A stretch of DNA of 64,000 bases from Campylobacterota bacterium (GTDB taxonomy: Bacteria > Campylobacterota > Campylobacteria > Campylobacterales > Nitratiruptoraceae). The stretch spans positions 1 to 64,000 of the forward strand of contig WGAT01000071.1 of assembly GCA_015494715.1 (NCBI GenBank), given 5' to 3'. This document shows positions 1 through 64,000 of the stretch, in pieces; position 1 is the first letter of the stretch; each line of letters opens with the position of its first letter. A model generated the notes under the pieces. The model saw nothing but the letters and a program-made list of their open reading frames with translations, did no database searches and was not told the DNA's origin. Both the position numbers and the translations under genes were made by a program.

Positions 1-137
1 AAAAGATCGGCTTTACCCGCATCGTTTGTTCCATAGAAAAGTTTTGCGTTTCCGCTAAACTTTACATTTTCAACATCGGCAAAAGCGCTCATACCAAGAG
101 CTACAATTGCAACAAGACTTAATTTTGCCAGTTTCAT
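1..137 (-). CDS. N-terminal part of secreted/outer-membrane protein (porin-like), truncated by window edge
   Basis: Reverse strand reads MKLAKLSLVAIVALGMSAFADVENVKFSGNAKLFYGTNDAGKADLF; classic signal peptide followed by a porin-like start; RBS ggagtaaga upstream. Confidence 0.6.
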   Translation of the reverse strand, partial: MKLAKLSLVAIVALGMSAFADVENVKFSGNAKLFYGTNDAGKADL

Positions 138-219
138 TCTTACTCCTTTTTTACAAAATCGATAGGCTCAAACGAAATTATAGCGTACTTTTCTTAAATT
201 TTTGTTATTTAACTCGCTT

Positions 220-1729
<1,510 letters not shown>

Positions 1730-1733
<4 letters not shown>

Positions 1734-2932
1734 TCCTCATCCTCGACCATCAAAGCTTTGATACCGGGGAGCTCTTTGCCCTCTAAGAGCTCCAAACTGG
1801 CTCCCCCGCCCGTAGAGATGAATGTCATCTCGTCATCCACCCCGGCTTTGGCTATGAGGCTAGCGGTATCCCCACCACCAATGATTTTGGTCGCATAGCT
1901 TTCGGCTACATAGTTGGCCAGCTTAATAGAGCCTCTGGCAAACTTATCAATCTCAAAAACGCCCATTGGCCCGTTCCAAAGAATCGTTTGCACATCATTC
2001 AGGGCCTCTCTAAAAAGCCTAGTGGAGGCAAGCCCGATATCTAGCCCCATCCACTCTTTTGGGATCTCTTTATACGTGACAAATTTTACCGGAGCGTCTT
2101 CGCTAATCTCGGGGGCGACGACGAAATCTACGGGCAAATAGAGCTTGACCCCGAGGCGATTGGCCTCATCCAAAATCTTTTTGGCTTCGCCTACTAGCTC
2201 CTCTTCGACCAAGCTTTTACCCACCTCTTCACCCAGCGCTTTTAAAAAAGTAAAAGCCATCCCGCCGCCGATGATCATCTTATCCACCTTTGGCAGCAGA
2301 TTAATAAGCGCTCCTAGTTTGCCAGAGACTTTGCTCCCGCCAATAATTGCCAAAAAAGGACGCGTGGGATGTTCTAGGAGTTTGTACAGATATTTAATCT
2401 CTTTGAGCAGCAAAAAGCCAGCGGCCTTGTGGTCTTTATCGTAGTATCGAGTGATCGCTTCGACTGAAGCGTGGGCTCGGTGGCTCACTCCAAAAGCGTC
2501 ATTGACATAAAACTCCCCAAATTCGCTCAACTTTTTAGCAAATTCAGGATCGTTGGCGGTCTCTCCGGGCTCAAAGCGCAGATTTTCAAGCAGTAACACC
2601 TCTGCTGGCTTTAATGCCGCAAATTTGGCTTTGGCATCTTCGCCCACCACATCCTTTGCCATGATCACATCATGTTTGAGCAGGGTATGAAGCCGTTTGG
2701 CTACGGGTTTGAGGGAGTATCGCTCATCATATCCTTTGGGACGCCCCAAATGGCTGGCCAAAACGATCCGGCACTCGTTGTCGATACAATAGCGGATAGT
2801 TTGCAATGCCGCTCGTATTCGTCTATCGTCGGTAATATTGCCATATTCGTCCAAAGGTACGTTAAAATCGCAACGAATAAAGACGCTGTCCCCGGGTCCA
2901 ATATCGAGCTCTTTGATCGATTTGATATGCAT
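1730..2932 (-). CDS. pgk: phosphoglycerate kinase
   Basis: [61 protein letters not shown]. Confidence 0.98.
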
Positions 2933-2933
2933 T

Positions 2934-3932
2934 TTACTCCTTTATGTGATATTGTGTGATAAATTCGGCCATATCCAAAAGTCGGTTGGCATAGCCCCAC
3001 TCGTTGTCGTACCAGCTCATAATCTTTACCATCCGACCCCCAATCACTTGTGTCAGATCCGTAGCTACTACGGAGCTTAGTGGACATCCCACAAAATCTT
3101 GCGAGACCCTATACTCCTCATCCACACCCAAAATCCCCGAAAAATCTCCACTGGCCGCCTCTTTAAAAAGAGCATTTAAAGCATCAAGGTCACATTTTTC
3201 AAAAAGCACAAGATCTAGATCCATCAGCGATACGTCCGCCACGGGGACCCGTACGCTTCGACCATGCAGTTTGCCTCGTAGATTTGGCAACACTCTATCT
3301 ATCGCTTTGGCCGCACCCGTAGTTGTGGGTAAAATATTCAAAGCCGCGGCTCTGGAGCGGCGGATATCTCGTTTGTGGTCGCTATCGAGCAGATTTTGGT
3401 CGATGGTATAGCTATGTACGGTCGTCATCAATCCCGCCTCTATCCCAAAGGCTTCATCCACAAGTTTGGCGATGGGAGCAAGGCAATTAGTGGTACAGCT
3501 TGCGTTGGAGAGAATGGGCTGACCCTGATAGAGGGTGTGATTGACCCCATACACAAATGTCGGGGTATCATCGAGGGCGGGAGCCGAGAGGATTACCCGT
3601 TTGGCGTAGCGAAGATGGGGCGAGGCGAGCTTTTGGGTGAGAAATCTCCCCGTCGATTCAATCAATACATCGGCTTCGCACTCCATAAGTCCCGGCTCGC
3701 TATGATGAGAAAGAGAGACTCTTTTCCCCTCTATCCAAAGCTCTTGGCCGTGCAGCTCCACGCTTTTGTCCAGCCCCTTATGTACCGAATCGTGACGCAG
3801 CAAATACGCCATCATCTGTGGCTCCATAAGATCGTTGATCGCTACGATCTCAAAACCACCCCGATGTAAAGCGTTTCGCACTACCGCCCGTCCAATACGC
3901 CCAAATCCATTAATTGCCAGCTTAATCGCCAT
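2934..3932 (-). CDS. gap: type I glyceraldehyde-3-phosphate dehydrogenase
   Basis: [58 protein letters not shown]. Confidence 0.97.
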
Positions 3933-4003
3933 TAGCCCCCTTTGGGTAGATTTAGGCAGATTTTAACGAAACTTAACTATAATTTTGGTTAAAAAGGTAA
4001 TAT

Positions 4004-4588
4004 TTGCGTATAGCCATCTTTGGGGGCAGTTTCGACCCGCCACACAAAGGACACCTAGAGATCGTACGACGGGCTTTGCAAGAGCTTCCTATCGATCTGC
4101 TCATCGTCGTGCCAACCTATCTCAATCCTTTCAAAAAAGCCTTCGTCGCACTGCCACATCTGCGTTTTCGATGGCTCAAAAAGATATTCGCTCCATTCCC
4201 AAAAGTGATAGTGAGTGATTTTGAAATACGCCAAAGCCGCCCCACCTACGCAATCGAGACGATAAAGTATCTCAAATGCCGCTTTGCCCCACAAAAGATC
4301 TATTACATTATCGGTAGCGATAACTTGGCGAGTCTGCATAAATGGAAAAATTATAAGAGGTTAAGAAAAGAGGTAGAGTTCGTCGTAGCCACAAGAGGAA
4401 GGAAAAAAATCCCCTCGAACTATAAGACTTTAAAAGTCCATATACCCATTAGCTCTACTCAGCTAAGAAAAGATCCAAAGCTTGGCTATCTGCCAAAAAT
4501 TGTGGCGTGGCCCATTAGGCGTTTTTATCTAAAAGCTCTTTCAAAAATTCCTCGATCCGGTACTTCTTTCGATACGCATCGGTCATAA
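4004..4588 (+). CDS. nadD: nicotinate-nucleotide adenylyltransferase
   Basis: MRIAIFGGSFDPPHKGHLEIVRRAL...YYIIGSDNLASLHKWKNY...ISSTQLRK; TTG start. Confidence 0.93.
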   Translation: MRIAIFGGSFDPPHKGHLEIVRRALQELPIDLLIVVPTYLNPFKKAFVALPHLRFRWLKKIFAPFPKVIVSDFEIRQSRPTYAIETIKYLKCRFAPQKIYYIIGSDNLASLHKWKNYKRLRKEVEFVVATRGRKKIPSNYKTLKVHIPISSTQLRKDPKLGYLPKIVAWPIRRFYLKALSKIPRSGTSFDTHRS

Positions 4589-4874
4589 GATGGATCAGTA
4601 TATCCCCTAAATCCACAACGATCCACTCATCCCCTTGTTGAACTTTCAAAAACTCTTCACCTTGTGGTTTAAGCTTCTCTTTGAGCCAGTCGAGCAAAGC
4701 ACCCGTATGCTTGTCGCTCAAAGAGGTAGCCACTACTACACGATCGACGAAATAGTCCCCTCCAGAGGTATCGATCACCTCTACATCTTCGCCCTTTTTC
4801 TCCTCAAGGAGTTCTTTGATCCGATTCGTCCGTTTGTCGATCACCTCACATCCTTTTTTTCGCTTCGATACCAA
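4515..4874 (-). CDS. rsfS: ribosome silencing factor RsfS
   Basis: [43 protein letters not shown]...[14 protein letters not shown]. Confidence 0.9.
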
Positions 4875-6429
4875 GGAGTCCCAATCCTACCCGAATGGAG
4901 AGAGCCACGACCAAAAAAAGCTTGAGATAGCGATCTTCATACTCCGTACCGATGGCTTTGTGTTTGTTGTAAAAGCTATGAAATTGAGCGGCTAAAAATT
5001 TTAAATAATCTGTGAGTCGCTGGATCTCCCGTTTGGCATAAGCGTCTTCGATAACCTCGGGCAATACGAGAGCGTCAAAAAGCAAATCCTTAGCCTCTTG
5101 CGGTAGTCCTATAAGGGGTACATCCACCACATCTTCGATACTTTTACCAGCCTTTGCAAAAACGGAATGGACTCTGGCATGCGCGTAGTTGATATAGTAG
5201 ACCGGATTGGAAGCATCCTCTTTTTTGAGGATATCGATGTCGAACTCTAGATGAGTATCAGCCTTTTTGCTCAAAAACATAAACCGCATCGCATCGGGCC
5301 CGATCTCTTCGACTATCTCGCTCATGAGGATGAAATTGCCCGCCCGTTTGCTCATTTTGTAGGGCTCCCCACCTTTGAGCAAAGAGACCATCTGAGCCAG
5401 CAGCACCTCCAAGCGATCAGGGTCGTAACCCAAAAATTTGATGGCAGCCTTTACTCTGGCGATATAGCCGTGGTGATCGGCTCCCCAGATATTGATATAG
5501 CGATCAAATCCGCGCCCAAACTTTTGATAGTGATAGATGATATCGCCGGCCAAATAGGTAGGACGCCCATCTTCTCGTACCACTACACGATCTTTTTCAT
5601 CTCCATATTCGGTAGAGCGTAACCATAGCTTCCCCTCTTTTTCGTAGATGGCGCCGTGCTCTTTGAGGATCTCAAGCACCTCGTCCCACTTCTCATACAG
5701 CGACTTTTCACTTACAAACGAGTCAAACTCGATACCTACTTGCTCTAGATCGTGGACGATCAGCTCCATCATCTGGTCTTTGCCCCAGCTAGCTAGCTTC
5801 TCTATCGCCTCTTCACCAGTGAAAAACTCCGATCCAAAAACCTCGATCGCCTTTTTGGCCAAATCCTTTATATAATCGCCCCGGTAGTACTCTTCGGGCC
5901 ACTGGATCTCTTTGCCCAACTCCTCTTTTGCCGCTAAGTAAATAGAAAGTCCTAGCAAATAGATCTGATTACCCGCATCGTTGATGTAGTACTCTTTTTG
6001 AATCTTATTGCCTAGATGCCGTCCAAGTCTAGCTAATGCGTCTCCAAGCACCGCACCCCTAGCGTGTCCGATATGCAGCGGCCCTGTAGGATTGGCGCTG
6101 ACAAATTCGAGTAAAATCTTCTCCCCTTGTTCATCGGCACCAAAACGCTCCTCGTTTTTGAGCGCCCAAGTGGCATACTCGTCTAAAAAAGATTCGCTTA
6201 GTTTGAAATTCACATACCCTTTGAGAGGCTCCACTTTTTCAAAAATCGGGGATTCTTCAAAAGATTTGGCTATCTCCTCGGCTATTTGCATAGGGGATCG
6301 GCGAAGCTCCTTGGCCAAGGAGAAAGCGATTGGCGTGGCATAATGACCAAATTTTTTCTCTTTTGGCTTTTCAAGAAGCGCATCCTTGCCCAAGACTTTT
6401 TTTAGTTCTTGTTGAACCTTTTTTTTCAA
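4846..6429 (-). CDS. argS: arginyl-tRNA synthetase
   Basis: [60 protein letters not shown]. Confidence 0.97.
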
Positions 6430-6463
6430 ATTTTATTCCTTTGCACAAGAGGGCAAAGCCTCC

Positions 6464-6706
6464 TTAAGCGTTGCTGCTCTCTTTTGGCTGGGTCGCCGTT
6501 TTTTCCGTAGTGGCAGAAGCGGCTGTGGTCTCTTGGGTTATCTCTTTTTTAGGAGCTTCCTCATCTTCGTTCATCGCTTTTTTGAAGTTCCTAATCCCGC
6601 TGCCGAGTCCTTTGGCAAGCTCTGGAATCTTCTTGGCGCCAAAGAGTAGCACCACAATAGCAAGAATTACTAAAAGTTCGGGCATACTGGGCATTCCCAT
6701 AATCAC
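6464..6706 (-). CDS. tatA: Sec-independent protein translocase subunit TatA
   Basis: [44 protein letters not shown]. Confidence 0.95.
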
Positions 6707-6772
6707 TCCTTTGATTTATTATGTAAAATAATACTCAAAAATTCTTAATGTGAGGTTTAAGCCCCTGTATAA

Positions 6773-7393
6773 TCAATGGCTTTGCCAGTAGTTGATAAAC
6801 TCCTCAATTTCTTTGGGATCTCTTTTGAGTCTGGCCGCTTTTGCGATAGCTAGAATCTGCTCTTTAGAGCGGGCTAAATCGCTGTTGATGAGAATAAAGT
6901 CATACTCTTTCATATAAGCCATCTCTTCAATAGCATTTTGGATCCTCTTTTTTATCGTTTGAGGCGTATCCGTCCCTCTCGTTTGCAAACGGCGCTCAAG
7001 CTCACTCATCGATGGAGTCGTGACAAAGACGGAGGTGGCCAAAGGAGCGAGGGGACTCTTCTTGATAGAAGCATATCCTTGCACGTCGATGTCAAAAAGG
7101 ACCAATTTTCCCTCTTCAAGGGCTCTAAGCACCGGACGCAAAGAGGTGCCGTAATAGTATCCATGCACATTGGCCCACTCCAAAAACATCCCTTCTTGAA
7201 TCTCTTTTTCAAACTCCTCTTTGGTGACGAAATAGTAATCTATACCATCTCTCTCTACAGATCGCTTAGGTCGTGTGGTAGTCGAGATGCTAAAGTAGAC
7301 ATCTTTTTCATTTTCCAAAATGGTCTGTATGAGCGTACTTTTACCAGCTCCGCTGGGTCCGGAGATAATGAGGAGCGAACCTTTTTTAAACAT
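6773..7393 (-). CDS. gmk: guanylate kinase
   Basis: LLIISGPSGAGKSTLIQ...STTTRPKRSVERDGIDYYFV...EWANVHGYYYGTS. Confidence 0.96.
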   Translation of the reverse strand: MFKKGSLLIISGPSGAGKSTLIQTILENEKDVYFSISTTTRPKRSVERDGIDYYFVTKEEFEKEIQEGMFLEWANVHGYYYGTSLRPVLRALEEGKLVLFDIDVQGYASIKKSPLAPLATSVFVTTPSMSELERRLQTRGTDTPQTIKKRIQNAIEEMAYMKEYDFILINSDLARSKEQILAIAKAARLKRDPKEIEEFINYWQSH

Positions 7394-8210
7394 CTTTTTT
7401 ATCCGGAAAAGTTATTTTGATCGTAATATCGAGCCGCATGCCATCAAGCAGCTCTTTCAAAGAGACTACCGAGAGATTTTGAACGCTTTGCGTAACTTTC
7501 TCTAAAGCCTCGGCAGGGGTATGCACCTGTTTCAATTCCGCTTTTGGCGATACCTCTTGCTCCAAACGCTCATCCAAAGAGCTCTCTTTGGGCTTTTCTT
7601 CCTTTTGCTCTGGCGCAATTGGAGCGGGGCTCTCTTCATCAAAAGTAGAGACCTCTTTCTCCTCTAGTAATTTACTCACCTCACTGAGCTCCCCTTCGTC
7701 CAATACGCCGCTTTTTTCCAAACTCTCCGTCACAAAAGGGGACTCTTCGGGCTCCTCTTCTATTTGGACGATACTCTCTTGGGGTTGGGTTGGGGGAAGA
7801 GGGGGAGTGGACTCCTCTACAAGCACATCAAAAGGCGAAGACTCCTCTTTTTCCTCCTCTTTAAAAAGGGGTACCTTTTCTTTTTGCGATTCGATATCGG
7901 TTTTGATTTTACGAAGTATTTCAATCAAGTCGGTAGGCAAGAAAGGCTTTGAGAGCAAAAAGTCAAATTCTGATGTATTGATGTTTTTAGAATTTGTCAC
8001 AAGGCCGAGCTGATAATATTTTAGATTTTGTTTGATGACATTCAAAAAATTTTCGTCATACATCTCATCGTCAATCACCACCACATCATAACTGCCCGAT
8101 GGGAGATGATACACATCATCGCACTCCTCTATATCGAAGCCGGCCTTAGGAACGCTCATCATCATCATACGAGAGACTACCGGATTTTTGTTGATTAAGA
8201 GCAGTTTCAT
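7386..8210 (-). CDS. Hypothetical protein: N-terminal receiver-like domain plus long acidic Glu/Pro/Ser-rich tail
   Basis: MKLLLINKNPVVSRMMMMSVPKAGFDIEE...YDVVVIDDEMYD, followed by EEKEESSPFDVLVEESTPPLPP low-complexity region. Confidence 0.6.
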   Translation of the reverse strand: MKLLLINKNPVVSRMMMMSVPKAGFDIEECDDVYHLPSGSYDVVVIDDEMYDENFLNVIKQNLKYYQLGLVTNSKNINTSEFDFLLSKPFLPTDLIEILRKIKTDIESQKEKVPLFKEEEKEESSPFDVLVEESTPPLPPTQPQESIVQIEEEPEESPFVTESLEKSGVLDEGELSEVSKLLEEKEVSTFDEESPAPIAPEQKEEKPKESSLDERLEQEVSPKAELKQVHTPAEALEKVTQSVQNLSVVSLKELLDGMRLDITIKITFPDKKDV

Positions 8211-8286
8211 ACCGCCGCCTCCTATTTTTTAGTATATTTTAATATCTTTTTGCTTTAATTACTCTATTACAACTACAAGGCCTAAA

Positions 8287-8805
8287 ATGATAAAAAAGAT
8301 ACTTATATTATCGCTTCTAGTCCCTTTTTTGTTAGCTTCGCAGCTTTACTTCATGCCTTTTGAAGCCCATCAAGCCAAAAAGGAGCTTTTGCGATGGATA
8401 GACCACGCCCATAGCAGTATCGACATAGCAATGTATACTTTGACCAACAAAACAATCGCCAAACATCTCAAAAACGCCGCTAGGCGAGGCGTGCATATTC
8501 GCATCGTTTTCGATTACGATCAAATAAAAAGCCGCTACTCCAAACTGCGATACTTAGCTAAATACCGCAATATCGATATCTTTACGCTTCGTGGCAAATA
8601 TGCAAAAAGAGGGGAATATTATGGAAAGATGCATATTAAGATGGCAATTTTTGATAATAAGAAATTGACCTTTGGATCGGCTAACTGGACCAATGCCGCA
8701 TTTTCAAAAAATTATGAGATAATCTACTTTACAAAAGATTTTAGTTTGGCCAAAAAGGCCAAAAGAGGATTTGAGCGCCTTATCAGACTGGCGCACCGCT
8801 ACTAA
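8287..8805 (+). CDS. Secreted phospholipase D-like endonuclease (single HKD domain)
   Basis: Signal peptide ILILSLLVPFLLASQ; HSSIDIAMYTLTNKTIAKHLKNAARRGVHIRIVFD; HIKMAIFDNKKLTFGSANWTNAAF. Confidence 0.88.
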   Translation: MIKKILILSLLVPFLLASQLYFMPFEAHQAKKELLRWIDHAHSSIDIAMYTLTNKTIAKHLKNAARRGVHIRIVFDYDQIKSRYSKLRYLAKYRNIDIFTLRGKYAKRGEYYGKMHIKMAIFDNKKLTFGSANWTNAAFSKNYEIIYFTKDFSLAKKAKRGFERLIRLAHRY

Positions 8806-8806
8806 A

Positions 8807-9163
8807 TTATTTGCGTAGCTCTTTAATTCGCGCGGCTTTTCCTTTTCTCTCTCGTAGATAATAGAGTTTCGCCCGTCGTACGCGGCCTCGTCTGAGGACT
8901 TTGATATCTTTTATGCTGTCGCTATAGAGAGGGAAAATCCGCTCGACCCCCACATTGTTCGCGCCGATCTTTCGCACGGTAAAGGTTTTACCCGTCCCTT
9001 CGCCTTTGATGGCGATACAAACCCCTTCAAAATTTTGGATTCGTGTCTTTTCGCCCTCTTTGATCTCTACGGCCACCCTAAGCGTATCGCCAGCTTTAAA
9101 GTCTGGTATATTTTTCGCCTCTACCTGAGCCTTTTCAAAATGCTCGATGTATCTATTTCTCAT
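8807..9163 (-). CDS. rplS: 50S ribosomal protein L19
   Basis: [35 protein letters not shown]...[21 protein letters not shown]. Confidence 0.97.
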
Positions 9164-9833
9164 CTTCTATCCTTTTATCGGGTCTATGGAATCTCGTTTT
9201 CATCCGCGCCATCTCATATTTTAAGGCGCTAATTTTACTATGATTACCCTTTAAAAACTCTAAAACTATCGGGCTACCTCGGAAAATGTCCGGCTTGGTA
9301 AACGCCGGCGCCTCTAAAAGCTCATCCTCAAAACTCTCCTCTACCAGTGACTCCTCGTTGCCAAGGACTCCGGGCACATTGCGCAATATCGCATCGCTCA
9401 TAGCCAAAGCGGCAAGTTCTCCACCGGTGAGCACGAAATCTCCAAGACTAAGCACCTCGTCGGCATAGAGTTCAATTAACCGCTCGTCAAATCCCTCGTA
9501 ACGACCGCTCACAAAAATCAGATGTTCTTTACGGGCTAATCTTTTTGCATCCTTTTGATTAAAAGGCTTGCCCACGGGCGTGGTAAAAATTATCCAGCCC
9601 CTTTTGCCCTTTATCGCCTCCAACGCATCGGCAATGGGCTGGGGCGTAAGCAGCATGCCAGCACCCCCGCCAACTTTTGGTTTATCCACCTTATGATGAC
9701 GATCTTGGCTAAAGGAGCGAAAATCGATAAACTCTATCTCAAAAAGTCCTTTTTCTTTGGCTCTTTTTAGAATGGAATCTTGAAAATAGCACGCCATCAG
9801 ATTGGGAAAAAGCGTAAGATAGGAGATTTTCAC
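9153..9833 (-). CDS. trmD: tRNA (guanine-N1)-methyltransferase TrmD
   Basis: [58 protein letters not shown]. Confidence 0.97.
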
Positions 9834-10372
9834 GAGGCCTCCAAGATATCTTTAGCTCCTTGGACCTCTATGCGTTTATTGGCGGTATCTACCTCTTTGA
9901 CAAAGGGGGCTTGAAAGGGGAGTAAGAAGCTTTTGGGCATACCCTCTTGTACCAATGCCCCATCCGTTGCGATATCGAGGTAATCGCAGCTTGGCAGTCT
10001 TTGGATATCCCGCACGCTTCCAAGCCGTTTGCCCTTTTCATAAAGATCGCTCCCGATAATATCAAACCAAAAATACTCACCATCTTTGAGCTTTATCTCT
10101 TGCTTTGTGCGCTCCTCGTCGCTATACAAATAGGCGTTGGTATAGCGTTTGGCCTCTTCGGGAGAATTAATACCCTCAAACTTCACAACCCCTCGTTTGG
10201 GATTATAAGACTCTATGCGCAACTCACCCCTATCGGTTTGAAAGGTGGCCCCTTTTTTAAATTGTTCGGGAAAATCGCTCAATTCGTGGAGTCTCATCTC
10301 TCCCTTTAAACCCACGCTTCGGCCAAGTCGAGCCACGCTGAGTCTCTTCACCTCATCCCTTCGTCTGGACAT
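9830..10372 (-). CDS. rimM: 16S rRNA processing protein RimM
   Basis: VARLGRSVGLKGEMRLHELSDFPEQFKKGATF; gene order rpsP-khpA-rimM-trmD-rplS. Confidence 0.93.
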   Translation of the reverse strand: MSRRRDEVKRLSVARLGRSVGLKGEMRLHELSDFPEQFKKGATFQTDRGELRIESYNPKRGVVKFEGINSPEEAKRYTNAYLYSDEERTKQEIKLKDGEYFWFDIIGSDLYEKGKRLGSVRDIQRLPSCDYLDIATDGALVQEGMPKSFLLPFQAPFVKEVDTANKRIEVQGAKDILEAS

Positions 10373-10595
10373 TGACTTTGTAGCTAACTCTATCTTTGGC
10401 TTTACATCCAGAGATCACCGTCTTGATCGCCCCAATCATTTTGCCCTCTTTGCCAATAATCTTACCTACATCGCTTCGATGGGCATAGATAGTGATCTCG
10501 CTAAAGGTATCGTTGATAGGCCGTCGCACCACTTCGATATCTTCGGGATGATTGGCCAAAAGTTTTACATACTCCCGAACGAACTCCTCTACCAT
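10353..10595 (-). CDS. khpA: KH domain RNA-binding protein KhpA
   Basis: IIGKEGKMIGAIKTVISGCKAKDR KH motif; position between rpsP and rimM. Confidence 0.88.
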   Translation of the reverse strand: MVEEFVREYVKLLANHPEDIEVVRRPINDTFSEITIYAHRSDVGKIIGKEGKMIGAIKTVISGCKAKDRVSYKVNVQTKG

Positions 10596-10596
10596 C

Positions 10597-10824
10597 TTAG
10601 CGACCGCTGATTTTTTGTACCCGTTTGCTCATCTTCGCTCCGGTAGAGAGCCAATAGTCGAGCCGCTCCTCGTCGATCTTGACGGTAGCTGGGTCGGTTA
10701 AAGGATTGTAATATCCGATGCTCTCTATCCATCCGCTGTCTCGTCTTTTTCTACTATCCGTTACTACGATGCGATAAAAAGGCTTCTTCTTTCGTCCATA
10801 TCGTGCAAGTCTGATCACTGTCAT
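10597..10824 (-). CDS. rpsP: 30S ribosomal protein S16
   Basis: [42 protein letters not shown]. Confidence 0.98.
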
Positions 10825-10891
10825 CTATTTTTCTCCTTTTCAAAGTTGATATTTTAACCACTTCACACCTTGATGTAAAGTGGGCAAAACA

Positions 10892-12250
10892 TCAGCGAAT
10901 AGGCGGCATTCCCTGCCCACCCATCTGCTTCATGAGATTTTGAATGTCTTGCATACCCTTTTTGCCGGCAAACTTCTTGGCAAATTTGGCAGCGTTGTTA
11001 AACTGCTTGAGGATTTTATTGACCTCTTGAGGAGTGAGCCCCGCCCCTTGGGCTATACGCCGCTTTCTGGAGCTGTTTTTTAAGATCAGATCGGGGTCTT
11101 TACGCTCTTTTGGCGTCATCGAATTGATCATCGCTTTGATCTTTTTGATCTCTTTGGAATTTTCTAGATCGAGATCCTTCATCGCTTTGGCCATATTGCC
11201 CATGCCCGGGATCATGGAGATGAGGCTTTTGAGGCTTCCCATCTTTTTGATGGATTCAAGCTGCTCCAAAAAATCTTCAAAATTGAATTTACCCTTGGCT
11301 ATCTTTTTACTGATCTTCTTAGCCTGTTTCTCGTCGATCACTGCCGCCGTCTTCTCGGCCAAAGACTCGATATCTCCAGCCCCCATCAGTCTGTTGGTGA
11401 TACGCTCGGGGATGAAAACCTCCAAGTCTGGCATCTTCTCGCCAGTTCCGATAAAACGCAAAGGCACGCCAATTTGATGGGCTAGACTGAGCGCTACGCC
11501 CCCTTTGCTGTCCCCGTCGAACTTGGTGAGGATCACTCCGGTGATGCCTACCTCTTCGTTGAACTTGGCCGCACTTCGCACCGCATCTTGACCGGTCAAA
11601 GAGTCTGCTACATAAAAGACCTCATCGGGACCCACCGCCTCTTTGACGCTCTTTAACTCTTCCATCAACGCTTCATCGATAGCTAGCCGTCCAGCGGTAT
11701 CGATGATAACGACATCGTAGAGCTTCTCTTTGGCGACTTGCAACGCCTCCTTTACCACTTTGACGGGATCTTGTTCGCTCTCTTCTCCAAAGAAGTCCAC
11801 TTCCACCTGTGCAGCAATCTGGCGCAGCTGCTCAACAGCCGCTAGCCGCTGCAAATCCGCAGCCACCAAAAGCACCTTTTTGCCTCTGAGCTTGAGATAG
11901 TTGGCCAGTTTTCCCGAGGTAGTGGTCTTTCCGCTTCCTTGCAGACCCGTCATCAAGACCACCGTCGGGGGCTTGGAAGCATAGACAAAGCCCTGTTTGG
12001 CTCCCGGAGCGGTCAAAATGGAGGTGAGATTGTCTTGCAAAGCTTGTAAAAAGCTCTCTCTCCCAATGCCTTCTCGTTTGGTCTGCAGCTCCACTTTTTG
12101 GAGCAGCTCTTTGACCACCTTATGATGGACATCGGACTTGAGGAGGCTCTTTTTGAGCTCGCCAAGCGCCTTTTTGAGAGCCTTTTCGTCATCTTTGAAG
12201 CGAATCTTTTTAATCGCGTTGGTGAATGAATTGGACAGCGTTTCAAACAA
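10892..12250 (-). CDS. ffh: signal recognition particle protein Ffh
   Basis: MTGLQGSGKTTTSGKLANYLK, VIIDTAGRLAID, LTKFDGDSKGG, Met-rich GMGNMAKAMK M-domain. Confidence 0.97.
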   Translation of the reverse strand: MFETLSNSFTNAIKKIRFKDDEKALKKALGELKKSLLKSDVHHKVVKELLQKVELQTKREGIGRESFLQALQDNLTSILTAPGAKQGFVYASKPPTVVLMTGLQGSGKTTTSGKLANYLKLRGKKVLLVAADLQRLAAVEQLRQIAAQVEVDFFGEESEQDPVKVVKEALQVAKEKLYDVVIIDTAGRLAIDEALMEELKSVKEAVGPDEVFYVADSLTGQDAVRSAAKFNEEVGITGVILTKFDGDSKGGVALSLAHQIGVPLRFIGTGEKMPDLEVFIPERITNRLMGAGDIESLAEKTAAVIDEKQAKKISKKIAKGKFNFEDFLEQLESIKKMGSLKSLISMIPGMGNMAKAMKDLDLENSKEIKKIKAMINSMTPKERKDPDLILKNSSRKRRIAQGAGLTPQEVNKILKQFNNAAKFAKKFAGKKGMQDIQNLMKQMGGQGMPPIR

Positions 12251-12320
12251 ATCCTACCCCTTTGACCTTTGAGTGAGCAATTTTACTTAAATGTTCATTA
12301 ATTTTAGCTAAATTTAATCT

Positions 12321-13049
12321 TTATCGAATCTCAAAATCTTTTGGCTCAGGCGCTTCGATATCATAATCTAGCAGTTTAATCCGCTTGGAGTGGAGCATCA
12401 TCCGACTCCAAGGTTTGCCCCCATAGAGGGTATCCCCCAAGATAGGATACCCGGCACGGGCCAGATGCACACGGATTTGATGGGTGCGTCCGGTCTTGAT
12501 CACCGCTTTGACCTTGGTCTTTTTGCCATGAATCTCCAAAGGCTCCACATAGGTATGCGCCGGCAAACCTTTAGACTTTGAGATATGGCTTTTGGCCTTT
12601 CCCCCTTTTTTGATTGTGCGGATTGGATAGTCGATCTCCATAGGCTCGGCTAAAATACCGTCCACCCACGCCGTATACTCTTTGTAGACCTTTTGGTTTT
12701 TGAACTCATCGATCGCTTTTTTGCGAAAATCCTTGTCCTTGACCAGCAAAAGCACCCCGCTCGTCTCTTTGTCCAGTCGATGGAGCAATTCGTAGCCGCT
12801 ATCTTTTTTGATCTCCTCGCTGGTGATGTGGGCCGGTTTGTTGATGGCTAGGATCTTCTCATCTTCGAACAAAACTTCTGGTTTTTCTACCTGCTTGACT
12901 CGAAATTTTGTCTTTGTATCGATCTCGCCTCTGGCGATCTCCACTTTGCGATCGCCTACATAGACCAGACCCCTGTCGATAAGCTCTTTTGCCTTTTTAT
13001 TGGAGATCCCCAGCTGTTGCGCTAAGACCTTATAGGCTTTATCTTTCAT
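12321..13049 (-). CDS. RluA-family pseudouridine synthase
   Basis: S4-like N-terminus; LLHRLDKETSGVLLLVKD; TGRTHQIRVHLARAGYPILGDTLYGG. Confidence 0.93.
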   Translation of the reverse strand: MKDKAYKVLAQQLGISNKKAKELIDRGLVYVGDRKVEIARGEIDTKTKFRVKQVEKPEVLFEDEKILAINKPAHITSEEIKKDSGYELLHRLDKETSGVLLLVKDKDFRKKAIDEFKNQKVYKEYTAWVDGILAEPMEIDYPIRTIKKGGKAKSHISKSKGLPAHTYVEPLEIHGKKTKVKAVIKTGRTHQIRVHLARAGYPILGDTLYGGKPWSRMMLHSKRIKLLDYDIEAPEPKDFEIR

Positions 13050-13329
13050 CCATTTCCTTTATAAATGCTTCAACTTTTTCGTTTCTTGGCAGACGAATGC
13101 GCTTTTTCTTACTCGTTTCGCCGCTCAGAAACTCTACCGAACTTTTGGGTACTTTGAAGCTTTTGGCCAAAAACTTCACTAGCTCTTTGTTCGCAGCCCC
13201 CTCTACCGCCGGAGCTTTGATATTGACTTTGAGGGCATCGTCTAGTATTTGAGCAAATCTGTTTTTACTCGATCCGGGCTGGGCTTTGATAGAAAAGATC
13301 ACCCACTCCTCATCCATTTCGTACCACAT
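13039..13329 (-). CDS. YggU/DUF167 family protein
   Basis: IFSIKAQPGSSKNRFAQILDDALKVNIKAPAVEGAANKELVKFLAKSFKVPKSSVEFLSGETSKKKRIRL; start moved to internal Met. Confidence 0.88.
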   Translation of the reverse strand: MWYEMDEEWVIFSIKAQPGSSKNRFAQILDDALKVNIKAPAVEGAANKELVKFLAKSFKVPKSSVEFLSGETSKKKRIRLPRNEKVEAFIKEMDER

Positions 13330-14464
13330 CTTCGATCCTTTCAATGATCGGCTCGATCGCAACCTCTCCAGTGATTTTGGTCGGCTGCCACGCTCCTTGC
13401 AAAGCCTCTTGCAAAGCGTTGGCATCCACCACCCCTATCCCCTCCACATATCCATAGGTCTGCTCTTGGTTGTGATAGTAGGGCCCACTGATAATCGGTA
13501 CGCCAAAATAGGCAGCCTCGATGGGATTGTGCCCACCGATACTTTCGACGAAACTTCCTCCAAGAATGACTAAATCGGCAATGGAGTAAAGATTGACCGA
13601 CTCGCCCATACGATCGACCAACACGATGTCCGCATCTAGATCCTCTTTTTGGCTCAATCGATGGTATCGCAACCCCTCCCGTTTGGCGATATGACGCAGC
13701 AGCTCATCCACCTCCTCAAAACGCTCGGGATGGCGTGGGACGACGGTCAAGGTACTCTTGCCCATCTGTGTCATCACCCAATCGGTTGCGATGATCTCCT
13801 CTTCGGGATCGTGGGTGCTGGCTGCCACGATGAGGGGCCGGGTTTTGGTGTAGTGTTTGGTCACCATGGGAGTAGCGAGGAGCTTTATGTTGCCCGTCAC
13901 CTCCACATTTTTGGCCCCTAAAGCTTCCAATCTCTTTTTATCCTCCTCGCTTTGGGCGTAGACAAAGTCAATAGCGGCAAATACCTTTTTATATAGCCAG
14001 GCAAATCGGCGATACTTGGAATAGCTTCTTGTAGATATCCTCGCATTGACCAAGAAAGTGGTGGCCCCTCTTTTTTTGGCTAGATAAAAAAGTAAATACC
14101 AAAGCTCCGCCTCCATCACTACCAAAGCTTTGACGGGTCGCAGCCGCCACCAAAGCCAGGGCTCATATGGAAGATAGCGTACCTGAGCCCCTTTGTAGGC
14201 TTTGGCCGCTTCGTAGCCCGTTTGGGTAATGACGCTAATCCCTTTGCGATCAAACCGCTCCGCCAAAGGGGCCAAAGCTTTGGTCTCGCCCAAAGAGCAG
14301 CTGTGAAAATGGATGTCGATATCTTTAAAAGGCGGATTTTTATAAAGAAAAAAGCGAGCGGGGATGGAGCGGCGGTATTTGGGCAAAAAGCTCATCAGCA
14401 GCGCCATAGGCCATAAAAGCCCAAAGGCTACTATGAGCAGAGCCGTATAGAGGTAAGGAAACAT
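13310..14464 (-). CDS. waaA: 3-deoxy-D-manno-octulosonic acid (Kdo) transferase
   Basis: FHSCSLGETKALAPL, MEAELWY, GNIKLLA, VPRHPERFEEV, ILGGSFVESIGGHNPIEAAYFGVPIISGPYYHN. Confidence 0.93.
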   Translation of the reverse strand: MFPYLYTALLIVAFGLLWPMALLMSFLPKYRRSIPARFFLYKNPPFKDIDIHFHSCSLGETKALAPLAERFDRKGISVITQTGYEAAKAYKGAQVRYLPYEPWLWWRLRPVKALVVMEAELWYLLFYLAKKRGATTFLVNARISTRSYSKYRRFAWLYKKVFAAIDFVYAQSEEDKKRLEALGAKNVEVTGNIKLLATPMVTKHYTKTRPLIVAASTHDPEEEIIATDWVMTQMGKSTLTVVPRHPERFEEVDELLRHIAKREGLRYHRLSQKEDLDADIVLVDRMGESVNLYSIADLVILGGSFVESIGGHNPIEAAYFGVPIISGPYYHNQEQTYGYVEGIGVVDANALQEALQGAWQPTKITGEVAIEPIIERIEDVVRNG

Positions 14465-14468
14465 CTAT

Positions 14469-15188
14469 TTATTGGACATCCTCTTCTTCTTCGATATAGA
14501 GAATTCGTCCACAATGCGGGCATGTAGTGATCTCTTCGCCCTTAATCACGTTGGCGTAGGTTTTGTCGTTGATCTTTAAAAAGCATCCCATACAAGCTTG
14601 TTGCTTGACCGGTACGACGGCGGTATTGCCCGCCCATCTGCGAATTTTTTCATAAAAAGCTAGGATCTGTTGGGGAATTTTGGCCACAAGCTCACTCTTT
14701 TGTTTAAAAAGCTCCTCTCGCTCCCTTTCCAATTTGGCTAGCTGAGCCTCTACTTCCTTTTTTACCTCTTCAAGCCGCTCTTCAACCTCGCCCAATTTTA
14801 CTTGAAGCGCCTCTTTGTCTTCTTGTTTACTCTCGCAGGTCTTTTCGAGCCTAGCTATTTCCTCATTGGCAAAATTGATCTGCTCCTTGGCAATATCCTC
14901 TTCAAGCCGAATAGCCTTGAGCTCCTTTTCGGTTTTGACTTGCGAACTCTTTTTCTCCAGCTCCGCCAATTTTTCGCTCAACTCTTGAAGATGCAGCTCA
15001 TTTTTACGCTTTTTAAGCTCGCACTCCCGTACTTCCTCGTCAATTTTGGCGATCGCTTCTTCAAGAGTCTTTTTCTCCTCCTCTACTTTTTGAAGCCTAC
15101 TTTTCACCTCTTCTATTTTTGGGCCAAAATCATCTATGTGTTTATCTATTTTGGAGAGCTCTACTAACTGCTGGATGTATTGTTTCAT
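14469..15188 (-). CDS. Coiled-coil C4-type zinc ribbon protein (HP0958/FlgZ-like)
   Basis: Long coiled coil, then CMGCFLKINDKTYANVIKGEEITTCPHCGRILY. Confidence 0.85.
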   Translation of the reverse strand: MKQYIQQLVELSKIDKHIDDFGPKIEEVKSRLQKVEEEKKTLEEAIAKIDEEVRECELKKRKNELHLQELSEKLAELEKKSSQVKTEKELKAIRLEEDIAKEQINFANEEIARLEKTCESKQEDKEALQVKLGEVEERLEEVKKEVEAQLAKLEREREELFKQKSELVAKIPQQILAFYEKIRRWAGNTAVVPVKQQACMGCFLKINDKTYANVIKGEEITTCPHCGRILYIEEEEDVQ

Positions 15189-15189
15189 T

Positions 15190-15909
15190 TTATTGGGCCT
15201 TTAGCGGGTTTTTTATCGTCGCAATTATAGCCTTAATTGACTCTTTTTTCAATTGCTCTTGCAGCGCATCGCTAAAATAGCACTCACTCTCAAAATGGCC
15301 GATATCGATCACTCCAAGACCCAAGACTTTGGCTTTCATCGCATCGTGATACTTCAGATCCCCCGTCAAAAAAAGATCGGCGTCGATCCTATCCATCAGG
15401 CTTCCACCACTACCCGTAACCATCGCTACTTTTTTTATCTTTTTGGAGGTGGGAACATATCTGGGGCAAACAAGTCCAAAACGCCCCTTGACCCACTCTA
15501 GCAGCTCCTCAAAACTCCCCTCTTTTTCAAAGTAGCAGACAAACTCCTCACACCTTGCCTGCACGCCAAGTACATTTTTGGCCACGTATCGTCCTAGATG
15601 GGTCTTATCGAAATTGGTATGCATGGCGATATGGACGATATCCTTTTTGATCATTGGTACGAGCAGTTTGGAAGGATAGCTGTTATACTCAATCGATCGG
15701 AGCTTGCCAAAGATCAAAGGATGGTGCGTCACCAAAAGCGAGCGTGGCGGCAAAGAGTCTATAAGCTCCTCATCCACATCGACGCAAAGATAGATATTTT
15801 CGATCTCTTGATTCCAATCGCCTACTTGTAGTCCGGAGTTGTCCCAGCTCTCTTGCAGCTCAAACGGCGAGATGCGATCAAGCACGGAGTAGATCTCTTT
15901 AAGCCGCAC
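15190..15909 (-). CDS. Nif3-like dinuclear metal-center protein
   Basis: [56 protein letters not shown]. Confidence 0.92.
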
Positions 15910-16759
15910 TTGGCTGCTCCAAAGACTCTTTGTAGACCTCGGCGCACCCTTTGGCCAGCTCTCTTACTTTGAGGATAAAATTTTGGCGCTCGGTAACGCT
16001 GATAGCCTTTCTGGCATCCAAAGTATTGAAAATATGGCTGGCCAGCAAGCAGTAGTCATACGCTGGGAGCGGCAGCCTTTCGTCCAAGCAGCGCTTGCAC
16101 TCCCCTCTGGCTTCCTCGAACCACTCAAAGAGCATCTTCGTATCGGCTACCTCGAAATTGTAACGGCTATACTCAAACTCGCTTCGTTTGTGCACGTCCC
16201 CATAGGTGACCCCCTCGCTCCAGAGGATATCGAAGACGCTTTCTACGCCCTGCAGATACATCGCCAGCCGCTCGGTGCCATAAGTGATCTCCACGGCCAC
16301 CGGATCGCACTCGAAACCTCCAACTTGTTGAAAATAGGTAAACTGGGTCACTTCCATCCCATCGAGCCATACTTCCCAGCCCAGCCCCCAAGCACCAAGG
16401 GTTGGACTCTCCCAGTTATCCTCCACAAAACGCACGTCGTGCTTGCGCCAATCAAGTCCAAGAGCTTCTAGGCTTTGCAAATAGAGCTCCTGGATATTAT
16501 CGGGGCTTGGCTTGATGAGGACTTGAAACTGATAGTACGCACCCAAGCGGTTTGGGTTTTGGCCATATCTGCCATCGGTGGGACGGCGGCTTGGAGCCAC
16601 ATACGCCGTAGCCCAAGGTTTTGGATCGAGGGATTTTAAAAAGGTGGCCGGATGAAAAGTCCCCGCACCACTTGGAAAATCATAAGGCTGGAGGATGGTG
16701 CATCCTTGCTTGGCCCAAAAGTCTTGAAGCCTCAAAAGCATCTGGCTAAAAGTAATCAT
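15899..16759 (-). CDS. glyQ: glycyl-tRNA synthetase alpha subunit
   Basis: [64 protein letters not shown]. Confidence 0.98.
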
Positions 16760-16998
16760 AATCCCAGCTCTCTTTCTATTTTGGCCTGATCGAATCCACA
16801 GATCCAGCGGCTTCCCACCAGCACCACAGGCACACCCCTACATCCGTGCTTGACGCAGTCTTGCGCCGCTTTTTGGTCCTTGCTGATATCGATCTCTTTG
16901 AATTTAATTCCGTTTTTTTTGAAAAACTGCTTTGCTCTTGTGCACCAGACGCATCCAGGACTGGTAAAAAGCACTACTCTTTTTTGCGGTTTGCTCAT
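16756..16998 (-). CDS. glutaredoxin family protein
   Basis: [45 protein letters not shown] active site. Confidence 0.9.
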
Positions 16999-17873
16999 CT
17001 TGCCTCCTTTAGTGTTTGTTGGTTTGCGCACAGCAGATCACCGATCTGGCAGCCGGTACGAGCGGCCACCACCGAGCATTTGACTTTGAACAAAAAGAAG
17101 AGCCGCTCATCCTCGTAGCTCTCCATACACTCAAAATTCCCCATCCCTTTGGCCAAAATCAGATCCGCTTCTTGGTAGATCCTGCGAGCCCCCTCATTCG
17201 CTCGCTCTATCAAAAATCCCGGAGTATCCACACCGCTATCGACCACTGCACACACCTCATCCATCCCCACCATCTTCGCCTCTTTGATTGTCACATCATT
17301 GATGATGGGGCGACCCCGCACGAAGTAGTAGATACGAAGCGAGGGTAAAAAGCGCTTGAAAGTTTGTATCATCAATTTATCAAAAAGGTGCTCCCCTGCG
17401 TTGTCCCCGATGACCACCAGCTTTTTGACCTCTTTGAGGCGCTTGGTAAAGCGCTCCGTCTCATCGATAGCAAAGCGCGCTTCAAAAATCTTTCGCACCT
17501 CCTCCTCTAGATCAAAAGTCACCTGCGTGGCAAAATCGATCACGTTACCGGCTACCGCAGCGCGAAGAGCGGCTTCAAGGGGATCGGAGGCCTCTTTGAG
17601 CTTTTGCTCTACCCAAGGGAGCAGCTCTTTTGCCTTTTGGATGGAGTGCAGCTTCTCCTCTTCGTAGGGATCATTAGTGCCGATGATGCGAGAGAGCATA
17701 GGATAGAGCTCGGCTGCAGCTTCTGGAGGGGTGCGATCTAGAGGAAGCCCGGCCAAAAACTTGGCTCCTTCGTGCAAAACCTCCACGCTGCACGCTTCCG
17801 CACATCCGGCCACTTTGGCCAGACGCAAGGTCTGGTTGTACAGACAGGGTAGACAATCAGGCCTTAGTCGCAT
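16995..17873 (-). CDS. DUF89 / ARMT1-like damage-control phosphatase family
   Basis: [62 protein letters not shown]. Confidence 0.9.
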
Positions 17874-18366
17874 CGATGAGTACTTCCACTTCGCTAGAAT
17901 CCGCCTCTACTTTTTTGGCTTTGAGGAGCCTGTCTTCTTCGAGCTTGGCTCTAAGCTCCTTATCATCGATGGCCAAAATCTGCATAGCTAAGTATGCGGC
18001 ATTGACAGCTCCGGCTTTGCCAACCGCCACGGTGGCTACTGGCATACCCGCAGGCATCTGCACGGTGCTTAGCAGCGCATCCATCCCATCCATGAAGCCC
18101 CCTTTCATCGGCACGCCGATGACTGGCTTGATAGTAAGACTTGCCACTACGCCCGCTAGATGGGCCGCCATCCCAGCGGCACAGATAAAGACGGTGGCTC
18201 CCTTTTGCTCCGCCGCACGCACATAGTTTTTAGTCCGCTGGGGACTGCGGTGGGCGCTGGAGATGATCAGCTCATACTGCACCCCAAACTTCTCCAACAC
18301 TTTCGCACACTCTTGCATCACCTCATAGTCGCTCTTACTGCCCATTATGATCGAGACAAAGCGCAT
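17857..18366 (-). CDS. purE: 5-(carboxyamino)imidazole ribonucleotide mutase PurE
   Basis: [62 protein letters not shown]. Confidence 0.97.
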
Positions 18367-18393
18367 ACCCGCTCCTTTTTTGGCCAAATTATA

Positions 18394-19671
18394 TCAAACC
18401 GCGATTTTTTGGCGAAGAAAACTAAGAGGCGGCAAAGGACAAGGGAGTTTGACGGGATTTATGTTGCCGCTGTGGATACACTCGTACGCTTTGTTCGCTT
18501 CTATTTTATCGAGCCTAAGCCACCATTTGCCATCCTCTTGCCACACTTTGCCAATCTCGTTCTCGCAAGGCTTTGGCTCAAGGCCTTGTGGGGTGACGAT
18601 CTCAAGGGTCTCTCCCTTGCAGATTTTGTCTTTGGTCAAAAAGTGCAGACCATCTTCGAGCACCTCGGCTTTGACTTGATGGGTGCCTTGGCTGATGGAG
18701 CTCTCAAGCTTTTGGGTATCCGTTTTTTCATAGGGGCGGCTTACCAGATAGCCATCGGTAAATCCTCGATGTTTGGTAGTGGCAAGCTCTGCTTGATACT
18801 TCTTGGGCTCGAAGCGACCGGCATAGTAGTCGTCGATCGCCATTCGGTAGGCTTTGGTAGCGATGGCGGCGTAGTAGTCGCTTTTGGTGCGCCCCTCGAT
18901 CTTGAGGCTATCCACCACACCAGCGTCCAAGATCTCCTTGATATGGCTGGCGAGATTGAGATCCTTGGCGTTCATGATATAGGTCCCCTCGCCCTCTCGC
19001 TCTTCGAGTTTAAAAAGAGTCCCTGTCTCTGGATTTTCGGCATAGAGGGTATACTCGAAACGGCAGTCGTTGGCACAGCTGCCTCGATTTGGCACCCGCC
19101 CGCTCTGGACGGAGCTGATGAGGCATCTACCGCTATAGGCAAAGCACATACTACCGTGTACAAAAATCTCTAGTTCCAGATTTGGGACCTCCTTTTTGAT
19201 TTTGGCCAAATCTTTGAGGCTGATCTCACGAGCGGCGATGATACGACTTACCCCCATCTCGTAGTAGACCAAAGCGTCGAGGTAGTTCATCACATTGGCC
19301 TGAGTGGAGAGGTGGATGGGGATGTGTGGGGCGATATCCTTGCATAACTTGATCACACCCGGAGTGCTGACGATAAAAGCGTCTGGAGCAAGGCTAGCCA
19401 TCGTCTCGATATGTTTGGCGAAAAGCTTGATCTGGGAGTTGAAAGGAAAGCCGTTGATGGTGCAGTAGACCTTTTTACCCAAAGCGTGGGCGTAGTCGAT
19501 CCCCTCTTTGAAGCTCTCCAGCGTAAACTCCTTGCCGCTTCTGATGCGTAAAGAGTAGTGGCTTACCCCTCCATAGACCGCATCGGCCCCGTAAGCCAGA
19601 GCGATTTTGAGTTTTTTGAGATTGCCCGCAGGGCTTAAAAGCTCCACTTTTTTCATAATACCCGCCACCAT
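18394..19671 (-). CDS. Peptidase U32 family protein (tRNA hydroxylation TrhP/YegQ type)
   Basis: VELLSPAGNLKKLKIALAYGADAVYGGVSHYSLR; FVHGSMCFAYSGRCLISS; RGSCANDCRF; SLKIEGRTKSDYY. Confidence 0.92.
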   Translation of the reverse strand: MVAGIMKKVELLSPAGNLKKLKIALAYGADAVYGGVSHYSLRIRSGKEFTLESFKEGIDYAHALGKKVYCTINGFPFNSQIKLFAKHIETMASLAPDAFIVSTPGVIKLCKDIAPHIPIHLSTQANVMNYLDALVYYEMGVSRIIAAREISLKDLAKIKKEVPNLELEIFVHGSMCFAYSGRCLISSVQSGRVPNRGSCANDCRFEYTLYAENPETGTLFKLEEREGEGTYIMNAKDLNLASHIKEILDAGVVDSLKIEGRTKSDYYAAIATKAYRMAIDDYYAGRFEPKKYQAELATTKHRGFTDGYLVSRPYEKTDTQKLESSISQGTHQVKAEVLEDGLHFLTKDKICKGETLEIVTPQGLEPKPCENEIGKVWQEDGKWWLRLDKIEANKAYECIHSGNINPVKLPCPLPPLSFLRQKIAV

Positions 19672-20192
19672 CTATCGATACCAAAATATAGCGTACACCC
19701 CTCGAAATCAAGCTCCATCACCCCATCTATCTCTTCGGCGATTTTTTGGTATTTTCCCTCATGGAGCTCGTAGACTTTTACTTTTTGGAGTTTGTAGTCC
19801 ACCATCATATAGTATGGCACTCTCTCTTTTTCATAGATAGAAAATTTGATGTTTTTATCCTTTATAGCAGTGGAAGGACTCAATACCTCCACAATTAACT
19901 CCGGTGCTTTCTTGGCAAAATCTTTGATTTTTTGACAGCTCACAAGCACATCAGGGCGCAGCACCGTCTCTTCGTCCACGATGTAATCGAGCTGGGTATA
20001 GACAAAGCACTCTTTTTGGCACTCTAACAAAGATCTATCCAAATCGCTTACAATCCTACTTACTATTGCTTGATGCGGTCCAAAAGGACTGGGTGCCATC
20101 GCCACCGCTTGCCCCTCTATTAGCTCCCACTCCCCTTTCCACTGCTTATAATCATCTATCGTATATCTGATATTATATGCCAAATTACTCAT
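19653..20192 (-). CDS. Uma2 family (DUF820) putative restriction-endonuclease-fold protein
   Basis: YKQWKGEWELIEGQAVAMAPSPFGPHQAIVSRI; VLRPDVLVSCQKIKDFAKKAPELIVEVLSPSTA. Confidence 0.9.
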   Translation of the reverse strand: MSNLAYNIRYTIDDYKQWKGEWELIEGQAVAMAPSPFGPHQAIVSRIVSDLDRSLLECQKECFVYTQLDYIVDEETVLRPDVLVSCQKIKDFAKKAPELIVEVLSPSTAIKDKNIKFSIYEKERVPYYMMVDYKLQKVKVYELHEGKYQKIAEEIDGVMELDFEGCTLYFGIDRWWRVL

Positions 20193-20655
20193 CCAATATC
20201 CTTAATAGATGTTTGTATCCCGTCATCTTGGCGTAATCGGCCGCCGTCTTTTCAAATGTATCCTTTACATCGGTATCGACCCCGCACTCACGCACCAAAT
20301 AGCGAGTAATAGGCTCGTCCCCATAGGCCATCGCCGCCATTAGCGGGGTAAAGCCAGATTTACGCCTAGTCGTATTAGGATCGATACCGGATTCGACCAA
20401 AAATCGCACGATATCGAGCCGTCCTTTTTTGATAGCATCGTCGATCAGCCCCACTCCCTCTTCGTCTACTTCGAAAATATCCGCGCCAGCTTCTACCAGT
20501 AGCTCGAACATCTCCAGACTCGCTCCGCTTTTGATAGCCACTCTGAGTACCGAGTCCCCACTCTCGGTACGAAGCTGGCCTATTGGCTCTCCAGCCTCGA
20601 TCGCTTGCTTGACTCCAACCAAGCTATCGCGTTTAATCTCTTCAAAAATGCTCAT
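20185..20655 (-). CDS. Ankyrin repeat protein
   Basis: GDSVLRVAIKSGASLEMFELLVEAGADIFEVDEEG...SGFTPLMAAMAYGDEPITRYLV. Confidence 0.88.
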   Translation of the reverse strand: MSIFEEIKRDSLVGVKQAIEAGEPIGQLRTESGDSVLRVAIKSGASLEMFELLVEAGADIFEVDEEGVGLIDDAIKKGRLDIVRFLVESGIDPNTTRRKSGFTPLMAAMAYGDEPITRYLVRECGVDTDVKDTFEKTAADYAKMTGYKHLLRILDE

Positions 20656-20708
20656 CCGCTCCCCCTGTGATATAATTAAGTTATTTTAATTATAGCAAAA
20701 GGAGAACC

Positions 20709-21500
20709 GTGCGCGTCGATTTGCACAACCATACTCCAAGATGCAACCATGCTACCGGCGAGATGGAGGAGTATGTCGAACAAGCGATCCAAAAAGGGAT
20801 CGATATCTTTGGTTTTAGCGACCACGCTCCCATGGGCTTTGATCCAAAATATCGTATGGGTTTGGGAGAAGCCAATGCGTATGAAAAAGATGTCAAAGAG
20901 CTGGCCCAAAAATATAAAGACAAAATCGAAATATTGCTCGGATACGAAATGGATTTTTTGCCAAACTACCTAGAGGAGCGTATTCTAGGAGCCCCTGTGG
21001 ACTACCTGATCGGCTCGGTGCATTTCATTCCCAAAGATGGTAATCTTTGGGGCTTTGACAACTCAGAGTTTATCGGTGCGTATAAAAACGCTAATATCGA
21101 TCAGATATGGCAAGACTACTTCGATGCCGTCGAAGCGATGGCCAAAAGCGGGCTTTTTCAGATCGCAGGACATCTTGACTTGATCAAAGTTTTTAACTTC
21201 AAACCCAAAAAAGATGTACGCCACATCGCCCAAAAAGCTCTTAAAGCCATCAAAAAAAGCGGTATGGCGCTAGAGATCAATGGCGCCGGCTTTCGCAAAC
21301 CCGTAGGCGAGCCCTACCCCTCCAAAGAGCTCTTAGAGGTTGCTTATGAGCTTGATATCCCAATTACCTTGGCTTCTGATGCCCACGCTCCCGAGCAGGT
21401 TGGCCAAAATATGAGTAGTATCGAAACATTGGCAAAAGCGATAGGATACGATAAAGTGGCGATTTTTCGGCAAAAAGAGCTAGAGCTGCTTGATTTTTAA
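20709..21500 (+). CDS. PHP-domain histidinol-phosphatase family protein
   Basis: RVDLHNHTPRCNHATGEMEEYVEQAIQKGIDIFGFSDHAP; GHLDLIKVF; ASDAHAPEQVG. Confidence 0.88.
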   Translation: MRVDLHNHTPRCNHATGEMEEYVEQAIQKGIDIFGFSDHAPMGFDPKYRMGLGEANAYEKDVKELAQKYKDKIEILLGYEMDFLPNYLEERILGAPVDYLIGSVHFIPKDGNLWGFDNSEFIGAYKNANIDQIWQDYFDAVEAMAKSGLFQIAGHLDLIKVFNFKPKKDVRHIAQKALKAIKKSGMALEINGAGFRKPVGEPYPSKELLEVAYELDIPITLASDAHAPEQVGQNMSSIETLAKAIGYDKVAIFRQKELELLDF

Positions 21501-21524
21501 GCAATTCTCAAAGAAATTTTGGGC

Positions 21525-21530
21525 TATAAT
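21525..21530 (+). promoter_or_regulatory. -10 element of glnA promoter
   Basis: TTTTGGGCTATAATGAG, perfect TATAAT upstream of glnA. Confidence 0.6.
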
Positions 21531-21562
21531 GAGAGCGACATAAATTTTATCAAGGAGAGTGT

Positions 21563-22993
21563 ATGAGCACAGTCAAAGAGTTTTTTGAGATGCTCGGACG
21601 TGAAGAGATCGAGTTCGTCGACTTCAGATTTACCGATATTTTTGGCCGATGGCACCATGTAGGCTACAACGCCAAAGCAGTAACGGAAGAGATGTTTGAA
21701 AAGGGTATCCCTTTTGACGGAAGCTCCATTAGAATGTGGAAAAACATCAGCGAATCGGATACTTTATTGATGCCAGACGCCTCCACGGCTTTCGTTGATC
21801 CTTTTACGGCAGATCCCACGGCGGTCGTCATCTGCTCCGTACATGACGTAGACGGCACACCATACTACAAAGATCCTCGCACCATCGCCAAAAAAGCCCT
21901 CCAATACCTCAAAGACAGCGGTACGGGAGACGCAGCCTATTTTGGACCAGAAAACGAATTTTTCATCTTCGACCACGTGCACGTAGTGGACGAACCCAAC
22001 AGCCAATGTTATGAGGTAGACTCCGAAGAGGGCGAGTGGAACTGGAAAAAAGACCCAAGAGACGAGGGCGGTTACAACATCGGACACAGACCAGCCTACA
22101 AAGAAGGATATTTTCCAGTACCTCCGGTAGACAGCCAGATGGATATCAGAGCCGAGATGGTCACGGTCCTTGAAGAAGTGGGTATCGAGACTTTCGTAGT
22201 GCACCACGAAGTAGGAACTGCGGGACAAGCCGAAATCGGAGTCAAATTTAGCGATATCATCGGTGCGGCGGACAATGTACAAAAATATAAATATGTAGTC
22301 AAAAATGTGGCCCACATCAACGGCAAAACCGCTACTTTTATGCCAAAACCTCTCTATGGCGACAACGGAAACGGGATGCACGTACACTGCTCCATCTGGA
22401 AAGATGGCAAAAACCTTTTTTATAAAGCCGGAGAATATGGCAATCTGAGCGAAATCGCCAAGTGGTTCATCGGCGGTATCATCGCCCACGCAGGAGCGGT
22501 AGCGGCATTTACCAACCCGTCCACCAACTCTTATAAGCGACTCATGCCGGGCTTCGAGGCGCCATCGGTATTGGCCTACAGCGCAAGAAACAGGAGTGCT
22601 TGTTTTAGAATCCCTTACGGTGCAGGCGAGAAGAGCGTTCGAGTCGAATTTAGAAGTCCAGACAGCTCCAGCTGTCCATACCTTGCCTTTACGGCAATCC
22701 TTATGGCAGGACTCGATGGCATCAAACACCAGATCGATCCGGGTGAGCCACGGGATGAGGATCTCTTTGAGTACACTCTCGAAGAGCTTCGCGACCAAGG
22801 GATCAAAACGATGCCGGCAACCCTCCGAGAGGCTCTTGAAGCACTCAAAAAAGATCACGACTTCCTCACTGCCGGCGGCGTCATGAGCGAAGATTTCATC
22901 AAAGAGTACATCGACTGGAAATATGAAGTAGAAGTCAATCCGGTAGAGGGACGACCCCATCCATATGAATTCAAACTCTACTACAGCTGCTAA
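21563..22993 (+). CDS. glnA: type I glutamine synthetase
   Basis: [73 protein letters not shown]. Confidence 0.98.
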
Positions 22994-23945
22994 TTCAAAG
23001 GGCTCTGCGCCCTTTGAAACCCCAGATTATCAAAAAATCCTCGAAGAGGTCTACGAAGAGGTCAAACCCCATATCGGCAAAGGCAAAGTGGCCGATTATA
23101 TCCCAGAGCTTGCTAAAGTCGATCCCAATCAGTTTGCAATGAGTCTTATGACCCTTGATGGCCAAAGCTATGGTGTGGGTGAAGAACAAAAGAGATTTTC
23201 TATCCAAAGCATCTCCAAAGTCTTCACTTTCACGATGGCTTTAAAGATGTACTCAAAAGAGCTCTACAAGCGGGTGGGGGTAGAGCCCAGTGGCTCCCCT
23301 TTTAATAGCTTAGTGCAGCTGGAGTATGAGCATGGCAAACCACGTAACCCTTTTATCAACGCCGGAGCTATCGTCGTGACCGATTCGCTCATCACCCACT
23401 ATAAAGATGAGTTTATCACCCTAGAAAATATCCTTGGCTTTATCCGTGATATCTCCCAAACGCCAGATATCAACCTCAACCCCTACGTGGCCAAATCGGA
23501 AATGGAGCATGGCTATCGCAACAGGGCCTTGGCTGATCTGATCAAAAGTTTTGACAATCTAGACAACGATCCAACCAGCGTGGTGGAGACCTATTTCAAA
23601 CACTGCGCCGTAGAGATGAGTACCAAAGAGCTGGCCCGCTCCATGCTTTTTTTGGCCAACAAGGGCACCGATCCCCTCACTGGCAAGGAGTTCGTCACAC
23701 CTACGCAGGCCAAACGGATCAACGCCGTAATGCTTACTTGCGGCCATTACGATGCCAGTGGGGAATTTGCTTTTCATGTAGGTTTACCTGGCAAAAGCGG
23801 AGTAGGAGGAGGTATCGTAGCAGTAGTACCCGGCAAGATGGGTATTTGCGTCTGGTCTCCGGCACTTAACAAATACGGCAACTCCTACGCCGGAACTTTG
23901 GCTTTGGAGCTTTTTACCAAAAAGACGGGACTCTCCATTTTTTAA
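22965..23945 (+). CDS. glsA: glutaminase
   Basis: [86 protein letters not shown]; overlaps glnA 3' end. Confidence 0.97.
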
Positions 23946-24145
23946 AATAAGATCTTATTTTTAGTGGCCCACTCCATCGAAGACTCCAGTCTCCCGCCAC
24001 ACTTTGGACAACCTTTTTCTTTACATCTTTGGCATACCTTATACTCTTTTCCACATTTTTGACAAGTACACAAAGCCTCTTGCATGGTAAAGGGGAGCTT
24101 ATCGCTCCCACATATTTGGCATTTGCCCGAGGATACAATGAGCAT
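23942..24145 (-). CDS. small zinc-ribbon protein
   Basis: MLIVSSGKCQICGSDKLPFTMQEALCTCQKCGKEYKVCQRCKEKGCPKCGG; multiple CxxC. Confidence 0.7.
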   Translation of the reverse strand: MLIVSSGKCQICGSDKLPFTMQEALCTCQKCGKEYKVCQRCKEKGCPKCGGRLESSMEWATKNKILF

Positions 24146-24146
24146 C

Positions 24147-24614
24147 TTAGGCTTCCTCTCCTTTTTGCTCCTCTTGTTCTTCCTCCAAAACAATTCTAAT
24201 CTTTTGTCCCGGATAGATTTTATCTGGATCCTTGATCACCTCTTTGTTATCCTCAAAGATTTTTTTGTATTTGTTGCCGTCTCCATAAAATTTTTCGGCT
24301 ATTGCCCAAAGGGTATCGCCCTTTTGGATCTCATAGATCTCTACTTTTTGCTGCGAAGGCTCTTGAACGCTCACCTCACTCACATCAACCTTGCTCACCC
24401 CTTCTACATTGCCCGCCATCAATGCCGCCTTTTCCAAAGCCGCTTGATCTTTTGCCTCGCCTTTTAAGGAGACGTTCCCATCTTGATCCATCTGGACTTC
24501 TACGTTTTCTATGCCCGGATTATCCTCTTGGATGTATGATTGGAGCTCCTCGGGAGCTTTCTCCTCATCGCTTGAGAAAATTTTCGCACCGATATCTTTG
24601 ATAAACTCAAACAT
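24147..24614 (-). CDS. BON + LysM domain protein (Kbp/YgaU family)
   Basis: BON domain region then IYEIQKGDTLWAIAEKFYGDGNKYKKIFEDNKEVIKDPDKIYPGQKIRI. Confidence 0.93.
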   Translation of the reverse strand: MFEFIKDIGAKIFSSDEEKAPEELQSYIQEDNPGIENVEVQMDQDGNVSLKGEAKDQAALEKAALMAGNVEGVSKVDVSEVSVQEPSQQKVEIYEIQKGDTLWAIAEKFYGDGNKYKKIFEDNKEVIKDPDKIYPGQKIRIVLEEEQEEQKGEEA

Positions 24615-24631
24615 TATTCTCCTCCTTTATA

Positions 24632-25075
24632 TTAAAGAAATTTCTTGAGCAAATTCAAGGCCCCTTCTACACCACCGATCTGCTCAAACAGCTGCTCGGC
24701 CAGTGACGGCTCCTCGCTCGTAGCTTTGTCCACTACGGCAGGCAAAGCGTCGGCTAACGCTTTTTTTGCGCTCTCTTCTGGAATGCCTAACTGCTGAGCC
24801 AACGCCTGGACTTTCTCAGGATCGACCACTTCTGTCACTTGCTCTGGTTCAATAGGCTTATTCTCCCCTTCTGCGATCCAACTACTTACTACTTCTAGCA
24901 AACCTGAGTCTTGCACCTTGGATACGAGCCCTTGGATATCGATCTTGCCATCTTCGTCGGCCAATACGCTTTGCAAAGCGCCGACAATATCGCCTAGATC
25001 CAAGCCGCTCGTATTATCGTCGTCATTGCTTTGGATATACTTCGCTCCTAAAACAAGTAGATCTTGCCAATCCAT
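24632..25075 (-). CDS. YidB / DUF937-like protein
   Basis: LDLGDIVGALQSVLADEDGKIDIQGLVSKVQDSGLLEVVSSWIAEGENKPIEPEQVTEVV. Confidence 0.75.
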   Translation of the reverse strand: MDWQDLLVLGAKYIQSNDDDNTSGLDLGDIVGALQSVLADEDGKIDIQGLVSKVQDSGLLEVVSSWIAEGENKPIEPEQVTEVVDPEKVQALAQQLGIPEESAKKALADALPAVVDKATSEEPSLAEQLFEQIGGVEGALNLLKKFL

Positions 25076-25148
25076 TGTCCACCTCCTTTTGGATCAATTA
25101 TAATCAAAATTTCTTAAAATGGTATAATTGCGAAAAAAAAAGAGCCCC

Positions 25149-26783
25149 ATGGAACAGATCGCCATCTTTTTGTTTGCCATATTCGTCGCCTCTCTTTTGA
25201 ATATCGCTCTAAAAAAGATAGATATTCCTACCGCTATTGGATATATCTTTACGGGCGTCGTCGTCGCCCATTTTTTGCATATCAATGCGGACAATACCGA
25301 AATTTTAGATCATCTCTCTGAATTTGGCATCGTTTTGTTGATGTTTACTATCGGTTTGGAGTTTAGTTTTCGCGAATTGCAAATAATGAAAAAGGAGGTC
25401 TTCGTCTACGGCTCGCTCCAAGTGCTCTTAACGGGGGGGCTTTTTGCCTTAGGAGCGATATTTCTTTTTGGTTTTGAGCCAAAATCGGCCATCGTCGTAG
25501 GCTTCGCTTTAGCCCTCTCCTCCACCGCCATCGTACTCAAAATCCTTAACGAAACGGGCGATATCCACGCCTCTTATGGACGAAAAGCTTTGGGGATACT
25601 TCTTTTTCAAGATATCGCCGTCATTCCTCTTTTGCTTATGATCGATATCTTTACCAAAGAGGTACCCGTTACCTCCCTCTTGCTCCAAACTCTTTTGAAT
25701 ATGATCTTGTTTTTTGCTCTTTTGCTGCTTTTAGGGCGTTTCGTCATCGACAGATTTTTACGCTACGCTATTTTGAGTCAGAGTCAAGAGATATTTTTGC
25801 TCGCAGTCTTTTTTGTCATCCTGCTTAGTTCCGCGATCTCACACTTTTTTGGTTTCTCTTACTCTCTAGGAGCCTTTTTTGCTGGCATGCTTTTGGCCGA
25901 ATCTCATTATAAATACCAAATCGAAGCGGATTTGGCACCCTTTCGAGACCTTTTGCTTGGACTCTTTTTCTTTGCCGTTGGCAACAGGATCGATATTGGC
26001 TTTGTTTTTGGGCATATCGGTGTTATTTTTCTTCTTATGATTGGTGTGATGCTTCTTAAAGCCGCCATTCTCTACGCGGTTTTGGTATTCTTTCAAGAGC
26101 AAAGGCGTACCGCCTTTAAAACGGCTTTGGCCCTCTCTCAAGTAGGTGAATTTGCCCTAGCCCTCTTTGTACTCGCCCTTGGCAATCATCTCCTAGACGG
26201 GCAAAGCGTACAAATTCTCTCTTCCGTAGTTATCTTTTCCATGATAGCCACGCCTTTTCTACTCAAAAATCTTAAATCCTTGGCGGACAAACTCTTTCAA
26301 GAGCCGGTGCGAGAACTCAAAATCGAATCTACCGGTTTTAAAAATCATATCATCTTATGTGGATATGGCCCACTGGGGCGGGATTTGGCCAAAGATTTAA
26401 GGGAGCGAGGATTTGAGTACGTGATCATCGAGCATGATTTGAAGCTCTATGAAGAGGCTTTGGCCAACGAAGAACCTGTCTTTTTTGGCAATGCCGCCCA
26501 AAGAGCGGTGCTAGAGAGTCTCGATATCAAAAACGCCTGTGCCGTAGTCATTACTTTTCACAATCTCGAAAAGATACGCCTCGTAACCCAGTCGGTACTC
26601 GATCTAGCTCCCCAAGCCCATATCGTGGCACGGGTTCGAGACGAAGAGGAGGCTAAGGTACTGGAGGATTTAAAGATCCAAAGTCTTGTCATCACCACCC
26701 AAACACTAGCTCAGGCGATGATCCGAGAGCTCTTTTACTGCTCGCTTAACTATGTGAACTACCCTAACTTTTTGCTATCGTAA
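25149..26783 (+). CDS. Kef-type K+/H+ antiporter with TrkA-N domain
   Basis: MEQIAIFLFAIFVASLLNIALKKIDIPTAIGYIFTGVVVA; GLEFSFRELQIMKKEVF; FAGMLLAES; HIILCGYGPLGRDLAKDL; the C-terminal VNYPNFLLS is encoded by IS right-end-like DNA. Confidence 0.93.
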   Translation: MEQIAIFLFAIFVASLLNIALKKIDIPTAIGYIFTGVVVAHFLHINADNTEILDHLSEFGIVLLMFTIGLEFSFRELQIMKKEVFVYGSLQVLLTGGLFALGAIFLFGFEPKSAIVVGFALALSSTAIVLKILNETGDIHASYGRKALGILLFQDIAVIPLLLMIDIFTKEVPVTSLLLQTLLNMILFFALLLLLGRFVIDRFLRYAILSQSQEIFLLAVFFVILLSSAISHFFGFSYSLGAFFAGMLLAESHYKYQIEADLAPFRDLLLGLFFFAVGNRIDIGFVFGHIGVIFLLMIGVMLLKAAILYAVLVFFQEQRRTAFKTALALSQVGEFALALFVLALGNHLLDGQSVQILSSVVIFSMIATPFLLKNLKSLADKLFQEPVRELKIESTGFKNHIILCGYGPLGRDLAKDLRERGFEYVIIEHDLKLYEEALANEEPVFFGNAAQRAVLESLDIKNACAVVITFHNLEKIRLVTQSVLDLAPQAHIVARVRDEEEAKVLEDLKIQSLVITTQTLAQAMIRELFYCSLNYVNYPNFLLS

Positions 26784-26881
26784 ATAAGTTAGGGCTTCCT
26801 GCTTCAACGGTCGCCTTATGGCGCACCTCCACAGGCTCTACGGGCAGTCCCTGCCCTGATAGCGCTTGGTTATTGCGCTTT
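26754..26881 (-). ncRNA. Standalone TnpB-type omegaRNA-like / IS200-IS605 right-end sequence, no adjacent tnpB
   Basis: Minus strand: AGCGC..GCGCT stem, GGGCA-GGGAC-TGCCC stem, CGCC-ATAA-GGCG stem, GTTGAAGCAGGAAGCCCTAACTT-loop-AAGTTAGGGTAGTTCAC terminal hairpin. The GAAGCAGGAAGCCC...GGGTAGTTCAC pattern is the recurring IS605-type TnpB right end; frame encodes TnpB-tail-like GQGLPVEPVEVRHKATVEAGSPN. Confidence 0.65.
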
Positions 26882-26887
26882 TTGATA

Positions 26888-26917
26888 ATTATAGCACAAA
26901 CTTGCTTTGCAAGACAA
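26888..26917 (-). promoter_or_regulatory. sigma70-type promoter reading into the omegaRNA-like element
   Basis: Minus strand TTGTCT-N18-TATAAT with extended -10 TGC directly upstream of TATAAT. Confidence 0.55.
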
Positions 26918-26924
26918 AAATTCA

Positions 26925-26957
26925 TCTCCCTCTAAATCAATAAATTTTAGAGGGAGA
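26925..26957 (-). terminator. Strong hairpin downstream of mrcA, putative terminator (or IS left-end hairpin)
   Basis: 12-bp inverted repeat TCTCCCTCTAAA / TTTAGAGGGAGA with 9-nt loop, 18 bp past the mrcA stop. Confidence 0.5.
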
Positions 26958-26974
26958 ATTCTTTTTGAATTTCG

Positions 26975-28930
26975 TTAAAATAAAAGCTCCTCTTTGACCT
27001 TTTTGGGTTGTAAATCTTTGGGCGAGGGCTTGGAGATGTCGGTAAAATAGATCTTTTGACCTCCCACTATCATCTGTTGGACACCCTGTGGCACCTCAAA
27101 AGTTCGTCTTAACTCTGGATGCAAAGCGTAAATACGCTTGATCACGGCCCCTACCACCGGTGCGGCAGCACGTCCGCCAGCCTCCCCTTTTTTCAAAGGC
27201 GTATTGTCGTCTTGACCAAACCAGGTTATTACTTCGATATCGGGCGTAAAACCGCAAAACCAAGCGTCCACATAGCGGTTTGTCGTACCCGTCTTTCCAG
27301 CTACCTCCACACCTTTGACCCTTGCGGCCCGTCCCGTTCCTCTATTGACCACATCTCGCAAGATATCGATCATCAAAAAGCTCTGTTTGGGCTCAACCAA
27401 GGGATGCTCTTTGATAGAGGCCGTATAGATGGGAGATTTGTGGCTATCAAGCACTTGAGACACCAGTATTGGCTCCGTTCTCGTGCCGTAATTGGAAAAA
27501 AGGGTATAGTAGCCCGCTAGCTCCAAAGGGGAGATAGTCACGCTGCCAAGGGCCAAGGAGAGATCAGGAGGCAGGTGGGTAAACCCAAACTCTTGCAGTT
27601 TTTTATACAGCGTAGAGAGCCCTATCTCTTCCACAAGGTTGATGGTAGCAAGATTTCTAGAGTGCACCAAGGCCTCTTTGAGCGTGATTTCTCCCTCGAA
27701 ATTTTTCTCGTAATTTTTAGGCTGCCAAACTTTAACGCCGTTTTTCTCTTTAAACTCGTAGGTTCTGGCCACATCTGGAATTTTACTTATTTGGGAGTAG
27801 CCCATATTCAGCGCCACTTGATAGATAAAAGGCTTAAATGCGCTTCCGGGCTGACGTCTGGCCTGGGTTACCCTGTTAAAAGGGCTTTTTTTGTAATCAA
27901 CGCCCCCCACCATCGCCAAAATCTCGCCACTGGAGGGTTTAAGCAGTACGATCGCTCCGTTGAGCTTGGAGTAGTTGTACCCCTTTCCTCTTCGCACGAT
28001 CGCCTTATACCCCTTGCCCAACTCCTCTTTGGCAATTTTTTGATACTCTAAATCGATGGTAGTATAAATCTCGTACCCTTTGCCCTTGATATTTGGTAGC
28101 TTCTTGCCAAAACGGCGAAATATCTCATCTACGATATACGGGGCTCTATTTTGACTCAAACTCTCGTCGTATACCTTTGGCCGCTCGGCGATCGCTTTGG
28201 TAAAAGTCTCGTCGTCTATCCAGCCAAGCTCGTGCATCCTGCTTATCACCCTATCGGCTCGCTGTATGGCTTGCTCGTAATGTCTTGTGGGATCATAAAA
28301 GCTCGGAGCTCTTGGCAGCCCTACCAAAAGGGCGATCTGCTTGAGGCTAAGCTGTGACAAAGGCTTGTGAAAATAGCCCTCGGCCGCCGTTTTAACCCCA
28401 TAGTAGCCGTGACCAAAATAGATCTGATTAAAATAGCGTTCCAAAATCTCCTCTTTGGAGAGTTTCCTCTCCACAAGCAAAGCGATCAAAATCTCTTGGA
28501 GTTTTCTTTGCAGCTTTTTTTGACGGGTGAGCACCATATTTTTAACCAGCTGCTGCGTAATGGTACTTGCTCCTTCTACAAATTTTCTCGCTTTGATATC
28601 TTTCAAAAAGGCTCGGAATATGGCGTCCGGATTGACCCCGGGATGCTCGAAAAATTTTGTATCCTCAATAGCTAGCAACGCCTCGATCATATGAGCTGGA
28701 ATCTGATTGTAGGGTACATACTCTCTATTCTCCTTATCAAAAAGCTTGGCTATAAGCCGGCCGTTGCGGTCATAGATTTTGGTAGTGAGTTTGGGATGAT
28801 AGTGCACTATCTTCTCCACCTTGGGCTCTACTTTGGTGTACAAGGTCGCCAAATAGAAGACCCCGTAGGCGATCACCGCCGCAAGAAGCACGAAAATAGA
28901 TCCAAAAAAAACTTTTATAATCTTTTTCAT
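26975..28930 (-). CDS. mrcA: penicillin-binding protein 1A (transglycosylase/transpeptidase)
   Basis: AIEDTKFFEHPGVNPDAIFRAFLKDI; EGASTITQQLVKN; RQPGSAFKPFIYQVAL; VAGKTGTTNRYVDAWFCGFTP. Confidence 0.96.
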   Translation of the reverse strand: MKKIIKVFFGSIFVLLAAVIAYGVFYLATLYTKVEPKVEKIVHYHPKLTTKIYDRNGRLIAKLFDKENREYVPYNQIPAHMIEALLAIEDTKFFEHPGVNPDAIFRAFLKDIKARKFVEGASTITQQLVKNMVLTRQKKLQRKLQEILIALLVERKLSKEEILERYFNQIYFGHGYYGVKTAAEGYFHKPLSQLSLKQIALLVGLPRAPSFYDPTRHYEQAIQRADRVISRMHELGWIDDETFTKAIAERPKVYDESLSQNRAPYIVDEIFRRFGKKLPNIKGKGYEIYTTIDLEYQKIAKEELGKGYKAIVRRGKGYNYSKLNGAIVLLKPSSGEILAMVGGVDYKKSPFNRVTQARRQPGSAFKPFIYQVALNMGYSQISKIPDVARTYEFKEKNGVKVWQPKNYEKNFEGEITLKEALVHSRNLATINLVEEIGLSTLYKKLQEFGFTHLPPDLSLALGSVTISPLELAGYYTLFSNYGTRTEPILVSQVLDSHKSPIYTASIKEHPLVEPKQSFLMIDILRDVVNRGTGRAARVKGVEVAGKTGTTNRYVDAWFCGFTPDIEVITWFGQDDNTPLKKGEAGGRAAAPVVGAVIKRIYALHPELRRTFEVPQGVQQMIVGGQKIYFTDISKPSPKDLQPKKVKEELLF

Positions 28931-29622
28931 TGTCTAAACTCTCTATTGGCAAAATTGGATTCTATTAAAAGTTTGGTATAGGGCTGTTTGGGGTGCGCGA
29001 GCACCTCTTGCATCGCCCCGCTCTCTACAATGCGCCCCTTTTGAATGACGGCGGCCTCACGGCAGAGCTTGGCCGCACTGGCCACATCATGGGTCACAAA
29101 AAGTATCAAAAATCCAAGCTCTTCTTGAAGCGAAGCAAAAAGTCGCAGTACCATCTCTTTGGTATCTGGATCCAAAGCGGTAGTAGGCTCATCCAGGAGC
29201 AACAGCTTCGGATCGGAGGCCAGGGCCATGGCAATCACTACCCGCTGTACCTGTCCGCCGCTAAGCTGCGGGGGGAAGCGCTCCAAAAAGCTTCCATCCA
29301 ATCCCACCATCTCCAAAAGCTTGGCGGCACTCTCTAGCGGAGCAAAAAACTGATCTTTAATCTTGGTCAAAGGACTGAGGGAGGTAAAGGGATTTTGGGG
29401 TACGAGCGAGAGAGTACGGCCACGAAGCAGCGGATACTCCCACTCATATTCTAGCTCTTTGGAGAGATTGGATGGCAAAAGATCGAGCAAGGCTTTGAGC
29501 GTCAAGCTCTTGCCGCTGCCGCTCTCCCCAATAAGCGCCAAAGAGTGACGGATCTCGAATGAGATATCTACGATCACCCGTTGTGGTTCATAAATTCGCA
29601 AACGCTTGCAGACAAAACTCAT
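28927..29622 (-). CDS. ABC transporter ATP-binding protein (peptide/nickel type)
   Basis: ALIGESGSGKSLTLKALLDLLP; LSGGQVQRVVIAMALASDPKLLLLDEPTTALDPDTKEMV. Confidence 0.92.
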   Translation of the reverse strand: MSFVCKRLRIYEPQRVIVDISFEIRHSLALIGESGSGKSLTLKALLDLLPSNLSKELEYEWEYPLLRGRTLSLVPQNPFTSLSPLTKIKDQFFAPLESAAKLLEMVGLDGSFLERFPPQLSGGQVQRVVIAMALASDPKLLLLDEPTTALDPDTKEMVLRLFASLQEELGFLILFVTHDVASAAKLCREAAVIQKGRIVESGAMQEVLAHPKQPYTKLLIESNFANREFRQ

Positions 29623-30680
29623 ATCAGCTCCAAAAGCTCTCGCAGCTCTTGCGGAGTTTGGCCAAGACGAGCGATAATGCGCAGCATCGGCTCCTTGACG
29701 GTGGGCGGGCGTATGGCTCCGACCAAGAAGCCTCGCTCCATCAGCTCGCCTTGCTTCTTGAGCACCTCTTTGGTAGGAACATCGACGATAAGTCCGGGGG
29801 TTTGATGGCCAAAATCGGCAGCGATCTGTTGGCGTTTGGTGATTTGGCGTTTGTAGTGCTTTACATTTTTTTCCACCTCTTCGATTCCCTCTTTGGCTAA
29901 AGCCACATCCATCAATGACAAAGCGGTGGTGTAGATGATACTTTTGGCTCTGTTTTCCAAAAAAGAGATGATCTCTTCGCTAGCGAGAATATAGGCTCCA
30001 TAGCTCCCATACGCTTTGCCCAAAGTCCCCATTTTGATGTGTAACTCGTTTGGCTCTATGCCAAAAAGATCGAAGACGCCAAGCAGCCGCTCTCCCACCA
30101 CGCCACTGCTATGGGCTTCATCTACCATCAAAAGCGCCTCATGCTCCTTAGCCACTTGGAAAATTTCGGGATCGAGCAGATCACCGCTCATGGAGTAGAT
30201 CCCCTCCACCGCCACAATCGCCCGCTTGAAGTCCCCTTTTTGCAGGCGTCTTTTGAGATCTTCTGGATCGTTGTGGGCAAAAATCTCCACATCTTCTACG
30301 AGTTTGGAAGCGAGCATCCCGCTGGCATGAAACTCCTCATCCAAAAAAAGCTTGTCACCTTTGCGTACCAGCGCTTCGATGAGTGCGAGATTGGCCAAAA
30401 AGCCGCTCCCCACGCTGATAGCGGCCTCGAAACGATTGAGTCGACAAAGTTTGGTCTCTAACTCTTGATGGATAGGGGTATAGCCGTTGATGAGCTGGGA
30501 GGCTTTGGCTGCATTGGTGCCATAGCTCATCACCCGCTCATAGGCTCTCGCAAGCAGCTCCTTATTGTGTGCAAGTCCCAAATAGTCGTTGGAGGCGAAA
30601 TCTTTGAGGCTCTCATCAAAGAGGCGTCTTTTGCGAAAGCGGTCAAAGCGCCTGAGAGCCTCTAACTCCTTTTCATACAT
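29619..30680 (-). CDS. bioF: 8-amino-7-oxononanoate synthase family (pyridoxal phosphate dependent)
   Basis: KDFASNDYLGLAHNKEL; FLDEEFHASGM; LLMVDEAHSSGVVGERLLGVFD; MGTLGKAYGSYGAYI. Confidence 0.92.
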   Translation of the reverse strand: MYEKELEALRRFDRFRKRRLFDESLKDFASNDYLGLAHNKELLARAYERVMSYGTNAAKASQLINGYTPIHQELETKLCRLNRFEAAISVGSGFLANLALIEALVRKGDKLFLDEEFHASGMLASKLVEDVEIFAHNDPEDLKRRLQKGDFKRAIVAVEGIYSMSGDLLDPEIFQVAKEHEALLMVDEAHSSGVVGERLLGVFDLFGIEPNELHIKMGTLGKAYGSYGAYILASEEIISFLENRAKSIIYTTALSLMDVALAKEGIEEVEKNVKHYKRQITKRQQIAADFGHQTPGLIVDVPTKEVLKKQGELMERGFLVGAIRPPTVKEPMLRIIARLGQTPQELRELLELI

Positions 30681-31185
30681 CCAGCAGCTCCTCTAGCCTC
30701 TTTAGCCCAACTCTTTTATTCCTTTTATAGAGTTCTATTGCCCTTTGGGTATCCAAATCTCGCATATAAAACCCTGCAAATTGGAGTACGTTTCGTGGAT
30801 TTTGATGAAACCGCGCACGCTCAAAATCGATAATTTTTGGCTCGGGAGTGAAGATAAAGTGGTAGTATCTGCCAAGCTCTTTGTGCCACACTTTTGCTCT
30901 ATCTAAAAGATAACACAGGCGCAAAGCCTCCTTTAAAGCCTTTTTCCTCTCTTTTTTGATCGCCTCTTTCAAAGAGACCCCCTGCAGATACTCCATGACG
31001 ATAAAATCGCTTCCATACTCGAAAAGCTTTGGAACGATGCCACTAGGTTGCAGATACTCCAAGATTTTGGCTTCGTTGCGCAAAGTATTGGGTTTACCAC
31101 TTTTTTGGCGCTTGAGCACCGCCTTTTGTCCGTGGTAGTCGATGAGAAATATCTCGCCTCTGTTGCCCTCAAATATTTTTTGCAA
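30673..31185 (-). CDS. Small protein-kinase-like protein (RIO/Bud32-like, atypical catalytic motifs)
   Basis: GNRGEIFLIDYHGQKAVLKRQ...NEAKILEYLQ...FIVMEYLQGVSLKEAI...HKELGRYYHF...PKIIDFERAR. Confidence 0.75.
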   Translation of the reverse strand: MQKIFEGNRGEIFLIDYHGQKAVLKRQKSGKPNTLRNEAKILEYLQPSGIVPKLFEYGSDFIVMEYLQGVSLKEAIKKERKKALKEALRLCYLLDRAKVWHKELGRYYHFIFTPEPKIIDFERARFHQNPRNVLQFAGFYMRDLDTQRAIELYKRNKRVGLKRLEELLDV

Positions 31186-31726
31186 TCTCTTCTAACCTCT
31201 CTACCTGCAGCCCCATCGCCGTGGATTCTTTGCCCTGCACTTTTTGGATATATTTTTTGCAAAAGCCCTCCACCATACAAGCGCCCGCTTTGCCTCGCCA
31301 CTCGCCGCTTTTTAGGTACTCCTCCAAATCCTTTGGATCAAAAGGGGCGAAGTAGTAGCTGGTGGTATCCAGATCTTCGATAGTTTTGGTTTTATCCTTG
31401 TAGATCATGCAGGTGATGATATCCACACGATTGCCGCTTTGCTTTTGGAGAATCTCTTTGGCCTCCTTTTCATCTTTGGCTTTTCGTAGGATCTGGCCAT
31501 TGGCTACCACCACTGTATCGGCCGAGACAATGGGGATATCCAGACCATAACGCCGCACAGCCTCTTCAAGTTTGCCTCTGGCTGCGGCACAGACGAACTC
31601 TTTGGGATCTTTGTATCGCTTCAAAAGCGCCTCTTCGTCGAAATCTACTGGACTTTGGATAAATTCGATGCCAGCTTGTTGGAGCAGTTTGGCCCTCGTT
31701 TCGCTGCCGCTCGCCAGTCGGATCAT
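31169..31726 (-). CDS. maf: Maf family nucleotide pyrophosphatase
   Basis: [59 protein letters not shown]. Confidence 0.92.
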
Positions 31727-32142
31727 CCGATTCTTTTGTCCCCGCAGTTTCCACTCACGCAGCTGCCGCCCGGTTTGTGGCGCAGATCCGGAATATTGAG
31801 CACGCCTCTTAGGATCGTCTCCACAGTAGCGTTTTGGGTGCCAAAGACTTCCTTGAGATACTCATGGGCCCTCATGGGATCCACATGATCGCCACAGGTA
31901 AAGACATCCACCGCCGCAAAGCCGTACTCGGGCCAGGTGTGGATCGTCAGATGACTTTCGCTAATCACGACCACGCCGCTCACTCCATAAGGCTCGAAGC
32001 GATGAAAAGATTTGCCGATCACCGTAGCTCCGGCAATCTCGGCAGCAGTGACTAGCGCATCCTCTACTTTTTGCACGTCATTGATGGCGTCTTCGTCACA
32101 TCGATAATATTCGGCCAGTAAATGTTTTCCCAGTGATTTCAT
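31723..32142 (-). CDS. speD: S-adenosylmethionine decarboxylase proenzyme
   Basis: [48 protein letters not shown]. Confidence 0.96.
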
Positions 32143-32152
32143 CTCTATCCTT

Positions 32153-32623
32153 TCAAAATCCTCTTAGCACCAATCCAAAATAGATGGCAAGCATGCCCAA
32201 AAATATGTTGAGGGGTAGCATATATTTGGCGATTGGGGTTAAAAATTTCTTTGCCATCAAAAAGTTGCTCGCCAAGTAGTAGCTTTGGGCTTTGAAACGC
32301 ACATAGACCATCCCAGCGTAATTGAGAGTCATCACCAGCCAGATAGCCTCTTTGAGATGGACAATCTTGCTCAGTTTCGTATGACCCGAAAAGCCAAAAG
32401 TGTGGGCCAGATAAAGCCCCGTGGCTATCAAGATCACAATAAAAGGAAAGACCAGCCCAAAAAGCCGCCCCGTAATCTCCAGCGTCCTGGCAAGCCGTGT
32501 CATATCCTCATCGATATGCTGCAAAGCTGGATGTACGGCAAATCGCACGGCGATCATCCCACCTATCCATATAACGGCACCTAAAATATGGAAAAAGATC
32601 ACATAAATTAGTCCATCGCTCAT
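32153..32623 (-). CDS. CopD/DUF2269-like integral membrane protein
   Basis: [26 protein letters not shown]...[22 protein letters not shown]; four predicted TM segments. Confidence 0.7.
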
Positions 32624-35187
32624 CCTTGCTCCTCCACTCGCTTGGCTATCCAATCCACAGCCGCTTCTTTGGCTGTACCAATCTTTTTGGGCTCTTTACC
32701 TCCGGCTTGAGCGAAATCTGGACGGCCACCGCCACCGCCACCAACAATCGGAGCGACGGCTTTGACCCACTCACCCGCTTTAATATCGCTTCCTTTGACA
32801 CCGGCTGCTATGAGAACCTTATCTCCTTTTGGCTGAAAGAGCATCACCGCCACTTTGTCATGAGCGTTTTTGAGGTCGTCTATAAGCTGCTTGATATCAC
32901 CGCTTTCGACCTCATCCACTACGACCAATAGATCGCCGATCTTTTGACCAGAGAGCTCTTTTTTGCTCGACTTCATCGCATTTTTGAGCTCGGTTTTGAG
33001 CTCTTTGATCTCGTTTTTGAGCTTATGGATGCCTTGGAGGATATCTTTGTTTTTGAGCTCATCTCGTGCTTCAGCCAAATCCTCTCGCCACGATTTGGCT
33101 AGATTGAGCGCACTCATCCCGCACACCGCCTCGATACGGCGCACGCCACTGCTTACACCCGACTCTTTGGTGATGAAAAAGCTGCCAATCTCCGCGGTAT
33201 TTCGCACATGGGTCCCACCGCACAGCTCCACGCTCACATCGCCAAACTCCACCACTCGCACCACATCGCCATACTTCTCGCCAAAGAGGGCCATCGCCCC
33301 TTTTTGCTTCGCTTTTTCGATGGGCATCTCCTCTACTTTGCCCTCGATCCCTTGAGCGATCACCTCGTTGACGAAATCCTCGATACGCTGGATCTGCTGG
33401 GCCGTCAATGGTTTTGGATGGGAAAAGTCAAAGCGCAGCCTACTAGCCTCCACGAGGCTGCCTTGCTGGGTCACATGCTCACCCAAGATTTTTCGAAGAG
33501 CGGAGTGGAGGATATGGGTGGCGGAGTGGTGCTTGGCGATCTCTCGGCGGGATTTGTCCACGATCGCCTCGACCGCCTCGTCCACCGCCAGCGCTCGCAC
33601 CGCCTCTACCAGACTCATATTAAGATCGAAAAATTTTTGGGTATCGAGTACTTTGGCCACTACAGGACCTTCATACTCTCTTAGTTCCCCTCGATCGCCT
33701 ACCTGACCACCACTCTCGGCGTAAAAGGGAGTCTCTTCGAGGAGCACCCACCCCTTTTGACCTGGCTCTAGACGCTTGGTTTTCTTGAAATTTTCGTCCA
33801 AAATCGCCAGTACGATCGTACCGGTTTTGAGCTTTTCGTAACCCACAAACTCGTTTTTGAGTCCAACCAGCTCTTTGAAATCGCCTTGAAGCGCCTTGTC
33901 GCCACTCCCTTTCCACGCGGCTTTGGCTCTTTGGCGCTGCTCTTGCATCCGTTTCTCAAAAGTCTTTTTATCCAGCCGCAGCCCTTTTTCTTTGAGCATA
34001 TCCTCAGTCAAATCCAGCGGAAATCCGTAGGTATCGTAGAGCTTGAATGCCACCTCGCCGCTAAAGACTTCGCTCGTTTTGGCCAGCTCCTCCTCAAAAA
34101 GGCGCATCCCAGCCTCAATGGTTTGATAAAAACGCTCCTCTTCGGCTTTTATCTGCTCCTTGATGGTTGGTAGCTTTTCATTGAGATACTCGTAGTGTCC
34201 GCCCATCAGCTTGGCTACCTCATCGGCGAGGCGATACATAAAGGGCTCTTTAAGACCCAACAAATAGCCGTGCCGCACGCCTCTACGAAGAATTCTACGC
34301 AGCACATATCCCCGCCCTTCGTTGCTAAACATCACCCCTTGAGCCAGCAAGAAGGTGACGGCTCGGATATGATCGGCAATGACGCGAAAGCTGGCTCCCT
34401 CCTCATATTTGTACTCTTTTTTGGCCAAATCGGAAATGGCTTGGATAAGAGGCATAAACAAAGAGCTCTCATAATTGCTCAGCACCCCCTCTTTGATGGC
34501 GGTGATACGCTCAAGCCCCATCCCCGTATCGATACTGGGCTTTGGCAGTGGCAGCAACTCTCCAGCTTCGTTGCGCTCATACTGCATAAAGACCAGATTC
34601 CAGATCTCCAAAAACCTATCGCCATCGCCCCCTAGATAATCCTCTGGACCGTTGAAATGCTCCTCTCCTTGATCGTAAAAGATTTCACTACATGGTCCGC
34701 AAGGTCCCGTATCGCCCATCTGCCAAAAGTTGTCCTTGTCGCCAAAACGTTTGATACGATCGGGGCTTACATGTTTTCGCCAAATCTTCTCGGCTTCGTC
34801 GTCGCTCTCGTGCACCGTCACCCAAAGCCTATCTATTGGCAGCTCCAACACTTTGGTCACAAACTCCCAAGCGTACTCGATCGCCTCCTCTTTGAAGTAG
34901 TCGCCAAAGCTGAAATTGCCAAGCATCTCGAAGAATGTATGGTGTCTGGCGGTATAACCCACATTTTCTAGGTCGTTATGCTTGCCACCCGCTCGGATAC
35001 AGGTCTGGCAGCTAGTGGCTCTGGGAGGAGTTGGTGGTGGAAGCTCTCCGGTAAAGATCTTTTTGAAAGGCACCATCCCCGCATTGGTAAAAAGAAGCGT
35101 AGGATCTTCTGGTACCAGTGGAGCGCTGGGATAAATTTTGTGATTTTTGCTTGCAAAATAGTCTAAAAAAGCTTTTCTGATATCCAT
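32620..35187 (-). CDS. alaS: alanyl-tRNA synthetase
   Basis: [75 protein letters not shown]. Confidence 0.98.
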
Positions 35188-35288
35188 CGTAAACCTTGTG
35201 ATTATGAAGTATCCATATTTTACCAAAAATCGCCCCAAAGCCTTGAGCGTTCATTTTGGCCGATGGAAGAATGAAGAAAAAGTATGGA

Positions 35289-37037
35289 CTAGTTGCGTTG
35301 CGGCACTAAATAGCCCTCGTTGACCAGCTCCAGCACTACGTCTCGAAAAACGGGAACGGCGGTCTGGGAGGCAAAATGGCGTCTTTTAGGATCTATGACC
35401 GTCACGCCTATGGTATAGCGGTGCCTGTCGTCGTTGGCAAAACCAAAAAAAGAGCTGTTATAAGTATGGACATACCGCCCTTTGCGCACCATATAGGCCG
35501 TGCCGGTCTTTCCACCTATTTGCAAACCATCGATCTGCGCTATGGTACCCGTCCCTTTTTTGACGACTTTTTGTAAAATTTTGTTCATCGTAGTCGCAGT
35601 CTTCAAAGAGATGACCCTCTTTCTTTTGGGAGAAGGGAGGGGTATCTTTTTCTCGTTCTCATTGGACAAAAAAGAGCCCAAGCGAGGAGTGTAGACATCT
35701 CCGTCATTGTTAAAAGCCTCATACGCTCGCAACAGCTGCATAAAAGTAGCCCGTATCCCATATCCATACGCCACGGTAGCTTTATAGATCTCACTTTTTA
35801 ATTTAATAATAGGCATGATAGACCCTCGTCGCTCATAGGGTAAATCTATGCCCGTTTTTTGGCCAAACCCAAAAGTACGCAGCCCTTTCCAATATAGATC
35901 CACCGGTAGACGCTGGGCCAGCTGGGCAATCCCTATGTTGGAGGAATATACGATAACGTTCTCGGCGCTGAGCCACTGAAATTTATGCTCGTCCGTAATA
36001 ACCTTTTTGCCTAATTTGTATCGGCCGTTGTACCCTCGTATCACCTCCAAAGGGGAGACAAGCTTGTGCTCAAGCAGCAAAGCGAAGATGATAGGTTTCA
36101 TCACCGATCCGGGCTCAAACTCATACTCGATAAATTTTGGATTGAGGGCGCTGTAATCTTTTCTCGTAATATGCTTTGGATCGAAACGATTGGAAGTGGC
36201 CATAGCTATGATTTTGCCCGTAGTGCTATCCATCACGGCCGCCAAAATCTCCTTGGCATCAAGATCTTTTTTGTGCACATCCAAAATATTTTCAATACTC
36301 TTTTGCAACAGCATATTGATGTTTAGATGCACATTGTAGCCGTCATAGCGCCGTTTGATAAGAGCCTCTTTGTTTAGGATAATGTTGTTGCCTACATCCC
36401 GTTTTCCCTTAATAAGGCCGTCTTGTTTGGGTTTTATTTTCTCCTCGTAATATTTTTCTATACCTTTGACCCCAGCTATTCTTGTATACCTATCCTCCTC
36501 ATACTTTCGTACATACCCAACTACGGGCGTGAGCACATCTTTATAAGGATAGTTTCTACTCTCCCCACTCTCTAAAATGGTCAATCCTTGCTTAATGACT
36601 CTCGTGCCCACTTTATATGGGATAAACATATCCATTTGATAAAGTTTTCGTCCCAAAATTTTCAGCTGATAAGCCGTTTTGGCATCAATCCTGTATGAAA
36701 GCACGGTATAGCCAGACTTTCGCAGAGCCCGCCGAATCTTTTTTTGGGGAATACCGCTATAAATACTAAAAAGTTTTATAAACAAAGACTTTTTTTTTGG
36801 ATCGATGCAGCGAGTATTGACCGCCACTTTATAAAGCTTGGTAGAATAGACTACCTGATAGCCGTCGCTTGTAACGATAGAGCCTCGGATCGCTCTATTT
36901 TTCTCCTCCACAACGAGTTTGGGCAGCCGCCTGTCTTTTATGATTATTTTAAGAAATGCTCCCCAAAAAATAACTATTCCCAAAACGAAAAGAAGAAAAA
37001 GAGAGACGATTTTATAAAGTTTGTTCAGAGTGTTCAT
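35289..37037 (-). CDS. ftsI: Penicillin-binding protein 2 / FtsI (division transpeptidase)
   Basis: RAIRGSIVTSDGYQVVYSTKLYKVAVN; FEPGSVMKPIIFALLLEH; VIVYSSNIGIAQLA; QIGGKTGTAYMV; followed divergently by ftsW-murG. Confidence 0.92.
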   Translation of the reverse strand: MNTLNKLYKIVSLFLLFVLGIVIFWGAFLKIIIKDRRLPKLVVEEKNRAIRGSIVTSDGYQVVYSTKLYKVAVNTRCIDPKKKSLFIKLFSIYSGIPQKKIRRALRKSGYTVLSYRIDAKTAYQLKILGRKLYQMDMFIPYKVGTRVIKQGLTILESGESRNYPYKDVLTPVVGYVRKYEEDRYTRIAGVKGIEKYYEEKIKPKQDGLIKGKRDVGNNIILNKEALIKRRYDGYNVHLNINMLLQKSIENILDVHKKDLDAKEILAAVMDSTTGKIIAMATSNRFDPKHITRKDYSALNPKFIEYEFEPGSVMKPIIFALLLEHKLVSPLEVIRGYNGRYKLGKKVITDEHKFQWLSAENVIVYSSNIGIAQLAQRLPVDLYWKGLRTFGFGQKTGIDLPYERRGSIMPIIKLKSEIYKATVAYGYGIRATFMQLLRAYEAFNNDGDVYTPRLGSFLSNENEKKIPLPSPKRKRVISLKTATTMNKILQKVVKKGTGTIAQIDGLQIGGKTGTAYMVRKGRYVHTYNSSFFGFANDDRHRYTIGVTVIDPKRRHFASQTAVPVFRDVVLELVNEGYLVPQRN

Positions 37038-37114
37038 CAAGCTACTGTATTTTAGATTTTTTTTGCCAAATTGTGGCTATAATAATACTTATAAACCAAT
37101 AAAGATAGACTTAA

Positions 37115-38281
37115 ATGCCAATCGACAAAAAACTTTTCCAAATCGCCACAGCCATTATCATCATTAGTATGCTCGCTTCGTACTCGCTTACGACCTATAC
37201 TACTTTGTATTTTGGCTACTCCCAATACCATTTTTTCGTACGCCAAACCCTCTTTGGCCTTATTGCGATCTTTGCCATGTGGTATCTGGCCCGGCAAAAT
37301 CCGGACACTTTCATCAAGCCCTTTGGTCTTTGGCTCTTTATACTCTCTTTTTTGCTCATGCTTGGGATGAAATTTTTCCCCGCCTCCTTGGTCACTTCCG
37401 TCGGAGGAGCGAAGCGTTGGATCAAGATATTTGGATTTTCCGTCGCGCCCGTGGAGTTTTTCAAAGTGGGGTTTGTCTTTTTTTTGGCGTGGAGCTTTTC
37501 TCGTAAATTCAACAACGATACGCCCAAAAAACTCTCTTACGAGATCAAACTCATCGCCCCATATCTCTTTCTTTTTCTTATAGCCGTCCTCTCTATCGCG
37601 CTTTTTCAAAATGATATCGGTCAAGTGACGGTTTTGGGGCTGACTCTTGCTTTTATGCTCGTTTTTGCCGGGAGAAGTTTGAAACTCTTTTTTATTCTGC
37701 TTGGATTTGCCCTGACCCTTTTTATCATCTTCGTCTCTATCTCCGAGCATAGAATCGCTAGAATAAAGATGTGGTGGGCAAGCGCTCAAAACCTCTTGCT
37801 CTCCTATATGCCCGCGTGGATGGCCCAAGAGCTCAAACTCGACAACGCCAAGGAGTCTTATCAGATAGCCAACTCCCTCAACGCCATCCATCACGGAGGA
37901 ATGATAGGACAAGGTATTGGCAACGGCCAGTTTAAACTCGGCTTTTTAAGTGAGATACATACCGACTTCATTCTTTCTGGTATCGGCGAGGAGGTGGGCT
38001 TTATAGGCATAGTGATTTTAATGATTTTATACCTCATTCTCCTCCAGCGCCTCTTTCGTATCGCCAATCGCACCACCAACAAAACCACCTACCTCTTTAG
38101 CGTTGGAGTAGCAATGCTCATTGGCTTTTCTTTACTCATCAACGCTTTTGGGGTAACGAGTCTTATCCCGATCAAAGGTATCGCCGTACCGATGCTTAGT
38201 TACGGGGGGAGCTCTATGATTGCAAACGGCATAGCCCTTGGAATGGTACTGATGATGAGCAAAAGTAGGAAAGAGTATTGA
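37115..38281 (+). CDS. ftsW: FtsW/RodA/SpoVE family cell-division protein
   Basis: FGYSQYHFFVRQTLFGLIAIFAMWYLA; GGAKRWIKIFGFSVAPVEFFKVGFV; QNDIGQV; FILSGIGEEVGFIG; PMLSYGGSSMIANG. Confidence 0.95.
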   Translation: MPIDKKLFQIATAIIIISMLASYSLTTYTTLYFGYSQYHFFVRQTLFGLIAIFAMWYLARQNPDTFIKPFGLWLFILSFLLMLGMKFFPASLVTSVGGAKRWIKIFGFSVAPVEFFKVGFVFFLAWSFSRKFNNDTPKKLSYEIKLIAPYLFLFLIAVLSIALFQNDIGQVTVLGLTLAFMLVFAGRSLKLFFILLGFALTLFIIFVSISEHRIARIKMWWASAQNLLLSYMPAWMAQELKLDNAKESYQIANSLNAIHHGGMIGQGIGNGQFKLGFLSEIHTDFILSGIGEEVGFIGIVILMILYLILLQRLFRIANRTTNKTTYLFSVGVAMLIGFSLLINAFGVTSLIPIKGIAVPMLSYGGSSMIANGIALGMVLMMSKSRKEY

Positions 38282-39267
38282 AAATAGCCCTTACAGGCGG
38301 CGGTACGGGCGGACATTTGGCCATTGCCAAAGCTTTGGGCGAGGCTTTCAAAGAGCTTGGCGCCAAACCGATCTATATTGGCTCCACCACGGGTCAAGAT
38401 AGACAATGGTTTGCAAAGGAGCAAATCTTTCACGCACGCTATTTTTTACCCTCTAGCGGAGTAGTAAACAAAAAAGGAATCAAAAAGCTCCAAGCTCTTG
38501 GCCAAATCTTTCTGAGCGCCAAAGAAGCCGCCTCATATCTGGATGGATGCGCAGCGGTAGTAAGCGTAGGAGGATTTTCCGCCGCTCCGGCCTCCTTTGC
38601 GGCGTTGGCAAAAAGGATACCTCTGTTTATCCACGAACAAAACGCCCATATCGGACGGCTTAATCGTCTCCTTCAACCTTTTGCCAAGGATTTTTACTCT
38701 TCCTTTTTCCCACCCTACTACCCCTATCCCGTAGATCCCGTATACTATCAAAGCAGACGGGTGAGAAAAAAACTCAATACCATAATTTTTCTTGGCGGCA
38801 GTCAAGGAGCCAGACAGATAAACGACTTAGCCCTTGACTGGGCCAAAGGACTCAGCGAAGCGGGTATCAAAATCATACATCAAACGGGCAAACAAGAGTA
38901 CCAAAGAGTCAAAAAAGAGTATGAACGACTCGGGGTACAAGCCCAAATTTTTGACTTCTCCTTTGATCTCCCCTCCAAAATAGCCAAAGCCGACTTAGCT
39001 ATCGCCCGCAGCGGAGCTAGCACTCTATGGGAGCTTGCGACAAATCTGCTGCCCGCTATCTATCTCCCCTATCCCTATGCGGCCAATGACCATCAGCGTA
39101 AAAACGCCTCTTTCTTAGCCAATAAAAAAGCTTCGGTAATGTACAACAACCATACGCTGTATGATATACTTGATATGGATATTGCGTCAATGAGTCAAAA
39201 TCTCAAAAATTTCTCTTGGCCCAATGGGGCCCAAACCATCGCTCAAGCGATATTGGATCATCTGTGA
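38278..39267 (+). CDS. murG: UDP-N-acetylglucosamine--MurNAc-pentapeptide transferase MurG
   Basis: LTGGGTGGHLAIAKALGEAF; VVSVGGFSAAPASFAAL; FIHEQNAHIGRLNRLL; FLGGSQGARQINDL; ARSGASTLWEL. Confidence 0.95.
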   Translation: MKIALTGGGTGGHLAIAKALGEAFKELGAKPIYIGSTTGQDRQWFAKEQIFHARYFLPSSGVVNKKGIKKLQALGQIFLSAKEAASYLDGCAAVVSVGGFSAAPASFAALAKRIPLFIHEQNAHIGRLNRLLQPFAKDFYSSFFPPYYPYPVDPVYYQSRRVRKKLNTIIFLGGSQGARQINDLALDWAKGLSEAGIKIIHQTGKQEYQRVKKEYERLGVQAQIFDFSFDLPSKIAKADLAIARSGASTLWELATNLLPAIYLPYPYAANDHQRKNASFLANKKASVMYNNHTLYDILDMDIASMSQNLKNFSWPNGAQTIAQAILDHL

Positions 39268-40136
39268 AAACTATATGGGCGGTAGTGACGCTTCTTTTTG
39301 CGTTTCTTTTTCAAGGATGTGAGCAAATAGATCAACCATATTGCACCATAGCCGCCAATAGATGGGTAGGATATCTCCCCTTAGCGTATGCCAACGAGAT
39401 GGGATGGTTGCAAAAGGATCACTTTATTCTCAAATGGACTAGCTCTTTGAGTGAGAGTAAAACGCTCTTTCGTTTAGGACTTTGTACAGGATTTTGCGCC
39501 ACCCAATACGAAATACTCAGCGATCCCCACATCAAAGCCAAGGCTCTCCCCTATTTTTTCATAGATCAATCGTTAGGGGCCGATCAAATTCTCTCTAATA
39601 TCCCTACACGAGAGCTTCACAAATTGCCCTTTCTAGAGGCGTATCTAGAGCTCTCCAGCGTCAATAAAGCCCTCCTTGACGCTTTTCTTAAAACCTACCG
39701 CTTTGACAAGGATAGGGTGCATCTAAACGACACCACCCAAGATAATATCCTCCAAATGGAATTTAAAAAACCGACCCTCATCGTCACATACGAACCTTAC
39801 GCTACCCTTTTGCGACAAAAAGGCTTTTTCTTGGTGGCCTCTTCCAAAACCCTCAAGCCCTTTATACGAGTCTACGATCTCTTTTTTGCTCTCAAAACCC
39901 TCCCGTCCCAAAGAATAGAGCCCTTGTACGAGAGTTTCTTTAAAGGGGTACAAGAGCTCCAAGAGCGTCCCCGATACTTTTATGAGATCATCAAAAGCTA
40001 CATACCCCACATTAGCTACGACAAGTTCCGACAACAGATCAAAGGTATCCGCTGGATCGAAAAACCGACCCCCTTAGACATCAATTATCTCAAAGCTCAA
40101 GGCTTTGATCTCTCCCACCTTCTCACTCGTAGATAA
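39264..40136 (+). CDS. Putative lipoprotein, ABC NitT/TauT-type substrate-binding-like
   Basis: VKTIWAVVTLLFAFLFQGCEQID (lipobox FQGC); AANRWVGYLPLAYANEMGWLQKD; GTG start. Confidence 0.75.
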   Translation: MKTIWAVVTLLFAFLFQGCEQIDQPYCTIAANRWVGYLPLAYANEMGWLQKDHFILKWTSSLSESKTLFRLGLCTGFCATQYEILSDPHIKAKALPYFFIDQSLGADQILSNIPTRELHKLPFLEAYLELSSVNKALLDAFLKTYRFDKDRVHLNDTTQDNILQMEFKKPTLIVTYEPYATLLRQKGFFLVASSKTLKPFIRVYDLFFALKTLPSQRIEPLYESFFKGVQELQERPRYFYEIIKSYIPHISYDKFRQQIKGIRWIEKPTPLDINYLKAQGFDLSHLLTRR

Positions 40137-41118
40137 CGACTCTGTTTTTTCCGCTGCGTTTGGCTTCGTACAAAGCTTTATCGGCTCTTTTAATCACATC
40201 CTGGGGCTCTTCGCCCTCTTTTTTTCCCGTCCCCCCAAAGCTTGCCGTAAAATTGATGCGAACGCTATTGAGGTGCAAATCCCTATTCTCAATCACTTCT
40301 CGCAAACGCTCGCCCACAACTTTTGCGGCCCTCTCATCCGCATTGGGCAGCAACACTACAAACTCTTCCCCCCCATAGCGATACGACCTTGTGCCTTTGC
40401 GTACATATTTGGTCAAAATCTCGCCTACCTCTTTTAACACCTGATCGCCCACGAGATGGCCGTAGGTGTCGTTGATATGTTTAAAATTGTCGATATCGCA
40501 CATCAACAAAGCATAAGGCAGACCCGAGTCGTGGAGCTTTTGGATATCCTTATCAAAACTTCGACGATTTAGCAGACCCGTCAAACTATCATGCTCCGCC
40601 TCTTTTTTCTGTTCGTTAAACTTCTCCTCGATAAATTCGAGCCGCCTCCTATTTTCCTCAAGAAACTTTCGCAGCTTTTTGTTTTCCTCTTCCAAATCTT
40701 TGATCTTGAGTTTGAGACTCTCCATCTTTTGGATGTCGCTTTGATCTATAGCTTGGATACTCTCTTGGATGTAGATATCGTGGGAGGTTAAATTGTGCTC
40801 AAAACGATCGAGCGCCTCTTCGCTTCCAATGGCCAAATGCCGCAGATCAAAAGAGATCTCCCGAATCTCTTGGATATCCTCGAGTACGGGTATGTCTTTG
40901 AAATACTTCTCATACAAGACTTTAAGATTTTTAGGAGTAAGGAGATGGTTCTCCTCTTTGGCTTTACATATCACATAAAACCACTCCTCAAAATTGCGAG
41001 GCGTCAAAGGGATGTTGTTTTTGCTTATAAAACTGAGCGTCGTTTTAGCGATCTGCGCAACTAACTCCTTATAACCCGTTTCTAACTCGTGCCGAAGTGC
41101 CAATTTTTTACAATTCAT
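40123..41118 (-). CDS. Diguanylate cyclase (GGDEF)
   Basis: DSLTGLLNRRSFDKDI; CDIDNFKHINDTYGHLVGDQVLKEV; RYGGEEFVVLLP. Confidence 0.94.
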   Translation of the reverse strand: MNCKKLALRHELETGYKELVAQIAKTTLSFISKNNIPLTPRNFEEWFYVICKAKEENHLLTPKNLKVLYEKYFKDIPVLEDIQEIREISFDLRHLAIGSEEALDRFEHNLTSHDIYIQESIQAIDQSDIQKMESLKLKIKDLEEENKKLRKFLEENRRRLEFIEEKFNEQKKEAEHDSLTGLLNRRSFDKDIQKLHDSGLPYALLMCDIDNFKHINDTYGHLVGDQVLKEVGEILTKYVRKGTRSYRYGGEEFVVLLPNADERAAKVVGERLREVIENRDLHLNSVRINFTASFGGTGKKEGEEPQDVIKRADKALYEAKRSGKNRVVIYE

Positions 41119-41125
41119 ATTCCCC

Positions 41126-41947
41126 TCATATCCAAATATTGTCTATCAATCTCGTTTGCCCCACATACGCGGCCACAAGAATAATGCTGTCGCCAATCCT
41201 TATATCATCAATCGCATCAAACTTTCTATCTACTATTTCAACATATTCCACCTTAAGAGGGCGTAAAATCTGTAGCATCTGCTCTTTAAGAGAGGAGGTT
41301 TTGATTACGCCGCTTTGGATCAGTTTGGCCGCTCGTTTTAAAGATTTGGGAATCAACAAAGCTTTTTGCCTCTCCTCAGGCGAGAGATAGAGATTACGAC
41401 TGCTTAGAGCCAGCCCGTCATCGTCTCGTACGATCTCGCAAGGCACGATCTGTGTATCCATAAAAAATTCTCGTACCATCTTTTGGATTAAAAAGAGCTG
41501 CTGGGCGTCCTTTTTGCCAAAATAGGCCCGATGGGGATTGGCCAGATGCAAAAGTTTGTTGACCACTTGCAAAACGCCGTCAAAGTGTCCGGGACGAAAA
41601 TGTCCCTCCAAAACATACCCTTTTTGGCTTGGCGCTTTTATGAGTACCTCATCTTTTTCGTATATCGCCGAGGCTTCAGGCATAAAAAGGGCGTCTACTC
41701 CCGCCAGCTCGCAAATCTTTTTATCCGCTTCATAGCGTCTGGGATACTTCTCAAAGTCCTCCCCCGGCAAAAACTGGGTTGGATTGACAAAGATCGATAC
41801 GATAGTATGGTCGTTTTGGGCTACGCTCTTTTCTATCAAAGACAAGTGTCCTTTGTGCAGTGCCCCCATCGTGGGGACAAATCCTACCGAACCGCGTAAA
41901 TCTTTTCGATACGCTTGGAGCTCTTTTGGTGTGCGCAAAATCTTCAT
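41126..41947 (-). CDS. panC: pantothenate synthetase
   Basis: [70 protein letters not shown]. Confidence 0.97.
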
Positions 41948-42005
41948 AGCCACCCTTTTGATATAATTGCAACAACAAAATTCTACCCAAAATCAGGAGC
42001 AAGTA

Positions 42006-43112
42006 TTGGATAGCTACGAATACTCAGAGCTTTTAAAAAAGCTGGAGCAAAAGATCAAAAATATTGAAAATATCGTCAAACCAGATCAGCTCAAACAGCG
42101 GCTCAAAGAGATAGAAAAGATGGAAAACGACCCCAATTTTTGGAACGACGCCAAAAAAGCGGCGGAGGTCCAAAAGGAGAAGAATCGCCTGAGCCGAATT
42201 TTGCAAAAGTATGAAGAGGCCAAGAATGCCGTCACCGACGCTTTGGATCTTTTTGAGATGGCTACGGAAGAGGAGGATACCGAAACCCTCCAAAGCCTTT
42301 TCGACGAGGCTGGCGAATTAGAAGACAAGGTGAGCAAAGTGGAGATCGAGACGATGCTCAGCGGCGAGCACGACGACAAAAACGCCATCATTACCATCCA
42401 TCCCGGAGCCGGCGGCACCGAATCGCAAGACTGGGCCAGTATCCTCTACCGCATGTACCTGCGATGGGCGGAGCGTCACGGCTACAAGGTGGAGGTGCTC
42501 GACTATCAAGAGGGCGAAGAGGCCGGCATCAAAGATGTAAGCTTCATCATCAAAGGCGAAAACGTCTACGGCTATCTCAAAGCCGAAAACGGCATCCACA
42601 GGCTGGTACGCATCAGCCCCTTCGACTCCAACGCCAGACGCCACACCTCCTTTGCTTCGGTGATGGTGAGTCCCGAAATAGACGAGGATATCAATATCAC
42701 CATCGAGGACAAAGATATTCGAGTCGATACCTACCGAGCCAGCGGAGCCGGCGGCCAGCATGTCAACAAAACCGACTCGGCAATCCGTATCACCCACATC
42801 CCCACAGGTATCGTAGTCCAGTGCCAAAACGACAGAAGCCAGCACAAAAACCGAGCCACCGCCATGAAAATGCTCAAATCAAGGCTGTATGAACTGGAGA
42901 TGGAGAAGAAAAAAGCCGAACAAGAGGGAATAGAAAAGAGCGATATTGGCTGGGGACACCAGATACGAAGCTATGTGCTCGCACCCTATCAACAGGTCAA
43001 AGATACCAGAAGCAACAAAGCCTACTCCAACGTCGAAGCGATTTTGGACGGAGATATCGATAAGGTGATAGAAGATGTACTCATCGCCGAAGCGGAGAAA
43101 CAAGAACAATAA
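42006..43112 (+). CDS. prfB: peptide chain release factor 2
   Basis: [86 protein letters not shown] start, no in-frame break. Confidence 0.96.
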
Positions 43113-43264
43113 AATTGATCTTTTTGTTCACTATTTTTGTGTTTTTTCGATAAAAAAGGGCCCTTTTAAACTATCTTCGTCCTTTTTGCACCAATTTAAA
43201 AATTTTTTAAAAGAGTTGACGATAGGATGGAGCTGTAATAAATTACATCACGCAAGGAGAGTAT

Positions 43265-43357
43265 ATGGCACCATCTGAAATTTTGGCTCTTATCTACGGC
43301 AGCTTGATGGTCGTAGCGGCCATTATGTGGGTCGGCTTCAACTTCAAAAAAGCCTAA
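43265..43357 (+). CDS. 30-aa small membrane protein
   Basis: MAPSEILALIYGSLMVVAAIMWVGFNFKKA*, preceded by AAGGAGAG RBS; one TM helix then basic C-terminus; not in the supplied ORF track. Confidence 0.65.
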   Translation: MAPSEILALIYGSLMVVAAIMWVGFNFKKA

Positions 43358-43369
43358 GGCCCGATACTT

Positions 43370-44017
43370 TTAGTGGAGGGGCTTGAGTCTCCTCTCCTCC
43401 AAAAGAAATCGGTGCGAGCAGCGTTCCGCCAATTTCTCGTCATGGGTAACCAAAAAAAGTCCGCTTGCTCTTTTCTTTACATACTTAAAAATCTCTTCCA
43501 TTACCTCGTATGCCGTCTCTCTATCAAGATTGCCCGTGGGCTCATCGGCAAAAATAAGTTTGGGACGCTTGGTCATTACTCTAGCAATACTGACGCGTTG
43601 CTGCTCCCCGCCACTGAGCTGGGTTACTCGTTTGTGTAAGACATGAGCGATACCAAAGGCCTCCAAAAGTTGCGTATCGATAGATGTTTTGGCCAAAAGG
43701 GCTGCCACTTCGATATTTTCCAAAGCGCTAAACCCTTTAAAAAGATAGTGGGATTGAAAAACAATTCCAACCTTATAACGACGAATTTTTAAACGACTCT
43801 CCTCATCAACGGCATAAATGTCTTGGCCAAAAAGCTCTACTTTTCCTTTTTGTGGCGGCAGCAGAGTGGAGAGAATATGCAAAAGCGTCGATTTACCGCT
43901 TCCGCTTACGCCAAGTACGGCTATAGACTCCTCAGACGAGAGGCTTAGCGAGATATCTTCAAAAAGGGGATAATCAAAGGCGTGGCTTAGATGGGAGGCT
44001 TTTAGGAGAATATCCAT
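43370..44017 (-). CDS. lolD: LolD-like ABC transporter ATP-binding protein
   Basis: VLGVSGSGKSTLLHILSTLLPPQKG; VGIVFQSHYLFKGFSALENI; LSGGEQQRVSIARVMTKRPKLIFADEPTGNLD. Confidence 0.88.
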   Translation of the reverse strand: MDILLKASHLSHAFDYPLFEDISLSLSSEESIAVLGVSGSGKSTLLHILSTLLPPQKGKVELFGQDIYAVDEESRLKIRRYKVGIVFQSHYLFKGFSALENIEVAALLAKTSIDTQLLEAFGIAHVLHKRVTQLSGGEQQRVSIARVMTKRPKLIFADEPTGNLDRETAYEVMEEIFKYVKKRASGLFLVTHDEKLAERCSHRFLLEERRLKPLH

Positions 44018-44042
44018 CGAATGCCTTTTTACAAAAGTATAG

Positions 44043-44069
44043 CAAAAAAAGCAAGCCCAAAGGCTTGCT
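44043..44069 (-). terminator. Intrinsic terminator of rpsB-tsf
   Basis: Minus strand AGCAAGCC-TTTG-GGCTTGCT followed by T7, just downstream of tsf. Confidence 0.85.
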
Positions 44070-44104
44070 AGAATAAAAAGCTCAAAAGCCTAGGACTTTT
44101 TGCC

Positions 44105-45022
44105 TCATTTCATCTGTGCGGCGACTTCAGCGGCGAAATCTTCCTCTTTTTTCTCGATTCCCTCACCTAGCTCATATCGTACAAAAGCGATGATTTTGGC
44201 ACTTCCACCGGCAGCTTTAGCCGCTTCGTCAAGTACTTGCTTGACGCTTTTTTTGTCCTCTTTGACAAATTTTTGGCCAAGCAGCGTATTCTCTTCTACA
44301 AATTTTTTGATTTTTCCGGGAATAATTTTTTCGATGATATTGGCCGGTTTACCCTCTTTTTCCAATTGCGCTTGGGCGATCTCTTTTTCTTTTTCGATCA
44401 CTTCGGCAGGGATGCTCGCTTCATCCAGATATTTTGGATTCATCGCAGCGATGTGCATGGCGATATCTTTGAGCAGATCCTTGATAGCGGCACATACCTC
44501 CTCTTTGTCACAAGAAGCGGCTACCACTACGCCGATCTTTCCGCCCATATGGACATAGCCGTTGACCACGCCGGGGCCCTCCACGCAAATTTTATCAAAT
44601 CGTCGCACTACGATGTTTTCGCCAATCTTTGCGATTTCGGCTTTCATATAATCCTCAAAAACCACATTGTCGATAGTGGTTTTATAAAGCTCTTCTACGC
44701 TTTCCACTCCCGCAGTAGAGATATGACCTTTGATCTTTTCGACGAGGTTTTTAAAATTCTCGTTTTGTGCTACAAAGTCCGTTTCGGAGTTGACCTCTAC
44801 GATAGTGGCGCATTTATAATCTGGACTCACTTCCACGGCTATCGTCCCCTCGCTTGCCACTCTATCGGCTTTTTTGGCGGCTTTCGCGATCCCTTTTTTA
44901 CGCAAAATCTCGATCGCTTTGTCCATATCCCCATTTGCCTCTTGGAGCGCTTTTTTACACTCCATCATTCCAGCGCCCGTTCTTTGTCGTAGCTCTTTTA
45001 CCTGTGCTGCGCTAATGGCCAT
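44105..45022 (-). CDS. tsf: elongation factor Ts
   Basis: ISAAQVKELRQRTGAGMMECKKALQEANGDMDKAIEILRKKG. Confidence 0.97.
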   Translation of the reverse strand: MAISAAQVKELRQRTGAGMMECKKALQEANGDMDKAIEILRKKGIAKAAKKADRVASEGTIAVEVSPDYKCATIVEVNSETDFVAQNENFKNLVEKIKGHISTAGVESVEELYKTTIDNVVFEDYMKAEIAKIGENIVVRRFDKICVEGPGVVNGYVHMGGKIGVVVAASCDKEEVCAAIKDLLKDIAMHIAAMNPKYLDEASIPAEVIEKEKEIAQAQLEKEGKPANIIEKIIPGKIKKFVEENTLLGQKFVKEDKKSVKQVLDEAAKAAGGSAKIIAFVRYELGEGIEKKEEDFAAEVAAQMK

Positions 45023-45861
45023 TATTTCTCCTCCTGTGTAACTTCTTGTACGCTTGGCGCACTCTGAGCTTCCGCTTCGGCCGTTTCGGCTGCTTCGGCT
45101 CTTGCCTCTTCGATAAGTTTTTGCTTCTCTTCCTCACTAGCTGGCATAGGTACTTCTTCCTCATCGCCTTCCATTTCTTGAGCTCTTAGCTCTTTTCCTT
45201 CGATGATAGCCTCTGCGATCTCTCGACAAAAGAGCTGGATACTTCTAATCGCGTCGTCGTTTCCGGGAATTGGATAATCGATGAGATCGGGATCGCAGTT
45301 TGTATCGAGTGGAGCGATAATGGGAATGCCAAGTTTGTTCCCCTCTTTGACGGCGATATGCTCTCGTACCGCATCGATGATAAAGAGCATATCGGGCAGT
45401 TTTTTCATATCTCTGATACCGCCGAGGAAGTTTTCGAGTTTCTCTTTTCGGCGTCTGAGCATCAACGCCTCTTTTTTGGTGAGCAGATCCATCTGTCCGC
45501 TCTTTTCCATCTCCTCGATAACCTCAAGCTTTCTAATAGATTTTCTAATCGTATTGAAGTTTGTGAGCGTTCCACCGAGCCATCTGGAATTGACATAAGG
45601 CATACCTGCTTTTTTCGCATATTCCTCGATGGCGTTTTTGGCCTGTTTTTTGGTTCCTACAAAAAGGATGGTCTTACCCTCTTTGGCCGCATCTCTGACC
45701 ACATTGTATGTATATCGAAAATAGCGAAGGGTTTTTTGCAAGTCGATGATGTGGATATTTTTCCGTACGCCAAAGATAAAAGGCTTCATCTTTGGATTCC
45801 ATCGTCGTGTCTGGTGACCAAAGTGCACACCGCACTCGAGCAAGTCTTTCATCGTTACCAT
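45022..45861 (-). CDS. rpsB: 30S ribosomal protein S2
   Basis: [41 protein letters not shown]. Confidence 0.98.
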
Positions 45862-45884
45862 AGTTTCTCCTCGATAAAATTTAG

Positions 45885-45955
45885 GTTTACGCCTCCGCAG
45901 TCATCAACGGCTCATGCCGCAACCCGTCAAGGATTCCTGCGTGTGGAGTAAAAGG
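45885..45955 (-). promoter_or_regulatory. Structured 5' leader of rpsB (candidate S2 autoregulatory leader)
   Basis: Minus strand CUCCACACGCAG...CUGCGGAG closing helix enclosing CGGC-AUGA-GCCG hairpin, then GGCGUAAACC before the RBS. Confidence 0.5.
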
Positions 45956-45989
45956 CGCAGTATTGTATAAGAAAGTGGCTTAAAGTTTT

Positions 45990-46460
45990 CTAATTTTGAG
46001 TAAGCTCTTTTAATTTTTCCAAAACTTTCTCCACATGCCCCTTGACCCGCACTTTTGGCCAAACGGCTGCCACTTTACCCTCAGGATCGATCAGATAGGT
46101 GGTGCGGATCACCCCTTCGTACTCTTTGCCATACATCTTCTTGATCCCCCACGCCCCGTACTTTTTGAGCACCTCTTTTTGGGTATCGCACAAAAGCGTG
46201 ACTTTGAGCCCTTTTTTCTCGATAAATTTTTGGTGACTCTCACAGCTATCAGGACTCACGCCGACCACTACGGCTCCAAGCTTCTCGAACTCCTCTAGAT
46301 GGGCGGTAAAATCGAGCGCTTCGGTCGTACAGCCGGGCGTATTGTCTTTTGGATAGAAATACAGCACGACCCACTTGCCTCGCAAATCGTGCAAACATAT
46401 CTCCACTCCATCTGGATTTGATAGACAAAAATCTGGAGCCTCTTGTCCAATTTCTATCAT
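45990..46460 (-). CDS. bcp: peroxiredoxin (bacterioferritin comigratory protein)
   Basis: GQEAPDFCLSNPDG; VLYFYPKDNTPGCTTEALDFTAHL; SHQKFIEKKGLKVTLLCD. Confidence 0.95.
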   Translation of the reverse strand: MIEIGQEAPDFCLSNPDGVEICLHDLRGKWVVLYFYPKDNTPGCTTEALDFTAHLEEFEKLGAVVVGVSPDSCESHQKFIEKKGLKVTLLCDTQKEVLKKYGAWGIKKMYGKEYEGVIRTTYLIDPEGKVAAVWPKVRVKGHVEKVLEKLKELTQN

Positions 46461-46879
46461 TTTCCCTCCTTTTCATAAAATGTAGCCTGTGGCAGCAGCT
46501 CTTTGAGCTTTTTGGCAAAGATTCCAGTGGCATCTTGCCGCACCAATTTGCCATCTTTATCATATTCTCTCGCACTTGCCAAGGCACAACTAGGAGATTT
46601 GGATTTGAGGTAGACCTCATCGATATCGGGATGGGCTTTGACCAATGCGATTGCCTGTGCCTCTATCGCCTCGGTCACATCCTCGCCGTTTTTGTTTCCT
46701 ACCATCCGTCCCTCCCGCAAATCACACGTCTGCCTAGGCGTACCCAGCACTTTCTCCTCTGGGCAAAAAGGGATCACCTCGCACCCAGTTAAATCAAGAG
46801 TACAATCCTTGCGGTGCCCTCCGTCATAACGGCACTTGTACCCCAACAAGCAAGCACTCACCGCCACCTTTTTAGGCAA
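46457..46879 (-). CDS. DUF523 domain protein
   Basis: VSACLLGYKCRYDGGHRKD; FCPEEKVLGTPRQTCDLR; LKSKSPSCA. Confidence 0.93.
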   Translation of the reverse strand: MPKKVAVSACLLGYKCRYDGGHRKDCTLDLTGCEVIPFCPEEKVLGTPRQTCDLREGRMVGNKNGEDVTEAIEAQAIALVKAHPDIDEVYLKSKSPSCALASAREYDKDGKLVRQDATGIFAKKLKELLPQATFYEKEGK

Positions 46880-48122
46880 TGGTCACTCCTCTGGTTTTCT
46901 TTGCCAAGTAGAGCTTCTCGTCCGCCTTTTTGATCAGATCCTCAAAGGTATCGGCGCTATCGCAGATCCCGCAAGAAAAATCGTAGTAGACCTCCTCTCC
47001 GTCTATCCAAACGGGCTCCTCACGCACCCTTTTTCTTACCCGCTCTTCTACGATGCTCTTGGCCATCTCTTTGTCGCAAGAGCCCAAAAACATCAAAAAC
47101 TCCTCTCCGCCATAACGGACCACAAAATCGCTTCCTCGAATGCTTTGCTGTAAAATATTAGCAAAATGTTTGAGCACCATATCCCCGGCAAAATGCCCAT
47201 AGGTATCGTTGAGCTTTTTAAAATGATCCAGATCGAAAATGGCGATAGAGACATCTTTATCAAGCCGTTTGAGCGAATAGTAAAGTTTCAAGCCCGCGTC
47301 ATAAAGATAGCGGCGATTGTAACAGCCCGTGAGGTAGTCTTTGTTGGAGTAGGTTTTGATCTCTTCAAACTGGACGAGGGATTTGACCACATTATCGATA
47401 CGGCAGACAAACTCGAAGTTATTGAAACTCTTTTCTAAAAAGTCGTTGGCACCGCTTTTTAAAAATCTAGCCATTATATTGTTGATATCAAGAGCCGTCA
47501 AAGCGATGATGGCCACATCGTCAAAGAGATAGTTTTGACGCACCTCCTTGACCAATTCGAGCCCTGTGGAGTTGTCCGCCAAAACATAATCGGTAATGAC
47601 AAGTTTGATAAAGTCGTCGTTTTGCGAAAGAAGCTCCATCGCCTCGTCTTTGCTGCTTGCTAGCATAATATTGGCGTAAGGGTAGTAGATTTTGAAAAAT
47701 TTGGCCAAATAGTTGCGATAGCTCCTGCTATCCTCTACCAAAAGGACGCCATACTTTTCCAAAAACTGCAAGATTTTAAATTTCATAATCAAATATTCGA
47801 GCCGCACCATATCGGTCTTTATCACATAATCGATAATCTTTTTGCGGTTATAGCGGTCAAACACCTCCATATCTTCTGAGGCCGTAATGATGATAATAGG
47901 TAGATTTTGAGCGATAAGATCATCCACCAAGCCGCACTCATCCACACAATCTTTTAAAAAAATGTCCAAAAGCACATATTTGTACTCTTTGAGATTGTCA
48001 AGATTTTTGTACTCTTCATAGCTATGGATCACATCTACCTCTACGCCCTCTAATCGCTGTTCCAAAAAGACTTTGATCTGTTTGGAATAAAACTTATCGT
48101 CTTCGATAAGCAAGATTTTCAT
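46872..48122 (-). CDS. Response regulator with two receiver domains and GGDEF domain
   Basis: MKILLIEDDKFYSKQIKVFLEQ; VLLVEDSRSYRNYLAKFFK; DYLTGCYNRRYLYDAG; RYGGEEFLMFLG. Confidence 0.93.
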   Translation of the reverse strand: MKILLIEDDKFYSKQIKVFLEQRLEGVEVDVIHSYEEYKNLDNLKEYKYVLLDIFLKDCVDECGLVDDLIAQNLPIIIITASEDMEVFDRYNRKKIIDYVIKTDMVRLEYLIMKFKILQFLEKYGVLLVEDSRSYRNYLAKFFKIYYPYANIMLASSKDEAMELLSQNDDFIKLVITDYVLADNSTGLELVKEVRQNYLFDDVAIIALTALDINNIMARFLKSGANDFLEKSFNNFEFVCRIDNVVKSLVQFEEIKTYSNKDYLTGCYNRRYLYDAGLKLYYSLKRLDKDVSIAIFDLDHFKKLNDTYGHFAGDMVLKHFANILQQSIRGSDFVVRYGGEEFLMFLGSCDKEMAKSIVEERVRKRVREEPVWIDGEEVYYDFSCGICDSADTFEDLIKKADEKLYLAKKTRGVTIA

Positions 48123-49540
48123 ACGATGATCACCGACTTTATTTCCGTAAACTCTTCCAAAGCAAACTTTGGCCCTTCTCTGCCGATTCCTGAAAGTTTT
48201 ACCCCCCCATAGGGCTGGATGTCAAAGCGCAGGGTCGGAATGTCGTTAATCACCACCCCTCCAGCCTCGGCATCCTCCACAAATCGCTTGATCAACTCGA
48301 TATCTTTGGTAAAGATGGAAAACTGCAGCCCATACGGCGAGTCGTTCATCTTGGCTATCGCCTCTTCGTAGCCGCTCACTTTCACTAGACTTACGATCGG
48401 AGCAAAGACCTCCTCGCATACAATTGGCATATCCTCTCGCACATCGGCTAAAATCGCAGGATAAAAATAGCGTCCCTCCCGCTTGCCTTCTAAGATTGGC
48501 CTAGCACCGGCTTGTATGGCACTTTCGACCCAACGCTGGGCCCTTTTGGCCGCCTCTTCGTTGATAAGGGGCCCCATAAAGGTATCGGGCTCGTACGGAT
48601 CGCCCACTTTGAGCCCTTTGGTATCTTTGGCAAGAGTCTGGGCAAACTCCTCGTAGACGCTCTCGTGTACGTAAATACGCTGCAAACTGATACAGACCTG
48701 TCCGCTATTGACAAAAGCCCCCACAGCGCAGCGAGAAGCCGCTTGGGCGATATCTGCGTTTTGGTCGATATAGGTAGCGGCGTTGCCGCCAAGCTCTAGA
48801 CTAAGTCTTTTGATGCCAGCCCTTTGCGTAATGATACGCCCTACTTGCACGCTTCCGGTGAAGCTAATCTTGCTAGGGATGGGACTGCTCACCAGCGCAT
48901 CGCCAACCTCAGCGTCCCCATAGACGACGCTGAGCATATCGGGTACGGCGTAGTTGCTCTCAATAAAGAGTTTAGCAAGATTATATCCGGTCAGCGGGGC
49001 TTCGGGAGTTGGTTTGTAGACAATGGCGTTGCCTGCCACAAGACCCGGGGCTAGCTTGTGAGCCGAGAGATTGAGAGGAAAATTAAAAGGGGTGATAGCC
49101 ACGGCCACGCCCACGGGCACTCGCTTGTAAAAACTCATCGTCGCCCTGCCGCTTGGCGTAGCGTCGGTGTTGATAGTCTCTCCCATCATTGATACGGCAA
49201 AATCGGCACTTAGCTCTATCGTCTCGATCGCTCTTTGCACCTCCACACGGCTAAAAGCGATCGGTTTGCCGATCTCTTTGGTGATGGTAAGAGCAAACTC
49301 CTCCTTTTGCTCTTTGAGGCTATGCGCCACATCCCTTAACCAAGCTATACGCTGGGAGAGGGGAACTTTATTGTTATGTTTTTTAAAGGCTTTTTGGGCG
49401 ATTTGCAACGCTTTTTGTGCGTCTTGGGCGTCACATAGGGGATAGTAGCCCTCGATTTTATCGTTAAACGGGCTTTTGACCGGCGCTTTTTGCTCCTTGG
49501 TAGCGGGAGTCGATCCAAAGTATATTTTGGCCTCTTGCAT
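48119..49540 (-). CDS. aldehyde dehydrogenase family protein (lactaldehyde / GAPN-like)
   Basis: VAVAITPFNFPLNLSAHKLAPGLVAGNAIVYKP; ISFTGSVQVGRII; LELGGNAATYID; FVNSGQVCISLQRIYVH; FAPIVSLVKV. Confidence 0.92.
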   Translation of the reverse strand: MQEAKIYFGSTPATKEQKAPVKSPFNDKIEGYYPLCDAQDAQKALQIAQKAFKKHNNKVPLSQRIAWLRDVAHSLKEQKEEFALTITKEIGKPIAFSRVEVQRAIETIELSADFAVSMMGETINTDATPSGRATMSFYKRVPVGVAVAITPFNFPLNLSAHKLAPGLVAGNAIVYKPTPEAPLTGYNLAKLFIESNYAVPDMLSVVYGDAEVGDALVSSPIPSKISFTGSVQVGRIITQRAGIKRLSLELGGNAATYIDQNADIAQAASRCAVGAFVNSGQVCISLQRIYVHESVYEEFAQTLAKDTKGLKVGDPYEPDTFMGPLINEEAAKRAQRWVESAIQAGARPILEGKREGRYFYPAILADVREDMPIVCEEVFAPIVSLVKVSGYEEAIAKMNDSPYGLQFSIFTKDIELIKRFVEDAEAGGVVINDIPTLRFDIQPYGGVKLSGIGREGPKFALEEFTEIKSVIIV

Positions 49541-49595
49541 GACAATCCTTTAAGCCGTTTTTGTCCATTATAGCCAATTTCTTTTTAAACAATTT

Positions 49596-49606
49596 TTTGA
49601 TAGACT
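49596..49606 (+). promoter_or_regulatory. Extended -10 promoter of ilvE transcript
   Basis: TTTTTTGATAGACT, matching the Campylobacterota T-rich + TGn + -10 pattern. Confidence 0.4.
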
Positions 49607-49624
49607 AAGCCTCAATTCGAGCAA

Positions 49625-49673
49625 AAACCCTAATCGCCTAAGAGAATGCTTGGAGCGCATCCCTTTAGGGTTT
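49625..49673 (+). promoter_or_regulatory. Structured 5' leader of ilvE
   Basis: 9-bp helix AAACCCTAA/TTAGGGTTT enclosing a 31-nt loop with internal CCTAAG/CTTGG pairing, 26 nt upstream of the ilvE start. Confidence 0.45.
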
Positions 49674-49698
49674 GAGACACTTTGCTACAAGGAACCAT

Positions 49699-50622
49699 AT
49701 GGAAAAGGCCAAGTATATTTGGATGAACGGCAAGTTTGTGGAGTGGGATGAGGCAAAAGTGCACGTCCTTACCCATACGCTTCACTATGGCAACGGAGTC
49801 TTTGAGGGGACAAGAGCCTACCAGACCCAAAAGGGGCTGGCTATCTTCCGCCTACGAGACCACACCAAACGACTCCTCAACTCCGCCAAGATCACCGCCA
49901 TCAAGGTCCCCTATTCCCTTGAAGAGCTCGAGAACGCCCAAATTGAGCTGCTTCGCAAAAACGAGTTTGACGGCAATGTCTATATCCGTCCGCTGGTCTA
50001 TTTAGGCTACGGGGTGATGGGCCTGTACCATATCAACGCTCCCGTCGAAGTTGCCATAGCGGCGTGGAAATGGGGAGCGTATTTAGGAGACGAGGGGTTA
50101 GAAAAAGGCATTCGGGTCAAAGTGAGCTCTTTTGCTAGAAACAGCGTCAAATCGACTATGGGCAAAGCCAAAGCCGTAGCCAACTACCTCAACTCCCAAA
50201 TGGCCAAATACGAAGCCGTCATCGCCGGATATGAGGAGGCTTTGCTACTCGATGAAGAGGGATTCGTGGCAGAGGGCAGCGGAGAGTGCATCTTTATCGT
50301 ACGAGACGGCGTGCTTATTACCCCGCCAAACGACAACTCCCTTGAGTCCATCACACAAGATACGGTACTGCGCCTAGCCAAAGACAAGGGTATTCCTATC
50401 CAGCGGCGACGGGTTACGAGAGATGAGGTCTATATCGCCGATGAGGCCTTTTTTACGGGTACCGCCGCAGAAGTAACCCCCATACGGGAGGTAGATGGAC
50501 GAATGATTGGCGAGGGCAAAAGAGGCCCCTTGACCAAAGAGCTCCAAAAAGCTTACTTCGATGTGGTCTATGGGCGTAATCTTGACTATGAACATATGCT
50601 TACCTATATCCAAGGAGAATAG
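49699..50622 (+). CDS. ilvE: branched-chain amino acid aminotransferase
   Basis: YIWMNGKFVEWDEAKVHVLTHTLHYGNGVFEGTRAYQTQKG; EALLLDEEGFVAEGSGECIFIVRDG; AFFTGTAAEVTPIREVDGR. Confidence 0.96.
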   Translation: MEKAKYIWMNGKFVEWDEAKVHVLTHTLHYGNGVFEGTRAYQTQKGLAIFRLRDHTKRLLNSAKITAIKVPYSLEELENAQIELLRKNEFDGNVYIRPLVYLGYGVMGLYHINAPVEVAIAAWKWGAYLGDEGLEKGIRVKVSSFARNSVKSTMGKAKAVANYLNSQMAKYEAVIAGYEEALLLDEEGFVAEGSGECIFIVRDGVLITPPNDNSLESITQDTVLRLAKDKGIPIQRRRVTRDEVYIADEAFFTGTAAEVTPIREVDGRMIGEGKRGPLTKELQKAYFDVVYGRNLDYEHMLTYIQGE

Positions 50623-51678
50623 ATGCCAGCCGATTTCAACGAATACTTTAAAAACAAGATGGATCAAGAAGAGAGTCCTCCTCAAAAATCTTTCAACGAT
50701 TTTGGGAAAAAAGCGACGATCATCTATGTCCTTTTGGCGCTTGCGGTACTGCTTATCGTCGCCAAGCCTTATACCATCATACAATCTGGAGAAGTTGGCA
50801 TTAAAGTAACGGCTGGAAAATTTGACCCCATTCCACTAGAGCCGGGTATGCACTTTTACATCCCCGGCATCCAAAAGATCATCAAAGTCGATACGAAAGT
50901 ACGGATCATCAACTACAAAAGCGAAAAGGATACCGCTTTTGGCAATCTCAACGAAGGGATTATCGAAAAACCCGCCATCACCGTGCTCGACGCGAGAGGA
51001 TTGCCCGTAAGCATCGATCTAACGGTCCAGTACCGCCTCAACCCCGCCAACGCTCCCCAAACCATCGCCACGTGGGGACTCAGCTGGGAAGAAAAACTCA
51101 TCAACGCCGTCGTACGAGAGGTGGTGCGCAATGTTATTGGCCGCTACAAAGCCGAAGAGCTGCCAATCAAACGCAACGAGATCGCCGCTTTGATTGAACA
51201 AAAGATCAGGGAAAAGATCGATAGCTTCAAAAACAAGCCAGTCTTCTTAGAATCGGTCCAGCTGCGTGAGATCAACCTGCCGCCAAAGATCAAAGAGCAG
51301 ATCGAGCGAGTCCAAATCGCCAAACAAGAGGCCCAGCGGATGAAGTATGAAGTAGAAAAGGCCAAACAAGAGGCCCAAAAACGAGCGGCCCAAGCCAAAG
51401 GCGAAGCCGAAGCCAAAAAGATCAAAGCCCAAGGGGAAGCCGATCGTATCATGATCGAAGCCAAAGCAAAAGCCCAAGCTAACAAAGCGATCGCCCAAAG
51501 CGTCACCGAACCGCTTCTAAGACTTCGCCAAATCGAGGTACAGGGCAAATTCAACGAAGCCCTCAAAGCCAACAAAGACGCCAAGATCTTTTTGACTCCC
51601 GGCGGAGCCGTACCAAACATCTGGATCGATACCAAAAGCAAAGAGCGAGCTGCCAATCTCGCTCAGGAGCAGCAATGA
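50623..51678 (+). CDS. Prohibitin/SPFH-domain membrane protein (HflK/HflC-like)
   Basis: IIQSGEVGIKVTAGKFDPIPLEPGMHFYIPGIQKI; DARGLPVSIDLTVQYRLNP; long Ala/Lys/Glu coiled coil. Confidence 0.9.
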   Translation: MPADFNEYFKNKMDQEESPPQKSFNDFGKKATIIYVLLALAVLLIVAKPYTIIQSGEVGIKVTAGKFDPIPLEPGMHFYIPGIQKIIKVDTKVRIINYKSEKDTAFGNLNEGIIEKPAITVLDARGLPVSIDLTVQYRLNPANAPQTIATWGLSWEEKLINAVVREVVRNVIGRYKAEELPIKRNEIAALIEQKIREKIDSFKNKPVFLESVQLREINLPPKIKEQIERVQIAKQEAQRMKYEVEKAKQEAQKRAAQAKGEAEAKKIKAQGEADRIMIEAKAKAQANKAIAQSVTEPLLRLRQIEVQGKFNEALKANKDAKIFLTPGGAVPNIWIDTKSKERAANLAQEQQ

Positions 51679-52349
51679 ACTATCACATAGATTGGCAAAA
51701 AAATCCTCTCATCCCCGTCATCGTCCAAGATGAGGAGAGTAAAGAGGTGCTGATGCTCGCCTATATGAACGAGGAGGCTTTTTACAAGAGTCTCCAAACA
51801 GGCTTGGCCCACTACTATTCTAGAAGTCGTCAAAAGCTATGGAAAAAGGGCGAGAGCAGCGGCAATATCCAAAAGATAAAGAGTATGCGCCTCGATTGCG
51901 ATAGCGACGCTTTGGTGCTGGAGGTAGAACAGAGGGGGCCAGCGTGCCATACCGGACGCAAAAGCTGCTTTTATAAAGATGTCCAAACCGGACAAATCAC
52001 TAGCAAACCCGAACAAGAGCCAGCTCAGATGTACGAAGATATTATCGATCTGCTCTACCATACCATTCAAGAGAAAAAGGAGGCCGATCCCTCCCGCTCG
52101 TGGACGGCTACACTTTTTAGCAAAGGAGAAAACACCATACTCAAAAAGGTCGCCGAAGAGGCTGCGGAGTTTTGCCTTGCCGTTAAAGATAAGCAAAAAG
52201 AGCAGATTATCTACGAATGCGCCGATATGGTCTATCATACTCTTGTGGCTCTGGCTTTAGAGGATATCTCCCCCGATCTGATACGCCAAGAGCTCAAGCG
52301 CCGCTTTGGCACAAGCGGTATAGAAGAAAAAAGGAGTCGTAAAAAATGA
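51675..52349 (+). CDS. hisIE: bifunctional phosphoribosyl-AMP cyclohydrolase / phosphoribosyl-ATP pyrophosphatase
   Basis: IPVIVQDEESKEVLMLAYMNEEAF; LAHYYSRSRQKLWKKGESSGN; SWTATLFSKGENTILKKVAEEAAEFCLAVKD. Confidence 0.96.
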   Translation: MNYHIDWQKNPLIPVIVQDEESKEVLMLAYMNEEAFYKSLQTGLAHYYSRSRQKLWKKGESSGNIQKIKSMRLDCDSDALVLEVEQRGPACHTGRKSCFYKDVQTGQITSKPEQEPAQMYEDIIDLLYHTIQEKKEADPSRSWTATLFSKGENTILKKVAEEAAEFCLAVKDKQKEQIIYECADMVYHTLVALALEDISPDLIRQELKRRFGTSGIEEKRSRKK

Positions 52350-53005
52350 AAAAGTTCCTCTTGCCCTTTCTTTTCGTTTTATCTTTGTTGGCCAATCCCA
52401 TCGACGGGACCCTCGCCGTTATGTGGTATCCCTCGGTATGCAAGGTAGAGCGTTATGTAGCGTGCAGACGGCCTTTGCCTTTTTGGATGCACAACTTCAC
52501 CCTCCACGGCCTTTGGCCAAAAAAGCAGTACTGCCATGTACCCGCACGCCTCAAAATGCTGGATAAAAAAGGGGCGTGGAAAAAGATCCCCCTCAAAATT
52601 CCTCCTTCTTTAGAGGAGCTTTTACTTCGCTATATGCCAGGAACCATTGGCGGACTACACAAACACGAGTGGGTCAAACACGGCAGCTGTTACAGCTCCT
52701 CTCCAGAGGTCTACTTTCTTGATTCCATCGCTTTAGTCGAGCAGCTGAACAAAACGCCCATAAGGGACTTTTTCGTAGAGCACAGAGGTAAACGCATCCA
52801 AACCTACAAAATCCGTCGACTTTTTGACAAAGTCTACTTTAAAGGGGCTGGGAAAAGAGTAAAATTTGTCTGTAAAGATGGCTATCTTACACAGATGTAT
52901 ATTCGTCTCAAAGGAAACCTCTCACCCCAAACGCCCCTTGAGCGCCTTTTGCGACACGCAAGACCAACACGCCGAGGATGTGCCAGAGGTATCATAGCTC
53001 GTTAA
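52346..53005 (+). CDS. Secreted ribonuclease T2 family protein
   Basis: Signal peptide KFLLPFLFVLSLLANP; FTLHGLWPKKQYC (CAS I) and HEWVKHGSCYS (CAS II). Confidence 0.9.
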   Translation: MKKFLLPFLFVLSLLANPIDGTLAVMWYPSVCKVERYVACRRPLPFWMHNFTLHGLWPKKQYCHVPARLKMLDKKGAWKKIPLKIPPSLEELLLRYMPGTIGGLHKHEWVKHGSCYSSSPEVYFLDSIALVEQLNKTPIRDFFVEHRGKRIQTYKIRRLFDKVYFKGAGKRVKFVCKDGYLTQMYIRLKGNLSPQTPLERLLRHARPTRRGCARGIIAR

Positions 53006-53035
53006 AAAATTTTTATGCCATTTGGCTCAAATCTC

Positions 53036-53064
53036 TTGACAAATTTAAAAATAATGTGTATCAT
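53036..53064 (+). promoter_or_regulatory. Strong sigma70-type promoter upstream of the yfdX-like gene
   Basis: TTGACA-N17-TATCAT. Confidence 0.7.
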
Positions 53065-53099
53065 TTCGTAACAATAAAAAAAACATAAAGGAGTCACAC

Positions 53100-53954
53100 A
53101 TGGCAAACAAACGAATGGAAGAGAAGCAAGAGGTAACCCAAAAGGTTCAAGAGGCCAAAGATCAATACGTAGGCAAAAAAGATCAAGAGATCTCCCAAGA
53201 AGCGGTTGAAGCGGTCAATATGATGGTAGAGGTGATCGAGCACCTCAAGGAAAAAGATAAGCAAAAAGCCCTTGAGACTATCGAAAAAGTCCTCGGTAAA
53301 CTAGAGGTTCAAATCAGAAGAGAGCCCGAGCTTCAACTTGTACCGGTAAATGTACAAGAGCAGATCATTGACTTCCCGGGTACAATAGAAGATGCCGTTG
53401 CGGCTAGAAAAGTGGTTCAAAAGCTGCTTAAAGAAGAGGAAGTACAAAAAGCAAGAGATATTATGCTCAATCTTGCGAGCGAGCTTGATATTATCGTTAC
53501 GGCACTGCCTATCGTCACCTATCCAGAAGCGATCAAAGCTATCATTCCTCTTATCGAAGAGGATAAATTTGACGAGGCTATCGCTTTGTTGGTGGAAGTT
53601 CTTGAGACACTTGTTGTCGAAAAGATCGTCATTCCGTTGCCAATTCTCAGAGCGGAGCAAGCGATTATTCGAGCCAGCGAGCTCACAAAAGACAAAGAGG
53701 CGCAAAACAAAGAGGAGCTCAAAGAGTTGCTCGCATACGCAAAAGAGCAGCTGCTACTCGCACAAGCTTTGGGCTATGGCAAAGTCAAAGAGGATTACAA
53801 ACCGCTTCTTGATGAGATCGAAAAAATCCAAAAAGCGCTAGAGAGCGGAGAGAGCACCAAAAACATTTTTGAAAATCTTCGCAATATGCTCACCTCTTTT
53901 ATGGGAGGTTTCAACAAACCCAAAGCTCCCACACAGATGCCAAAAAGCGAATAA
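53100..53954 (+). CDS. YfdX family protein
   Basis: SQEAVEAVNMMVEVIEHLKEKDKQKALETIEKVLGKLEVQIRREPELQLVPVNVQEQIIDFPG...KARDIMLNLASELDIIVTALP; start AAGGAG RBS. Confidence 0.85.
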   Translation: MANKRMEEKQEVTQKVQEAKDQYVGKKDQEISQEAVEAVNMMVEVIEHLKEKDKQKALETIEKVLGKLEVQIRREPELQLVPVNVQEQIIDFPGTIEDAVAARKVVQKLLKEEEVQKARDIMLNLASELDIIVTALPIVTYPEAIKAIIPLIEEDKFDEAIALLVEVLETLVVEKIVIPLPILRAEQAIIRASELTKDKEAQNKEELKELLAYAKEQLLLAQALGYGKVKEDYKPLLDEIEKIQKALESGESTKNIFENLRNMLTSFMGGFNKPKAPTQMPKSE

Positions 53955-54007
53955 TACGCACTGGCTTCCCTCGACCGGGATCTTGATCCGACTCAAAGAG
54001 AACAAAA

Positions 54008-54038
54008 GCGCGGGGTTTAGGCCCTGCGCCTCTTTTCT
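54008..54038 (+). terminator. Intrinsic terminator downstream of the yfdX-like gene
   Basis: GCGCgGGG-tttagg-CCCtGCGC stem followed by CTCTTTTCT. Confidence 0.6.
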
Positions 54039-54124
54039 CCAATACCTCTTTCCTTACATTTGGCCAAGCCTAGGTTTAAACTTTGCTATTTAGCGATTAA
54101 GAAAAATTTGAAGCGGCTCAACGC

Positions 54125-55078
54125 TCAGTAACGCAACCCCATTTTAGCCAATGCGGCTCTAATAGCTCGCATTTGAGCGTTTTTGTTAGCACACCACTTT
54201 GGAGCCAAGAGGGTGCTATCGCCAATTCCTGCCGTCACACGCTGGACGATCATATCCCGAGGCAGTATCTCAAAGGCTTTTTGTAAAGTATCTATATACT
54301 CTTCAAGAGTGATGGGGGTAAAGCGTCCCTTTAAAAAGTCTGCGGCCAGAGCCGTATTTTTGACCACATAAAGCGGATGGATCTTGACCGAGTCGATCCC
54401 CCACTCCACCGCTTTTTGGACGGTGGTAAGCATCATTTCTTGGCTCTCCCCCGGCAATCCAAAGATCAAGTGGCCACAGACTTTAAGCCCCTTGTCTTTA
54501 CTTTTTTTTATCCATCGCTCAACGCTGGCAACATCATGTCCGCGGTTGATACGCTCAAGCGTCGTATCAAATACACTTTGTATCCCATACTCGATCCAGA
54601 TTTCACGATCTTTGGAGAGCTCCACCAAATAATCAAGGATCTCTTCGGTGACGCTATCGCTTCTTGTACCGATACTAAGCCCTACACATTTAGGCTGAAT
54701 AAGAGCCTTTTCATATAGGCGTTTAAGGGTATCAAAAGGGGCGTAGGTATTGGTAAAAGCTTGAAAGTAGGCCAAAAAAGCCTCATAGCCCCTAGACTCG
54801 TAATAACCCGCAGTAGCTTGGTATTGATGTGCAATCTCTTGGAGTTGACGATCTAAAAGAGGATTTTCTTTAGAATCTGGACTGAGGAAAACTTTCTTCG
54901 TCCTTGCCAGATTGGGGCTAAAAGATTCGTTTTCGCAAAAGGTACATCCCCCCTTAGCTACCCGTCCATCAATATTGGGACAGGTAAAGCCAGAGAGCCC
55001 TAGAGGTATCTTTTTAACACGCTTTTTGTAGCGCCGCTTTAGATAGCGACCAAAGGTGAGGACATCACGCACGCTCAT
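54125..55078 (-). CDS. TIGR01212-type radical SAM protein
   Basis: TFGRYLKRRYKKRVKKIPLGLSGFTCPNIDGRVAKGGCTFCENESFSP; IEYGIQSVFDTTLERINRGHD; HPLYVVKNT. Confidence 0.93.
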   Translation of the reverse strand: MSVRDVLTFGRYLKRRYKKRVKKIPLGLSGFTCPNIDGRVAKGGCTFCENESFSPNLARTKKVFLSPDSKENPLLDRQLQEIAHQYQATAGYYESRGYEAFLAYFQAFTNTYAPFDTLKRLYEKALIQPKCVGLSIGTRSDSVTEEILDYLVELSKDREIWIEYGIQSVFDTTLERINRGHDVASVERWIKKSKDKGLKVCGHLIFGLPGESQEMMLTTVQKAVEWGIDSVKIHPLYVVKNTALAADFLKGRFTPITLEEYIDTLQKAFEILPRDMIVQRVTAGIGDSTLLAPKWCANKNAQMRAIRAALAKMGLRY

Positions 55079-56418
55079 GCATCCTTTGGAAGTACCGGAT
55101 AGTTGCCGTCAAAACAGGCCATACAATAGCTCAGATCATTACCCACACTACGCAAAAGGCCCTCAATAGAAAGATAGGCCAAAGTATCGGCTCCAATATA
55201 CTTTCTCGTTTCCTCCACGCTCATTCGTGAGCTAATCAACTCCTCTTTGGTTGGCGTATCGACTCCATAATAACAAGGCCCCGTGGTAGGAGGAGCCGAT
55301 ATTCTCATATGGACCTCTTTGGCACCAAACTCTTTGAGGATAGAGACAATTTTTCTACTCGTGGTCCCTCGTACGATGCTATCGTCTATGACGATGAGCC
55401 GTTTGCCTTTAATCACCTCTTTGATTGGATTGAGCTTCATCTTCACCTTAAGATCTCTGATCTCTTGCGTAGGTTCGATGAAAGTACGGCCTACATAGTG
55501 GTTTCTAATAATTCCAAGCTCAAAGGGTATTTTGCTCGCTTTAGAGTAACCAATAGCCGCGGCTACCCCGCTATCGGGCACAGGGATCACCATATCGGCC
55601 GCAACTGGATACTCTTTTGCCAACTCTTGCCCCATCGCTTTACGAAGCTTGTAGACATTTTTACCGAAAATATCGCTATCGGGCCTGGCAAAATAGATAT
55701 ATTCAAAGATACATTTAGTAGGCGTAGGTTCAAAGACTTGAATACTTCTTGGCTCTTCCCCCTCCTCAAAAACCACCAATTCTCCGGGTCTAATATCTCG
55801 CACATATTCCGCCCCTATCAGATCAAAGGCACAAGTCTCGCTGGCCACTACCCAACCATTGCCCAGCCGTCCCATCACAAGAGGGCGAAAGCCATGGGGG
55901 TCTCGCATCGCAAACATCTTTTTACGGCTCAAAAGCACCATCGAGTAGGCCCCCTCGATCTTGTGCAAAGCCTCAATGATACGATCGTACAAGTGCTCTT
56001 TTTGGCTGCGGGCGATCAGATGGATAATGTTTTCCGTATCCATAAAGGTTTGAAAGATCGCCCCTTCTTTGATGAGCTCCTTGCGTACGACCTTGGCGTT
56101 GGTGAGATTGCCGTTGTGCACCACTGCGATTTGACCCAAATCGTATCTGGCAAAAATTGGCTGAGCGTCTAGTACAGAATCCTCACCGGCAGTGGAGTAT
56201 CTCGTATGCCCTACGGCGCTGTTGCCTATGAGTTTGGAGAGCTTTTTCTCGTCAAAAACCTGCGTCACAAGCCCCCTGCCTTTGGCAATATGGATCCGCT
56301 CCCCGTCGCTGCTGGCAATCCCCGCTGCCTCCTGGCCCCTATGCTGGAGACTAAAAAGACCAAAATAGGCGTATTTGGCCGCCTCAGGGACGTTAAAAAG
56401 TCCTATGACCGAGCACAT
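55075..56418 (-). CDS. purF: amidophosphoribosyltransferase
   Basis: MCSVIGLFNVPEAAKYAYFGLFSLQHRGQEAAGIASSDG; VIPVPDSGVAAAIGYS; LIVIDDSIVRGTTSRKIV. Confidence 0.97.
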   Translation of the reverse strand: MCSVIGLFNVPEAAKYAYFGLFSLQHRGQEAAGIASSDGERIHIAKGRGLVTQVFDEKKLSKLIGNSAVGHTRYSTAGEDSVLDAQPIFARYDLGQIAVVHNGNLTNAKVVRKELIKEGAIFQTFMDTENIIHLIARSQKEHLYDRIIEALHKIEGAYSMVLLSRKKMFAMRDPHGFRPLVMGRLGNGWVVASETCAFDLIGAEYVRDIRPGELVVFEEGEEPRSIQVFEPTPTKCIFEYIYFARPDSDIFGKNVYKLRKAMGQELAKEYPVAADMVIPVPDSGVAAAIGYSKASKIPFELGIIRNHYVGRTFIEPTQEIRDLKVKMKLNPIKEVIKGKRLIVIDDSIVRGTTSRKIVSILKEFGAKEVHMRISAPPTTGPCYYGVDTPTKEELISSRMSVEETRKYIGADTLAYLSIEGLLRSVGNDLSYCMACFDGNYPVLPKDA

Positions 56419-56419
56419 A

Positions 56420-57187
56420 TCACAGCCCCAAGCAATCGTCTATCGTATAGAGCCCCGGTTCTTGGGAGACGAGCCACTTGGCCGCTTTGATAGCCCCCTT
56501 GGCAAAGGTATCTCTGCTCGTGGCGGTATGACCCAGTTCCAAATACTCCCCATCATTGTAAAAGCCAACGGTATGGCGACCGACTATGTCGCCGCCTCGA
56601 AGAGCAAAAACCCCAATTTCTTCTTTTTTGCGCTCCCCGATATTGCCGTCTCTGCCACTGACTCGCACCTCATCTAGATCCCAACCCCTCGCCCTTGCCG
56701 CATACTCCGCAAGAGTCAAGGCCGTACCGCTTGGGGCATCCTTTTTGTGTCGGTGGTGCATCTCCACGATCTCGATATCAAAATCTCTTAGTTTCTCGCT
56801 CGTCATGGCCACAAGACGCTTCAAGATAGCGATACCCAAACTCATATTGGTAGCGTAGAGCACCGGCGCTTTTAGGGAGAGCTCTTTGATAAGGTTTTGC
56901 TGATGCTGGCTTAGTCCCGTCGTACCGCTTACCAAAGGTTTTGGAGTAATAAGGAGCCGCTCCACCAACGCCTCGGTACCTTCTGGCAAAGTAAAGTCGA
57001 TAATCACGTCGCTATGTTCAATGAGCGTATCGATGTCGTTGGTCACCACCGCTTCTGGCACCTCCATATCGATACCCTCTAGCACATGCACCGCACTGAC
57101 TTTGGCCACATCGTCTTTTTTGAGATTTTGAATAAGCAAACTGCCTACCCGTCCGCTTCCTCCATAGATTCCTACATTCAACATCAC
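56420..57187 (-). CDS. dapB: 4-hydroxy-tetrahydrodipicolinate reductase
   Basis: [63 protein letters not shown]. Confidence 0.96.
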
Positions 57188-58119
57188 TCCCCTCCTCTTT
57201 CTACATATCCAATCGCATCAATGGCAGCCGTCGCTCCATCCGCGGCGGCACAGACTACCTGTTTGGGCGCATCTTGGCGTATATCACCCGCAGCATAAAG
57301 ACCCGGTACACTTGTGCGCATCCTTAGATCCACCACTACTTCTCCCCACTGATTCACCCTGCACAAAAAGCTGCCATCTGCTTGCTTGAGTACCTCGTTG
57401 TTGACTTTCATCCCTACAAAAACAAACAGGCCCGGGACTTTGAGATCTATGCGTCTGCCCTGCTGGTCGATGATAATACCTTGCAGCCCCCTCTCATCCC
57501 CATAGGCTTTGACTACGGTAGCGTTTAAAATAAGTTCGATCTTTGGGTTTTCCAGTACTTTTTTGACAGTCGTAGGAGCCGCACGAAATTTGTCCCTTCG
57601 ATGGATGAGATAGACTTTAGAAGCGATCTTGGCCAGATACAAAGCCTCTTCCAAAGCCGTATCGCCCCCGCCAAGTACCGCTACTTCTTGATCCTTGTAA
57701 AAAAAGCCGTCACAGGTAGCACACGTACTTATCCCTTTGCCCAAAAACTCCTCTTCCCCCTCGAAGCCGGCTCGCTTTGGCGTACTGCCAGTGGCAATGA
57801 TAACCGACTTGGCTTCTTGCTCCTTGCCAGATGCGAGCTCCACTACAAAGCCCTCTTCACCTTTTCGCACCCTTTTGACCTCATCCATCTCATACTTCAA
57901 TCCAAAGCGCATCGCCTGCTTTGGCCAACACTCCATCAGCTCTATCCCACTGACCGGCTCGCAGATACCCGGGTAATTCTCCACTTCGCTACTGAGCGTA
58001 ATTTGGCCTCCTGGCATTCCCTTTTCATACATCACAACATTTTCCAGCCCGCCTCTTGTGGCATACAAACCCGCCGTCAATCCCGCAGGCCCTCCTCCGA
58101 TAATCGCAAGATCTAGCAT
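57184..58119 (-). CDS. trxB: thioredoxin-disulfide reductase
   Basis: [71 protein letters not shown]. Confidence 0.96.
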
Positions 58120-58218
58120 ATCTATCCTTTGTGATCGCTTTGCAATATACCCAAGTATACTCCAAAGCGATCAGTGAAAAAAGATGTAGGGTGTGGGCAA
58201 AAGCCCACGAAGAAAGAA

Positions 58219-58542
58219 TTAAGAAAGAAGAGCGTCAAGTTTTTGTTTGAATACATCTTTGCTAGCCGCCCCTACCATCTGGTCGACCAACTCGCCATTT
58301 TTAAAAAACAAAATGGTAGGGATGGATCGAATGCCGTATCGAATAGCGATATCTTGCTCTTCGTCGGTGTTCACTTTCGCAATAACCGCTTTGCCCTCAT
58401 ACTCTTCGGCAAGCTCATCGATAATTGGGGCGATCATTCTACAAGGCCCGCACCAAGGCGCCCAAAAATCCACCATTACTACATCATTGTTCTTAATCAC
58501 TTCATCAAAATTTGATGAGTTGAGCTCGACATATTTGCCCAT
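58219..58542 (-). CDS. trxA: thioredoxin
   Basis: MGKYVELNSSNFDEVIKNNDVVMVDFWAPWCGPCRMIAPIIDELA; WCGPC motif. Confidence 0.97.
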   Translation of the reverse strand: MGKYVELNSSNFDEVIKNNDVVMVDFWAPWCGPCRMIAPIIDELAEEYEGKAVIAKVNTDEEQDIAIRYGIRSIPTILFFKNGELVDQMVGAASKDVFKQKLDALLS

Positions 58543-58598
58543 TTTCTCTCCTTTTTTATTTTTTAAAAGCATTAAATTATACTTTATTTTTCTTAACA

Positions 58599-58937
58599 TC
58601 ACATAACGCTAAGATTTTGGACCAGCTCGCATCCGCTTCTTTTAATGAGCAGCGCATCGACCTCATAAGGCATATCCAAGTCATTTTTGAGTAAAAAATA
58701 GTCAATGGTTTTGAGTATTTTTTCCATCTTTTTTGGCGTAATGGAAAGTATGGGATCGTGATGGGTTGCGCTTTTAACCTCTATGAAATGGAGCACGCCC
58801 TCTTGAACGGCTATGATATCGATCTCTCCAAATCTTGAATGAAAATTACGCTCAAGGATACAAAATCCAAGAGCGATCAGATACTTGGCCGCCAGCTCTT
58901 CGGCCGCTTTTCCAAGTTCATAACTTCTCTTCCCCAT
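58599..58937 (-). CDS. YraN/UPF0102 family protein
   Basis: YELGKAAEELAAKYLIALGFCILERNFHSRFGEIDIIAVQEGVLHFIEVKS. Confidence 0.92.
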   Translation of the reverse strand: MGKRSYELGKAAEELAAKYLIALGFCILERNFHSRFGEIDIIAVQEGVLHFIEVKSATHHDPILSITPKKMEKILKTIDYFLLKNDLDMPYEVDALLIKRSGCELVQNLSVM

Positions 58938-60976
58938 TACAAGACTCTTACTTTGACGCTTTTAAAGCGGGCCGTCTTGACCAACTCGTCCGCTTCATCC
59001 CCAAAAAGATGGTTGATATGGCTTGAGGCGTGGTGAAAGGTTGCGTAAAGAGTGCCTCTTTTTAAGGCTTTGGAGAATTTGATCCGCAATGGGTGGGAGA
59101 TACCATATCGGCTTTGGAGTACTACTCGCTCCTTGTTTTCAAAAAACTCTTTATCCTTTACGCTCACAAGCAAGATATCCTCGGCATAGCGTTTGGCCAG
59201 TGTCTCGCAAGCCTTTGTCTGGGCAGCATTATTGTAGTGGGCGATAATGCGGCCGGTAGTAAGATAAAAGTGAGGATCGCGCCGTTCCAATAGCTCTTTC
59301 ATCATTCCCCGCAGCCAATAGGCTTTATAACGAAAACGGGCATACCCGTCCTTGGTACGAAAACGCTCTTGGTGCAAAATGGGCGTATCGCTCTTTTGTA
59401 CGGGCCACTGCAGACCCCGCAGTCTATTTTTTTCTAGCTTTTCATAGCTTGCCCCGCTGAAGCGCTGGGGCGCTACTCGTCGCACCTCCTCCCAAATCTG
59501 CCGGGAGCTCTCATAGCCAAAATCGCTATCTAGATGCTTACCGATCCCACACAGCACCTCCCAATCATCAGGCAGATCGCTTTGGATGATTGGCTGGGAG
59601 AGGTGCAGCCGCCTTTCCGCGTTGATATACACCCCGGTTTTTTCGTACGCGCTCTTGATCCCAAAGATAAAATGGGCGTATTTGGTCACCTCATTTGGAA
59701 AAATCTCGTTGACGACCAAAAGATCGAGTTTTTTCAAAGCACGCTTGACTTTCGTCTGATTGGGATGGATGTGGGCTAGATCTTCGCCCATATTAAAAAT
59801 CGCTCGGATACGCCCAACCTCGATAGCGTCGATGATATCGGGCGTCATAAGACCTTCTTTTTTGGGCTTTTGGTAATCGGGCAGATAGTAGGGCAGCATC
59901 CCCATATCGCAAGTGCCTTGGACGTTGTTTTGACCGCGCAAAGGCATAAGGCCAACCCCCTTTTGGCCGATGTTACCGGTCAAAAGGGCTAAATGAGTAA
60001 TAGCCATTACGGCATAACTGCCATCCAAATGCTCCGTTACCCCTAGTCCCCACAAAATCATACTCTTTTTATGAGCTAATTCATAGGCTACCTCGTAAAG
60101 CTTTTGAGGCAGATCCTCGTAGCCTCTGATGCGAGCAAAAATCTTCGGATCTGCCAGCTCGTCACACAAAATCGCCTCTTTATACTCTTGAAAACCTTTG
60201 CAGCGAGCCTTAATAAACTCTTTGTTTTCCCATCCATTTTCCAAGATAATGCGAGCGAGCATATTGAGTACCATCAAATTGCTCTCAAAAGGGATACTTA
60301 GATGTCTGCCAAAGCGGCTAAGCGTAATCTCGCGTACATCGATGACACTCAGGCGCACACCCTTTTTGTATGCGTCCATAATACGATTGGCTACGATCGG
60401 GTGGGCTTCGGTGGTATTAGAGCCAATAATCAAAAGGTTTTGGGTATGATAGATATCGTCGAATGGATTGGTAGCGGCCCCCTCTCCGATGGTGGTACGC
60501 ATCCCTTTAAGGCTTGGGGAGTGGCACACTCTAGCGCAGTTGTCCACATGGGGCGAGCCGATAAGCTCTCTAGCAAATTTTTGAAACACATAGCCGCTTT
60601 CGCAGCTGGTACGCGCCCCCCCTATTGCGGCAAAAGAGTCTGGGGAGTGGGTATGGATAATGGATTGGAGCTTTTTGGCCACGGCCTCGTAAGCTTCCTC
60701 ATAAGATAGAGCGTAATGCTCTTGATCAAAGGGTTCAAGACTTTTGTTGACAAACAGCTTAGGGTTGGCCTGAAAGAAACTCTTTTTTACCAAAGCAGTG
60801 CGCAAACGCTTAGGATGATACAGAAACTCCCAGCCATATCTGCCTTTGACACAAAGCTTGCCTTGGCTGACTACCCCCTCGGGCTTGGCAAAAAAACGCT
60901 CAATACGCCCCTCTTCCACCTCGGCACTTATATCGCACCCCACACCGCAATAAGTACAGACACTATCGATTATCAT
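58937..60976 (-). CDS. Molybdopterin oxidoreductase, formate-dehydrogenase alpha-like (Cys-type)
   Basis: CTYCGVGCDISAEVEEGRIERFFAKPEGVVSQGKLCVKGRYGWEFLYHPKRL; DNCARVCHSPSLKGM (Cys where SeCys occurs in FdhF); GVGLMPLRGQNNVQGTCDMG. Confidence 0.85.
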   Translation of the reverse strand: MIIDSVCTYCGVGCDISAEVEEGRIERFFAKPEGVVSQGKLCVKGRYGWEFLYHPKRLRTALVKKSFFQANPKLFVNKSLEPFDQEHYALSYEEAYEAVAKKLQSIIHTHSPDSFAAIGGARTSCESGYVFQKFARELIGSPHVDNCARVCHSPSLKGMRTTIGEGAATNPFDDIYHTQNLLIIGSNTTEAHPIVANRIMDAYKKGVRLSVIDVREITLSRFGRHLSIPFESNLMVLNMLARIILENGWENKEFIKARCKGFQEYKEAILCDELADPKIFARIRGYEDLPQKLYEVAYELAHKKSMILWGLGVTEHLDGSYAVMAITHLALLTGNIGQKGVGLMPLRGQNNVQGTCDMGMLPYYLPDYQKPKKEGLMTPDIIDAIEVGRIRAIFNMGEDLAHIHPNQTKVKRALKKLDLLVVNEIFPNEVTKYAHFIFGIKSAYEKTGVYINAERRLHLSQPIIQSDLPDDWEVLCGIGKHLDSDFGYESSRQIWEEVRRVAPQRFSGASYEKLEKNRLRGLQWPVQKSDTPILHQERFRTKDGYARFRYKAYWLRGMMKELLERRDPHFYLTTGRIIAHYNNAAQTKACETLAKRYAEDILLVSVKDKEFFENKERVVLQSRYGISHPLRIKFSKALKRGTLYATFHHASSHINHLFGDEADELVKTARFKSVKVRVL

Positions 60977-61161
60977 CACCCGCTCCTTCTTAGCTCTTAT
61001 GGTACCCAAGCCCCGATTAAACGCTAAAAAGCAGACAAAATAGTTTTATTTCAAAGAATTTTTTAACAAATTTCAAAAAGAATCTGCATCATCCGGGCAA
61101 AAACTACCCGTTGAGGCGATAAAAGAGTTAAGAGGAAGCCAATTTTCCTTAAAACTCTTTT

Positions 61162-61170
61162 TGGTATATT
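61162..61170 (+). promoter_or_regulatory. Extended -10 promoter of the second omegaRNA-like element
   Basis: CTTTTTGGTATATT, T-rich tract + TGG + TATATT (Campylobacterota sigma70 style). Confidence 0.5.
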
Positions 61171-61175
61171 CTCTC

Positions 61176-61296
61176 AAGGTTGGGGCACCAACCTTTGGCA
61201 TAGAAAAAGTAAAACCCACTCATCGTGCCAAGCAATAGTTGGACATCCCCGCTTAGAGCCAGAATACTCCGCCTGTAGACGTGGGGAGTATGTCAA
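61176..61296 (+). ncRNA. Second standalone IS200/IS605 right-end / omegaRNA-like sequence, no adjacent tnpB
   Basis: AAGGTTGG-GGCA-CCAACCTT perfect hairpin, TTGGCA/TGCCAA helix, then CCAGAATACTCCGCC...CGTGGGGAGTATGTCAA, closely resembling the widespread GAATCCCCGCC..GGCGGGGAGTATGTCAA right end of IS605/IS1341 elements. Confidence 0.65.
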
Positions 61297-62555
61297 TCCT
61301 CTATCCGAATCATTACCGGTGGCTCTTTCAAAAACTCACGGCTTTGGAGCTCTTTGAGGGCTTTTTGAATATCCTTTTCCACGCAACGATGGGTAGAGAG
61401 TAGCAACTGGGCTTGACCTTGAGCGGAGCTTTTTTGTAGCATCGATTCGATCGATATGGAGTGCTCCCCAAAAATAGAGGCGATTTTAGCTAAAATACCG
61501 GGACGATCCTCTACGAGGATACGAAGGTAGTATTTGGAGTTTATCGCCTCTTTGGGCGCTAACCTCATCCCCCATTCTAACGGTTTTTTAAAGCCGAGCA
61601 TCGGAGAGCATTTACCTCCTCTGGCGATATCGATGATATTAGATATTACGGCGCTAGCCGTCGCCTCCCCTCCGGCTCCGGGTCCGTAATACATCGTCTC
61701 GCCTACCACATCGCCAATGACGCTTATGCCGTTCATCACCCCATCGACTTTAGCGATCATTTCAGATTGAAGCACAAGTGTTGGATGGACACGCAGCTCT
61801 ACTTGATCGCCTCTTTTTTTAGCAATGCTCAAGAGCTTAATCGCGTAGCCAAACTCCTTGGCAAACTCAAAATCAAGTTTGGTGATTTTGGTAATCCCCT
61901 CTATTAAGATATCTTCGGGCTTGGCGTTAATCCCATAGGCTATGGAAGCAAGGATGAGCAATTTGTGCGCCGCATCAAAACCCTCAATATCAAAAGTAGG
62001 ATCGGCCTCGGCATAGCCAAGACGCTGAGCTTCTTGGAGCACCTCTGCAAACGCCGCCCCCTCACGGGCCATTTTGCTTAGGATATAGTTGCACGTACCA
62101 TTCATAATCCCTCGGATCGCTTCGATATGGTTGGCGCTGAGTCCTTCACGCAAAGCCTTGATGATGGGAATGCCTCCCGCTACGCTCGCCTCAAATTCAA
62201 AGGGTATGTCACCGGCAAGTTCTTGAAGCTCATAACGATGATAGGCCAGCAGCGCCTTGTTGGCCGTCACCACCGCCTTTTTGTTTTGCAAGGCGCGGCG
62301 TACCACTTCGTACGCCTCCTCGACCCCGCCCATAAGTTCTACGACAATATCGATATTTGGATCATCCGTCACCTCATACGGATCGGTAGTCAAAGGGATA
62401 TCGATATCGCGCTTTTTATCAAGACTGCGCACCACCCCCTTGACTACGCAGATCTCTTTGCCGGCTCGCGCCGTGATGATATCTTTGTTCTTTTCCAAAA
62501 CTCTCACCACGCTGCTTCCGACCGTCCCTACCCCGATAATTCCAACTCTAATCAT
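61293..62555 (-). CDS. hom: homoserine dehydrogenase
   Basis: [72 protein letters not shown]-terminal ACT domain. Confidence 0.97.
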
Positions 62556-63762
62556 TTTTGGCCTCTTTTAAAAATCTCTTGATATTTCTGGCAGCTTGTC
62601 GGATACGCTTCTCATTTTCTATCAGAGCCATTCGCACATACTCCTCGCCCCCCTCACCAAATCCAATACCAGGGCTCACGGCCACTTTGGCTTTGGTAAG
62701 AAGCTCTTTTGAAAACTCCATACTCCCTTTGGAGCGAAAGGGCTCGGGGAGCTTCGCCCAAACAAACATCGTCGCCTTTGGCTTTTGTATCTCCCAGCCG
62801 GCTCTACCAAAAGATTCGATCAACACATCCCGTCGCTTCTCATACTTTTGACGAATCTCTTCCACACAATCTTGGGGCCCGTTCAGAGCCACGGTGGCGG
62901 CTACTTGGATAGGGGTAAACATCCCATAATCTATCCAGCTTTTTATCTTTTGCAAAGCGCCTACAAGCTTTTTGTTGCCCACTACAAAACCCACTCGCCA
63001 ACCGGCCATATTGTAGCTTTTAGAGAGGGTAAAACTCTCCACCGCCACATCCTTGGCTCCATCTACTTCCAGTATCGATGGAGTCCGATACCCATCAAAA
63101 GTAATGTCGGCATAGGCGATATCGCTGAGGATATAAAACCGCTCCTTTTTGGCAATCTTGACCAGCTCTTTGTAAAATTCCGCGCTCACCGTGGCGGTAG
63201 AGGGATTATGGGGAAAATTGACCACGAGATATTTTGGTTTGGGAAAGGCCTCGTTCAAGGCTTTGTACAGATCTTGAAAAAAAAGCTCTTCGTCCACTTC
63301 GTAGTGTTCGTTGAATTGGAGCTGGGTTTTATGGACGCTTCCCCCGGCTAAAATAAAGGCGTACGAGTGGATCGGATAGGTGGGATCTGGCACGATCGCC
63401 ACGTCTCCTGGATTTGTAATGGCTTGCACCAAATGTACATATCCCTCTTTACTGCCCATAGTAGCTACCGCTTCTGTTTCTGGATCGAGGGCCACTCCGT
63501 AGCGACGCTCATACCAGTTACAAATAGCCAGGCGAAGTTTGTAAATCCCTTTACTGGCGCTATAGCCGTGATTTTTGGGCTTTTGGGCCGCCTCGCAAAG
63601 TTTGTCGATCACATGCTGAGGCGCCGGGCCGTCGGGATTGCCCATGCTAAAGTCGATGATATCTTCTCCCGCCCGTCTTGCCGCCATCTTGAGGTCGTTG
63701 ACGGCGGCAAAAACATATTTGGGCAGCCGTTCTATTTTGTTAAAATGTATCTCGTCAAACAT
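62548..63762 (-). CDS. class I/II PLP aminotransferase (AlaC / LL-DAP aminotransferase-like)
   Basis: [72 protein letters not shown]. Confidence 0.92.
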
Positions 63763-63771
63763 CGTTTTCCT

Positions 63772-64000
63772 TTATTTTGGGAGGATCACAAAACCATTTT
63801 TGATATTCTTGGCAGTAAATCTGTCGGAAATTTTAATATAATAGCTGCCGTTTGGCAACGAAATCTCTAGCCGCCGCACGGGCCCGGGTCGCTCTATCCG
63901 TTTGAGAGGACGCAGTTGCCTATCATAAATAAAAATTTTTGGAAACCAGTGATTCCCCCTTTTGGCCACAATACTCAAAGCAAAAGTTTGAGAAACATTC
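63772..64000 (-). CDS. C-terminal part of hypothetical protein, truncated by window edge
   Basis: Frame stays open to the window edge: NVSQTFALSIVAKRGNHWFPKIFIYDRQLRPLKRIERPGPVRRLEISLPNGSYYIKI. Confidence 0.5.
   Translation of the reverse strand, partial: NVSQTFALSIVAKRGNHWFPKIFIYDRQLRPLKRIERPGPVRRLEISLPNGSYYIKISDRFTAKNIKNGFVILPK

Follow-up and report, generated by a model that had tools for sequence, protein, structure and literature searches.

Between a Kef-type antiporter gene (PF00999 and PF02254) and mrcA, the gene of a class A penicillin-binding protein (PF00912 and PF00905), the Nitratiruptor genome studied here carries a predicted promoter followed by an omegaRNA-like sequence, and the locus raises the question of what such a unit is when no nuclease gene accompanies it. 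The window, by which we mean the whole stretch of DNA analysed, comprises 64,000 nucleotides (contig WGAT01000071.1, positions 1 to 64,000). A sequence-only reading had offered two answers, either an orphan or domesticated guide RNA used in trans by a TnpB encoded elsewhere, or a decayed or non-autonomous IS end that kept or gained a promoter. The letters, positions and spacings it reported were all correct when the sequence was re-checked. The promoter, TTGTCT-N18-TATAAT with a TG ahead of its -10, is present, the region folds into the described hairpins (AGCGC/GCGCT, GGGCA/TGCCC and CGCC/GGCG), and the last base of the right end GAAGCAGGAAGCCCTAACTT...AAGTTAGGGTAGTTCAC is 26754, with ATAGTTAAGCGAGCAGTAAA as the 20 nt beyond it (26753-26734). 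The absence of tnpA and tnpB between the two genes also agreed with our check of open reading frames and domains. The anatomy proposed for the right half was accurate, but the left-end hairpin and the TTTAA target beyond it had been missed. Since both are present, the unit is a complete element and not a right end alone (Table 1).

Table 1. Parts of the element between the antiporter gene and mrcA, with positions in the window.
Feature	Position	Strand	Basis
TTTAA insertion target; its TAA is the mrcA stop codon	26975..26979	-	Precedes 6/6 copies in the genome; end of the mrcA open reading frame
Complete non-autonomous IS200/IS605 element (PATE/MITE type), 221 bp, free of protein genes	26754..26974	-	Block common to five near-identical copies whose flanks are unrelated
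Left-end subterminal hairpin CTCCCTCTAAA...TTTAGAGGGAG	26926..26956	-	Sequence; same left end beside tnpA in own-genome C37 and in G015 C58
Promoter (predicted): -35 TTGTCT in left-end sequence, -10 TATAAT resembling the tnpB promoter	26888..26917	-	
H1, the 5' hairpin with loop AATAACCAA; standalone copies only	26861..26879	-	Covariation; pairing disrupted in tnpB-bearing copies
H2 hairpin GGGCAG-GGA-CTGCCC; opens the scaffold that the tnpB 3' end also has	26842..26856	-	
Central omegaRNA scaffold, RAGATH-18-like	26796..26835	-	Sub-threshold match to Rfam RF03064
Right-end hairpin CCCTAACT...AGTTAGGG	26762..26794	-	Five pairs with two-sided changes between copies
Right terminus GTTCAC	26754..26759	-	Identity between copies stops there
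Implied guide AUAGUUAAGCGAGCAGUAAA, host flank at the 3' end of the antiporter gene, antisense	26734..26753	-	First 20 nt past the right end

The promoter matches the consensus at 10 of 12 positions, and the full pattern was found once in the 64 kb window against 0.03 expected from shuffled sequences. By its sequence the promoter is a strong one, and from its position transcription would start just before H1.

The genome contains six copies of the element, each at a different site (contig C71, which is that of the window, and contigs C22, C92, C3, C101 and C70). Five of them span 221 bp and are 92-100% identical, and the sixth, on C70, is 95% identical over the matching 174 nt. Each copy follows TTTAA and has GTTCAC as its right terminus (GTGCAC in one), the flanks differ among all six, and the guide is different for every copy. 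A multicopy block of 221 bp is a feature far beyond chance. The element has both subterminal-hairpin ends of a resident IS605 element, the left end being common with tnpA-linked left ends and the right end being of the tnpB type. The right-end hairpin is of one type in five copies, and that of C70 is the type of the tnpB-bearing copies. The element thus lacks a transposase gene and has dispersed copies at a fixed short target (TTTAA in 6/6), as is characteristic of non-autonomous IS200/IS605 elements, and its copy number implies that TnpA would move it in trans. The earlier notion of a decayed IS end is not supported, the element being intact, multicopy, target-flanked and non-autonomous. The label of an orphan or domesticated guide RNA fares no better, because the element is multicopy and its guide is whatever flanks each insertion, so that the antisense orientation toward the antiporter gene is incidental. 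The plasmid and phage collections searched gave no match to the element. Related left ends (85-87%) at G000:C82:16927-16973 and C35:442-488 of the same genome belong to a further element type; the one on C82 leads into TTGACA-like and TATAAT-like sequence where the contig ends.

The antiporter-mrcA junction is uninterrupted and without insert in nine of the 15 other genomes of the genus, and at these unoccupied junctions the two convergent genes nearly touch. A full-length tnpB at this site, raised earlier as a sign of recent deletion, was seen in none of the relatives. The nearest relative, G004 (JALWCE010000143), is 91-92% identical and carries 103 bp at the junction (L074:4616-4718). This remnant starts at the same antiporter position and carries a right end, ATGAACCACCCCGC (plus strand), that belongs to another TnpB-type element, and the target at the junction thus seems to have been used twice. 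A 1.1 kb insert at the junction in G003 was considered as a related element and rejected, as it is an unrelated gene. Another omegaRNA-like right end (GGTTGGAACGACCCGAA...) occurs in two copies in G014 (G014:C3:28679-28792 and G014:C3:1-109), with no tnpB beside them within the stretch examined; the remnant in G004 bears the same motif. A repeat, TTAATACCGCCTTTGCTCGCCATCAATGGC, is found in the antiporter-mrcA gap of G004 (L074) and downstream of the C3 copy (L019), and is perhaps another dispersed element.

Pieces of the presumable parent are present in the same genome. Contig C37 stops inside an element that has the same left end and next to it, in the opposite sense, the 3' part of tnpA, and contigs C69 and C50 start at the same base inside tnpB and continue into the same scaffold and a right end. 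No intact cognate tnpB was found in the genome, only the 3' parts at the contig starts; the resident tnpB and tnpA are each partial because the contigs end inside them. These pieces look like the two halves of a repeated autonomous element that was broken by the assembly. A TnpB-family gene is therefore present in this genome, the absence of which had been named as an argument against a guide RNA. Longer pieces were recovered from the sister genome G015, where contig C58 holds the left end with tnpA, C60 and C211 hold the left end with the 5' part of tnpB, and C121 holds the 3' part of tnpB with the right end. The parent pieces encode Y1_Tnp, OrfB_IS605 and Cas12f1-like TNB domains, and catalytic motifs are borne by both tnpB and tnpA of G015, the tnpB pieces retaining the RuvC-type motifs GIDMG, IENLS and DRDINAS.

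The scaffold of the standalone element is of the same kind as the 3' end of the resident tnpB with its right end, and in all copies the flank that follows the right terminus lies directly in the position of a guide, as in TnpB omegaRNAs (reRNAs). The standalone cores of this genome that were compared are 94-100% identical to the tnpB core of C69, and that of genome G104 shows 89% identity to the tnpB core of the same genome, a 36-nt insert being common to both; the standalone cores of G015 and G014 fit less well to tnpB cores. The proposal of a TnpB omegaRNA-type scaffold is thereby borne out, and its use in trans by a TnpB encoded elsewhere is plausible, since tnpB 3' parts with the same scaffold occur on C69 and C50. 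The central core scored 26.0 bits (E=0.0036) against RAGATH-18 (RF03064), below the gathering score of 44.9, which makes it a related core only and not a member of that family. At gathering scores, the Rfam search of the window gave no match.

We then asked how far such units extend beyond this genome with a covariance model, R1, which was built from nine standalone sequences and matches both the standalone and the tnpB-bearing cores. It matched 14 of 400 genomes of the order, and loci without tnpB upstream were among the copies in G000 (the genome of the window), G015, G014, G104 and G216. The matches in G383, G224, G196, G156, G278, G043, G056 and G125 were rejected as standalone because they follow tnpB genes or remnants. 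In Nitratiruptor as well as in a second family of the order, the standalone loci carry a promoter-like sequence and the 5' hairpin H1, the loop of which is close to GATARCCAA. The corresponding positions of tnpB-bearing copies are tnpB codons, and the pairs are broken there. Among nine H1 variants, collected by eye, 91% of cells are paired and 15 two-sided changes occur, compared with 5.8 in shuffles and 0-2 in slid versions of the hairpin. In eight Nitratiruptor copies, 7 of 59 sites vary in the promoter and H1 versus 19 of 54 in the left end (p=0.004), although the lower variation of promoter and scaffold could come from recent spread or from recombination with tnpB copies and not from selection. 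The element gives the impression of more than a remnant left by random deletion. On its own the loop motif is common, for instance as the codons A-I-A-K; when a stem of at least five pairs was required, 10 of 319 occurrences were left, namely six standalone loci, two tnpB copies and two others. A viral contig with the H1 pattern (L228) was taken as chance, since the pattern lies in what seems to be protein-coding sequence; R1 scores it weakly as well, at 24 bits. A second kind of short element, with a left end, promoter-like sequence and a GGTTCAC right end, lies in G104 (L039; G104:C36, near 12124-12400) and is apparently the standalone guide-RNA element of another TnpB type.

The likely origin of this module is a series of deletions that joined a left end, the tnpB promoter, a tnpB-internal hairpin, the tnpB 3' end and the right end. 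The -35 of the promoter is located in left-end sequence, and its -10 side can be aligned with the bases that immediately precede tnpB in G015; in this alignment 1 of 1000 shuffles scored as high for one copy, and 38 and 7 of 1000 for two others; for the copies of G104 and G216 the similarity to the tnpB upstream region is weak. Outside the standalone loci, the loop motif with a stem of at least eight pairs was found in just the two tnpB genes of G015 (L105 and L101), as the codons V/I-A-I-A-K-Q-Y, and H1 was probably taken from inside tnpB. In these two genes the hairpin is in frame, with 8-9 pairs and the loop GATAGCCAA. More distant tnpB genes retain GATAACCAA at the hairpin position despite encoding the amino acids E-I-T-N. 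H1 may derive from a conserved RNA element within the tnpB reading frame.

What, then, could the unit do? ISDra2 TnpB binds an RNA made of the tnpB 3' end and the right end, with about 16 nt of flank as the guide, and cuts targets adjoining the insertion motif; cutting of the empty donor joint has been proposed to restore the transposon (PMC8612924). By analogy, the element is probably a satellite of the resident transposon, borrowing TnpA to move and TnpB for its own retention. TnpA from the resident element would act in trans on both ends, the promoter would drive an RNA of about 130 nt that extends into the flank by a further 16-20 nt, and the resident TnpB would bind this standalone guide RNA. 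Excision would re-form TTTAA next to the flank, TTTAA-ATAGTTAAGCGAGCAG at the site of the window, and thereby create a target for TnpB, of which the TTTAA at 26975..26979 would be the TAM at the empty site. A cut there would be repaired from a sister copy that still carries the element, as proposed for ISDra2 TnpB (PMC8612924). In the genome, the guide flank is preceded by TTCAC and not by TTTAA, so that this target is expected only on excision. Transcription, TnpB loading and cutting of the target are all putative steps that we infer from the arrangement of the sequences. A wider claim, which we put forward tentatively, is that these units form a long-lived satellite lineage consisting of a guide-RNA gene only, which would keep its promoter and 5' hairpin across families, match its scaffold to the local TnpB and use the resident TnpA and TnpB.

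The strongest competitor is an inert internal-deletion derivative, mobilised by TnpA via its two ends and carrying the promoter and omegaRNA scaffold as functionless passengers. Intact ends and spread copies are what it predicts, no RNA function was claimed for a known PATE-like IS605 element that retains a tnpB 3' remnant (PMC7290912), and the copy on contig C151 of G015 has lost most of the left end and the promoter. We nevertheless consider it rather unlikely, because a promoter and a covarying hairpin are common to standalone copies of two bacterial families and show low variation. Far less probable is a local antisense RNA or terminator, by which the insertion would alter antiporter and mrcA expression without involvement of TnpB: the promoter does read into the antiporter 3' end, the antiporter frame continues into the right end for nine codons and the left-end hairpin sits immediately past the mrcA stop, but five other loci have the identical anatomy and the scan listed no intrinsic terminator at the left-end hairpin. 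TldR-like guide RNAs are defined by a conserved single locus with a fixed host target, and the least probable reading of all, a domesticated guide RNA with which a nuclease-dead TnpB would regulate the antiporter or a different host gene, has the guide antisense to the antiporter 3' end in its favour but is opposed by six copies with unrelated guides, by the absence of the same guide at a fixed locus in other species, by an own-genome search that gave no second target beyond one near match with 3 mismatches (the reversed control pattern gave 3 matches), and by the RuvC-type motifs kept in the G015 tnpB pieces.

Several known systems come close to the element. Trans-acting omegaRNAs of IscB, whose scaffold is different, and PATEs of TnpB elements are reportedly guide RNA loci without an adjacent nuclease gene, as Altae-Tran 2021 and Meers 2023 are said to describe. 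The PATE-like IS605 element of Halanaerobium hydrogeniformans consists of 28 nt of left end, no tnpA, the final 58 nt of tnpB and a complete right end (PMC7290912). It is likewise a protein-free IS605 element that retains the omegaRNA region, but it is a single copy for which no promoter or 5' hairpin was described, whereas the Nitratiruptor element has six copies, a promoter and a covarying 5' hairpin that standalone copies of different families have in common. The ISDra2 reRNA shares the combination of tnpB 3' end and right end, the flank guide and the target beside the insertion motif; it is, however, part of the tnpB transcript and uses TTGAT, whereas the Nitratiruptor element is a separate unit with its own predicted promoter and TTTAA. 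RAGATH-18 is the guide RNA of IS607 TnpBs, and in a survey 64% adjoin an IS607 TnpB and about a third do not (PMC11061315). The conserved core CCUGUGGAG...CGUUGAAGCAGGAA is common to RAGATH-18 and the Nitratiruptor scaffold, although the latter belongs to an IS200/IS605 element with a Y1 tnpA and scores below the cut-off. The element is a variant of a known non-autonomous kind and not a new system, and the module of promoter and H1 is the addition. In the literature searched, outside which the key trans-omegaRNA and PATE papers lie, we found no account of an element of this kind that is multicopy and promoter-bearing and has a 5' hairpin conserved in two families.

The standalone RNA would be a compact scaffold with a natural 5' end, unlike the omegaRNAs embedded in tnpB, and the six copies with six natural guides offer a direct test for TnpB action in trans. 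Provided that the RNA is produced and loaded, a single resident TnpB would serve many tiny elements in trans, and RNA-guided retention could be parasitised in the way that transposition is.
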